Assembly: GCA_020431405.1 (NCBI GenBank)
Contig: JAGQIK010000013.1
Span: 1-42,414, forward strand
Reading direction: 5' to 3'
DNA: 42,414 nucleotides
From: Myxococcales bacterium
GTDB taxonomy: Bacteria; Myxococcota_A; Polyangia; GCA-2747355
Shown piece after piece: positions 1 to 42,414 of this stretch (positions within the stretch are counted from its first letter, which is position 1; each line of letters begins with the position of its first letter). The translations under genes and the position numbers were made by a program. The notes below the pieces were generated by a model, which worked only from the letters and a program-made list of their open reading frames with translations, was not told the DNA's origin and made no database searches.

Positions 1-1028
1 AAGTCTTCGTAGGCGTAGCTCGGATGAAACTGCACGATGCGCCAGCGCGGCTCGTCGTCGTCGCTTTCCGGAGCGTCGCCACATAGCGCCGCCGCGATCT
101 GGCGCGCGACGTGTGTCTTGCCCGTGCCGGGCGGGCCGTAGAGCACGACGTTGCGCGGCACGAAGTTGGATGTGTCCGCGGGCGTTGGGCCGAGGTCGGG
201 GCGCAGGCGCTGGTCGAGCGCGTCGAAGATGTCGGGAGCGATACGCCGGCGCAGGGCTCGCCACGTTGCCACAGCCCACGGCTCTGCCGCTGCCTCCACC
301 TTGCTTGCGGGGGCATCCGTGACGACCACCTTGGCGCGCGATTGCTGGTGCGGTTCGATACGCCACGCCGGACCTTCGACCTCCAAACGCTCTCGACCCG
401 CGGCGGTGATCTCCCAGATGCCGTGGCCGGTGTTCTTCGCTTCGCCGTTCCGCTTGAGGTGACTGAGACACCACGCCAGTCGGAACGTCCAAACCGCGGC
501 GCCCTGCGGCAGTCGTTCGAAGTCTCCTGCTAGGAGCTTGTCGGCCAGCCGCTCTCGGATCGCCTGACGAATGTCCTTCTTGCGGTTGATACCGTCGGCG
601 AGCACAGCCAGCAGCGGGATCTCGTAGCCACTGCGATGGGTCACCTGAACGCTCTTGGTCGCCTGTGAAGGTGCCATCGCCAGCGTTGGAAGCTCCTCGT
701 CGATCTCGAACGCGTCACTGGCCGTCGCGTCGGCGTAGCGTCGCGCGAGCTCGGTCAGCTCCCAGCGCCCGTGAGGGCCGCCGATCAAGCCCGACTGGCG
801 CAAACCCAGCCGCGCCCACCCGATGCGACCGTTCTTGAGCACGTAGGCCCACTGGTCGTCGCTCAGCTGAGCCGCCTCGTGCTGGCGGATCGAGGCTTTG
901 ACCTCCTTGGGCGTTGCACCGCCGCCGAGTCGCGTCAGCGCGCGTAGGATTGGCTGCACCCACGTGTAGTGCGCGCGACTGAAGCTCTCGATCGTCTGGT
1001 GGACTGCACTCAGTGAAGGATCATCCAC
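1..1028 (-). CDS. McrB-like type IV restriction AAA+ NTPase, 5' part (runs off left edge)
   Basis: The 342 visible codons start at a GTG (1028) preceded by a strong AGGAGG Shine-Dalgarno six bases upstream, which decides the start. Residues 1 to about 220 look like two winged-helix Mrr_N-type modules: the first contains TPKEV and GRWELT, the second INRKKDIRQAI and GIWEITAAG. An AAA+ core follows, with Walker A GPPGTGKT at residues 298-305 and the motif FHPSYAYED near 334-342, which is typical of McrB-family motors just after Walker A. Family knowledge: McrB NTPases translocate on modified DNA and recruit a McrC nuclease. McrC would lie beyond the left edge and is not visible. The gene adjoins an endonuclease remnant and a DISARM locus, so a defence role is likely. 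Walker B and sensor motifs are outside the window. Confidence 0.85.
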   Translation of the reverse strand, partial: MDDPSLSAVHQTIESFSRAHYTWVQPILRALTRLGGGATPKEVKASIRQHEAAQLSDDQWAYVLKNGRIGWARLGLRQSGLIGGPHGRWELTELARRYADATASDAFEIDEELPTLAMAPSQATKSVQVTHRSGYEIPLLAVLADGINRKKDIRQAIRERLADKLLAGDFERLPQGAAVWTFRLAWCLSHLKRNGEAKNTGHGIWEITAAGRERLEVEGPAWRIEPHQQSRAKVVVTDAPASKVEAAAEPWAVATWRALRRRIAPDIFDALDQRLRPDLGPTPADTSNFVPRNVVLYGPPGTGKTHVARQIAAALCGDAPESDDDEPRWRIVQFHPSYAYED

Positions 1029-1165
1029 GCCGGTCCTCCTCGAGCCCGCGCGCCGCAGGGCGCCCCCGTGGGCAGCCACGAGTCGATCTCAACGAGATCG
1101 GGCTGGCTGGCGAGATAGTGATACCAGTCGTAATTAGTATTCGCGATATAGCCGGTCAACGACAC
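1010..1165 (-). pseudogene. Truncated N-terminus of a restriction-endonuclease-like (HNH-type) protein
   Basis: A 52-codon reading frame starts at GTG 1165 with MSLTGYIANTNYDWYHYLAS and continues QPDLVEIDSWLPTG. This resembles the N-terminal motif (Y-I/V-x-x-T-x-x-D-W-Y/F...QP...E-x-x-F/S-W-x-P-x-G) that I recall from putative HNH restriction endonucleases, which are usually around 300 residues. After that motif the frame turns into low-information GC-rich sequence and stops at 1010, overlapping the GTG start of the McrB-like gene. I read it as the surviving 5' end of a deleted nuclease gene that once preceded mcrB. It could instead be a short leader peptide coupled to mcrB translation. The family call rests on memory of the motif, not on a search. 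Confidence 0.5.
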
Positions 1166-1291
1166 CCGCTCGGATGATACCGTCAGTCATTGACCAGGGT
1201 CGAGCCGCGCTCTCTCGACACGACCTCCGGAGATTGCCTCGGCGCCGAGCGCGACCAGCGCCGACGCCCAAGAAGCAATGTTCGGGACATC

Positions 1292-2032
1292 ATGGAACGA
1301 CTTCGCACGATCGTTGAAGGCACCGATACACCCGCAGGCCGCACGTTCGATCTCGTCGTCCAGGCGCTGATCCTCGCCTCGCTCGCAACGTTCACCCTCG
1401 AGACCATCCCGGGTCTCAGCGCTCAGACGAAGTACGTCCTCGACGTCGTCGAGGTCGTAGCTGTCGTCCTCTTCTCGCTCGAGTACGCCCTGCGCGTCAC
1501 CGTCAGCCGGCCGGTCTGGAAGTACTCGCTGTCTGGCTTCGGCCTCATCGACCTCGCCGCGATCCTTCCGTTCTACCTGCGGCTCGGGATCGACCTGCGC
1601 TCCGTTCGTGTGCTGCGCGTGCTCAGGCTGTTCCGCATCCTCAAGCTCGTCCGCTACAGCAAGGCCATCGCCAACGTCAGGGCCGCACTCAAGTCGGTGC
1701 GCAGCGAGCTGGTGGTCTTCATGGTCGCGACAGTGCTCGTGCTGTATATCGCGGCCGTCGGCATCTACTACTGCGAGCACGAGGCTCAGCCCAAGGCCTT
1801 CGCTTCGATTCCGCACTGCCTATGGTGGGCAGTGGCGACCATGACGACCGTCGGCTATGGCGATGTCTACCCGATTACGCCGGCTGGCCGCATCTTCACG
1901 TTCCTGATCCTGATGCTCGGACTGGGTGTGGTCGCCGTGCCGACCGGACTGGTCTCGTCGGCGCTCACGCGCGGCAAGGTCGGGGGAGCCGATGTCGATG
2001 CTGGCGAAGGCGAGTCACGCGACAACCGCTAG
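1292..2032 (+). CDS. Voltage-gated-type potassium channel (6-TM, no ligand domain)
   Basis: This 246-residue membrane protein has Kv-type layout. S1 is near residues 20-36 and S2 near 48-66. S4 carries arginines every third residue (RSVRVLRVLRLFRILKLVRY, about 103-122), and S5 is near 140-158. The selectivity filter TVGYGD sits at 186-191, and S6 is near 200-222. No cyclic-nucleotide, RCK or KTN domain follows S6; the protein ends in a short Gly/Asp tail. It should conduct K+ across the inner membrane in response to depolarisation. I chose ATG 1292 because the conserved protein begins there. A TTG at 1190 in the same frame would add 34 non-conserved residues, and neither start has a clear Shine-Dalgarno. 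The gene sits between an McrB-like gene and a membrane protein next to DISARM. A role in infection response is possible but unproven. Confidence 0.85.
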   Translation: MERLRTIVEGTDTPAGRTFDLVVQALILASLATFTLETIPGLSAQTKYVLDVVEVVAVVLFSLEYALRVTVSRPVWKYSLSGFGLIDLAAILPFYLRLGIDLRSVRVLRVLRLFRILKLVRYSKAIANVRAALKSVRSELVVFMVATVLVLYIAAVGIYYCEHEAQPKAFASIPHCLWWAVATMTTVGYGDVYPITPAGRIFTFLILMLGLGVVAVPTGLVSSALTRGKVGGADVDAGEGESRDNR

Positions 2033-2046
2033 CGTTTGGGTCACGC

Positions 2047-3849
2047 TCACTTCGGTCGCGCTGGCCGTCTGCCAACTCCCAGCGCCGGCGGCGTGTCCGC
2101 GGCCAGCATCAACTCACGCGGCACCCGCCCGAGGACCTCGAGCTCCGAGACACACACTTCGCGCCACTTGCGCTTGCTGCCCGCGAGCACGCGGTCGACC
2201 GAGATCCGATACGTGCCGCCCGCGAGCGACGCGCCAAGGTCGAGCGCTTGCAGGCGTCTGTTGTTCGGGTCGAGGCTGTAGCTGCGCAGCCGCTTGGCGT
2301 TCTTCCACAGGCTGACCTTCGTCACGCGGTAGTTCTTGGTAAACAGATCGCCGTGCTGCTTCGTCACCGCGGTAAAGCCAGCGGTCATCCGAATGGAGGT
2401 GATCCGAGCCTTCGTCGGCACGTCGAACGCGATCCAGCCCGCGGTCAGCTCGCCGCGCTTGGCGTTCCATGCCGTCGAGAGCTTTCCGTCGACCAGCTTG
2501 CCCACACCGTAGGCGCGCTCGCCGACCTTGCTCGAGACCCACACTGCTGCGCGAGTACGCCGCAGCAGGTTCATCACATCGCCAAGCGCCGATGCTGCCG
2601 GTTTCGCCGGCGATGACGGGGCGAGTCCCGTGTGCGCTAGCATGTAGATACCCAACGCGAGCAAGGCGCCCCCACCGCCAGCCATCAGCACGACGCTGTT
2701 CATGGAGTGGAGGCTCGCACCCGCCAGCTGCTCGCCACCGGCAGAGCCCGACGCCGGCGAGCTCTTGGGTGCACCGAGCTCACCCTCTCTCCGCACGCCC
2801 ATCGACGCAGCGCGCTGCACGAGAGCCATCAAGACGAAGGGCTCGTCGACCCAATATCGTCGCGGTGTCTTGCGACCGTCGACGATCACAATCAGCTCGC
2901 CTTCCGCGGGCAGCACGCTGATATCGAGGATCTTGGCGTATGGCACCGTGGTCAGGCCGTCAGACAGAAAGAGCATCCGCCTGTTGGTGACCATAAGCCG
3001 ACCCTCGCGGCGCCCGCCGCCACGCTGCTCCTCGCTCGCGGCGACCACGCGGTAGGCCTGCTCGCCTCGCTGCAGCTTGGCGTCGACCTCGCACGCGACA
3101 AGATCGCCCTCGCGAACGTCTCTGGCGCGCCTTAGCTGCTCGATGAAGGCCAGCTCGGCGCGAATCGACTGCTTGGATATCCCGAGTCGCTTGGAGATGT
3201 GCTGGAGCGCCTCGTCTTCGCGCTCGGTGAGCTCGCCGTCCTCTATCGCCGCGTGGTAGACGTCGCTGAAGCCATGAAGCCGCCCATGATTCTTCGCGGT
3301 CGCGCTCAGCTGCAGGGCGTCCTCGGTCTGCTGCAGCCGCTCGAGCTCGGCGTCCTCGACGACACCGTCATCGACGATCGAGCTCACCAGGACGCGGTGC
3401 GCCGCCTCGATGGTCGCCTGCACGCTCTGTGTGAGCTTTCCGGCTGATCGTCGCGCCTTCGCCAGCTGAGAGAGCTGTTCGGCGTTCGTGCTCTCAGTGA
3501 CGCACGCTGTGATCGCCGCGCGCGCCAGGCGCCACATTGCTACGCGCTTGCGGATCAACGCGACGGCAACGGCGGTCAGGAGCGCCCCGCTGGTGGCGAG
3601 GAAGATACCGATCTCGGTGGCATTGGCGCGCACGAAGGCCACCGTGGTTTGCACGAACCACACGACGACGGCGATGGCGCCGAAGACCAGCGCCCCCTTG
3701 AGCGCCAGCACGATCAATGCACCCACCGCGCTCGCCAGCAGCTCGCTCTCGGCGGAGGACGCGCGGTAGTGCCCGCGCACGAACGTCATGCCGCCGCCTC
3801 GCGTCTTGCGCCAGTGCCCCTTGCTCCAGCCCATCGTCCAGGCCTCCAT
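2047..3849 (-). CDS. Membrane protein with TerB-like, PH-like and discoidin/NADase-type C-terminal domains
   Basis: The 600-residue protein begins at ATG 3849, with GGAAG seven bases upstream; an open frame continues upstream to 4185 but overlaps drmD. Two hydrophobic segments lie at about 43-67 and 79-99. An all-helical acidic TerB-like region follows (about 145-240, with DDGVVEDAE and EDGELTERE resembling TerB metal-binding loops). A compact beta-rich PH/GRAM-like part covers about 245-345 (VTNRRMLFLSDG, VPYAKILDI). A third membrane segment is at 386-404. The C-terminus (about 435-575) resembles the discoidin-like NADase-type glycan-binding domain: LVDGKLSTAW, GWIAFDVP, NYRVTKV, VCVSELEVLG. 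It is transcribed divergently from drmD. The catalytic NADase partner domain is absent here. I infer a membrane-tethered sensor or scaffold; the function is unknown. Confidence 0.75.
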   Translation of the reverse strand: MEAWTMGWSKGHWRKTRGGGMTFVRGHYRASSAESELLASAVGALIVLALKGALVFGAIAVVVWFVQTTVAFVRANATEIGIFLATSGALLTAVAVALIRKRVAMWRLARAAITACVTESTNAEQLSQLAKARRSAGKLTQSVQATIEAAHRVLVSSIVDDGVVEDAELERLQQTEDALQLSATAKNHGRLHGFSDVYHAAIEDGELTEREDEALQHISKRLGISKQSIRAELAFIEQLRRARDVREGDLVACEVDAKLQRGEQAYRVVAASEEQRGGGRREGRLMVTNRRMLFLSDGLTTVPYAKILDISVLPAEGELIVIVDGRKTPRRYWVDEPFVLMALVQRAASMGVRREGELGAPKSSPASGSAGGEQLAGASLHSMNSVVLMAGGGGALLALGIYMLAHTGLAPSSPAKPAASALGDVMNLLRRTRAAVWVSSKVGERAYGVGKLVDGKLSTAWNAKRGELTAGWIAFDVPTKARITSIRMTAGFTAVTKQHGDLFTKNYRVTKVSLWKNAKRLRSYSLDPNNRRLQALDLGASLAGGTYRISVDRVLAGSKRKWREVCVSELEVLGRVPRELMLAADTPPALGVGRRPARPK

Positions 3850-3865
3850 CGCGAATCTTCCAAAA

Positions 3866-3897
3866 ATTGTATCCAGTGTAATCGCCTCGAAGGTCAA
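3866..3897 (-). promoter_or_regulatory. Sigma70-like promoter for the TerB/PH membrane protein
   Basis: On the minus strand TTGACC (3897-3892) is followed after 18 bases by GATACA (3873-3868), with TACAAT offset by two bases. This lies 17 bases before ATG 3849, in a locally AT-rich patch within GC-rich DNA. The 118-bp gap to drmD must hold divergent promoters. On the plus side only a TACACT at 3925-3930 was seen, without a good -35 box. Confidence 0.45.
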
Positions 3898-3967
3898 CCA
3901 TGGCGTTCGCGCGAGCATCCCAGCTACACTCGCGCTCCCTGACACGAGTGAATGGAGCCGACCAGCA

Positions 3968-6900
3968 ATGGTGCAGCCACCCAAGACAGCCTCGCTGCTC
4001 GACGCCCTGACCAAGGACCGTCTGGTCGAGCTGGGGCGTGTCTTCGACGTGGCGCTGACAAAGAAGGTCACCAAGGAGCAGCAGATCGCCACGCTGCTCG
4101 GCACGTCGGCGCTCGACTTCGAAAGAGCGCTCGGATTCCTGCGACGTGACGAGCTGCGTGCGGCCTGTCGCGCGCACGGCCTCACCGACGAGGGGCGCGC
4201 GCGTCAGCTGCTCGCCGACCGGCTGCGCGGCGCGCGCGGCGAGCAGCGCAAGACGACGGGGTTCGTGCCGGTCAAGCGGCGGCCGCGCTTCGTGCCGGAG
4301 CCGGGCGACATCGTGCAGGTGCGCCACCGGCAGTGGCTCGTCGAGGCGGTGGTGCCGCCGCCGGCGCCGCCCGAGCCGGGCGGCATCGAGCACAACACCT
4401 TGGTCAAGCTGGTCTGTCTCGACGACGACAACCAGGGCCGCGGCCTGTCGGTGCTGTGGGAGCTCGAGCTGGGGGCGCGCATCCTGCAACCCGAGAGCGA
4501 GGGGCTGGGCGCGGTGCAGCGCATCGATCCGCCGCGCTTCTTCGCGGCGTATCTTCACGCGCTCAAGTGGCACTCGGTGAGCGCCACCGATCGGCGGTTG
4601 TTTCAGTCGCCGTTTCGCGCCGGCATCAAGCTGATGAACCACCAGCTGACGCCGCTGATGAAGGCGCTCGACCTGCCGCGGGCCAACCTGTTCATCGCCG
4701 ACGACGTGGGGCTCGGCAAGACCATCGAGGCGGGGCTGGTGCTGTCGGAGCTTTTGCTTCGCCAGCGTGTCGAGACGGTGTTGATCGTCTGTCCGGCGTC
4801 GATCGTGCTCCAGTGGCGCGACGAGATGGAGCGGCGCTTCGGCTTGCACTTCGAGGTCTACAACCGCGCCTTCATCGCGCGGCGGCGCCAGGAGCGCGGC
4901 TTCGGCGTCAACCCGTGGACCACCCACAACCGCTTCATCATCTCGTATCCGCTGCTGCGTCGCCCCGAGTATCGCGATCCGCTGCTGGCCCACATCGGCG
5001 ATCGACTGGCCAAGAGCCTGCTGATCCTCGACGAGGCGCACTCGGCAGCGCCCGCCTCGAACCACGAGGACGCCAAGTACGCCACCGACTCGCGCGTCAC
5101 CCGCGTGGTGCGCGACGTGGCGCCGCGCTTCGAGAATCGGCTCTTTCTCTCCGCCACACCGCACAACGGCCACTCCAACAGCTTCTCGACGCTGCTCGAG
5201 ATCCTCGACCCGCAGCGCTTCACCCGCGGCGTGCCCGTCGAGGACGCCAGCCAGCTGCGCCCGGTGATGGTGCGCCGGCTCAAGTCGGACCTGCTCGCGC
5301 TAGACGTGAAGGAGTTTCCCGAGCGGCAGGTGCTGCAGATCGATCTCGCGCATCGCGACGGGGTCTGGACGGCGCAGACCGAGCGCAGCGACGAGCAGCC
5401 GCGCGTCCTCGGCGAGGCCGAGAGCGCACACGAGCTCGAGCTGGCGCGCCTGCTCGGCGAGTACAGCAGCATCGCGGCGCCCAAACGCGGACGCGCGCGG
5501 CTGGTCTTCATCAACCTGCAGAAGCGGCTGCTCAGCAGCGTCGAGGCGTTTCATCGCACGCTGACGCTGCACGCGCGCAACGTCTCCTTCGACGACGCGC
5601 CCGTGGAGCCGTCGCCGCAGGGCGCCTTGGCGTTAGAAGAAGACGACGACGAGTACGGCGTCGACGACGAGCAGGCCGACGCCATCGCCACCGATGCCAT
5701 CGCCTCGGCCTCGCGTGAGTTGGCTCCGGACGCGCGCGCCAAGCAGCTGCTCGAACAGATGCTGCGCCTCGCCGCGCAGCACCGCGGCAGCGCCGACGCC
5801 AAGGCGCTCGCGCTGCTCGACTGGATCCGCCAAAACCAGTGCGCGACGGCTCGGCTCGGCGGCGCGAACCCCGACGCGGACGGCAGCTGGTCCGATCGCC
5901 GCGTGATCATCTTCACCGAGTACGGCGACACCAAGCGCTACCTCGCGCAGCTCCTGCGAAACGCCATCGACGGCAGCCAGCTGGCCGACCAGCGCATCAT
6001 GCAGTTTCACGGCGGCATGTCCGACGAGCAGCGCGAACACGTGCAGCGCGCCTTCAACAGCCCGCCGGAGCTTCACCCGGTGCGCATCCTCGTCGCCACC
6101 GACGCCGCGCGCGAGGGCGTCAACCTGCAGGGCCACTGCGCTGACCTCTTTCACTACGACATCCCCTGGAACCCGGCGCGCATGGAGCAGCGCAACGGGC
6201 GCATCGACCGCACCTTGCAGCCCGAGGCGACCGTGCGCTGCATGTACTTCTTCTACCCGCAGCGCGCCGAGGACCCAGTGCTGCGCAAGGTCGTCGACAA
6301 GGTCGAGGTGATCCGCCGCGAGCTCGGCTCGCTCGGCGAGGTGGTCTTCGAGCGCCTCGGCGAGCTGCTCGAGCTGGGCATCGACGCCAAGACGGCAGAG
6401 GCCATCGACGCCGCCGACCAGCTGGGGCTCTTCGGCGAGGTGGCCAAGCAAGAGCTCGAGGCGCCGAGCCGTCAGAGTGAGACGCTGGCACGCGAGATCG
6501 AGCGCGCCGGCGAGATCCTCAACGGCTCGCGCGAGCTGGTCGAGTTCGACGCTTCGCTGCTGCGCGACGCCGTCGACGTCGGCCTCGAGCTGTGCGGCAC
6601 GCCGCCGCTCTCCGAGCTCGGCGGCGGCGTCTACCAGCTGCCCGAGATGCCCGACAGCTGGCAGCCCACGCTCGACGCGCTGCGCCCGCCGCGCGCGCGC
6701 GACGAGTCCTTCTGGGACTGGCGCAAGCGCCCGCCGATGCCGGTGGTGTTCACGCCGCCGGCGCGCATCAACGCGCAGCTTTCGCACCTGCACCTTCAGC
6801 ACCCGCTGGTACGGCGGCTGATGTCGCGCTTCCTCTCGCAGGGCTTTTCCGCCCACGATCTCTCGCGAGTGACCATCGTGCGCAACAGCCACGACTCGCT

Positions 6901-7513
6901 GGTGCGCGTGATCGCCTTCGGCCGGCTCTCACTGTTCGGCCGTGGCGCCACGCGCCTTCACGACACGCTGATCTCCGTCGCGGCGCGCTGGCTCGACGCG
7001 GGCGGCGCTGGCCACCTCGCGCCGTTCGGCGAGGCTGCCGACCGCAAGGCGCTCGAGCAGCTCGAGCAGATCTTGCGCGAGTCGCCGACGCTCGAGGGTG
7101 TGAGCGAGGCCGTGCAGAAGAAGATCGCCGGCCGCGCCGCCGACGACTTCGCGCGCCTGTGGAAGGCCATCGACGCCGAGGCCGACGAGGAGCGCGTGCG
7201 CGCCAGCCAGGAGCTCGAGCAGCGCGGCATCGAGGAGGCCGCCGCGCTGAAGGACATCCTCGAGCGCCAGCAGCGCGCCATCGAGGCGGCGACGCGCGGG
7301 CAGGCGCGCCAGCTTACCTTCGGCGAGAGCGAGATCGAGCGCGCGCAGCAGCGCCAGCTCGAGCGCGACCTCGAGCACATGCAGCAGCGCCTGGCCCAGA
7401 TCGGCGGCGAGCTCGAGCGCGAGCCCGAGCAGCTGCGCACCCTCTACGAGGTGGTGCTCTCGCGGCTCGAGCCGGTGGGCATGGTCTATCTCTGGCCGAC
7501 GACGCGAGGTTAG
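3968..7513 (+). CDS. drmD: DISARM SNF2-family helicase/ATPase DrmD
   Basis: This 1181-residue SF2/SNF2-type translocase has an N-terminal helical SAP/Rho-N-like region (about 1-90, KEQQIATLLG, LRAACRAHGL). Motif I (DDVGLGKT) ends at K251, motif Ia is VCPASIVLQW near 274, and motif II DEAH is at 355-358. Motif III SATPHNGH is near 395. The C-terminal lobe has FTEYGD near 647, FHGGMSDEQ near 680, VATDAAREGVNLQ near 708 and motif VI RMEQRNGRIDR near 737. A long helical, Glu/Arg-rich tail follows. ATG 3968 is chosen because GGAG lies 10 bases upstream; the open frame back to 3788 has no such signal and overlaps the divergent gene. Only two bases separate its stop from drmMI. In class 1 DISARM, DrmD accompanies the methylase DrmMI. 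Confidence 0.93.
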   Translation: MVQPPKTASLLDALTKDRLVELGRVFDVALTKKVTKEQQIATLLGTSALDFERALGFLRRDELRAACRAHGLTDEGRARQLLADRLRGARGEQRKTTGFVPVKRRPRFVPEPGDIVQVRHRQWLVEAVVPPPAPPEPGGIEHNTLVKLVCLDDDNQGRGLSVLWELELGARILQPESEGLGAVQRIDPPRFFAAYLHALKWHSVSATDRRLFQSPFRAGIKLMNHQLTPLMKALDLPRANLFIADDVGLGKTIEAGLVLSELLLRQRVETVLIVCPASIVLQWRDEMERRFGLHFEVYNRAFIARRRQERGFGVNPWTTHNRFIISYPLLRRPEYRDPLLAHIGDRLAKSLLILDEAHSAAPASNHEDAKYATDSRVTRVVRDVAPRFENRLFLSATPHNGHSNSFSTLLEILDPQRFTRGVPVEDASQLRPVMVRRLKSDLLALDVKEFPERQVLQIDLAHRDGVWTAQTERSDEQPRVLGEAESAHELELARLLGEYSSIAAPKRGRARLVFINLQKRLLSSVEAFHRTLTLHARNVSFDDAPVEPSPQGALALEEDDDEYGVDDEQADAIATDAIASASRELAPDARAKQLLEQMLRLAAQHRGSADAKALALLDWIRQNQCATARLGGANPDADGSWSDRRVIIFTEYGDTKRYLAQLLRNAIDGSQLADQRIMQFHGGMSDEQREHVQRAFNSPPELHPVRILVATDAAREGVNLQGHCADLFHYDIPWNPARMEQRNGRIDRTLQPEATVRCMYFFYPQRAEDPVLRKVVDKVEVIRRELGSLGEVVFERLGELLELGIDAKTAEAIDAADQLGLFGEVAKQELEAPSRQSETLAREIERAGEILNGSRELVEFDASLLRDAVDVGLELCGTPPLSELGGGVYQLPEMPDSWQPTLDALRPPRARDESFWDWRKRPPMPVVFTPPARINAQLSHLHLQHPLVRRLMSRFLSQGFSAHDLSRVTIVRNSHDSLVRVIAFGRLSLFGRGATRLHDTLISVAARWLDAGGAGHLAPFGEAADRKALEQLEQILRESPTLEGVSEAVQKKIAGRAADDFARLWKAIDAEADEERVRASQELEQRGIEEAAALKDILERQQRAIEAATRGQARQLTFGESEIERAQQRQLERDLEHMQQRLAQIGGELEREPEQLRTLYEVVLSRLEPVGMVYLWPTTRG

Positions 7514-7515
7514 CG

Positions 7516-10500
7516 ATGTCTGACGCGGATAGACGCTTTCACGAGCAGTGGCTCGGCATGGTGCAGCCCGACGGCCTCGTCGTCAGCGTGCCCGTGCTCG
7601 TCGACGCCGACATCATCAACCGCGCGCGCGGCAAGGAGCTTCACGCAGCGCTGCTCGAGCTGTGCCCGGTGGTCGACGAGGACAGCGGCGCACGCGCTAT
7701 CGCCGACGACGCGGCGTTCTTCTCCGAGCTGCTCGAGTATCGCGCCGACGACTTCGACGGCGCCGAAGACCCCTCGCGGGGCGACGGGCTGCCCGAGGAC
7801 CTGCGCCTCTACGTGCCCGAAGGCCGGCAAGACCTGCGGCCGACGCGCGCGCTGCGTAAGCAGCAGGCGCCCGAAGCCACAGGCGAGCCGAGCGGCGACA
7901 GCACGCCGGCCTCGCGCGCCGGCGCCAGCTACGAGATGCTGCTGTGGCGCGTGCCCGACGCGGTCGACGACTTCGACAAGCCCGAGACCGTCACCGGCCC
8001 GTGGGACTATCCCGCTGCCGCCAAGCTCGACCGCCTGCTGCGCCACTGCCGCGTGCCGATCGGGCTGCTCTACAACTCGCGCGCGCTGCGGCTGATCTAC
8101 GCGCCGCACGGCGAGTCGTCGGGCAGCATCACCTTCAACGTCGACGACATGGCGACGGTGGGTGGCCGGCCGATCTTCGACGCGCTGCTGATGCTGCTCT
8201 CGGCCGATCGCTTCTTCGGCTACGAGCCCGAGCGCTGCCTGCCGGGCCTTCTCGCCGCCTCGCGCGCGCGCCAGGCCGACGTCACCGAGGCGCTGGCCAG
8301 GCAGGTCTTCGACGCGCTGCAGATTCTGCTCGGCGGCTTCGAGGCCGCCGCCGAGCGCGACGGCTGGGACCTGCTCGACGACGCGCTGGCGCGCTCGCGC
8401 GAAAACCCCAACGACGAGCATCTCTACGCCGGCCTGCTCACCGTGCTGCTGCGCCTGGTCTTCGTGCTCTACGCCGAAGACCGCGGCCTGCTGCCCGTCG
8501 ACCACGACTTCTACGCCGAGCACCTCTCGCTCTTGCAGCTCTACGAGCAGCTCGCCGACGACGCGGCGGCCTACCCCGACGCCATGGGCCAGCGCTTCGG
8601 CGCCTGGGGCCGGCTGGTGGCGCTCTTTCGCGCCGTCTTCGAGGGCGTGGCTCACGGCGCGCTCTATATGCCGGCGCGTCGCGGCGAGCTGTTCTCGCCG
8701 CACGCGTTCGCGTTCCTCGAGGGCTGGGGTCCAGCGGGCACGGCGCCGATCAAGCCGCTCGAGGCGCGCGTCGAGGTCGACGTGCCGAGCGTCTCAGACG
8801 AAACCGTCTACCGCGTGCTCGAAAAGCTGCTCGTGCTCGAAGGCCAGCGGCTGTCCTACCGCGCCCTCGACGTCGAGCAGATCGGCAGCGTCTACGAAGC
8901 GCTGATGGGCTATCACGTGCTGCGCGCCGCCGAGCCGATGGTGTGTCTGCGCGGCGACAAGCGCCAGCGCGTGTGGCTCGGCGCGCGCGAGCTTCTCGAC
9001 GTCCCCAAGTCGCAGCGCGCCAAGTGGCTCAAGGAGACGCTCGGCCTCTCCAAGAGCCACGCCGACAAGATCGCCAACGCGACGAGCACGGCCAAGGAAA
9101 ACAAGGCCGCGCTGGCCGAGCTCGAGCAACACCGCCTCAAGGGCACGGAGACCGCCAGCGCCGGGCGCCTGATCTTGCAGCCGGGCGAAGAGCGGCGCCG
9201 CACCAGCTCGCACTACACGCCCCGCTCGCTGAGCGCGCCGATCGTGCAAAGAACGCTCGAACCGCTGATCGCCGCCATGGGCGACGAGCCGTCATCGGAT
9301 GCATTGCTCGACCTCAAGGTCTGCGACCCCGCGATGGGCTCGGGCGCGTTCTTGGTCGAGGCCTGCCGCTTTCTCGCCGACCAGGTCATCGCCGCCTGGA
9401 CGCGCGAGGGCAAGACCGAGCTGGTCGCCAGCGCCCACGAAGACGTGACGACCCACGCGCGACGGCTAGTGGCGCAGCGCTGTCTGTACGGGGTCGACAA
9501 GAATCCCTTCGCGGTCAACTTGGCGAAGCTCTCGCTGTGGCTGGTCACGCTGGCCAAAGGGGAGCCGTTCACCTTCGTCGACCATTGTCTGCGCTGCGGC
9601 GACTCGCTGGTGGGTTTGGACCTCGAGCAGATCAAGTCCTTTCACTGGGACGTCTCGGCGGGCACGCAGGTCGAGCTCTGTCGCGAGGAGCTCGAGGGCG
9701 CGCTCGAAGAAGCGTTAGGCGCGCGGCAGGGGATCTTGGATCTGGCCGGCGACGGCTCGGCGCTGGCGCAGCGCGAGAAGGAGCGCCTGCTGCTCGACTT
9801 CGAGGACGCCATCGACCGCGTGCGGCTGATCGGCGATCTGGTGGTCGGCGCGTTCTTCGCCGAGGGGAAGGGGAAAGCGCGCGAGCAGGAGCGCGTGCGG
9901 CGGCTGGATCTGGTGCTCGAGTGGTTGAGGAGTGGCGGCGTGGCGCCGGAGGAGCTGCGGGCGATGCAGCGGGAGCTGCGGGACGAGGCGGGGGTGCTGG
10001 CGTTTCACTGGATGGCCGAGTTTCCGGAGGTGTTCTGGGAGGGGCGGGTCGACCCGTTGAGCGAGGAGCAGGGGGAGGCGGCGTATCTGGATGCGTTCGT
10101 GGGGAACCCGCCGTTTGGCGGCAAGAACGCGATAGCTGCGATAAGTGCGCCGGCGCTCGGCGACTGGCTCAAGCAGATACACGAGGGGGCCCACGGCAAC
10201 GCCGACTATTCGGCGCATTTCTTTCGTCGGGCCGATGTGCTGCTCGGTCCTCACGGCACTATCGGCTTGATCGCGACAAACACGATCGCACAGGGCGATA
10301 CGCGAGCCACTGCACTGCAGTGGTTGCTTGGCAACAATCACGCAATCTACGAGGCAAGCGAAAGCATGCCGTGGCCAGGCGAAGCTGCCGTATCAGTGTC
10401 GGTTGTGCATCTTGCCAAGGGCACTCCCAAAGGGTCACTCGACAGACGCTTGAGTGGCAGACGAGTCGACGCGATCAACTCGCGTCTGAGGCCCAAGCCC

Positions 10501-11577
10501 GAACGCCCCAATCCGATGTCGCTTGCCGCGAACGGGGGAAAGAGCTTTGTTGGGAGCTATGTCCTCGGTCTGGGTTTCACGCTTACACGTGAAGAACGCG
10601 ACGAACTGGTTGGCCGCGATGCAAGGAATGCGAAGCGAATCCTACCGTATATCGGTGGGGCCAGCGTGAATCGAAGTCCGACTCAGGACTTCGATCGCTA
10701 CGTGATCACCTTTGACCAACTGTTGCTCGAAGAGGCCGAGCGGTGGCCCGACCTAGTCGCCATTGTGCGAGAGAAGGTCAAGCCCGAGCGTGACAAGCTC
10801 AAGAACAACGCGGATGGCAGGCGACGCAAGCAATATTGGTGGCAGTGGGGACGCTACACACCGGCGCTCTACGATTCGGTTCGCAAGCTCCAACGCTGCC
10901 TCGTCGCTGCGCAGGTGACAAAACACCTATGCTTCTCGTTTCAACGTACCGACCGCATCTTCGACCAGAAGCTCATCGTGTTCCCCTTTGAGATCTATGG
11001 AACCTTCGGTCTGCTGCAGTCGCGTGTTCACGAGCTTTGGGCTCGACTCCTCTCCTCGTCGCTTGAAGATAGGCTTTCGTACACGCCCTCCGACTGCTTC
11101 GAGACCTTCCCCTTCCCTCCCGACCAAACCCTCGCCGCCAACTCCCCCCTCGACGTCGCCGGCCGCACCTTCTACGAAGCCCGCGCCGCCTACATGATCG
11201 CCACCCAGCAGGGCCTGACGCAGACCTACAACAAGCTCAAAGACCCCGACTGCCACGACGACGACATCGCCACCCTGCGCGCCCTCTCCATCGCCATGGA
11301 CCGCGCGGTGCTCGCCGCCTACGGCTGGGACGACCTCGAGCCGCCGCCTTTCGCCGACCCGGTCAGCGAGGACGAAAAGAAAGCGCGCCAGGCCTTCGAG
11401 GACGAGGTCATCGACCGGCTCTTCGTGCTCAACGCCGAGCGCGCCGAACAAGAGCGCGCCCTCGGCATCGCGCCCGGCCAGAAGAAGAAGGCCAAGGGCA
11501 AGAAGACGAGCAGCAAGAAGAAGAAGGCGTCCGGCAAGAAGGCCAAAGACGACGACGACCAGCTCGACCTGGTCTGA
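7516..11577 (+). CDS. drmMI: DISARM N6-adenine DNA methyltransferase DrmMI (large, class 1)
   Basis: This 1353-residue enzyme resembles type IIG/PglX-type methylases. A long N-terminal region (1 to about 560) precedes a SAM-binding motif I DPAMGSG (604-610). The catalytic motif IV NPPF is at 864-867. A putative target-recognition region follows (about 870-1190), then a helical segment and a Lys-rich tail (about 1325-1348) ending in DDDDQLDLV. NPPF specifies N6-adenine methylation, which in DISARM marks host DNA as self. No PD-(D/E)xK motif was recognised, as expected for a methylase-only subunit. The start two bases after the drmD stop argues for co-transcription. By eye, base composition and codon use between about 10,120 and 11,090 are less GC-extreme than on either side, which may reflect recombination of the specificity region. 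Confidence 0.93.
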   Translation: MSDADRRFHEQWLGMVQPDGLVVSVPVLVDADIINRARGKELHAALLELCPVVDEDSGARAIADDAAFFSELLEYRADDFDGAEDPSRGDGLPEDLRLYVPEGRQDLRPTRALRKQQAPEATGEPSGDSTPASRAGASYEMLLWRVPDAVDDFDKPETVTGPWDYPAAAKLDRLLRHCRVPIGLLYNSRALRLIYAPHGESSGSITFNVDDMATVGGRPIFDALLMLLSADRFFGYEPERCLPGLLAASRARQADVTEALARQVFDALQILLGGFEAAAERDGWDLLDDALARSRENPNDEHLYAGLLTVLLRLVFVLYAEDRGLLPVDHDFYAEHLSLLQLYEQLADDAAAYPDAMGQRFGAWGRLVALFRAVFEGVAHGALYMPARRGELFSPHAFAFLEGWGPAGTAPIKPLEARVEVDVPSVSDETVYRVLEKLLVLEGQRLSYRALDVEQIGSVYEALMGYHVLRAAEPMVCLRGDKRQRVWLGARELLDVPKSQRAKWLKETLGLSKSHADKIANATSTAKENKAALAELEQHRLKGTETASAGRLILQPGEERRRTSSHYTPRSLSAPIVQRTLEPLIAAMGDEPSSDALLDLKVCDPAMGSGAFLVEACRFLADQVIAAWTREGKTELVASAHEDVTTHARRLVAQRCLYGVDKNPFAVNLAKLSLWLVTLAKGEPFTFVDHCLRCGDSLVGLDLEQIKSFHWDVSAGTQVELCREELEGALEEALGARQGILDLAGDGSALAQREKERLLLDFEDAIDRVRLIGDLVVGAFFAEGKGKAREQERVRRLDLVLEWLRSGGVAPEELRAMQRELRDEAGVLAFHWMAEFPEVFWEGRVDPLSEEQGEAAYLDAFVGNPPFGGKNAIAAISAPALGDWLKQIHEGAHGNADYSAHFFRRADVLLGPHGTIGLIATNTIAQGDTRATALQWLLGNNHAIYEASESMPWPGEAAVSVSVVHLAKGTPKGSLDRRLSGRRVDAINSRLRPKPERPNPMSLAANGGKSFVGSYVLGLGFTLTREERDELVGRDARNAKRILPYIGGASVNRSPTQDFDRYVITFDQLLLEEAERWPDLVAIVREKVKPERDKLKNNADGRRRKQYWWQWGRYTPALYDSVRKLQRCLVAAQVTKHLCFSFQRTDRIFDQKLIVFPFEIYGTFGLLQSRVHELWARLLSSSLEDRLSYTPSDCFETFPFPPDQTLAANSPLDVAGRTFYEARAAYMIATQQGLTQTYNKLKDPDCHDDDIATLRALSIAMDRAVLAAYGWDDLEPPPFADPVSEDEKKARQAFEDEVIDRLFVLNAERAEQERALGIAPGQKKKAKGKKTSSKKKKASGKKAKDDDDQLDLV

Positions 11578-11585
11578 TCGCTGCG

Positions 11586-12326
11586 CTACGTCGGGGCTTG
11601 CATCGGCTCGAATGCGGCGACGACGTTCGCCTCGCGGTCGAGGGGCAACGCGCTGCGCGCGCGCCCGATCTCCTCACCGATCTCACTCTCGTCCACGGGG
11701 CTCTCGAGGATCACGGGTACGGCCTCGGGGATGTCGTTGGCCAGCGTTCGGAACGCCTCGATGCTCAGCCACGAGAGCCGTTGGTGCTTGCTCGAGCTGG
11801 CGACCTCGCTGACGTGAAGCTGCAGCAGTCGATCAGCGAAGCGCTCCAACAGCAGCCGCGCCTCGATCATCGTCGGGTCGACCTGGCGCGCGTGACCGAG
11901 GTCGAAGCAGAAGCCCGCCTCGGGAAACGTCTCGAACCAGCACGCGAGCTCGTCGGCGGTGCGGCCGGTGGGCTTGCGCCGGTCCATGTTCTCCAGACAC
12001 AGCAGCGGTCCGAAGCGTCGCCATAGCGTTACGTCGTGAATGGCGTCAGGGTGCACGACGAGCGGCCAACGCCGCTCCGCGACCGCGGCTAGCAGCTCGA
12101 CGACCGAGCGCTCCTGTTCGGGCGCGACGCGGCTGGGAACATGCACGGACACGTAGTCGATGCCGGTGAGGTCGAGCTCGGCCAGAGCGTCAACCAACAC
12201 GGGAAGCTCCGCCTCGCGCAGCGCCGAAAGCTCGACGGCTCTCATCTCGTGCGAACGAACGAACTGCAGACCGCGTCGGAAATCCGCGTAGGCCAAAGCG
12301 CCCGTGGAGTAGCCGATGGGTCTCAC
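11586..12326 (-). CDS. Xylose-isomerase-like TIM-barrel protein (sugar phosphate isomerase/AP endonuclease IV superfamily)
   Basis: The 246-residue protein starts at GTG 12326 with GGAG seven bases upstream. Hydrophobic strands alternating with helices carry a metal-binding residue set typical of this superfamily: VSVHVP, VVHPDAIHD, CLENMD, FCFDLGHA, LQLHVSE and VILESPV. The retained His, Glu and Asp residues suggest an active two- or three-metal barrel. Members either isomerise sugars or cleave DNA at abasic sites; this short form cannot be assigned to either from sequence alone. It is the last gene of an antisense operon of four, 48 bp after the retropepsin gene. Its stop lies eight bases from the drmMI stop, tail to tail. 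Confidence 0.7.
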   Translation of the reverse strand: MRPIGYSTGALAYADFRRGLQFVRSHEMRAVELSALREAELPVLVDALAELDLTGIDYVSVHVPSRVAPEQERSVVELLAAVAERRWPLVVHPDAIHDVTLWRRFGPLLCLENMDRRKPTGRTADELACWFETFPEAGFCFDLGHARQVDPTMIEARLLLERFADRLLQLHVSEVASSSKHQRLSWLSIEAFRTLANDIPEAVPVILESPVDESEIGEEIGRARSALPLDREANVVAAFEPMQAPT

Positions 12327-12374
12327 TAGAACACTCCGTAGATACGAGTCAGCTCAGATGGTCTCGACCGAACG

Positions 12375-12857
12375 CTAGTCCTTGCCGAAATATACCCATG
12401 TCGTCTCAGCAACCCCGTGAGCCGGCTCGACCCCGAGCCGCACGAGCTCGAGCAAGCCGCGATAGCCGAGAACCGTTGGTCCCCACCAGTCATCGCTGAT
12501 GACGACCTTGGCTGCGACCTCGATGTCGGCGCCTTCTTCGGCGAGCAGCGTGACATCCAGCTCGTAGAGGTCGCCGGCAAAGGAGCCTAGCCTCGAGGCG
12601 ATCTCGACGGTCCCGATGGGGTCACCGAGGCACCCCTCGGCGCGCAGGACCTCGCCCATCTCGCGGTTGAGGACCGTCCACTCGGCGCCTGTATCCAACA
12701 GACCGTCGTCCGACTGTCCGGCGAAAAGGCAGCGAAGCGCGAGCGTGGCTCGGTGGGAGAGCTGGCGGCCGTCCTCTGCTGGGACCGCTATTTCGGTGTG
12801 CACGCGAGCAGGCGCACGATGCTGAGCCCAGATGGCTCCGCCTTCGCGAAACAGCAC
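12375..12857 (-). CDS. Retropepsin-like aspartic protease domain protein
   Basis: This 160-residue soluble protein has the signature LLDTGAEWTVL near residues 53-63, the DTG catalytic loop of the retropepsin fold. Beta strands follow, with a PTVLGYRGLL flap/Psi-loop-like segment near 126-135 that replaces the usual LLG.DFL, and an aromatic end VYFGKD. A single DTG means it would act as a homodimer if active. It has no signal peptide or membrane anchor, unlike the lipoprotein protease at 38457-39416. The GTG start at 12857 lies four bases after the stop of the DUF5678-like gene, so translation is probably coupled. Cleavage targets are unknown. Confidence 0.7.
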   Translation of the reverse strand: MLFREGGAIWAQHRAPARVHTEIAVPAEDGRQLSHRATLALRCLFAGQSDDGLLDTGAEWTVLNREMGEVLRAEGCLGDPIGTVEIASRLGSFAGDLYELDVTLLAEEGADIEVAAKVVISDDWWGPTVLGYRGLLELVRLGVEPAHGVAETTWVYFGKD

Positions 12858-12861
12858 GCGG

Positions 12862-13260
12862 CTACCAGATCTTCACGAAGTGCAGCTCGCGGTCGAGAGT
12901 CCCCGCGGTCTTGAGGCGCTCGTGCAGCACGATGCGACGCTCGTCCGAGTCGACCAACGTCCCACGACGCAACGCCACCCATCGGCCGCGATAGCTAGCC
13001 TGGTTTTCGCGCAGCCAGCGGTGATTCTCGAGCGTTCCGCGACCGCCGGCTGTCGACAGCACGCGTACGCGTTCGCGCGTGAGCCGCGGACGCGCTGGGC
13101 GTTTGACGTCGAGTCTGGTCGTCGAGGATGGACCGGTGGGGTCGTCCACTTCGATCATGCGACCAAACGTGTAGGGAGAAGCGGGCTCCGCGGAAGCCGT
13201 CATTGTGCCGGCTTGGGCGGCCGCCAAGAGCGCGTATTCGGTGCTGTTCTTGTCGCTCAT
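12862..13260 (-). CDS. DUF5678-like small protein
   Basis: The 132-residue product starts at ATG 13260, which overlaps the stop of the TIGR04255-like gene as ATGA and has GGAGGAAG just upstream. A longer open frame to 13350 lies inside the upstream gene and is rejected. The N-terminal half is polar and probably disordered, with many Arg and Pro. The C-terminal part resembles DUF5678: WLRENQASYRGRWVALRRG, then LVDSDE, LHERLKTAG and LHFVKIW. That small domain is recurrently found in prokaryotic accessory genes, often beside retropepsin-like proteins, as here. Its function is not known; a regulatory or substrate role for the adjacent protease is conceivable. Confidence 0.6.
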   Translation of the reverse strand: MSDKNSTEYALLAAAQAGTMTASAEPASPYTFGRMIEVDDPTGPSSTTRLDVKRPARPRLTRERVRVLSTAGGRGTLENHRWLRENQASYRGRWVALRRGTLVDSDERRIVLHERLKTAGTLDRELHFVKIW

Positions 13261-14039
13261 GTCTTCCTCCCGAACTGCTCGCGCTGCACGTCTTCGGTGA
13301 TCAGATCCGTGAAGCCGCGCACGATGGCGCATCGGCCCTCGTACAACCACTGTTCTAGCGGCAGCTCACCAAGCTGACCAGCGGCGACCAGCTCGCACAG
13401 CAGTACGCCGTCCTGGCTGCGCCGATTGCGACCGTGCTTGATGGCGATGCGCAAGGTGCCCGAAGCCTCGGCCAGCGGAAACTCAGCAGTCCATTGTACC
13501 GAATTGGGCGCCGGCAGGTAGCGGTTGCTCTCGCGTCGCCAGGCGAGATCAGCAAACACCTCGCCGATCTCATCAAGGCGGTGCCAGCCAGCACCCTCGG
13601 GGATGTGATTGACGTAGCTGACCTCGGCGTGGGTGATGGCGAGCTCGCCCTCGCCGACGTCCGAGCAGAAGGATCGCCACAGCTCGAGGTTGCGCGAGAA
13701 CTCGGCATAGATCGCTTCAAAATGCGGGTACTCGTCTTCGTCACGGGTCAGGCGCCAGTTCTGTAGGAAGCGATCGTCTTGCAGCTGAACGACCCAGGCG
13801 TCGTCGTCGGAGACGAAGTGCGTCCGCGGAAGGGGAGACCACCTCACGCCCGCTTCGCCGCGAGGCGGCAAGCGCGGCACGTCCGCCGTCGTCACATAGC
13901 GGGTGTCGAGCAGTTGCCAGAACTTGCCGACGTGAGCGCTGCGCAACCACGTCATCGGCTCGAACTGCACGCCGACCACGACCTCGATGACTGGAGGGTA
14001 CTGATAGTCGGGCAAGTCGCTCGGACGCGGCTTCATCAT
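13257..14039 (-). CDS. TIGR04255-family-like protein, first gene of the antisense operon
   Basis: The 260-residue protein opens with the family's typical N-terminus: YPPVIEVVVGVQFEPM at about residues 14-29, followed by a tryptophan-rich helical part. Further recognisable segments are VVQLQDDRFLQNWRL near 83-97, the AEVSYVNHIP strand near 138-147 and a C-terminal ITEDVQREQFG. TIGR04255 members are uncharacterised and occur sporadically in accessory regions; no enzymatic motif is visible. Tandem ATG codons at 14039 and 14036 are possible starts. The stop overlaps the next start by four bases, so this gene leads a coupled operon (13257 to 11586) running against DISARM. Confidence 0.75.
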   Translation of the reverse strand: MMKPRPSDLPDYQYPPVIEVVVGVQFEPMTWLRSAHVGKFWQLLDTRYVTTADVPRLPPRGEAGVRWSPLPRTHFVSDDDAWVVQLQDDRFLQNWRLTRDEDEYPHFEAIYAEFSRNLELWRSFCSDVGEGELAITHAEVSYVNHIPEGAGWHRLDEIGEVFADLAWRRESNRYLPAPNSVQWTAEFPLAEASGTLRIAIKHGRNRRSQDGVLLCELVAAGQLGELPLEQWLYEGRCAIVRGFTDLITEDVQREQFGRKT

Positions 14040-14079
14040 GCACGAGGATACGCCCGGTGCGGATCGATGTCATGAATCG

Positions 14080-14164
14080 ACCGCAGAGAACACAGAGGCC
14101 GCGGAAAGAGGATGATGAGCAGCCATCGATGCGCGATCCTCCGCACCCTCTGCGCTCTCCGCGG
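14080..14164. repeat. Imperfect inverted repeat with CCGCAGAGAACACAGAGG / CCTCTGCGCTCTCCGCGG arms
   Basis: The left arm (14080-14111) reads ACCGCAGAGAACACAGAGG then CCGCGGAAAGAGG. The right arm (14138-14164) contains CCTCCGCACCCTCTGCGCTC and CTCCGCGGT, which is largely its reverse complement. About 27 bases separate the arms. The purine-rich 'CGCAGAG' wording matches a dispersed intergenic repeat I have seen in many unrelated bacterial genomes, so this is probably a non-coding repeat that can form a cruciform or hairpin. It sits between two minus-strand genes and could end the transcript of the upstream gene. Confidence 0.55.
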
Positions 14165-14222
14165 TGAATTCCGACAGGGCCCGAACAGCGAGACCTCTAC
14201 CAAGTCGTCCTGCGGCGCTACG

Positions 14223-14768
14223 CTATCGAGCGGTGCCGTTACTGAAGCGCGCCATCAACTGATCGGCGTGCCGCTCGGCGCTCGCACGCTCGACGCTGGT
14301 GAGGCTCGGCATCCGACGAAACCGAAGGATCGACTGGCGGCTGCGGGTGCCCGCTGGCGAGTCGGCGAAGCCGATGTACCAGTAGAACTCGGCACCCTCT
14401 CGAACGAGAGAGCGATCGGCGAGAGAGATTTCATCGAGGGGAAACTCGCCCTCTTCGGTCTCACCGCTTGTCAGTTCGCGCCATCGCGCCCAGAAGCTGT
14501 CGTCGAGGACTTCGACGACTACTCCGCGAAACTCACCCAGCAGCACGAAACGCCCGAGATCGGGTGGTACCTTCAGAGGCACCTCGGGCACGACGGGCAT
14601 TTGCTCGATCACGTCGGACGAGATGGCACCGCTGCCGAGGCTTGTCGTGACCTCGTCGCTGCATGCCGTGGACCATTTAGCCGCGCGACGCATCGCAGGC
14701 GTAATGTTGCGCTTGATGCTCAGCGTTGCATCATCGTTGGGCTCAGCGAGAGCAGTGGTCTCGGACAT
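14223..14768 (-). CDS. Conserved-looking hypothetical protein, soluble
   Basis: From ATG 14768 the product has 181 residues. GAGG lies only two bases before this ATG, so the start is uncertain; an ATG at 14780 is an alternative. The N-terminal third is low in recognisable features. The core (about 88-165) is a beta-rich domain: GVVVEVLDDSFWARWRELTS, FPLDEISLADRSLV, then GAEFYWYIGFAD and ILRFRRMPSLT. I recall this pattern from widespread uncharacterised bacterial proteins found in accessory loci. No catalytic motif is seen. It is transcribed away from drmA, sharing the 175-bp gap that holds the drmA promoter. Confidence 0.6.
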   Translation of the reverse strand: MSETTALAEPNDDATLSIKRNITPAMRRAAKWSTACSDEVTTSLGSGAISSDVIEQMPVVPEVPLKVPPDLGRFVLLGEFRGVVVEVLDDSFWARWRELTSGETEEGEFPLDEISLADRSLVREGAEFYWYIGFADSPAGTRSRQSILRFRRMPSLTSVERASAERHADQLMARFSNGTAR

Positions 14769-14881
14769 GGCCTCGTGCATTGTCACGATACGATCAACTT
14801 GCTCGCGATGTCGGCAGCACGGCGCTTGGATTCGTCCCATCAACTGCCAGGTTGCATCGGACGATACGTTGTTTGCTCGTT

Positions 14882-14919
14882 TTGTCCAATTGTCCAAGGG
14901 CCGAAGGACGCAGTATTCT
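14882..14919 (+). promoter_or_regulatory. drmA promoter-like sequence overlapping a tandem TTGTCCAA repeat
   Basis: TTGTCCAA occurs twice back to back at 14882-14889 and 14890-14897. The second copy supplies a -35-like TTGTCC (14890-14895), followed after 18 bases by TATTCT (14914-14919). drmA starts 24 bases later, with AGGGAG seven bases before its ATG. This would give drmA/B/C a transcript independent of drmD/drmMI. The exact tandem repeat over the -35 suggests an operator, but no regulator is encoded nearby. Confidence 0.5.
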
Positions 14920-14943
14920 CGCGCTCTGGCGTAGGGAGCAGCG

Positions 14944-17900
14944 ATGGCAACGACGACGACAGAGGTGCGTGCGCACTTGGTGCGAGCGCTGGAGGCAGAC
15001 GTCGTCGGTCCGTTCGATCCCGAGCTGCGCGAGGAGCTGCTCGATCTGCCGCCGAGCCGCTTCTATCTGACGGGCTTTCTGGCGCCGGAGGCGGCGCGTG
15101 AGCAGAACGATCCGGAGGCCGAGGACGACACGCCGGAAGCCGGCGACGTGCTCGACGAGGAAGACTCGGCCGGCCAGGAGCCCGAGCCGAAGCAGCGCCG
15201 GCGCTTTCCGGCGTCGATGGGCGTGACGGTGCTGGTGCCGGCGGCGGCGCGCGAGGTGACGGCGACGGTCTCGTATGCCGACTACGTGCCGGAGGCCACC
15301 GAGGCGCTGCCCGATGACGAGGGGCTGCCTGGAAAGAAGCGTGGGCGGGCGAAGATCTTGTGGCGGCGCATCGAGCGCGAGCCGGTGAGCACGACGCTGC
15401 CGCTGGAGGCTTCGGCGATCGCCAAGGGTGTGGCGGTGGCCAAGGCCGGCGGAGTCAAGCTGCGCGGTGCGCTGAAGCCGGCGTTGGCGCCAGGGTTGCC
15501 CGAGGGGACGCGCGCGCTGTCGTTGTTCGTGGTCAACGAGAGGCCGGTCGAAGGCGACGTGCTCAAGGCCAAGGACGACGCGTTCATCTTTCAGGTGGGG
15601 CTCTCGCTGTCGAGCGACGTGGGCTTCGTCGCGCGGCCCAACCGGCGTGGCGCGTCATCGGGCGATCTCGACGAGAGGACGGCCGACCTGCAGTTTCGCA
15701 CCAAGGTCGAGCTGGCGGTGGGTCACGGCGTCTCGGTGGCCGAGCCGCGGGCGGACGCCGACGGGCAGGTGCGCCGCGTCGAGACGGCGTGGCTGCCGCG
15801 CTACGAGGTCAAGCGCGTGATGACGCGCGAGGTCGATGGCGTCGAGACGGCGATGGAGACGCTGGCGGCGCTGCACGCGCGCGATGACCCGCCAGCAGCC
15901 GTGCGCGCGGCTTTGGGGCAGCTGCCCGAGCTCTACGGCGGATGGATCGCCGCGCAGCGCGCCGTCGAGGTGGGCGGCGCCGAGCGGGAGGAGACCAAGA
16001 CGACGCTGCTCGGCGAGGCCGAGCGGGCGCGCCGTCGTATCGCCTCGGGCATCGAGCGGCTGGCGAGCGACGCCGAGGTGCGCGAGGCGTTCTGTCTGGC
16101 CAACCAGGCGATGGCGCGCGCGGCGAGGCAGCGAAACCCCGAGCGGTACGAAGACGGCGGCGCGCCCAAGTGGCGTCTCTTTCAGCTCGCCTTCGTGCTG
16201 CTCAATATCGACGGCGTCTCGGATGAACGCCACGTCGATCGCGAGATTGCCGAGCTGATCTTCTTTCCGACCGGCGGCGGCAAGACCGAGGCGTATCTTG
16301 GCGTGATCGCCGTGACGCTGCTGCTAAGGCGCATGCGCGGCCAGGCGCGAGCGGACGAGGGCCTCGGCGTGGCGGTGATCCTGCGCTACACGCTGCGCCT
16401 GCTCACGCTCGATCAGCTCGGCCGCGCGGCGACGTTGATCTGCGCGCTCGAGCTGCTTCGCCGCGAGCAGCCGGCCAAGCTCGGCGAGGTGCGATTTTCG
16501 GTGGGCCTGTGGGTCGGGCGTGCGGCGACGCCCAACACCATGGACGACGCGCGTAAGCAGGTCACCGAGTACAAGAACAGCAAGTCGGCGAGCAAGCGAT
16601 CGCCGTGCCCGCTGACCCATTGTCCGTGGTGTCGCAGCGAGCTCGACCGCGACAGTCTGACGTTGGCGCCGGCGCGCGGGCCCACCGAGGTGATCGTCAG
16701 CTGCAACAACTGGCGCGACAAGTGTCCCTTCAACACGCGGCAGCACGAAGAAGGCGTGCCGGTGGTCTTCGTCGACGAGCAGGTCTACCGCGAGCTTCCC
16801 TGCTTCATCGTCGGCACCGTCGACAAGTTCGCGATGCTGCCGTGGCGCGGCGAGACGGGGATGCTGTTCGGGCGGGTGCTCGCCTACGAGGGGCGCAAGT
16901 GCATCGGCCCGCTCGATGGCAAGTCGGTGCAGGCGAAGAAGAGCGCTACGAAGGTTCCCGACGGTTTTCGGCCGCCAGAGCTTATCGTGCAGGACGAGCT
17001 GCACCTGATCTCGGGGCCGCTGGGCACGATGGTGGGCCTCTACGAGACGGCGATCGAGTTTCTCTCGCGCCGCGGGGCGCAAGGCGATGCGCCCGTGCGG
17101 CCCAAGGTGATCGCCTCGACGGCGACGGTGCGGCGCGCTGCCGAGCAGGTTCGCGCGCTGTTCGAGCGGCCGGACCTGGCGATGTTCCCGCCGGCCGGCA
17201 TCGACGACTCCGAGACGTACTTCGCGCGCGTCGACCACGAGTCGGTGGGGCGGCTGTACGTCGGCCTCGCCGCGTCGGGACGCGCGATGAAGGCGATCCT
17301 GCTGCGCGCGTATGTCTCGATGCTGTGCGCGGCGCAGCGCCACTACCAGACCGGCGGTGAGAAGCTGCAGGCGGCCGACCCCTACATGACCGTGGTGGGC
17401 TACTTCAACAGCCTGCGCGAGCTGGGCGGCATGCGTCGGCTGGTCGAGGACGAGGTGCGCACGCGCGCCGACCGCATCGAGAATCGCAGGCCGCGCGACT
17501 TCGACGGTGACCATCCGTGGTACCGGCGGCGCGAGCTGAGCAGCGAGCCGGTGGAGCTGACCAGCCGCGAGAGCACGGCCAACGTCTCCAAGACCAAGGC
17601 GCGCCTGGGGCTGCACGCGGTCGAGGAGGGCTGCGTCGACGTGCTGCTGGCCAGCAACATGATCTCGGTCGGCGTCGACATCGACCGGCTGGGCCTGATG
17701 ATCATCGCCGGTCAGCCCAAGACCACCGCCGAGTACATCCAGGCCTCGAGCCGCGTCGGGCGTGACGTGCGGCGGCCGGGTCTGGCGCTGACGTGTCTCA
17801 ACGTGCACAAGCCGCGTGACCGCTCGCACTACGAACGCTTCGTCGCCTACCACCAGAGCTTCTATCGCGACGTCGAGGCGACCAGCGTGACGCCGTTTTC

Positions 17901-18372
17901 CGGGCCGGCGCTCGAGCGCGGCTTGGCCGGCGTGATGGTGGCGATGACGCGGCTCTGCGAAACGGAAATGACGCCGCCCAAGGCGGCTGTCGAGATCGGC
18001 ACGCATCGCGCGCTGGCCGACGCAGCCGTCGAGGCGCTGGCGCGGCGGGCCGGTCAGCACGCGGCGGGCGCTGCGCAGGCGGCCAGCGAGCTCGAAGACG
18101 CCGTGCGCGACCGCGCGCGCAACCTGGTCGATGCCTGGCAGACGCTGATCAAACAGGACAGCGAGGACGCCGGCGCGCCGCGACGCTCCTACTCCAAGTA
18201 CGACGTAGAGCGCGGCGGTCGGCCGCTCCTGCACACCTGGGACGAGCGCGAGGATCGCCAGGGCGCCGAGGCCAAGTTCCGCGCGCCGACATCGATGCGC
18301 GACGTCGAGGAGACGGTGCATCTATGGCTCGAGCGCGGCAACCTCGGCGGGCGAGGGGGCGGCAATGTCTAG
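14944..18372 (+). CDS. drmA: DISARM helicase-domain protein DrmA
   Basis: The 1142-residue protein starts at ATG 14944 with a good AGGGAG site. The N-terminus has the DrmA-type segment SRFYLTGFLAPE (about 39-50) followed by an acidic linker. Walker A is FFPTGGGKT (440-448) and the Walker B/DEAD-like box is QDELH (683-687). A Cys cluster (CPLTHCPWC and CNNWRDKC, about 558-597) looks like a zinc ribbon inserted between helicase motifs. The C-terminal lobe has NMISVGVDIDRLG near 905 and motif VI QASSRVGRD near 935. With DrmB it forms the core DISARM complex that loads on incoming phage DNA. It overlaps drmB by eight bases. Confidence 0.95.
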   Translation: MATTTTEVRAHLVRALEADVVGPFDPELREELLDLPPSRFYLTGFLAPEAAREQNDPEAEDDTPEAGDVLDEEDSAGQEPEPKQRRRFPASMGVTVLVPAAAREVTATVSYADYVPEATEALPDDEGLPGKKRGRAKILWRRIEREPVSTTLPLEASAIAKGVAVAKAGGVKLRGALKPALAPGLPEGTRALSLFVVNERPVEGDVLKAKDDAFIFQVGLSLSSDVGFVARPNRRGASSGDLDERTADLQFRTKVELAVGHGVSVAEPRADADGQVRRVETAWLPRYEVKRVMTREVDGVETAMETLAALHARDDPPAAVRAALGQLPELYGGWIAAQRAVEVGGAEREETKTTLLGEAERARRRIASGIERLASDAEVREAFCLANQAMARAARQRNPERYEDGGAPKWRLFQLAFVLLNIDGVSDERHVDREIAELIFFPTGGGKTEAYLGVIAVTLLLRRMRGQARADEGLGVAVILRYTLRLLTLDQLGRAATLICALELLRREQPAKLGEVRFSVGLWVGRAATPNTMDDARKQVTEYKNSKSASKRSPCPLTHCPWCRSELDRDSLTLAPARGPTEVIVSCNNWRDKCPFNTRQHEEGVPVVFVDEQVYRELPCFIVGTVDKFAMLPWRGETGMLFGRVLAYEGRKCIGPLDGKSVQAKKSATKVPDGFRPPELIVQDELHLISGPLGTMVGLYETAIEFLSRRGAQGDAPVRPKVIASTATVRRAAEQVRALFERPDLAMFPPAGIDDSETYFARVDHESVGRLYVGLAASGRAMKAILLRAYVSMLCAAQRHYQTGGEKLQAADPYMTVVGYFNSLRELGGMRRLVEDEVRTRADRIENRRPRDFDGDHPWYRRRELSSEPVELTSRESTANVSKTKARLGLHAVEEGCVDVLLASNMISVGVDIDRLGLMIIAGQPKTTAEYIQASSRVGRDVRRPGLALTCLNVHKPRDRSHYERFVAYHQSFYRDVEATSVTPFSGPALERGLAGVMVAMTRLCETEMTPPKAAVEIGTHRALADAAVEALARRAGQHAAGAAQAASELEDAVRDRARNLVDAWQTLIKQDSEDAGAPRRSYSKYDVERGGRPLLHTWDEREDRQGAEAKFRAPTSMRDVEETVHLWLERGNLGGRGGGNV

Positions 18373-20230
18373 GAAGCGCTCGCACGGCTACGGCAAGAAG
18401 AACGTGGTGCCACCTGAGGGGCGCGTTCGCGCGAGCCAGATCGTCACGACCTTCGGACCGGGCTCGATGGTCGACCTGCTCGATCACGCCATCCTCGTCG
18501 GCGGCCTCGACTACTGGGAACACCGCCGCGGCAAGACCGTGCTGCAGAACGTGCGGCTACGCGATCGGCTGGCAGAGATGTTTGCGGAGGCCGACATCGA
18601 GCTGGCCAAGTTTGACACCTTCGTCGAGCCGCCAGCCGGCGATGAGAATCAGCCCGATAAAGGGCACGGCGTCCAGGCGCTCGAGTTCCCGCAGTGGTTT
18701 GTCTGCCAAGAGTGCAGAGCGCTGGTACACGCGCGGCACCTCGGCGATCCCAAGGGCGAGGGCAAGCGCTACCGTCATCACTGTGCGGAACGGCGACAAA
18801 AGAAGGGTGCGGACTGCGTCCCGGTTCGCTTCGTCGCGGCCTGCAAAGAGGGACACCTATCGGAGTGGCCCTGGCCCGCCTGGGTACATCAGGGGCGCGG
18901 CGACTGCGTGATGCCTGACCTGCGACTCGAAGAAGGCGAGACGGGTGACTTCTCCGAGGTCAGGGTCGTCTGCAGCGCGTGCGGCGCTAGGCGCAGGCTC
19001 GCTGACGCCGTGCCGGAGAGCGCGCGGCCGCGCTGTCAGGGCGAGCGGCCCTGGCTCGGTCCACGCGCCCGAGAAACCTGCGGCGAAAAGATGCGCCTCT
19101 TGGTGCGCACTGCCAGCAACGGCTACTTCGCGCAGGTGGTCAGCGCGCTGTCGATCCCCGAGCGCGGCCTCGAGCTCTACGAGTTCGTGCACGACAACCT
19201 CAAGACGTTTCAGCTCTTCGACAGCGCCGAGGAGATCGAGATGGTGCGGCGCAAAGAGCCGTTCAAGACCGCGCTCGAGTCGTACGACAACGCGGCGGTG
19301 TTCAAGACGCTCGAGGCGGTAAAGAGCGGCAAGCGGCAGGCGCGCGATCCGCTACGCACGGCCGAGTTCAAGCAGTTGACCCAGCAGCCGGAAGAGCGGC
19401 CCGGAGAGCTGCCCAACGAGGAGTCGACATTCTTCGCGCGCCGCGCGGTGTGCGACGAGCCGCTGCCGGCCGGCGTAGGCAGCGTGGTGCTCGCCAAGAA
19501 GCTGCTCGAGCTGCGCGTACAGGTCGGCTTCACGCGACTCGAAGCGGCGACTCCCGACCTGCAGGGCGAGTACGACATCGGCGCGCGCACGCAGGTGCTG
19601 GCGCTCAACCGCGACTGGCTGCCGGCAACGCAGATCCAGGGCGAGGGCATCCTCGTGGTGCTCGACGAGCAGGCCGTGCAGGCGTGGGAGAAGCGGCCGG
19701 CGGTGCTGGCGCGGCACAAGGCGCTGGTGGCCGGCTACGACAAGTGGCTCGAGACCGCGTCGTACAAGCCGCCGTTTCCCGGCGCTCGCTTCTACCTCTT
19801 GCACTCGCTTTCACACCTACTGATCTCGGCGATCTCGCTCGAGTGCGGCTACGCGGCGAGCGCTATCCGCGAGCGCATCTATTGCAGTCTCAAGACCGAC
19901 ACGCAACCGATGGCGGCGATCCTGCTGATGACGGGCAGCTCGGGCGCCGAGGGCACCCTCGGTGGCCTCGTCGAGCAGGGGCGGCGTATCCGCGGGCACC
20001 TGCGCCACGCCTTCGATCTGGGCACGCTCTGCTCGAGCGATCCTGTCTGCGCAGCGCACTCGCCCAAGGCCGACCCGGCCGAGCGCTACCTCGAAGGCGC
20101 GGCCTGCCACGGCTGCCTCTACATCGCCGAGTGCTCGTGCGAGCGCTTCAACCGCTACCTCGACCGCGCGCTGGTGGTGCCGACCATCGGGCACACGCCA
20201 GAGCTGGCCTTCTTCTCGGAGCGTCCGTGA
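18365..20230 (+). CDS. drmB: DISARM DUF1998 protein DrmB
   Basis: The 621-residue product begins inside the end of drmA, so the two are translationally coupled. The N-terminus carries the DrmB-type motif RASQIVTTFGPGSMVDLLD (about 22-40). A zinc-ribbon-like CQECRALVH follows near 114-122, with paired cysteines VCSACGARRR near 200. The C-terminal DUF1998 region has LHSLSHLLI (about 480), LLMTGSSGAEGTLGGL near 520 and a cysteine cluster made of CSSDPVCAAH and CHGCLYIAECSCERFNR (about 558-597). DrmB partners DrmA, and the pair is the conserved signature of all DISARM classes. Length and cysteine pattern look intact. Its TGA overlaps the drmC GTG by four bases. Confidence 0.95.
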   Translation: MSRKRSHGYGKKNVVPPEGRVRASQIVTTFGPGSMVDLLDHAILVGGLDYWEHRRGKTVLQNVRLRDRLAEMFAEADIELAKFDTFVEPPAGDENQPDKGHGVQALEFPQWFVCQECRALVHARHLGDPKGEGKRYRHHCAERRQKKGADCVPVRFVAACKEGHLSEWPWPAWVHQGRGDCVMPDLRLEEGETGDFSEVRVVCSACGARRRLADAVPESARPRCQGERPWLGPRARETCGEKMRLLVRTASNGYFAQVVSALSIPERGLELYEFVHDNLKTFQLFDSAEEIEMVRRKEPFKTALESYDNAAVFKTLEAVKSGKRQARDPLRTAEFKQLTQQPEERPGELPNEESTFFARRAVCDEPLPAGVGSVVLAKKLLELRVQVGFTRLEAATPDLQGEYDIGARTQVLALNRDWLPATQIQGEGILVVLDEQAVQAWEKRPAVLARHKALVAGYDKWLETASYKPPFPGARFYLLHSLSHLLISAISLECGYAASAIRERIYCSLKTDTQPMAAILLMTGSSGAEGTLGGLVEQGRRIRGHLRHAFDLGTLCSSDPVCAAHSPKADPAERYLEGAACHGCLYIAECSCERFNRYLDRALVVPTIGHTPELAFFSERP

Positions 20231-20976
20231 GCCTGGCGCGCGTGTCGCTCGCCGAGCTCGAGCGCCTGCACGCGGCGCTTTCCAGCGGGCGTTTGGCGGC
20301 GCCGCTGACGGCGCTCGGTCTCAGCGCTGCCGGTTTTCGGCTGCCCGACGAGGCGCTCGCGCTGCTGCAGGGCCGTGACGCTGACCAGGTGACCGCGCTA
20401 TGCGACGTGGCCATCGCCGAACGTCGACGTCCGACGCCGCATGTGGATCTCGTCTGGACAGGGCCCGATACGGCGGCGGGCATGTCGCGCCAGACGTCGC
20501 TGACGATCTGTGACCTCTTCGACAAGGCCGAGCACGACGTGTTGTTGGCCGGCTACAGCTTCGACCACGGCCAAGACATCTTCGAGCCGCTGCATCGCGC
20601 GATCGCCGAGCGCAACGTGCGCGCGACGATGGTCGTCGATGTCCATCGCGGCCGCCGGCGTGACGACGTGTCGACGACGGCGCTGCTAGTCATCGAAAGG
20701 CTGCTGCGCGAAAACTGGCCCTTCGGCGAGCCCTACCCAGCCATCTACTACGATCCGCGCACCGCGGAGGCGGGCTCGCTCGCCAGCATGCACGCCAAGT
20801 GTATCGTCATCGACCAGCGGCTCAGCCTGGTCGGCTCTGCGAACTTCACCGACAGAGGCCAGACGCGCAACATCGAGGTCGGCGCGTTGATCGACGACGC
20901 GACGTTCGCCAAGCGCCTCGTCGGTCAGTGGTTTTCGCTGATCTCGAGCGACGCGCTCGTGCGCCACGGCCTCTAG
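20227..20976 (+). CDS. drmC: DISARM phospholipase D-like protein DrmC
   Basis: The 249-residue protein starts at GTG 20227, sharing GTGA with the drmB stop. It has one complete HKD motif, H189-A-K191 with D196 (MHAKCIVID), followed by the usual LVGSANFTDRG and NIEVG segments. A degenerate N-terminal half contains LLAGYSFDHGQDIF near 106-119. One HKD per chain is normal for DrmC, so it would dimerise. PLD-family DrmC is predicted to be a nuclease, although published work on DISARM reported it dispensable for protection. The last gene of the core, it ends at a CTAG shared with an opposite-strand fragment. Confidence 0.93.
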   Translation: MSLARVSLAELERLHAALSSGRLAAPLTALGLSAAGFRLPDEALALLQGRDADQVTALCDVAIAERRRPTPHVDLVWTGPDTAAGMSRQTSLTICDLFDKAEHDVLLAGYSFDHGQDIFEPLHRAIAERNVRATMVVDVHRGRRRDDVSTTALLVIERLLRENWPFGEPYPAIYYDPRTAEAGSLASMHAKCIVIDQRLSLVGSANFTDRGQTRNIEVGALIDDATFAKRLVGQWFSLISSDALVRHGL

Positions 20977-21418
20977 CTGCGGTAGATCAGCTCGCCCAAC
21001 GCCTGTTCGAGCTCCGTCTCACCGATCTCGAACCTCGTACGACCGTCGAGGAGCTTCGTATCGCCGCTGATCGAGCCAAGCTAGTTGCCCCAGGGTAGCG
21101 ACGCGGGCCAATTCTCGACCCTGACCACAACAACTCGGCAGCTCTGCACGGCCTTCCGCCCTTGGCACACCCTTCGTGCAGCCGTGGTAGCGGCGGACGA
21201 AGCGTTTGAACGCGGGACGGAGCGTTCTCGACGGATGGACGAGGCTCGTCGAGCGCGGGTGCAAGCGCGTTTCGTGCAGGACCAACCTCGGTGCCGGTGA
21301 TCTTTGTTTCGGGCAAGCGCGTCTTTTTCGCGCAACCGCGCGCCGGTGCTTCCGAGAAGGGCGGCGTTTTCAACTTCGGCACCACTCTGGTGCCTGCACC
21401 AACGAAAGGAACGACGCC
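20977..21418. other. 442-bp gene-free stretch with a possible decayed minus-strand fragment
   Basis: No convincing intact gene is present. On the minus strand, 21080 down to 20973 reads 35 residues ending RFEIGETELEQALGELIYRS and a stop that shares CTAG with the drmC stop. A stop codon lies directly upstream and no start codon exists, so at best this is a 3' remnant. The rest (21081-21418) shows open frames only of the kind expected by chance at this GC content. It leads into the Shine-Dalgarno (AAAGGA) of the next gene. Confidence 0.35.
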
Positions 21419-22270
21419 ATGGCGAACAACAAGTACAAGTCCAACCGCAAGATCACGCGCGCGCTGCGCTTCTTGACGGCCGTTAGCGAGAACCCGGAGA
21501 TCGCGTCGCTGCTGCGGCAGCGGGGGTTCGACGAGGAGGCGATGGCGGAGGGGTGGTCGTTGTTCGATGCGGCGGCGGGGCGGCATTTGGCGACGGAGCG
21601 TCAGCCGTCGCGGCGCTCGATCCAGCCGATGGTCGATCAGTGGGAGAACACGTGGTTCGACGTGGCGGATGCGGTGCTGGGGCGACTGGCGCCGACGGTT
21701 CACCAGCGGCTGTTTCTCAACCTGAGCAAGACGTCGGGGCTGGATGTGATCCTGACGGTGCGTACGTTCCTCGAGCGGCTGGATGCGATCGAGGCGGAGG
21801 GTGGCGACGAGAACGTGGCCGCCGTGGCGCTGTTGACGTCGCGTGGGCTCGATCAGGAGGTTCGCGAGGCGGCGCGGCGGCTGGTGGACGAGGCGTCGTC
21901 GATGCCGGAGCCGAGCAGGGCGCGCGATGACGAGTCGCGCGATCGGGAGATCGACGCGCTGTGGGCCTGGTATCAGGACTGGGCGAAGTGCGCGCGTACG
22001 GTGATCGGGAGCCGCGCGCAGCTGATCACGCTGGGCGTGGTGACGCGCCGCCGTCGCAAGACGCGCGAGGCGATCGACGAGACGGCCGAGGCCGGCGGTG
22101 CGATCGAGCAGCCGGTGCAGGCGCCGGCGACGGGCGCGGTTGGCGCTGCGAGCGCCAGCGCGGGTGCGTCGAAGCCAGCCTCGCCGACGGTGAAGGAAGC
22201 GGTCGCCGGCAACGGGTCGGCCGGGGCGCCGTCGCCGGCGCCGATCGTGGCGACGGCTTCGCAGGCGTAG
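21419..22270 (+). CDS. Hypothetical protein with helical core and Ala/Pro-rich tail
   Basis: The 283-residue protein starts at ATG 21419 with AAAGGA about nine bases upstream. Residues 1 to about 190 are mostly helical. Memorable segments are KYKSNRKITRALRFLTAVSE (5-24), QRGFDEEAMAEGWSLFDAA, WENTWFDVADAVLGRL and ALWAWYQDWAKCARTVI. A low-complexity tail rich in Ala, Gly, Pro and Ser follows (about 220-283). There is no signal peptide or membrane segment. I recall similar proteins, often multi-copy, from myxobacterial-type genomes, but I know no function. It stands alone, 38 bp before the EEP-family gene on the same strand, so co-transcription is plausible. Confidence 0.7.
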   Translation: MANNKYKSNRKITRALRFLTAVSENPEIASLLRQRGFDEEAMAEGWSLFDAAAGRHLATERQPSRRSIQPMVDQWENTWFDVADAVLGRLAPTVHQRLFLNLSKTSGLDVILTVRTFLERLDAIEAEGGDENVAAVALLTSRGLDQEVREAARRLVDEASSMPEPSRARDDESRDREIDALWAWYQDWAKCARTVIGSRAQLITLGVVTRRRRKTREAIDETAEAGGAIEQPVQAPATGAVGAASASAGASKPASPTVKEAVAGNGSAGAPSPAPIVATASQA

Positions 22271-22308
22271 CACACGCGGTGCGCTGAGGGTCTGACGGAG
22301 TCTTCGTC

Positions 22309-23106
22309 GTGGGCTTTAGCTTGATGGCGTGGAACGTGCGCCACTTCTTCGGGGCGCCGCAGCGCACGCGCGATGTCGCTCGCTGGGTGCGCCGGCTCGA
22401 TGCCGATGTGATCGGCTTTTGCGAGCTGGCGTCGCGGGTGGCCGCGCGTGCGCTGATGGCGGAGCTCGACGAGTACGACTTCGGCGTCACCGATGGCGTC
22501 GGCCAGCTCGAGCTATTGCTCGGCTGGCGGCGCCGTCGCTTCGCGCAGGTGTTGTTCACGCAGCGGCGAGAGTTTCGAAACGGTCAGCAGCACCTGCGCC
22601 CCGGTGCGCTGTTGTCGTTGCGCGTGCGCCCACGCACCTTCTATCACGTGCTGCTGCTGCACGCCGACGCGGGCTCGACGCCGCACGACTATCAAAATCG
22701 CCAAGCGCTGGTGGGCAAGATCTGGTCGCTGCAGCGCGCGCTGGCGTCGCTGCCGCGCCAGCGTGGTCTGGCGCGGCTGGTGGTGATCGGTGATTTGAAC
22801 GTGGTTGGCGATGGCAACGGCGTGAGCGCGCGGGCCGAGCTCGAGGCGCTCGCTGATGCTGCGCGGGCGCGCGGCATGCGGCTTTGCCGAAAGGATGCGC
22901 CGTACACCTGGCATCCGCCGAGCGCGCGCGGGGTGCCGGCCGACCTCGACCACGTGCTGGCGAGCGACGAGGTGCGGCTGCGGCGGCTCGACGGCGCAGC
23001 GGCGGTGCGAGTCGTCGGTTGGAACGAGCTCGCGGGGGCGCGGCGTGCGGCGTTTCTACGCGAGCTGTCTGATCACGCCGCGCTGTACTGCGAGGTGTCG
23101 CGATGA
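22309..23106 (+). CDS. Endonuclease/exonuclease/phosphatase (EEP) superfamily protein
   Basis: The 265-residue enzyme has the ordered EEP motifs: MAWNVRHFF (metal/Asn site, about 6-14), DVIGFCEL with the metal-ligand Glu (about 33-40), and LLLHADAG near 118. VVIGDLNVVG near 160-169 carries the catalytic Asp/Asn. DLDHVLAS near 208 and the terminal LSDHAALYCEV hold the Asp-His pair. The usual catalytic set seems complete. Members hydrolyse phosphodiester bonds in DNA, RNA or phosphoinositides, and the substrate cannot be told. GTG 22309 has GGAG eight bases upstream; ATG 22324 is an alternative start. No export signal is seen, so it is probably cytoplasmic. Confidence 0.85.
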   Translation: MGFSLMAWNVRHFFGAPQRTRDVARWVRRLDADVIGFCELASRVAARALMAELDEYDFGVTDGVGQLELLLGWRRRRFAQVLFTQRREFRNGQQHLRPGALLSLRVRPRTFYHVLLLHADAGSTPHDYQNRQALVGKIWSLQRALASLPRQRGLARLVVIGDLNVVGDGNGVSARAELEALADAARARGMRLCRKDAPYTWHPPSARGVPADLDHVLASDEVRLRRLDGAAAVRVVGWNELAGARRAAFLRELSDHAALYCEVSR

Positions 23107-23269
23107 TCGCGAGCTTGCCGGCCGACCACAACCCGTCAGCGACGGTGTGTTGCTCGACGATGAGACCTCGCACGACGGGGCTGTTGTTGTCGATCTGCAG
23201 CACGATCCACTCCATCGACGTGCTGCGGCAAACTAGCTGTCCTGGAGTCAGCCACTGGAAGGTCGAGGA

Positions 23270-24184
23270 ATGCACTACTTGAGAATCTGCGGAGCGGTGG
23301 GTTTGCTGTCGCTGCTGGGCTATGCGTGCGTCGACTATCGAAAGGAAGCGAGGACGCGGCTCGAGCGAGATGGATTGGCCGATCTGGAGCTGAAAGAGAT
23401 CGGCAAGGGGAGCTTCGAGTTCAAGGCGAGGCGCGGATCCGAGGCGTGCAAGGGCACCATAGCGATCAACAAAGGCGGAAGCTCGACGACCGCGATGAAG
23501 TCGATGAAGTGTGCGCCTCTCGCCTGTGACGCCAAGCAGCGGGAAAAGTGCAAGCGCTTGTGCACAGCGGGCGAGACGAAGGTCTGCTGGCGCCTCGGTG
23601 TGGTCTTTGCTCGCGGCGTGGGCATTGCGGCCGACCCGAAGGAGGCCGCGCGATGGATGCAAAAGGCCTGCGATGGCTCGCACGCCATGGCCTGCAACGC
23701 CTTGGGTGACCGTTTCGTCAAGGGCAAGGGGGTCAGCAAGGATTACATCAAGGCGACCAAGCTGTTCGAGAAGGCCTGCGATCAGGGATCGACGTTGGGC
23801 TGCGCAAACCTCGGGCTGATGTATCACTCGGCCGACTTTTTCGGCAGGACGCATCCCCGCAGGGCCGCCAAGTTTCTGAAGAAGGCTTGCGCCAAGAACC
23901 ACGCTGGCTCTTGTGGCAGGCTCGCATCGCTGTACAAGTCTGGCTCCGGCGTCACGAAGGACGTCAAGAAGGCTATCGAGCTCTACGAAAAAGCCTGCAG
24001 CAAGGACGTCGCTGTCGCCTGCTTCAACCTCGGTCTGATGTATGAAGGTGGATCGGGAGTTGCCGAGGACTACCCACGCGCGCTGCGAGCGTTCGAAAGA
24101 GCCTGCAAGCTGGGTACGGGTTGCGCGATGATTGGTCGGGTCAAGCGCTTCATGGCCAAAGAGAAGGCCAAGCGTGGCAAATGA
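23270..24184 (+). CDS. Exported Sel1-repeat protein, Cys-rich
   Basis: The 304-residue protein has a hydrophobic N-terminus (GAVGLLSLLGYAC, about 8-20) that may be a lipoprotein signal, though the lipobox is imperfect. From about residue 105, five to six Sel1-type repeats follow. Each holds a short Ala/Gly helix pair with AC/CD cysteines, for example WMQKACDGSHAMACNALGDR, LFEKACDQGSTLGCANLGLM and LYEKACSKDVAVACFNLGLM. This layout matches Hcp-like Cys-rich Sel1 proteins, where cysteines bridge repeat helices outside the cytoplasm. Sel1 arrays bind partner proteins, so a scaffold role in the envelope is likely. The first repeats are preceded by a Lys-rich unknown domain (about 25-95). Confidence 0.85.
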   Translation: MHYLRICGAVGLLSLLGYACVDYRKEARTRLERDGLADLELKEIGKGSFEFKARRGSEACKGTIAINKGGSSTTAMKSMKCAPLACDAKQREKCKRLCTAGETKVCWRLGVVFARGVGIAADPKEAARWMQKACDGSHAMACNALGDRFVKGKGVSKDYIKATKLFEKACDQGSTLGCANLGLMYHSADFFGRTHPRRAAKFLKKACAKNHAGSCGRLASLYKSGSGVTKDVKKAIELYEKACSKDVAVACFNLGLMYEGGSGVAEDYPRALRAFERACKLGTGCAMIGRVKRFMAKEKAKRGK

Positions 24185-24394
24185 GCCCACCTGAGCGTGA
24201 CAGCGCCCTCCGCCCTCAAGAGTGTGGGGTCAGTGCGCGCTGTCAAACGCGTGCGACAACGCCCGGGCCGTGGCGCGGCCAGTGGCACACGATCTCGACC
24301 GACCGCTTGCTGATATCGAGCACTTGGCAGGTGGTACGCGCGGTGCAGGTGAAGATGCGATTTCGGCTTCGACTGCACACGCGAGGACTACGAG

Positions 24395-25828
24395 ATGAGG
24401 ACCTTCGGCTTGCTGGTGATGGTGATGACGCTCGGCGGCAGCGGCTGCACCGAGCGGCTGCCGCTGCGCGATGGGGGCGGCGGCGACGATGCTGGCGCGG
24501 ATGCGCGCGCCGATGGGCCGCCGCTCGCTGACGTCTCCGTCGACGGCGATCATCGCGACATGCTCGCCGACAGCGGCACGAGCAGCTGGCCGGCGCCCTG
24601 CGGTCCGCGGCGCGCCGGCTTCGTCGGGCCGCTCTGCGCTGGCAAGGCCTGCAGCGTGGGCGCGCAGTCGATCGTCGCCGAGTCGGGCAGCTCGCCGGCG
24701 TTGGCGCTCGATGGCAGCGGCGCGCCGATGGTCTTTCATCGAATCGCCGGCCCGGGCTTCGTCGGCCGCTTCGCGCGGCAAAAGAGCGACGGCTCGTGGT
24801 CGAGCGAGGCGCTGCCGGTGACCACCGCGGGCGCGACGCTGTCGTGGCTCGAGGGCAAGCCGGCGATGATCGCCTACGACGGCGCGCTGCATCAGAGCCT
24901 GCTGGTGCGCGAGGCTGGCGGTTGGCGCACGCTGCACACCTTTGCCGGCAAGGGTTGGGGTGGTTTCGAGCGCTCGTTCGCCGTCGACTCTGCCGGCTGC
25001 GCGCACGTCACGCGCGTGGAGATCGTGCAGCAAGGCAGCACGCGTGCCGAGCTGGCGACCTACTACCGACGCGACCCGAGCGGCGCCTGGGCGCACTACC
25101 GCTTCGGCGCCGCCAACTGGCTCACGGCGCTGGCGCTCGCCCCCGACGGCGACGCGCACCTGGCCTACTGGGGCAGCGGCAGCACGCCCGGCTGGTCGCT
25201 GTTTCACGGCGAGAAGGGCGTGGCCAAGCGCGTCACGCCGCTGGGTGTCGGTGGCGCCAACGCCGCCCTCTCCGAGCGTCGCGTCGGCCTCGCCATCGCC
25301 GCCGGCGCCGCCGGCCCACGCGTGTTGATCGCCATGTTGCGCGAGCGCAGTGACGGGCGCGAGATTACGCTCGCCAGCGCGCCGCTCGGCACGAGCAACT
25401 ACAGCTTCACCGTGATCGCCAGCGAGCCGGCCGACAGCAAGTGCCAGGGCATGCCGACGCAGAGCAGCGAGAGCTGCAGCTACGACGACGTCGACTACCG
25501 CCCGCTGGCGCTGGTGGCCTCGGCCGACGGCGACGTGCGCATGCTGCTGGGCAAGCACCGCGAGCATGGCGAGCTGAAAGCGCAGTGTCCTTTCGGCGCG
25601 CCGGGGCCCGGCCCGATCCCGCCACCGCAGTGCAGCTGGCAAGGCGAGCGGCACCAGGAAGGCTCGCTGGTGATCGCCTCGCGCGATAGCAGCGGCGCGT
25701 TCACGCAGCGCACGCTGGTCGCCGGTCTCGATGCCGTGGAGGCCTCCGCGCGCGTCGACGCTCAAGGCCGCATTCACGTCGCCGTCTCCGCGGCCGACGG
25801 CAAGGTGCGCTACCTGCGTCTCGAATAG
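24395..25828 (+). CDS. Lipoprotein with probable beta-propeller domain
   Basis: The 477-residue protein starts at ATG 24395 with GAGGA seven bases upstream. A signal peptide ends in a lipobox-like LGGSGC (13-18). An Asp/Gly/Ala-rich stalk follows (about 25-60). The remaining 400 residues form recurring four-strand units with phrases such as SPALALDGSGAPMVFHRIAG, SFAVDSAGCAHVTRVE, ALALAPDGDAHLAYWG and ASARVDAQGRIHVAVSAADG. The alternation of '.A.D..G..H' motifs is typical of propeller blades in surface lipoproteins. No catalytic motif was recognised; outer-surface ligand binding is a guess. Six cysteines in the mature part could form disulphides. Confidence 0.75.
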   Translation: MRTFGLLVMVMTLGGSGCTERLPLRDGGGGDDAGADARADGPPLADVSVDGDHRDMLADSGTSSWPAPCGPRRAGFVGPLCAGKACSVGAQSIVAESGSSPALALDGSGAPMVFHRIAGPGFVGRFARQKSDGSWSSEALPVTTAGATLSWLEGKPAMIAYDGALHQSLLVREAGGWRTLHTFAGKGWGGFERSFAVDSAGCAHVTRVEIVQQGSTRAELATYYRRDPSGAWAHYRFGAANWLTALALAPDGDAHLAYWGSGSTPGWSLFHGEKGVAKRVTPLGVGGANAALSERRVGLAIAAGAAGPRVLIAMLRERSDGREITLASAPLGTSNYSFTVIASEPADSKCQGMPTQSSESCSYDDVDYRPLALVASADGDVRMLLGKHREHGELKAQCPFGAPGPGPIPPPQCSWQGERHQEGSLVIASRDSSGAFTQRTLVAGLDAVEASARVDAQGRIHVAVSAADGKVRYLRLE

Positions 25829-25939
25829 CTGGCGCTCGCGAGACTCCCCAATACAGACGACGGCTCGTCGCACCTTGGCAGCAGGCTCGCCTACAAGTGG
25901 CTGCCGTCACGCGACGATTGGCGGCATACTTTGCTAGAC

Positions 25940-26869
25940 ATGCCCGCCCGCACGCGGTCTTCCGCCAAGCGCAGCAGCAAGAAAGCTGCCGCCAAGAAAT
26001 CGCCGACCAAGAAGGCGCCAGCAACGAAATCGGGCGCCAAGAAGCCTGCCTCCAAGATGCGGGGCGGCCGCCCCCGGCTCGACGTCATGACCCCCGACGA
26101 GATCATGGCGTGGCTCGTCGAGCGCCTGGGTCCGCAGCCCTACGCGTCGCTGGAGGGCATCGACACCGACGAGAGCAGCGCCATCGTGCAGCTCGGCCGT
26201 GCGCGCCATCCGGCAGCACGCCCACTATTGCGGTCGCTGCTGCAGGGGCACCCCGACAATCGCATCGTCACCAACGCCGCCGACGCATTGCTCTTCTATG
26301 ACGACGCCGAGCTCGCGACGGCGCTGGCCGATCAGCTCGACTTCGGCGTATGGCACGGCGGCCCGGTGACGCGTTATGCCGTGGCGGCGGTCTTCAAGCT
26401 GGCTCCGGACAAGGCCCGGGCTCGGCTGATGCCGGCATTCGAGCACGCCATCGACCATCCTTGCGAGGGGCATCAGATCAGCTTGAGCGCTTTGCAGTTG
26501 TTGCTGGGTGACGTGCTCCCCGATCGCATGGGCAGCGCGTGGCGGCGCGAGCGGAACATCCCCGAGGCGCTGCTCGACGCCGATCGGTGCGGCTGGCTGG
26601 ACCTGTGCTACCGGCTGCGCCACAGCGCCTACTTCACCAATCAGCAGATACCGCTCATCATCCTGCAGCGCAGCGGCGATCCCCGCTACCTCGACGCACT
26701 GTTCGACGGCATCGACACCAACGGCGTACAACCACTGGCGCGCACGCTGATGATGACCGGCGACAAGTCCGTTCTACCGCGCCTGCAGGCATTGAGCAGC
26801 AAGGCCAAGGGACCCGACAAGAAGCTCCTGCTCGACGCTATCGCGCAAATCAAGAAGCGCAAGCGCTAG
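25940..26869 (+). CDS. Helical (HEAT-like) repeat protein with Lys/Ala-rich histone-H1-like N-terminus
   Basis: From ATG 25940 the product has 309 residues; an in-frame TTG at 25931 would add three. Residues 1 to about 38 are Lys/Ala/Ser/Pro-rich (SSKKAAAKKSPTKKAPATK), like the DNA-binding tails of bacterial histone-H1-like proteins. The rest is alpha-helical with HEAT-like repeats: ARPLLRSLLQGHPDNRIVTN, ARLMPAFEHAI and YLDALFDGIDTNGVQPLART. The terminal KKRKR adds more positive charge. There is no signal peptide. CATACT lies ten bases before the ATG with no Shine-Dalgarno between, so the mRNA may be leaderless. A role as a DNA- or RNA-associated scaffold is plausible but unproven. Confidence 0.75.
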   Translation: MPARTRSSAKRSSKKAAAKKSPTKKAPATKSGAKKPASKMRGGRPRLDVMTPDEIMAWLVERLGPQPYASLEGIDTDESSAIVQLGRARHPAARPLLRSLLQGHPDNRIVTNAADALLFYDDAELATALADQLDFGVWHGGPVTRYAVAAVFKLAPDKARARLMPAFEHAIDHPCEGHQISLSALQLLLGDVLPDRMGSAWRRERNIPEALLDADRCGWLDLCYRLRHSAYFTNQQIPLIILQRSGDPRYLDALFDGIDTNGVQPLARTLMMTGDKSVLPRLQALSSKAKGPDKKLLLDAIAQIKKRKR

Positions 26870-26933
26870 CGGCACGCTGGCGGCGACGGACGCCGCGCGA
26901 GCTTTCGTCCACGCGCGCTGATACTGTCGGCGG

Positions 26934-27707
26934 ATGCGACCTTCGACATCCGAGCATCGAGCCCCTCGTCGGTTCCACCACACCCTCGCCGCGCTGCTGG
27001 CGGCGGCCGCGCTGCTCGCTTTGCCGGCGCTGCTGGCTTCGTGCAGCGACAGCAGCGGCGGCAAGCCCGATTCGACGGCGACAAGTGACGCCAACGGCGG
27101 CAAGGACGGCTCGGGCAGCAAAGACGTCGGTGCTGGCGACGGGCCGGCGGCGGACCAGCCAGCTGGCGCAGACGGGCCCGTGGCCGATCGGGGAGCCGAC
27201 AGCATCGCGAGCGGCGATGGTGCAACCGACACGTGTCGCCAAGCGAGCCAGCGCTGCGGCGGCGACAACGGCAAGTGCTGCAGCGGTCTGACGTGCTGCA
27301 CGGGCGTGCCCGTGCCCGCGGGCCAGGAGTACTGCGCCGCCATATGTCCCAAGAGCGACCGCAACATCAAGTACAACGTGCGCGCCGTCGACGAGGACAA
27401 GCTGCTGCGGCAGCTGATGTCGTTGCCGATCAGCAGCTGGACCTACAACAACGAGCCGAGCCGCATCCGCCATATCGGACCGATGGCGCAAGACTTCAAG
27501 AAGGTCTTCGGCGTGGGCGGCGACGACGACCGCTTCATCGCGCCGGTGGACGCTGACGGCGTCTCGCTGCTGGCGATCAAGGCGATCTATCGACGCCTGC
27601 AGCGACTCGAAAAGCAGGCCGCCTCGACCGCCGCAGAAAATCGCGCGCTGCGCCGGCTGCTCGCGCGCTGGCTGCTCGACAACCGACAGAGCTGCACGAC
27701 TCACTAG
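26934..27707 (+). CDS. Lipoprotein with C-terminal S74 (tail-spike intramolecular chaperone) domain
   Basis: The 257-residue protein has a signal peptide with lipobox LLASC (Cys37), then an Asp/Gly/Ser-rich stalk (about 38-98). A compact Cys-rich module follows (CRQASQRCGG, CCSGLTCC, CAAIC; about 101-138). The C-terminus is a peptidase S74 domain with SDRNIKYNVRAVDEDKLLRQ (141-160), a strand/helix WTYNNEPSRIRHIGPMAQDF and a final coiled-coil-prone helix. S141 and K146 match the Ser-x4-Lys self-cleavage dyad of phage endosialidase and tail-spike chaperones. These domains trimerise, fold the upstream fibre and cut themselves off. Here the cut would free the C-terminus from the lipid-anchored part, which is an unusual use on a cell-surface lipoprotein. 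Confidence 0.85.
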   Translation: MRPSTSEHRAPRRFHHTLAALLAAAALLALPALLASCSDSSGGKPDSTATSDANGGKDGSGSKDVGAGDGPAADQPAGADGPVADRGADSIASGDGATDTCRQASQRCGGDNGKCCSGLTCCTGVPVPAGQEYCAAICPKSDRNIKYNVRAVDEDKLLRQLMSLPISSWTYNNEPSRIRHIGPMAQDFKKVFGVGGDDDRFIAPVDADGVSLLAIKAIYRRLQRLEKQAASTAAENRALRRLLARWLLDNRQSCTTH

Positions 27708-27735
27708 CGCGAGCGGGTGCGATGCAGTCCGAGCA

Positions 27736-29139
27736 CTAGTAGCTGCCGCGGCTGCGCGCGCGCCGGCGTACGCGCAGACCGCGCGTGATGCGATACAGGT
27801 CGCGCGTGCCCGACATGCCAAACAGGTGCGCGCCGGCTTGGCGCAGCGCGGGCAGCGTGTGGGCGTCGACGCCGCCCGAGGCCTTGATCAGCTTGGTGTT
27901 GCCCACCACGTCGCGCATGGTGCGGACGTCAGCCGGCGACGCACCGCGCGGGCCGTAGCCGGTGCTGGTCTTGATCGCCAGCGCGCGCGTGCTCTTGACG
28001 ATGGCGGCCGCGCGGCGCAGCAGCGGCTCGTCGAGCTGCGACGTCTCGACGATGACTTTGACTTTGACGTCGACACCGCGCGCCTCGCCGAGCGCTTTCG
28101 CGCTGGCCACCACCACGTCGATGTCGCGTTTGACGCCGCGATAGAGCTGTCCGGCGCGCCGCGTGTGACCGGCCTTTTCGGCGCTGCGCGCGTTCAAGAG
28201 CTTGTGCACGTCGATGATCATGTCGAGCTCGAGCTTCTTGCCGCCCGCGGCCGCGACACCCTCGATCGCGCGCTTGGCGTCTTCGAGCTTGCGCGCGGTC
28301 GGCACGCGCTGCCAGTCGCGGCCGGCCTGCTGAAACTTCTCGGTGGGGAAGCCGATGACGGCGGTCGCGATGGTGTTCGAGTGCTTGAGCACGTTGCCGA
28401 TCACGCCCGCGAACTCGGGCCGCACCACCATCGCGCGCACGCCCTTCTTGCGCGCCCAGCGCGCCTCGCGGCGCACGATCTCGGCGCTGGTCGGTCCGAG
28501 CAGCGTGTGCTCGACCAGTGACAGCGTCGTGTCGTAGCGCTGCCGGCGCAGCCGGAACTTGCCGTCGCCGCGCTCGTGGAAGCGAAGGACCGGCAGGCTC
28601 CAGCGCTTGAACCAGCCCTCTTCCTGGGTCGCACCGATGCTCGAGCTGGCGCCAGGCAGCGTGACCATGCCCTTGACGTGCGGGCGCAGCACCGGGTCGG
28701 CGAGCACGCGCGCCCACAGCTCCATGAACACCGAGTGTGACCAGTGCTTGGCGCGGTCGACGGCGGAGCGCAGCTCGGGGTCGACCTTCGACTGCGGGAT
28801 GCGCAGCACGTGCTCGACCTCGAATGGGCTGATCACCACTTTGCCCGCCTCGCGCAGCCGTCGCGCGACGTCCCAGCCGTAGCGCAGATTCTCTAGGACG
28901 CTCCCCTTGCCGCCGCTCGAGATCGGCCCCGACAGGTAGTAGATGTCCTTGCTGCGGCTCGCTGCCTGCTCGGCGCGCGTGTGGCTGACCATGTACTGCT
29001 GGATGCGGGCGAGGTCGGCTTCGATGGCCCGCGAGTAGGGCTTTTCCGCGTGCGCCGCCGCCGACAGCAGCAGCAGCAGGATCACGCCGAGGGCCATCAA
29101 CGAAGCGGTCGTGCGAGCTCTGGCAGCCATCCAAGTCAT
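27736..29139 (-). CDS. Exported fusion of a DUF4406-like domain and a deoxyribose-phosphate aldolase (DERA)
   Basis: The 467-residue protein has a clear Sec signal peptide (LMALGVILLLLLSAAAHA, cleavage after residue 31). The N-terminal domain (about 65-190) resembles DUF4406, which is related to nucleoside 2-deoxyribosyltransferase: IYYLSGPISSGG, LREAGKVVISPFE and GMVTLPGASSSIGATQEE. The C-terminal domain (about 208-445) is DERA-like: HTLLGPTSAEIV, ATAVIGFPTEK and KKLELDMIIDV. The Schiff-base lysine K390 lies in AIKTSTG, and K419 in KASGGV. DERA cleaves deoxyribose-5-phosphate to glyceraldehyde-3-phosphate and acetaldehyde, and is normally cytosolic and stand-alone. Both the fusion and the export are unusual. 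Together the parts could in principle process deoxynucleosides outside the cytoplasm. The start lacks a strong Shine-Dalgarno; ATG 29130 is an alternative. Confidence 0.82.
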   Translation of the reverse strand: MTWMAARARTTASLMALGVILLLLLSAAAHAEKPYSRAIEADLARIQQYMVSHTRAEQAASRSKDIYYLSGPISSGGKGSVLENLRYGWDVARRLREAGKVVISPFEVEHVLRIPQSKVDPELRSAVDRAKHWSHSVFMELWARVLADPVLRPHVKGMVTLPGASSSIGATQEEGWFKRWSLPVLRFHERGDGKFRLRRQRYDTTLSLVEHTLLGPTSAEIVRREARWARKKGVRAMVVRPEFAGVIGNVLKHSNTIATAVIGFPTEKFQQAGRDWQRVPTARKLEDAKRAIEGVAAAGGKKLELDMIIDVHKLLNARSAEKAGHTRRAGQLYRGVKRDIDVVVASAKALGEARGVDVKVKVIVETSQLDEPLLRRAAAIVKSTRALAIKTSTGYGPRGASPADVRTMRDVVGNTKLIKASGGVDAHTLPALRQAGAHLFGMSGTRDLYRITRGLRVRRRARSRGSY

Positions 29140-29260
29140 CGTGCAGGGTTCAAAAGCAACCGCAGTGCCAGAGGCGCGGCAAGCAAATACAGTGGTTTAG
29201 GTCGGTGGCGGGGGGCTCGGCGGCGCTTCGGATCCGAACGCGTATCGGCTGGCGCTTCAG

Positions 29261-29278
29261 TCCTGAAGTAGTTCAGGA
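29261..29278. promoter_or_regulatory. Operator-like inverted repeat TCCTGAA-GTAG-TTCAGGA
   Basis: Two perfect 7-base arms flank a 4-base spacer. The repeat lies 40 bases before the FAD monooxygenase start, in the 179-bp divergent gap shared with the DUF4406-DERA gene. It has no U-tract and is AT-richer than its surroundings, so a dimeric repressor or activator site is more likely than a terminator. No regulator gene adjoins it. Confidence 0.4.
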
Positions 29279-29318
29279 TGCACGGTCCCCGCCGCGCTGC
29301 TGCGAAAGGCTATCGGCA

Positions 29319-30497
29319 ATGTCGCGACCTCTAGAGGTTCTCATCATCGGCGCCGGCATCGGTGGCCTGACGGCGGCCATCGCGCTGCGCCGCGCCGGAC
29401 ACCGCGTGCGCGTGGTCGAACAGGCCGAAACCATCGCCCCCGTGGGCGCGGGGATCACGATCCAGCCCAACGCTGTCGCTGCGCTTGGCCGCATCGCCGG
29501 CGTCGCTATCGCCGACACGCTCGTCGACCGCGGCCAGCGCGTGCGCCTCGTCGAGCTGCGCGAGGCCGACGGCCGGCAGCTCGCGCGCATCGAGCTCGCG
29601 GCGGTCAGCGAGGTGCCGAGTGTCGGCATACACCGCGCCACGTTGCACTCGGCGCTGATCGAAGCGCTCGACGCCGAGCACGATGATCACGTCACGCTGC
29701 AGCTCGGGCGGCGCTGCGTCGACATCGAAGCGCAATCCGAGCTGACGGCGCGTTTCGACGACGGCACCAGCGAGCGCGCGCACGTCATCGTCGGCGCCGA
29801 TGGCATCCACTCGGCGGTGCGCGCCGCGCTGCATGGCGACGCGCCGCCGCGCTACGCCGGCTACACCTGCTGGCGCGGCGTCTGCTCGGCGCGCGACGTC
29901 GATTGGCCCGCCGATCTGAGCGCCGAGATCTGGGGCGGCGGCCAGCGCTTCGGCATCGTGCCCATCGACGGCGCGCGGCTCTACTGGTTTGCCACCTACA
30001 GCACGCCGCAGCGCAGCGCCGACGACGCGGGGGAAAGCCCCGACGTGCGCGCGCTGTTCGCCGCCTTCGCCGCGCCGGTGCCCGACATGCTCGCTGCCAC
30101 CGACGACGCGGCGATCATGCAGCACGACATCTGCGACCGTCCGTTTGACCCCGAATGGGGCCGCGGCCGCGTCACGCTGCTCGGCGACGCGGCGCACCCG
30201 ATGACGCCCAACATGGGCCAAGGGGCTTGCCAAGCGATCGAAGATGCCGTCGTGCTGGCGCACGCGCTCGCCGAGCGCGACGCCGACGATCTCGACGCGG
30301 TATCCGCTTCACTGCGCGACTACGAACAACGTCGACGCGCGCGCAGCCGCTGGTTCGTCGAGCAGTCGCACAAGCTCGGACGCATCGGCCAGTGGCGCTC
30401 GGGGTTGGGGCGGCTGCTGCGCCGCACCGCCGCGGCGATGACGCCGGCGCGCAGCGTGCAGGCACGCATGCGCAAGGCCTGGTCCTTCGAGCTGTAG
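29319..30497 (+). CDS. FAD-dependent monooxygenase (aromatic hydroxylase/epoxidase type)
   Basis: The 392-residue flavoprotein has the dinucleotide-binding GAGIGGLTAA at 11-20, with a supporting acidic VVEQAE near 30. VIVGADGIHSAVR is the DG motif near 155-170. The second FAD motif is VTLLGDAAHPMTPNMGQG near 283-300, followed by the usual ACQAIEDA helix. This is the group A hydroxylase family (salicylate hydroxylase, zeaxanthin epoxidase and similar enzymes), which uses NAD(P)H and O2 in the cytoplasm. The substrate cannot be told. ATG 29319 has AAAGG about ten bases upstream; open frame to 29205 is ignored. It stands alone, so pathway context is missing. Confidence 0.88.
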   Translation: MSRPLEVLIIGAGIGGLTAAIALRRAGHRVRVVEQAETIAPVGAGITIQPNAVAALGRIAGVAIADTLVDRGQRVRLVELREADGRQLARIELAAVSEVPSVGIHRATLHSALIEALDAEHDDHVTLQLGRRCVDIEAQSELTARFDDGTSERAHVIVGADGIHSAVRAALHGDAPPRYAGYTCWRGVCSARDVDWPADLSAEIWGGGQRFGIVPIDGARLYWFATYSTPQRSADDAGESPDVRALFAAFAAPVPDMLAATDDAAIMQHDICDRPFDPEWGRGRVTLLGDAAHPMTPNMGQGACQAIEDAVVLAHALAERDADDLDAVSASLRDYEQRRRARSRWFVEQSHKLGRIGQWRSGLGRLLRRTAAAMTPARSVQARMRKAWSFEL

Positions 30498-30517
30498 CCG
30501 GCGGCGCTTGGCCCGAT

Positions 30518-30550
30518 GCGACGTCGCGCGACGAATCGCGACGGCGTCGC
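30518..30550 (+). terminator. Possible hairpin after the FAD monooxygenase
   Basis: The stretch GCGACGTCGCGCGACG then AATCGCGACGGCGTCGC is an imperfect self-complementary sequence about 20 bases past the stop. It can fold into a GC-rich stem but has no T-run, so it is a weak terminator candidate. Confidence 0.3.
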
Positions 30551-30658
30551 GTCCGCGGCATCACGTGCGGAAGAAAGCTGGCTGTTTGCGTGTGATGTGG
30601 GCTGGCGCGCTGGGTGCAAGAGCGAGTGTCGAGCCTCTATCGCACCCAGGAGAAGCCT

Positions 30659-30886
30659 ATGTCGAGGACGATCATCAATCGCGCGCTGCTGCTGCTCTCG
30701 CTGCTGGCGACCCTCGCTCTCGCTGCTTGCGGCGGCGGGGTTTGCGTCGAGAATGAAAAGGGCGAGGTCGTTTGCACCGTCCCCGACGAGCCGGGCGAGC
30801 ACATCGGCAGCGCCTCGCAGGCGATGACCAAGGCGGACCTGATCGATATGCTCAAACGCGACACGCCCCCGCCCCCGAGCAAGTAG
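30659..30886 (+). CDS. Small lipoprotein
   Basis: The 75-residue protein starts at ATG 30659 with AGGAG six bases upstream; an earlier in-frame ATG at 30614 has no such site and precedes a typical signal start. The signal peptide MSRTIINRALLLLSLLATLA ends in the lipobox LAAC. The mature part is short, with a CVENEKGEVVC loop that can form a disulphide, a helical segment (MTKADLIDMLKRD) and a proline-rich end PPPPSK. No family was recognised. It is convergent with the large Cys-repeat lipoprotein gene. Confidence 0.75.
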   Translation: MSRTIINRALLLLSLLATLALAACGGGVCVENEKGEVVCTVPDEPGEHIGSASQAMTKADLIDMLKRDTPPPPSK

Positions 30887-30898
30887 CTGCTAGCAGCT
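30885..30898. other. Perfect 14-bp palindrome AGCTGCTAGCAGCT between convergent genes
   Basis: The sequence equals its own reverse complement and begins in the stop codon of the small lipoprotein gene. It lies in a 29-bp gap between two convergent genes and might serve as a bidirectional stop signal. There is no T-run, so this is only a suggestion. Confidence 0.3.
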
Positions 30899-30915
30899 GC
30901 GGTCGACACTGACCC

Positions 30916-33900
30916 CTAGGGCTGCGTCACGTTCCAGACGAACACGTCGTTGCCGCCCTTGCTCGTCAGCGCGACGCCGCCGAAGGTGGCGCCGCTCGAG
31001 CTGAAGTAGCCGGTGAGGGCGACGTGGCCGTTGGGGGCGACGGCGATGTCATAGCCGTAGTCGCTGCTGATGCCGCCGCCGGAGGTGGCCCAGATGAACT
31101 TGCCGTCGGTGGTCGAGAGCTTGGCGGCGAAGACGTCGTACGACGACGAGAGCGAGGTCAGCGTGGTGCTGCCGAACGCGACGCTGTAGCGGTAGTAGCC
31201 GCCGATGTAGGGGTTGCCTTGACCGTCGACGCCGATGGCGTAGCCGATGTCGGAGCTGGTGCTGCCCGCGCTCACGGCCCAGAGGAACGCGCCCTGTGGC
31301 GAGAGCTTGGTGACGAAGAGGTCGCTCGAGCCTTTCGACGTGAGGGTGGTCGTGCCCACCGTGGCCGTACCGGCAAACGAGCCGGTGACGAAGACGTTGC
31401 CGCTGCGGTCGACGGCGACGCCGCGGCCGGCGTTCGAGCTGCTGCCGCCCGCGCTCTTGGCCCACGTCCAGCTGCCCGTGGGCGAGAGCTTGGCGACGAC
31501 GATGTCCGATGAGCCTGACACCGTGAGCGTGCCGAAGGTCGACGTGGTGCTGATCGAGCCGGTGACGTAGGCGTTGCCCGCCCCGTCGACGGCGACGCCA
31601 TAGCCGTAGTCGTAGCTGGTGCTGCCGCCCGAGGCGGCCCACACGACCTGCCCCTGCGCGTCGAGCTTGAGCACGAAGATGTCGGCCGAGCCGCGTGCGG
31701 TGAGGGTTTTGCTGCCGAAGGTGGCGCTGCTGTAGAAGTAGCCGGCGACGTAGCTGTTGCCCGCGACGTCGGTGGCGATCTTGTAGGCGAGATCGGAGCT
31801 GGTGCTGCCGCCGGCGGTGACCCACTGGAACTGGCCGCTGGGCGAGAGCTTGGCGACGAAGACGTCGGTGGAGCCGACCGAGGTGACCGTCTTGGTGCCG
31901 AAGGTGGCGGTGGTGCTGAAGCGCCCGGCGACGTAGACGTTGCCGGCGGGATCGACGCTCACCGAGTGCGCGTAGTCGCTGCTGGTGCCGCCCGCCGTGC
32001 TGACCCACACGACCTTGCCGTTGGGATCGAGCTTGGCGACGAAGATGTCGTAGCCGCCCTTGGAGGTGACCGTCGTGGTGTCGAAGGTCGCGCTGGAGTA
32101 AAACGTGCCAGCGACATAGACGTTGCCCGCGGCGTCTTTGGCGACGCCGTAGCCGTAGTCGGTGCTGGTGCCGCCCGCGCCGAGGGCGAACGGCTTGGAG
32201 ACGATCACGCAGCCGGCGATCTGCGACCAAGCCGACGTCGACTTGACCGGATCGCAGACGCCGCAGCCGCCGTCCTTGTCGCCCGTCGCGTAGCAGCTGC
32301 CGCCGATCAGGCACTTGCCCGTGGGCGGCGTCCAGTTGTAGCGATCGGTTGCCGGATCGCAGCTGCCGCAGCCCGCGGGGCGGTTGACGCCGGGCAGGTA
32401 GCACAGGTCGTCGATCAGGCAGAACGAGCCCTTGACGGTCCACGAGCTGTTGCTCGCGGTGGGATCACATTCGCCGCAGACGAGCGGGTGCTTGTCACCG
32501 GTGTTGTAGCACTGGTTGTCGATGAAGCATTTGTTGGCGATGGGGGTCCAGCCCTTGGGGTCTTTGCTCGGATCGCAGGCGCGACACGTGGTGGTCGTGT
32601 CCTGCGTGCCGGCGGTGTAGCAGGCGCCGCCGATGGCGCAGTGGTTGGCCGTCACGCTCCACTGCGTGTTGCTCAGCGATGGCGTGCAGGCCGTGCAGCT
32701 CGTGGGCCCAGCCGCGCCAGAGGCGTAGCAGACGCCGTCGATCTGGCACATGTTGCTGGCGACGGTCCAGCCGGTCTTGCTCGCCGACGGCTGACACTCG
32801 GCGCAGCCGGTCGCGTCCTTGACGCCGGGCAGGTAGCAGAAGTCGTTGATCAGGCAGAACGAGCCTTTGACGGTCCAGGAGGCCTGGCTGACGGTGGGGT
32901 CGCACTCGGCGCAGGCGAGCGGGTGTTTGGCGCCGCTCGCGTAGCAGGTGCCGTCGATCGAGCAGCTGTTGGGATCGGGCGTCCAGTCGCTCTTGCTCTT
33001 GGTCGGATCGCAGCTGAGACAGCCGCCGCCGGCGGCCTTGTCGCCGCTCTTGAAGCACGTGCCCGCGATGAGGCAGTCGTTGCCCTTGACCGTCCACGCG
33101 CTGGTGCTCGCGAGCGGATCACACTCGCCGCAGCCGCCGCCAACGACGTTCTTTTCGCCCTGCTTGTAGCAAACGCCGTCGATCTGGCAGACGGTGCTCG
33201 GCGTGGTCCAGTCGGTGTTTGTCTTGCTCGGGTCGCAGACTTGGCACTTGTCGGGGGTCGTGTCGCCCGCCTTGTAGCAGGCGCCGGCGATCAGACAGGT
33301 GCCCGGCATGATCGTCTTCGGCCCGCAGCCGCCGGCGCCGTCACAGCCGTCGTCGGTGCAGCTCAGCCCGTCGGAGCAGGTCGCCGAAAAATCTTCGCCC
33401 TTGCACACGCCGGCCTGGCAGCTGTCGTTCTTGGTGCAGGCGTTTCCGTCGTCGCAGGCGACGGCGTCGAACGACGTGGTCCAGTTGGTGGGGTCGACCG
33501 ACGGGTCGCACTTGGAGCAGGGGCGATCGGGAGACGTGTCGCCAGCCTGAAAGCACTTGGTCTCGGTTTGGCCGTTGACGGTGACCGGCAGCACGCAGAA
33601 GCCGGGCTGCGGTTTGTTTTCGCACTTGCCGAGACCGAGGCAGCTGTCGTCGGTGCAGGCGAGCCCATCGTCACAGTTCTGAAAGCTCGCCGGCCGACAG
33701 AGATAGTTGTCGTCGCAGATCGGCTGGATGGCGCAGGTGTCGTGCGCGTTGCAGGGCTCGCCGATGGTCGTGCAAGGCTGCAGATTGCCCGCCTCGATGG
33801 CGTCCGCGACGGTGTTGCCGTCTTGGCGGCCGCCGTCTTGATACAGCGGAGCCCAGCCGCTGTCGCCGCAGCCGGAAGCTGCGGTAAGCCAACCAGCGAC

Positions 33901-33930
33901 ACAAACAGCGATCAACACGCGCGAATTCAT
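30916..33930 (-). CDS. Large lipoprotein: Cys-rich tandem repeats followed by an SBBP-type beta-propeller
   Basis: The 1004-residue protein has a signal peptide with lipobox ASGC (about 18-21). Residues about 80-200 hold CDDGLACTDDSC-type modules. About ten tandem repeats of 36-38 residues follow (about 205-580), each with the pattern C-x-I-D/A-G-x-C-Y...G-D-K...C-x-x-C-D-P...W-T, for example CQIDGVCYKQGEK and CLIAGTCFKSGDK. The C-terminus (about 585-1004) has seven repeats of about 60 residues with DAAGNVYVAGTFYSSATF and DIFVAKLDPNGKVVW phrases. These are SBBP-like blades, and seven of them make one complete propeller. This is a surface-exposed, disulphide-rich stalk carrying a binding head; adhesion or binding is inferred. 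Confidence 0.85.
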   Translation of the reverse strand: MNSRVLIAVCVAGWLTAASGCGDSGWAPLYQDGGRQDGNTVADAIEAGNLQPCTTIGEPCNAHDTCAIQPICDDNYLCRPASFQNCDDGLACTDDSCLGLGKCENKPQPGFCVLPVTVNGQTETKCFQAGDTSPDRPCSKCDPSVDPTNWTTSFDAVACDDGNACTKNDSCQAGVCKGEDFSATCSDGLSCTDDGCDGAGGCGPKTIMPGTCLIAGACYKAGDTTPDKCQVCDPSKTNTDWTTPSTVCQIDGVCYKQGEKNVVGGGCGECDPLASTSAWTVKGNDCLIAGTCFKSGDKAAGGGCLSCDPTKSKSDWTPDPNSCSIDGTCYASGAKHPLACAECDPTVSQASWTVKGSFCLINDFCYLPGVKDATGCAECQPSASKTGWTVASNMCQIDGVCYASGAAGPTSCTACTPSLSNTQWSVTANHCAIGGACYTAGTQDTTTTCRACDPSKDPKGWTPIANKCFIDNQCYNTGDKHPLVCGECDPTASNSSWTVKGSFCLIDDLCYLPGVNRPAGCGSCDPATDRYNWTPPTGKCLIGGSCYATGDKDGGCGVCDPVKSTSAWSQIAGCVIVSKPFALGAGGTSTDYGYGVAKDAAGNVYVAGTFYSSATFDTTTVTSKGGYDIFVAKLDPNGKVVWVSTAGGTSSDYAHSVSVDPAGNVYVAGRFSTTATFGTKTVTSVGSTDVFVAKLSPSGQFQWVTAGGSTSSDLAYKIATDVAGNSYVAGYFYSSATFGSKTLTARGSADIFVLKLDAQGQVVWAASGGSTSYDYGYGVAVDGAGNAYVTGSISTTSTFGTLTVSGSSDIVVAKLSPTGSWTWAKSAGGSSSNAGRGVAVDRSGNVFVTGSFAGTATVGTTTLTSKGSSDLFVTKLSPQGAFLWAVSAGSTSSDIGYAIGVDGQGNPYIGGYYRYSVAFGSTTLTSLSSSYDVFAAKLSTTDGKFIWATSGGGISSDYGYDIAVAPNGHVALTGYFSSSGATFGGVALTSKGGNDVFVWNVTQP

Positions 33931-34037
33931 ATTTGCGATCCCGTATCAGTGCGGCGGCAAAGAAGTCGCGGGAGCATACGAGAAACAGCCCCGCAGCTTC
34001 CAGTCGCTAGCAAGACGCCCCAATATCCGCCGGTTAG

Positions 34038-34056
34038 CGGCGCCATCGTGGCGCCG
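34038..34056. other. Hairpin CGGCGCC-ATCGT-GGCGCCG in a divergent intergenic gap
   Basis: A perfect 7-bp stem with a 5-base loop lies in the 198-bp gap between the large lipoprotein gene (minus) and the DUF4870 gene (plus). It is upstream of both genes, so it is more likely a leader structure or protein-binding site than a terminator. Confidence 0.35.
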
Positions 34057-34102
34057 TCGGCGAGAAGACTACTGGCGAAATCGTCCGGTACACCGCGTGC
34101 AA

Positions 34103-34120
34103 CTTTCGCGAGCGCGAAAG
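34103..34120 (+). promoter_or_regulatory. Palindrome CTTTCGCG-AG-CGCGAAAG overlapping the DUF4870 Shine-Dalgarno
   Basis: Two perfect 8-base arms flank two bases. The right arm ends in GAAAG, and the following GA completes the AAAGGA ribosome-binding site (34117-34122) for the ATG at 34129. As RNA it could mask that site; as DNA it could bind a dimeric regulator. Either reading suggests control of the DUF4870 gene. Confidence 0.45.
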
Positions 34121-34128
34121 GACGCATG

Positions 34129-34575
34129 ATGAATCCGAATACCTCGAATCGCCCGAGCACCCCTGCCGCGGCGCACGCGCCGGGCGCTGTCGCCGACAAC
34201 ACGTGGCCTGCCGTGTGTCACATCGCTGGTCTCGCCGGATTGGTCTTCCCGTTCGGCGGCCTCATCGGCACGCTGCTGGTGTGGCTCTTCGGCCGCGACA
34301 AGCTCGCCGGTGTCGACGAGCACGGACGTGCCGCGCTCAACTTCAAGATCTCGACGGCGATCTACAGCACCGCGCTGTTCACGCTGTTCTTCGCGCCGGC
34401 GCTGCTGTTCTCCGTCGGCCTCGGTCCGCTGACCGGCTTCGGCCTGATGACCATGTCGATCATGGCGCTGGTGCTGCTGCAGCTGTTCGAGGTGATCTTG
34501 CACGTGATCAACGCCGTGCGTGCGCGCGACGGAAAGTCCCCGCGCTACCCGCTGAGCCTGCGCATCCTGCGCTAG
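34129..34575 (+). CDS. DUF4870 family membrane protein
   Basis: The 148-residue protein has a Pro/Ala-rich N-terminus followed by three hydrophobic segments (about 32-52, 73-95 and 99-122). The family signature is visible: HIAGLAGLVFPFGGLIGTLL, VWLFGRDKLAGVDEHGRAAL and NFKISTAIYSTALF. DUF4870 proteins are small inner-membrane proteins of unknown function, found widely in bacteria. Of the two adjacent ATGs, 34129 is preferred because AAAGGA lies six bases upstream; 34126 would leave only three. The product ends YPLSLRILR. It is followed at 63 bp by a lipoprotein gene on the same strand. Confidence 0.85.
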   Translation: MNPNTSNRPSTPAAAHAPGAVADNTWPAVCHIAGLAGLVFPFGGLIGTLLVWLFGRDKLAGVDEHGRAALNFKISTAIYSTALFTLFFAPALLFSVGLGPLTGFGLMTMSIMALVLLQLFEVILHVINAVRARDGKSPRYPLSLRILR

Positions 34576-34637
34576 CGATGGTGTGCGCTGACTATCGCGG
34601 GAAGTTTAGCTCTCGATGGCCGTACAAGCCGGGCACC

Positions 34638-35306
34638 ATGACCCAGCTTTCGAGTGCAGTCTTCGTCGCGGCGCTGGCCTTGTGTGCAGGGGCGGGGTGC
34701 TCGAGCGACGGCGATGGGGGCGATGCGGCGATACGCGACGTGTCGACGCGTGACGGCCGATCGGGTGATGTGGTGATCGGCGACGCGGCGGCACCCGACG
34801 TGGCGGCACGCGACGCGGCAGCACGCGACGCGGCGTCCGACGTCACTGCGTCCGATGGCACCGTCGACGGCGTGTCCGCCGATGGCAGCGTCGACAGCAG
34901 CAGCGTCGACAGCGTGTCGGTCGATAGCAGCGTCGACAGCGTGTCGGCCGATAGCAGCGTCGATACGACAGCGGCGGCCGACAGCAGCGTCGACGGCTTC
35001 AACACCAGCGGCTGGACCATGAAGACGCGCACGCTCCAGGACAGCGCGTCGGGGGGCACGCCCGATTCGTACTTCTTCGACGTCGACCCCGGCTCGCCGC
35101 TAGCAGCGTCGATCACGGGCGGCGGCAGCGGCAGCTGGACGGTCAACGTCTTCGGCGGCGTGTCCAACCGCCTCTATTGCTCGGGCGCGCCATCGTGCCA
35201 GGTGATGCTGTGGCCGCAGGACACGACGGTGATCATCACCGCGATCACCACCGGCATCGGCTACTACACGCTCACTGTGCAGTACTCGGGCAAGGGCCTG
35301 CGCTAG
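34638..35306 (+). CDS. Lipoprotein with Asp/Ser/Val repeat stalk and small beta-rich head
   Basis: The 222-residue protein has a signal peptide with lipobox GAGC (Cys21). A low-complexity stalk covers about 22-120: first D-V-A-A-R-D-A-A-type, then S-S-V-D-S-V-S-V-D-type repeats. A C-terminal domain of about 95 residues follows (TLQDSASGGTPDSYFFDVDP, ITGGGSGSWTVNVFGG, TTVIITAITTGIGYYTLTVQ), which reads as a beta sandwich. It has a CSGAPSC pair that could form a disulphide. It is reminiscent of bacterial pre-peptidase C-terminal-type domains, though I cannot assign it. The start lacks a strong Shine-Dalgarno. It is convergent with the next gene. Confidence 0.75.
   Translation: MTQLSSAVFVAALALCAGAGCSSDGDGGDAAIRDVSTRDGRSGDVVIGDAAAPDVAARDAAARDAASDVTASDGTVDGVSADGSVDSSSVDSVSVDSSVDSVSADSSVDTTAAADSSVDGFNTSGWTMKTRTLQDSASGGTPDSYFFDVDPGSPLAASITGGGSGSWTVNVFGGVSNRLYCSGAPSCQVMLWPQDTTVIITAITTGIGYYTLTVQYSGKGLR
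34899..34965 (+). repeat. 27-bp tandem repeat inside the lipoprotein stalk
   Basis: Units 34899-34925 and 34926-34952 differ at a single base, and a partial third unit follows. Each encodes nine residues, SSVDSVSVD then SSVDSVSAD. In-frame unit gain or loss would change stalk length without breaking the gene. Confidence 0.7.
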
Positions 35307-35314
35307 CTGGGTGG

Positions 35315-36040
35315 TCACGAGGCAAACCAGCCGTACGTTCCGTCTTTGTCGAGGCTGTAGTCGTAGCCGATGGCGATGAAGAGCCCGACGAAGCAGAGGA
35401 ACGCGTCGCCGACGCCGATGGGCTCGTCGTCCACTTCCTCTTCGTCGTCCTCGTCGTGGTAGTCGCCGCGTAGATAGAGGCCGTCGGCGTCGTGGCCGAG
35501 CGCGGCGATGACGCACGCGTCATCGACTTTGGCGAGGTAGTACTCGTCGGAGCCAAAGGTCACCACCGACGTGTAGCCCTCGCAGATCTCCTCGTAGCTC
35601 AGACTCCTGTCTTCTACGATGTACTCTTCGTCGGGATCGTAGGCGTTGAGCATCGTCTTGGCGCGCGTCATCTCGGTCGCGCAGCGGATCTCGCCATGCA
35701 CGGCGAGCGCGCGTGCCCAGTCTGCCGGCCTTTCGGGCAGCGTGGCGGCTGGCGGCCAGCACAGCCACGATGACGCCTTCTTTTCGCCGTTGGCCTCGGT
35801 GACGAAGTGCACGCGCAGGAAGCGCTCGGCGGGCGCCGACTCCTGGTGGTACGGAAAGTACTCCGCGAGGCGCGCGCGCACGGCTTGGTCGCTGCGCGCG
35901 TCGATGATCTCGAAGCGCTCGACGCGCTCGGCCATATCGGCCAGCGCGCGCTTGCCCAGCGGCCCGTGACACAGGGGCTCGAAGTGCTCGACGAAGGACT
36001 GCTTGACGTCGGTCGAGCTGACGAGGTCTTCCCAGTTCAT
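35315..36040 (-). CDS. Hypothetical acidic protein
   Basis: The 241-residue protein starts at ATG 36040 with GGAAGG five bases upstream. It has no signal peptide. The N-terminal two-thirds look like a globular mixed fold (FEIIDARSDQAVRARLAEYF, EEICEGYTSVVTFGSDEYYL). A highly acidic run follows (DEDDEEEVDDE, about 202-212), then a short hydrophobic stretch FLCFVGLFIAIGYDY near 220-234. No family was recognised. Its gene follows a possible 60-codon gene by 21 bp on the same strand and faces the lipoprotein gene tail to tail. Confidence 0.7.
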   Translation of the reverse strand: MNWEDLVSSTDVKQSFVEHFEPLCHGPLGKRALADMAERVERFEIIDARSDQAVRARLAEYFPYHQESAPAERFLRVHFVTEANGEKKASSWLCWPPAATLPERPADWARALAVHGEIRCATEMTRAKTMLNAYDPDEEYIVEDRSLSYEEICEGYTSVVTFGSDEYYLAKVDDACVIAALGHDADGLYLRGDYHDEDDEEEVDDEPIGVGDAFLCFVGLFIAIGYDYSLDKDGTYGWFAS

Positions 36041-36061
36041 TTGCCTTCCGTTGTTGGGGCT

Positions 36062-36244
36062 CTAGTAGCGCAGTCTAGCCGACCGCGGGCGCCAACCGTC
36101 CTGGCTCAGACAAGGTCGTAAGCGGGTCAGCTTGACGCCCTTTGCGCGCGCGATGCGTCGCGCTGCGGCTGCCGTCACCGAGCGCGCGCGCACCGAAGTG
36201 TGCGCAAACGTGACGCAGTGTCGTGGGCGGCGCCGCTTTGGCAT
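36062..36244 (-). CDS. Possible small basic protein (60 aa)
   Basis: ATG 36244 has AGAGGT nine bases upstream and opens a frame of 60 codons, MPKRRRPRHCVTFAHTSVRA and onward, ending RPRSARLRY. It is rich in Arg and Ala, with a helical middle (TAAAARRIARAKG). It would lie 21 bp before the hypothetical gene at 36040, giving a two-gene operon. GC-rich DNA produces such frames by chance, and the Arg-rich composition is a warning sign. The Shine-Dalgarno and spacing are the only support. Confidence 0.3.
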   Translation of the reverse strand: MPKRRRPRHCVTFAHTSVRARSVTAAAARRIARAKGVKLTRLRPCLSQDGWRPRSARLRY

Positions 36245-36280
36245 CGGGGATGCACCTCTGACCGCGTGGAGGTGTGCGCG

Positions 36281-36601
36281 ATGGAGGCGGAAAGACGTAT
36301 TGAACCGCGCGTGTCGACGAGCCTGCTTGCCAACAAGCTCATCGATGGCGTCCCGCATATCTGCGAGGTCAACGATCTCAGCCGCAGCGGCGCGAGGCTG
36401 CGGCGCTTGGGTGGGCCCACGCGCTCGGAGCCGTGGCTCGAGCTCGAGCTGATGTTGCCGCGGCGGCACGACATCACGCGCTTGGCGGCGCTCGTCGTCT
36501 ATGAAGACGGCGACGCGCTCGGCGTGCGCTTCGTCGGCATGACGGAAGGCCAGCGCGCGCAGCTGCATCGCTTTACGAACGAGCGCGAGCTTGGCCGCTA
36601 G
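36281..36601 (+). CDS. PilZ domain protein (probable c-di-GMP binder)
   Basis: The 106-residue protein is essentially one PilZ domain. The N-terminal RRIEPRVS (5-12) supplies the RxxxR motif, and DLSRSGARL (about 37-45) supplies the D/NxSxxG motif. Together these bind cyclic di-GMP in the family. A later strand, ALGVRFVGM, closes the barrel. Such stand-alone PilZ proteins act as cytoplasmic adaptors that alter motility, polysaccharide or development; the partner is unknown. GGAGG lies eight bases before ATG 36281. Its TAG stop shares CTAG with the stop of the convergent vWA gene. Confidence 0.88.
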   Translation: MEAERRIEPRVSTSLLANKLIDGVPHICEVNDLSRSGARLRRLGGPTRSEPWLELELMLPRRHDITRLAALVVYEDGDALGVRFVGMTEGQRAQLHRFTNERELGR

Positions 36602-37257
36602 CGGCCGAGGCGAGCCAGCTCCTTGCGCACGATCGTCGAGAGCTTGTTCGGCGCCACGGTGGTGTAGGCGCGACCGCGGCCGGCCGTCGCGACCTTGCGC
36701 AGCAGCGCGCTGTCGGCCTGCTGGCCGAGCCCGATGGTGCTGATCACGGCGCGCGTGGCGAGGGCTTTGGTGGCAGAGAGCACGCCGTCGTAGGCCGAGT
36801 GGCCGTCGGAGACGAGCAGCACCAAGGTGCGCTTGCGCGCCCACGGCTGGGTCGTCGCGCCGGCCCGGCGAAGCTGCGCGTTGGCGGCGACGAGCGCGGG
36901 CAGAACGCTGGTGCCGCCGCCGGCGCGGATGGCATCGGTGGCCGCGATGACGGCGCGTCGCGACGTCCTGGCGCCCACGCGCCCGATGGCGTGCTCGACG
37001 TGCGCGCTGGCGTCGAAGCTGATCACGCTGATGGCGTCGTAGTCGCGCAGGCGCTCGACCGCGAGCTTCACCGCGGCGTGCACGCTGGCGAGGTTGGCGC
37101 CCGACATCGAGCCGCTGCGGTCGATCAGCAGCACGACGCGTACGCCCCGGCTCCAGCCCATGCGGCGAGAGGCCTGGGCGGCGGGGGCGGCGGCCAAGAT
37201 GCAGACGAGCAGGGCAAAGGTGGAGGCGACGGCGAGAAGACGAAATCGACGCGTCAT
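36598..37257 (-). CDS. Exported von Willebrand factor A domain protein
   Basis: The 219-residue protein has a signal peptide (LLAVASTFALLVCILAAAPA, cleaved near AQA at 29). One vWA domain follows. The MIDAS metal site is complete: DRSGSMSG at 46-53, the Thr in GGGTSVLPA near 132, and Asp in LLVSDGHSA near 168. Stand-alone secreted vWA proteins bind ligands through a Mg2+ or Mn2+ ion; the ligand here is unknown. ATG 37257 is chosen because the signal peptide begins there; the open frame up to 37380 comes from the neighbouring remnant. It is convergent with the PilZ gene. Confidence 0.85.
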   Translation of the reverse strand: MTRRFRLLAVASTFALLVCILAAAPAAQASRRMGWSRGVRVVLLIDRSGSMSGANLASVHAAVKLAVERLRDYDAISVISFDASAHVEHAIGRVGARTSRRAVIAATDAIRAGGGTSVLPALVAANAQLRRAGATTQPWARKRTLVLLVSDGHSAYDGVLSATKALATRAVISTIGLGQQADSALLRKVATAGRGRAYTTVAPNKLSTIVRKELARLGR

Positions 37258-37294
37258 ACTGCAGGTTACGCCCCGCGCGCTCGCCGACTTCCCT

Positions 37295-37423
37295 CTAGGC
37301 AGCTGTTCGGGGTTGCCAAAGCGTTCGACGATCGCGTCCCAACGCCGCACGCGAGGGGATCTGCGCTCGCTCCAAGGCATCCGCGATCAGCTGGGCCCGT
37401 TCGGCCGCGCTCAGCTCAGTCAT
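37295..37423 (-). pseudogene. Remnant of a nucleotidyltransferase-like gene (second gene of a pair)
   Basis: ATG 37423 overlaps the end of the preceding remnant and reads 42 residues, beginning MTELSAAERAQLIADALERA followed by QIPSRAALGR. This opening resembles the N-terminus of small nucleotidyltransferase-type proteins, whose next residues normally contain the GG...D-x-D catalytic segment. Here the frame degenerates and stops, so the catalytic part is lost. The family call is from memory and moderate at best. Confidence 0.4.
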
Positions 37424-37672
37424 CGTCGGCGCAACCCCAGCGCGCCTCGCGGCGAAGTCGGGCAAGGGCCCGCAGGGTGCTCGTCGGAAGCGGGTCCACC
37501 TGGTCGAGGACGCGTTGGCGCATTCCGCTGGCGCGTGCCGCCCAGATCGCGTCGCGGGCGCACAGACGGGCGAGTCGCCAGCGCTCGGCCTCCGTGGTGC
37601 CTACCCACTCGGCGACCTCGGCTTGACCGCGGCCACCTCGTCGACGACCCAGCCGGGGAGCTTGTCGAGCAT
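37416..37672 (-). pseudogene. Frameshifted small helical gene (first gene of the same pair)
   Basis: ATG 37672 reads MLDKLPGWVVDEVAAVKP and then hits a stop. A shift of one base near 37618 restores an open frame, EVAEWVGTTEAERWRLARLC, continuing through ARASGMRQRVLDQVDPLPTS to a stop at 37416. The restored protein (about 85 residues) has ordinary, helix-forming composition on both sides of the shift. That argues for a real gene broken by a one-base deletion, or for a sequencing error. It overlaps the following remnant by eight bases, as in coupled toxin-antitoxin-like pairs. Confidence 0.5.
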
Positions 37673-37708
37673 CGCTTTCAGTTTACCATCCGTCGAGGCG
37701 CCGCGACG

Positions 37709-38389
37709 CTAGCCCGGCGGTCGTGGCCCGCGCCATTTCGGCGGCGGCGGCTTGGCGCAGGACGGATCGCTGCGGACGTCGGTGATCCACAGGCGCGCGC
37801 CGCCGAGATGCGCCACGAACGGCGACAGCGCGTAGGTGCGTCCGCGAACGCGCACCCAACCGCGCTTGTGCGGTCCCCGTGCGATGTAGCGCTTGGCGCG
37901 GCGGGTTACGAAGTAGCGCACCGGCTTGCCGGCGCGCTTGCTGCCAGCAGGCATCGCCCGGAGCTCGAAGCGACCGCACAAGCTGGTGCGCGCCCCGAGG
38001 CTCACCACGCCACGCGCAGCCTTGGTGTCGGCTAGCGTCAGCGAGGTCAACCTGAAGTGCCGCGCGCGGATCGACTGGCCGTAGGGCGTGTAGCTGAAAC
38101 CATGCGCCACCACCGCCTTGCCGTCGAAGTCGCGCCAGTAGCGCAGCGGCCGTTTCTGCAGGTAGGAGACGAGCAGCTTGCCCTTCGACGTGACGATCCA
38201 CACGCCGCGAAACGGCTTTCCCCGGCCGCGATACGGTGGATCGACACGCAGGGTGCCGCTGACTTGCTCGGGTGGTCGGGGCGGGCCTGCGTCAGAGCGT
38301 CCTGCGCGAAGGACCATCACGATACAGAGCGCGCAGAGGCCGAGCGCGGCGAGCAGGGCGAGGCGTCCAAGCAAGGTGCGACGTGCCAT
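37709..38389 (-). CDS. Membrane-anchored hypothetical protein
   Basis: The 226-residue protein has one N-terminal hydrophobic segment (LGRLALLAALGLCALCIVMV, about 7-26) with basic residues before it, so it is a signal anchor with the rest outside the membrane. The exterior part is basic and beta-rich: VSGTLRVDPPYRGRGKPFRG, VWIVTSKGKLLVSYLQKRP and a final proline-rich PPPPKWRGPRPPG. Two cysteines (in TSLCGRFEL and DPSCAKP) could pair. No family was recognised. ATG 38389 is preferred over 38401 and 38425, but none has a well-spaced Shine-Dalgarno. Confidence 0.65.
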   Translation of the reverse strand: MARRTLLGRLALLAALGLCALCIVMVLRAGRSDAGPPRPPEQVSGTLRVDPPYRGRGKPFRGVWIVTSKGKLLVSYLQKRPLRYWRDFDGKAVVAHGFSYTPYGQSIRARHFRLTSLTLADTKAARGVVSLGARTSLCGRFELRAMPAGSKRAGKPVRYFVTRRAKRYIARGPHKRGWVRVRGRTYALSPFVAHLGGARLWITDVRSDPSCAKPPPPKWRGPRPPG

Positions 38390-38456
38390 GCCCTGCAGCA
38401 TAGCCCGCGTACAGCGCGCTTTCACGGCTGGCCGAGCGCGCCTAGACTAGCGCTGC

Positions 38457-39416
38457 ATGGTGGCCTGCTCGGGCATTCGTTTTCCTCGTGCGCGAACGCT
38501 CGCGTTGCTGTTCGGCGCGCTCGTCAGCGTGGGCTGCAGCAGCGCGTCGTCCGAGCTGTCTGATGCCGCCCGCGACGTGGGCGCACGCGACGCGCGCGCG
38601 GCCGACGGCGCGCGCGACGCGGCGACCGATGATGGCAGCGACGCCGCCATCGTCGCGCCGATCACGGTGCAGCTGACGGTCACCGGCAGCGGCAGTGAGG
38701 TCGCGCGCCTCTACGTGCCGGTGCGCTACCAGGGCGCCTCTGCGCTAATGTTGCTCGACACCGGCGCCGCCACCAGCTTCTTGCATCTCGGCGTCGGCGG
38801 ACCGGCCTGGGATCCTAACGCCGGCAGCATCGATGTCGACGGCCGCCCGTTTGCCATCGGCGGGCGCAACTTCGATCCCTACGTCGAGGGCAACCTCGAC
38901 GTGGTGGGCACCATGGGCGCCGACTTTCTGCTCCGCGCGGCGTCGGAGCTCGACCTGCGTTGCGGCACGCTGACGCTGCACCCGGGCGGCCTGCCGCCGA
39001 GCGTGAGCTTCAAGACGCACGGCTTCGACAACGTGCAGGGCCACGTCATCGTCCCGCTCGCGCTCGCCGGCGAGCCGCTGCGCCTGATGCTCGACACCGG
39101 CGCGCAGCACACGGTGTGGCTCGGCAAGCAGCCCGACGCGGGCGACACGCCGGTGACGACCAAGGACGCGCTGGGCAACGATCTGACCTTCTACCTCGCG
39201 CAGGCGGCGCTCACGCTCGGTCCGGACGGTACGCGTGACGTGCCGATCCTCAAGGCGCCGAGCTTTCCCTACTTCGAACAGACCGTGAAGCAGCTCGGCG
39301 GCAACATCCACGGGCTGCTCGGCCTCTCGGCGCTCAAGGGGCGCGTGGTGACCTTCGAGTCGTCGCCGCCGCAGCTTCGTCTCGAGCCGCTCGACAGCAC
39401 GCGCAGCTGTCCGTAG
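38457..39416 (+). CDS. Lipoprotein with two retropepsin-like aspartic protease halves
   Basis: The 319-residue protein has a signal peptide with lipobox SVGC (Cys27) and an Asp/Ala/Arg stalk (about 35-65). Two homologous halves follow. The first has LMLLDTGAATSFLHLG (Asp101) and GTMGADFL near 151; the second has LRLMLDTGAQHTVWLG (Asp213) and GLLGLSALKG near 290. Each half carries the DTG loop plus the downstream hydrophobic-Gly Psi motif, so the chain should form a pepsin-like active site without dimerising. It would be an envelope protease facing outwards. The substrate is unknown, and activity is inferred from the motifs alone. Confidence 0.85.
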   Translation: MVACSGIRFPRARTLALLFGALVSVGCSSASSELSDAARDVGARDARAADGARDAATDDGSDAAIVAPITVQLTVTGSGSEVARLYVPVRYQGASALMLLDTGAATSFLHLGVGGPAWDPNAGSIDVDGRPFAIGGRNFDPYVEGNLDVVGTMGADFLLRAASELDLRCGTLTLHPGGLPPSVSFKTHGFDNVQGHVIVPLALAGEPLRLMLDTGAQHTVWLGKQPDAGDTPVTTKDALGNDLTFYLAQAALTLGPDGTRDVPILKAPSFPYFEQTVKQLGGNIHGLLGLSALKGRVVTFESSPPQLRLEPLDSTRSCP

Positions 39417-39465
39417 GGCGCCAAGCGCCAGCGCGCGTGGGCTTCGAAGGCGCGGCTCGCGTGGC

Positions 39466-40074
39466 TCAGCCGGCGCAGATGCGCGAGTAGCCGAAGTAGC
39501 AGCCGGGGCCGCCGAAGATCTTGTTGGAGGGCCAGGTCGCGCCCTCGGTCGACTTGCAGTGCGTGTCGTACTCCGAGCCCGTGCCCGCGCCGATGTACTT
39601 GCAGCGCCGGCAGTTCTTGATCAGGTCTTTGGTGCCCGAAAGGCACTGGTAGAGCGCCGAGCTGTCGCAGAAGACCTCGCCGTCGGCGATCTGCTTGCCC
39701 GACGTGGTGGTGCAGCTGCCCGCGCCGCCGCCGCCGCCGCCGCCGCTGCCGCCGCTGCCGCCGCTGCCAGAGCCGGCACCGCTGACGCAGTAGCCGCCGC
39801 TGCAGACCAGTCCGGCGTTGCAAGGCGCGGTGCTGCTGCTGCTACCGCTACCACCTTCGGCGCCGCTACCACTGCCTTCGCCACCCCCTTCGCCGCCTTC
39901 GCCCTCGACGCTGGCCTTCAGCCCGCGACAGACCTCACCGATGGAGCCCGGACCGGTGGCGTTGCCGCCGTCACCACAGGCGACCGCCGCGAGACCGATC
40001 AGCATCGCTGCGCAGGCGGCGATCAAAGCGACGGGGGTGCAGGGCTTGGTGGGACCTTTGCTTCGCTTTCGCAT
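39466..40074 (-). CDS. Cys- and Gly-rich lipoprotein
   Basis: The 202-residue protein starts at ATG 40074 with AGGAG seven bases upstream. The signal peptide ends in lipobox AVAC (about 30-33). Two low-complexity runs of Gly/Ser/Glu (about 55-82 and 100-118, including GGSGGSGGGGGGG) surround a small CNAGLVCSGGYC module. A C-terminal Cys-rich domain follows: CTTTSGKQIADGEVFC, CLSGTKDLIKNCRRC and GGPGCYFGYSRIC. The cysteines probably pair outside the cytoplasm. No family was recognised. It lies downstream of the radical SAM operon on the same strand, separated by a hairpin. Confidence 0.75.
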   Translation of the reverse strand: MRKRSKGPTKPCTPVALIAACAAMLIGLAAVACGDGGNATGPGSIGEVCRGLKASVEGEGGEGGGEGSGSGAEGGSGSSSSTAPCNAGLVCSGGYCVSGAGSGSGGSGGSGGGGGGGAGSCTTTSGKQIADGEVFCDSSALYQCLSGTKDLIKNCRRCKYIGAGTGSEYDTHCKSTEGATWPSNKIFGGPGCYFGYSRICAG

Positions 40075-40205
40075 GGCGCTTCTCCTTCGGGCCGATGGTG
40101 GGCCCGCGTCGGGGGTGCGCCCGTTGCCAGAGCAAGGGCCGAGCCAGCAACACGAAGTGCGTAACCACGCGACAGCAGGCGCCCTGGCAGACAGCTGCGA
40201 ACCGT

Positions 40206-40225
40206 GCTGGCAAACCGTTGCCAGC
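40206..40225 (-). terminator. Hairpin GCTGGCAA-ACCG-TTGCCAGC after the radical SAM partner gene
   Basis: A perfect 8-bp stem with a 4-base loop lies about 25 bases past the stop at 40251. There is no T-run, but its position between two minus-strand genes suits transcription stop or processing. It could also be an operator for the following lipoprotein gene. Confidence 0.4.
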
Positions 40226-40250
40226 TCGGCGGCAGCTCTTGGTAGGCGAG

Positions 40251-41450
40251 CTAGTGCACCGCGAGCAGTGCGTAGTCGGTCTCGGCGTAGGGCACGCCTT
40301 CGACCATCTGGCGGTACAGCAGCGCGGCGAGCAGCGGCTCGCGGCAGGCCTCGCCGGCGCAGAGGTAGGTCTTGCCGCCGACATCGAGCTTGGGCTGCGA
40401 CCAGTCGAGCTGCGGGTGCGCGCGGCGCACCTCGCCGAGCTCGACGGCGTACTTGCGCGCCTGGTCGTACGACTTGGCCAACGCGCTGCGGGTCAGCGCC
40501 AGCAGCGTCGCCTTGGCGCGTGGGTGGCGCTCGTCGACGTGGTAGGCCGACATCAGCCGTTCGCAGGTCTTGAGCGCGGTCATGTAGAAGCCGAGCAGGC
40601 GCGGCAGCTGCTCGTGGTGCTCGATGTCGCGCAGGTAGAAGCGGCGTGCCTGTTCGAGTCGCCCCATGCGCTCGAGCAGGTTGCCGCCGTAGAGGTAGAG
40701 CGTGTTGCGGTAGCGCAGCTGGCCCGGGTCGGCGACGTCGAGCTCGAGCCCGGGCGCGCTGCCGAGGCTGTGGCGCGCCTCGTAGTCGCGCATCGCCGCC
40801 TCGACGTTGAGGAAGCCGGCGAGGACGCGCTCGTGCTCGATGCCGTTCTCCAGCGCGACGATCAGCGCCGCCACCAGCAGGATCACCGCCGCGAACAGCA
40901 GGCTCACCGGGTCGTCGCGGCGCGCGCCGCGCCCGAGCAGCTGCCGCTCGAAGCGCGACCAGACGTCGTCGAGACAGAAGCGGCGCTCGACGAGCTGCAG
41001 CACGGTGCGGTGCTCGCTCGACAGCGGACGCACCGGCGGGTGCCACCACAGCGCTGGACCGCCCTCGCGCTCGGCGCGCAGCGGGATGTAGGCCAGCGCC
41101 GCCAAAAGCCGCGTCAGCGCCGGGATATCGCCAGCGCTCAGCGCGGGCAGCGCGGCGTAGACGTCGAAGACACGCTGCGTGAGGTCGACGCCGCTCGGGC
41201 TGGGCTCGAGCGCCAGCAGCGCGTCGACGGCGCGGTCGAACGTCTCGCCGAACCCCGAGGGCGCGGCGAGGCGCACGGCCGCGCCGCGCGAGCGCGGGTA
41301 GCCGCGCGCGCCGATCACGCGCAGCCCCGCGTCGACATAGGCGTTGATGTGCCGCTCGGCGGCGAGGCGGTCGAGCTCGTGCGGCGTCAGGTCCCAGACG
41401 TCGGCGATGTCCTCGAGCGTGCGGTCCTGTCTCGGCGCGACCTCGCTCAT
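40251..41450 (-). CDS. Membrane-anchored helical protein, partner of the radical SAM enzyme
   Basis: The 399-residue protein starts at ATG 41450, sharing ATGA with the stop of the radical SAM gene. The N-terminus (about 10-45, TLEDIADVWDLTPHELDRLA) could be a helical recognition domain. A single hydrophobic segment (LLFAAVILLVAALIVAL) lies at about 184-200. The C-terminal half is helical with TPR-like pieces: NTLYLYGGNLLERMGRLEQA, RRFYLRDIEHHEQLPRLLGF, and a final part containing CAGEACREPLL. No family was recognised. Tight coupling suggests a joint role with the radical SAM protein, possibly as scaffold or substrate-presenting factor. Confidence 0.65.
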   Translation of the reverse strand: MSEVAPRQDRTLEDIADVWDLTPHELDRLAAERHINAYVDAGLRVIGARGYPRSRGAAVRLAAPSGFGETFDRAVDALLALEPSPSGVDLTQRVFDVYAALPALSAGDIPALTRLLAALAYIPLRAEREGGPALWWHPPVRPLSSEHRTVLQLVERRFCLDDVWSRFERQLLGRGARRDDPVSLLFAAVILLVAALIVALENGIEHERVLAGFLNVEAAMRDYEARHSLGSAPGLELDVADPGQLRYRNTLYLYGGNLLERMGRLEQARRFYLRDIEHHEQLPRLLGFYMTALKTCERLMSAYHVDERHPRAKATLLALTRSALAKSYDQARKYAVELGEVRRAHPQLDWSQPKLDVGGKTYLCAGEACREPLLAALLYRQMVEGVPYAETDYALLAVH

Positions 41451-42388
41451 GCCCGCCGCGTCTCGCGCAGCGTCTCGCCGCCCGACGAGGTGCGCAACAC
41501 GCGCTCGGCGGCGTCGGCCGACGAGCAGTAGACCAGCTGCTCTGCGCGCCGCTGCTGCGGGTCGCGCTGGTCGCAGACGGCGCACAGGTCGAGCTCGTCA
41601 GCGCGCCCGTCGGCGTGCAGCGCGCGGATGCGCTGCAGCGCGTCGCCGCCGAAGATCTCGGCGAGGCTCTGGCGCGAGAGGTCGCCGACGACCATCTTGC
41701 CGTCGTAGTCGAAGCAGCAGACGTTGATCGTGCCGTCGACCTGCACCTGAATCGGCCCGGCGGCTGGACGGCCGCACGAGGCGAGCCGCTGCTCGGCCGG
41801 CGCGATCTCGCGGTAGGCGCGGCCGTCGACCCAGTTGTGCGGGCGCCAGACCTCGACGTGCGCGGCGACGTGGCGCCAGCGCGTGATCCACGTCGGGATC
41901 TCGTCGCGGTTGGCGTCGAGCTCGCAGCACGTCATCTTCAGCGTCGCGCCGCCTCGCGCGGCCAGCGCGCGCGCGCGCCGCTCGATGTCGCACAGCCGCA
42001 CGCCGCGCGGCGGCTTGTGCACCTGGCGGAAGGTCTCCTCGGTGGTGGCGTAGAGGCTCACGCGCACCTCGGTGGCGAGCGAGGCGAGCGTGGCGATGTC
42101 GTCGTCGTCGACGCGCGCCAGGTTCGTCACGACGTGGACCTCGTCGAAGAGCTCGCGCGCCAAGGCGAGCTTGTTGCGCCAGCCTGGGTCGGCGCAGAAG
42201 TCGCCGAAGCCCGAGACGGTGCACATCGAAAGCGACGGCATCTCGGCGCGCGCGGCGCGCACGACGCGCTCGAACAGCGCGTCGGACATGATCTGCTGCG
42301 GCCGCGTGAGCGACTCGCGCGGGCACATGCTGCAGCGGTAGTTGCAGGCCGTCGAGGTCTCGACGCGGATCTCGCGCGTGTTGGGCAA
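41447..42388 (-). CDS. Radical SAM/SPASM domain protein (5' end uncertain)
   Basis: The visible 313 residues begin IRVETSTACNYRCSMCPRES, with the CxxxCxxC motif that binds the [4Fe-4S] cluster and SAM. Barrel strands follow (VHVVTNL, EVRVSLYATTEETFRQVHKP). A C-terminal SPASM-type cysteine set is visible: SCGRPAAG, INVCCFDYDGKMVVGDL and DLCAVCDQRD, which would hold an auxiliary cluster. SPASM enzymes modify peptides, nucleosides or proteins; the target is not identifiable here. The start at TTG 42388 is tentative. The frame stays open to the window edge, so the true start may lie beyond it. It overlaps the downstream gene by four bases. Confidence 0.85.
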   Translation of the reverse strand: MPNTREIRVETSTACNYRCSMCPRESLTRPQQIMSDALFERVVRAARAEMPSLSMCTVSGFGDFCADPGWRNKLALARELFDEVHVVTNLARVDDDDIATLASLATEVRVSLYATTEETFRQVHKPPRGVRLCDIERRARALAARGGATLKMTCCELDANRDEIPTWITRWRHVAAHVEVWRPHNWVDGRAYREIAPAEQRLASCGRPAAGPIQVQVDGTINVCCFDYDGKMVVGDLSRQSLAEIFGGDALQRIRALHADGRADELDLCAVCDQRDPQQRRAEQLVYCSSADAAERVLRTSSGGETLRETRRA

Positions 42389-42414
42389 GCACGCCGCAGG
42401 CGTGGGCGTGGGCG

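Follow-up and report, generated by a model that had tools for sequence, protein, structure and literature searches.

A gene fusing a predicted signal sequence, an NDT-related domain and a DERA domain in a Myxococcales bacterium

Deoxyribose-phosphate aldolases (DERAs) are cytosolic as a rule and are viewed as enzymes of nucleoside catabolism, cleaving deoxyribose-5-phosphate to glyceraldehyde-3-phosphate and acetaldehyde. In the window, which is the whole stretch of DNA analyzed here (42,414 nucleotides from a Myxococcales bacterium), one gene encodes a Sec-type signal sequence, a domain related to the nucleoside-deoxyribosyltransferase (NDT) superfamily and a DERA domain in a single chain. 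What might such a protein do outside the cytoplasm? We tentatively suggest, with somewhat less than even confidence, that it is exported and works, in the periplasm or as a secreted enzyme, as a glycosidase-aldolase acting on 2'-deoxynucleoside 5'-monophosphates (dNMPs). Export, both activities, the dNMP substrate, the coupling of the two steps and the physiological role are features that we infer from the sequence.

Architecture of the fusion gene and its paralog

The open reading frame that the initial annotation had placed at 27736-29139 was confirmed by the open frame itself and by a full-length paralog. It lies on the minus strand, as do all features given below, and encodes 467 amino acids, the stop codon being included in these coordinates. 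Residues 1-31 form the predicted Sec signal sequence (29047-29139; AHA|EK), residues 66-189 the DUF4406/NDT-superfamily-like core (28573-28944), and residues 203-447 the DERA domain (27799-28533). The paralog, at locus L031:2139-3563 (G000:C455) of this genome, is 74% identical over 452 residues and consists of the same three parts. Because two copies with the same architecture reside on different contigs, a frameshift or assembly artifact was ruled out. We consider it highly probable that both domains and the signal sequence are present in the fusion.

Between the copies, dN was 0.15 for the N-domain, 0.17 for the DERA domain, 0.93 for the signal sequence and 0.52 for the tail (last 20 residues), as would be expected if both domains are under constraint while leader and tail are free to vary. 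The dN/dS ratios, 0.36 for the N-domain and 0.49 for the DERA domain, are upper-side estimates, since a GC3 of 0.92 compresses dS.

The NDT-related domain and its putative active site

The N-terminal domain had been annotated as DUF4406. Direct membership in this family was rejected: a Pfam search of the N-domain returned no significant family, and PF14359 (DUF4406) gave no match to either copy up to an E value of 10. DUF4406 was also detected in none of 59 related genomes. What stood of the assignment is a remote kinship, visible in profile-profile comparison and, weakly, in a match to PHROG 355, 'nucleoside 2-deoxyribosyltransferase' (E 9e-4). For the comparison, viral DUF4406 genes were collected by a DNA pattern for YLAGPMTG, and four of them were confirmed as PF14359. 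When both N-domains were aligned to these sequences by hhalign, the probability was 86.5, the P value 4.5e-6 and the score 39.2 over 95 columns; the best of 200 shuffles (100 full and 100 block-wise column) scored 23.7 and the reversed profile 10.2. A repeat with a smaller DUF4406 set gave a P value of 4.9e-5. At the level of profiles, the N-domain was thereby shown to be remotely homologous to DUF4406 across the whole domain. It shares with DUF4406, found here mostly on phage contigs, the YLxGP, N, P and SxGAxxE motifs, but differs from it in escaping detection by Pfam, in its 22-31% identity, in an extended helix region preceding the last strands and in the signal sequence. Searched against the PDB, the DUF4406 profile matched NDT structures most closely (E 1.4e-4), with CMP N-glycosidases at 0.2-0.3. 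In a relative from the same class, a minus-strand ORF of 603 codons (L038) encodes a phage-like exonuclease-type chain with a C-terminal PHROG 355/DUF4406-like domain (RRVYVCHPYRN...).

An AlphaFold model of the whole protein from its single sequence was unusable (pLDDT 44.6). The N-domain was modeled alone, with DUF4406 rows, because a joint MAFFT alignment had set these rows against the wrong half of the fusion; this model reached a mean pLDDT of 78.9 and a pTM of 0.74. Its top structural matches were 1t1j (Z 9.8), NDTs (Z 7.7 and 7.5), DNPH1 (Z 6.9) and MilB (Z 6.4), most of them under Z 8 and in part expected, since DUF4406 homologs guided the model. Foldseek returned a best E value of 2.3e-3 and no PDB match at E <= 0.001.

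Eight residues, Tyr68, Gly71, Pro72, Asn84, Pro105, Ser167, Gly169 and Glu173, are common to all 26 DUF4406 rows. Tyr68 (28936-28938) aligns with Tyr24 of DNPH1 and Tyr7 of NDT, Ser167 (28639-28641) with the phosphate-binding Ser98 of DNPH1, and Glu173 (28621-28623) with its nucleophile Glu104 (PMC10603095). By alignment via DUF4406, Tyr68 and Glu173 occupy the positions of the catalytic Tyr and nucleophilic Glu of the NDT superfamily; they also correspond to Tyr6 and Glu103 of DmtZ, whose Ala mutants are inactive (PMC12884076). The acid/base Asp of the superfamily (Asn in a few members; Asp80 in DNPH1) is replaced by Glu140 (28720-28722), in a column that is Asp in 18 of the 26 DUF4406 rows. 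Both copies carry Glu140 as well as Tyr68, Ser167 and Glu173. As the aligned Tyr, Ser and Glu are kept, the N-domain has the appearance of a working enzyme with a single conservative substitution, and this change from Asp to Glu weakens the catalytic claim without overturning it. The annotation of the domain as nucleoside-deoxyribosyltransferase-like held in so far as it is NDT-like, and was sharpened by the alignment of Ser167 and Glu173 with the dNMP hydrolase DNPH1. Ser167, situated ahead of the nucleophile, is present in every DUF4406 row and is therefore not specific to DNPH1. With DNPH1/Rcl (2'-deoxynucleoside 5'-phosphate N-hydrolase) and MilB (CMP N-glycosidase) the fusion shares the Tyr, Glu and Ser positions, and the modeled N-domain resembles them in fold at the modest Z scores given above; the fusion differs from them in Glu140, in giving no direct sequence match, in the signal sequence and in the attached DERA.

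We propose that the N-domain would hydrolyze the N-glycosidic bond of dNMPs via a covalent intermediate between the sugar and Glu173. Tyr68 would orient this intermediate, Glu140 would act as acid/base and Ser167 would grip the 5'-phosphate, leaving the base and 2-deoxyribose-5-phosphate as products. An alternative that we regard as unlikely is that catalysis is confined to the exported aldolase, whose substrate would be deoxyribose-5-phosphate or a different sugar phosphate, and that the NDT-like half is non-catalytic and serves nucleotide binding or assembly. Such a role would fit Glu140 in place of the general-acid Asp, the divergence of the N-domain beyond Pfam detection and the complete Lys/Lys/Asp set of the DERA half, but not the retention of Tyr68, Ser167 and Glu173 by both copies, nor the conservation of the N-domain between them, which at least equals that of the DERA half.

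It is rather improbable that the N-domain is instead a transferase, moving deoxyribose or deoxyribose-5-phosphate between bases in the manner of DmtZ or NDT, or an enzyme acting on ribonucleotides, with DERA removing leaked sugar phosphate. Ser167 takes the place of the Ser with which DNPH1 and MilB bind phosphate, which favors a 5'-phosphate substrate, and a fusion to DERA is sensible only if free deoxyribose-5-phosphate is released. For transfer speak the occurrence of both hydrolases and transferases in the superfamily (PMC12884076), the NDTs as nearest PDB matches of the DUF4406 profile, and Pro105, invariant in DUF4406 and perhaps equivalent to the Pro tied to transferases in work on DmtZ (PMC12884076). 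DmtZ, an NDT-family enzyme of Z-genome phages, resembles the fusion in superfamily and Tyr/Glu logic; it hydrolyzes dAMP to adenine and deoxyribose-5-phosphate and is partly a transferase (PMC12884076). Unlike the fusion, it is a phage enzyme with neither an aldolase nor a signal sequence described.

The DERA half and its relatives

NCBIfam TIGR00126 (deoC) matches the C-terminal half with an E value of 8.9e-26 and 90.6 bits, short of the equivalog cutoff of 117.3, and we regard this half as a divergent homolog that is not assigned as a deoC equivalog. A phmmer search of the PDB retrieved 33 sequences, almost exclusively DERAs, the best of them at an E value of 5.9e-13. Lys390 (27970-27972), Lys419 (27883-27885) and Asp306 (28222-28224) are invariant in an alignment of 19 sequences comprising the fusion, its paralog and 17 other DERAs, and both lysines were also placed by alignment with solved DERAs. 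From established knowledge of DERA, we take them to be equivalent to the Schiff-base lysine Lys167, the second active-site lysine Lys201 and Asp102 of the E. coli enzyme. The initial annotation had pointed to both key lysines and had named a missing catalytic Asp beforehand as a refuting observation; the lysines are as described, and the Asp is present.

This half thus shares with DeoC (TIGR00126/PF01791) the C-terminal homology and the Lys, Lys and Asp residues, and differs from it in the signal sequence, the N-terminal fusion, the sub-equivalog score and several loops. Insertions of about 10 and of 14 residues follow the GFP strand and the Asp306 strand, respectively, and the GGVD loop is one residue shorter and has no counterpart to the Arg/Lys in GG[IV]R. 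These loop changes are common to both copies and may reflect a shift in specificity. Glu210 replaces the usual Asp of the IDHTLL motif, an exchange also seen in four of the aligned natural DERAs. In the proposed two-step enzyme, the DERA domain would cleave 2-deoxyribose-5-phosphate through a Schiff base on Lys390, together with Lys419 and Asp306, and the end products would be glyceraldehyde-3-phosphate and acetaldehyde. There is a slim chance that both active sites have moved to another substrate, either a different sugar phosphate or one used in signaling instead of nutrition. The general catalytic residues of DERA are all kept and the genomic neighbors suggest no pathway, which argues against such a move; the altered loops of both copies, the TIGR00126 score under the cutoff and the signaling role suspected for exported chorismate mutase fusions (PMC10520331) would be consistent with it.

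The combination of domains appears to be rare. An N-domain profile run against 317 genomes of the class and 377 of a phylum sample (overlapping sets, some 570 genomes) found nothing else but one spurious match, in G502 (E 5.6e-4), which proved to be an unrelated protein when the ORF was read. In the phylum sample, the full-length fusion profile recovered nothing but DERA halves, and the phage and plasmid collections contained no N-domain relatives. Scans of the genome collection and of viral contigs, which depend on short exact peptides so that rarer relatives may exist, revealed no fusion, and in the ORFs read for the best 80 of 573 candidate DERAs of the genome collection there was no NDT-like extension. 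Long open frames around other DERAs were rejected as fusions of this kind, as they had encapsulation-peptide-like or Cys-rich N termini or other domains, and no NDT domain. No DERA motifs were found near 52 viral DUF4406 genes, so that gene neighborhoods lend no support to a DUF4406-DERA link. The initial annotation knew of no described periplasmic fusion, and the open-access literature likewise yielded no exported DERA and no NDT-DERA fusion.

Ordinary DERAs of the class (L032:5100-6000, L005, L010, L016 and L019) carry an N-terminal helix and a Cys-rich segment resembling microcompartment encapsulation peptides, and some have a further domain ahead of the aldolase. In a gammaproteobacterial MAG, the ORF ending near position 3657 of L175 places DERA behind an apparent ribose-5-phosphate isomerase B domain (ALGADHGGFGLK...), which would be a further DERA fusion involving sugar phosphates.

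Predicted export, genomic context and proposed function

In the fusion, the N terminus reads MTWMAARARTTASLMALGVILLLLLSAAAHA|EKP. It combines a positive n-region with a hydrophobic core, whose best 15-mer has a mean Kyte-Doolittle value of 2.76, and with an AxA site; cleavage is predicted at about A31|E32. The paralog, VVTRRLVRVSVLVIIALLLAAPRARA|DE, shows the same three features in a different spelling, so that the signal peptide of the initial annotation is borne out as sequence features in both copies. An upstream stop lies only 19 codons before the listed start, and every likely start therefore retains the signal segment. A genuine signal sequence at the N terminus was seen in none of 114 further DERA ORFs, the single signal-like match being a segment internal to an ORF. 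That the N-terminal segment is a membrane anchor or no export signal at all, and the enzyme cytoplasmic, as DERAs are as a rule, is very improbable, given the n-region, core and AxA site in both copies despite the divergence of the segment, the mature chain's lack of any further hydrophobic stretch, and the absence of genuine cases among the 114 DERA ORFs.

The fusion gene stands alone, convergent with a lipoprotein-like gene at 26934-27707 of the window that ends in a Peptidase_S74 intramolecular chaperone domain, and divergent from an FAD monooxygenase gene. Peptidase_S74 domains are usual in phage tail spikes. The paralog adjoins an acyltransferase-like gene and lipoprotein-like genes. No operon evidence is common to the two loci: neither copy belongs to an operon with nucleotide or transport genes, and neither is flanked by nuclease, transporter or defense genes. 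The suggestion that the enzyme salvages or destroys products of prey or phage DNA found no direct support, no observation bearing on such DNA in particular. Elsewhere, the genome encodes a separate ordinary DERA (C362), which speaks for the two-step reading. It also has a single nuclease of the Endonuclease_NS type and five proteins with a 5'-nucleotidase C domain, compatible with extracellular nucleotide use but without a link to the fusion gene; the five 5'-nucleotidase-type proteins could compete with the fusion for dNMPs. Also in the window, at 14944-20230, a helicase gene precedes one whose product has an MrfA Zn-binding (MZB) domain, and the pair may represent a DNA-repair helicase of the MrfAB type encoded in two frames. 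An exported-looking protein of 1004 amino acids, encoded at 30916-33930, has numerous Cys-rich repeats (CYxxG...CxxCDP) as well as SBBP beta-propeller repeats.

DNPH1-type hydrolases are viewed as nucleotide-pool sanitizers. The two-step reading draws chiefly on the fact that they yield deoxyribose-5-phosphate (PMC3834327), the substrate of DERA, so that the fusion would join consecutive steps. Points against this reading are the N-domain unrecognized by Pfam, Glu in place of the general-acid Asp, the retained Pro105, the DERA half under the deoC cutoff with its loop insertions and altered GGV loop, and the missing operon. The nearest conceptual precedent, by analogy, is the exported fusions of chorismate mutase and cyclohexadienyl dehydratase, which are likewise rare, exported and composed of two consecutive metabolic enzymes, but belong to another pathway and other folds, occur in nine species and have transporter genes nearby (PMC10520331). 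They are active, show no channeling and may serve signaling (PMC10520331).

The novelty of the fusion lies in its architecture and predicted location, the component families being already known. Its role would likely be the use of deoxynucleotides outside the cytoplasm. It is possible, if doubtful, that this single exported protein, combining a dNMP N-glycosidase with an aldolase, represents the first extracytoplasmic deoxynucleotide route to triose phosphate and acetaldehyde. If so, the sugar of DNA would be cleaved extracytoplasmically, with no need for nucleoside phosphorylase, phosphopentomutase or nucleoside import, and a natural fusion of the two enzymes behind an export signal would put deoxynucleotide breakdown in the cell envelope. 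The fusion would also offer a one-chain catalyst converting dNMPs to glyceraldehyde-3-phosphate and acetaldehyde, and the gene-fusion argument would suggest that the uncharacterized DUF4406 family functions in releasing deoxyribose-5-phosphate.
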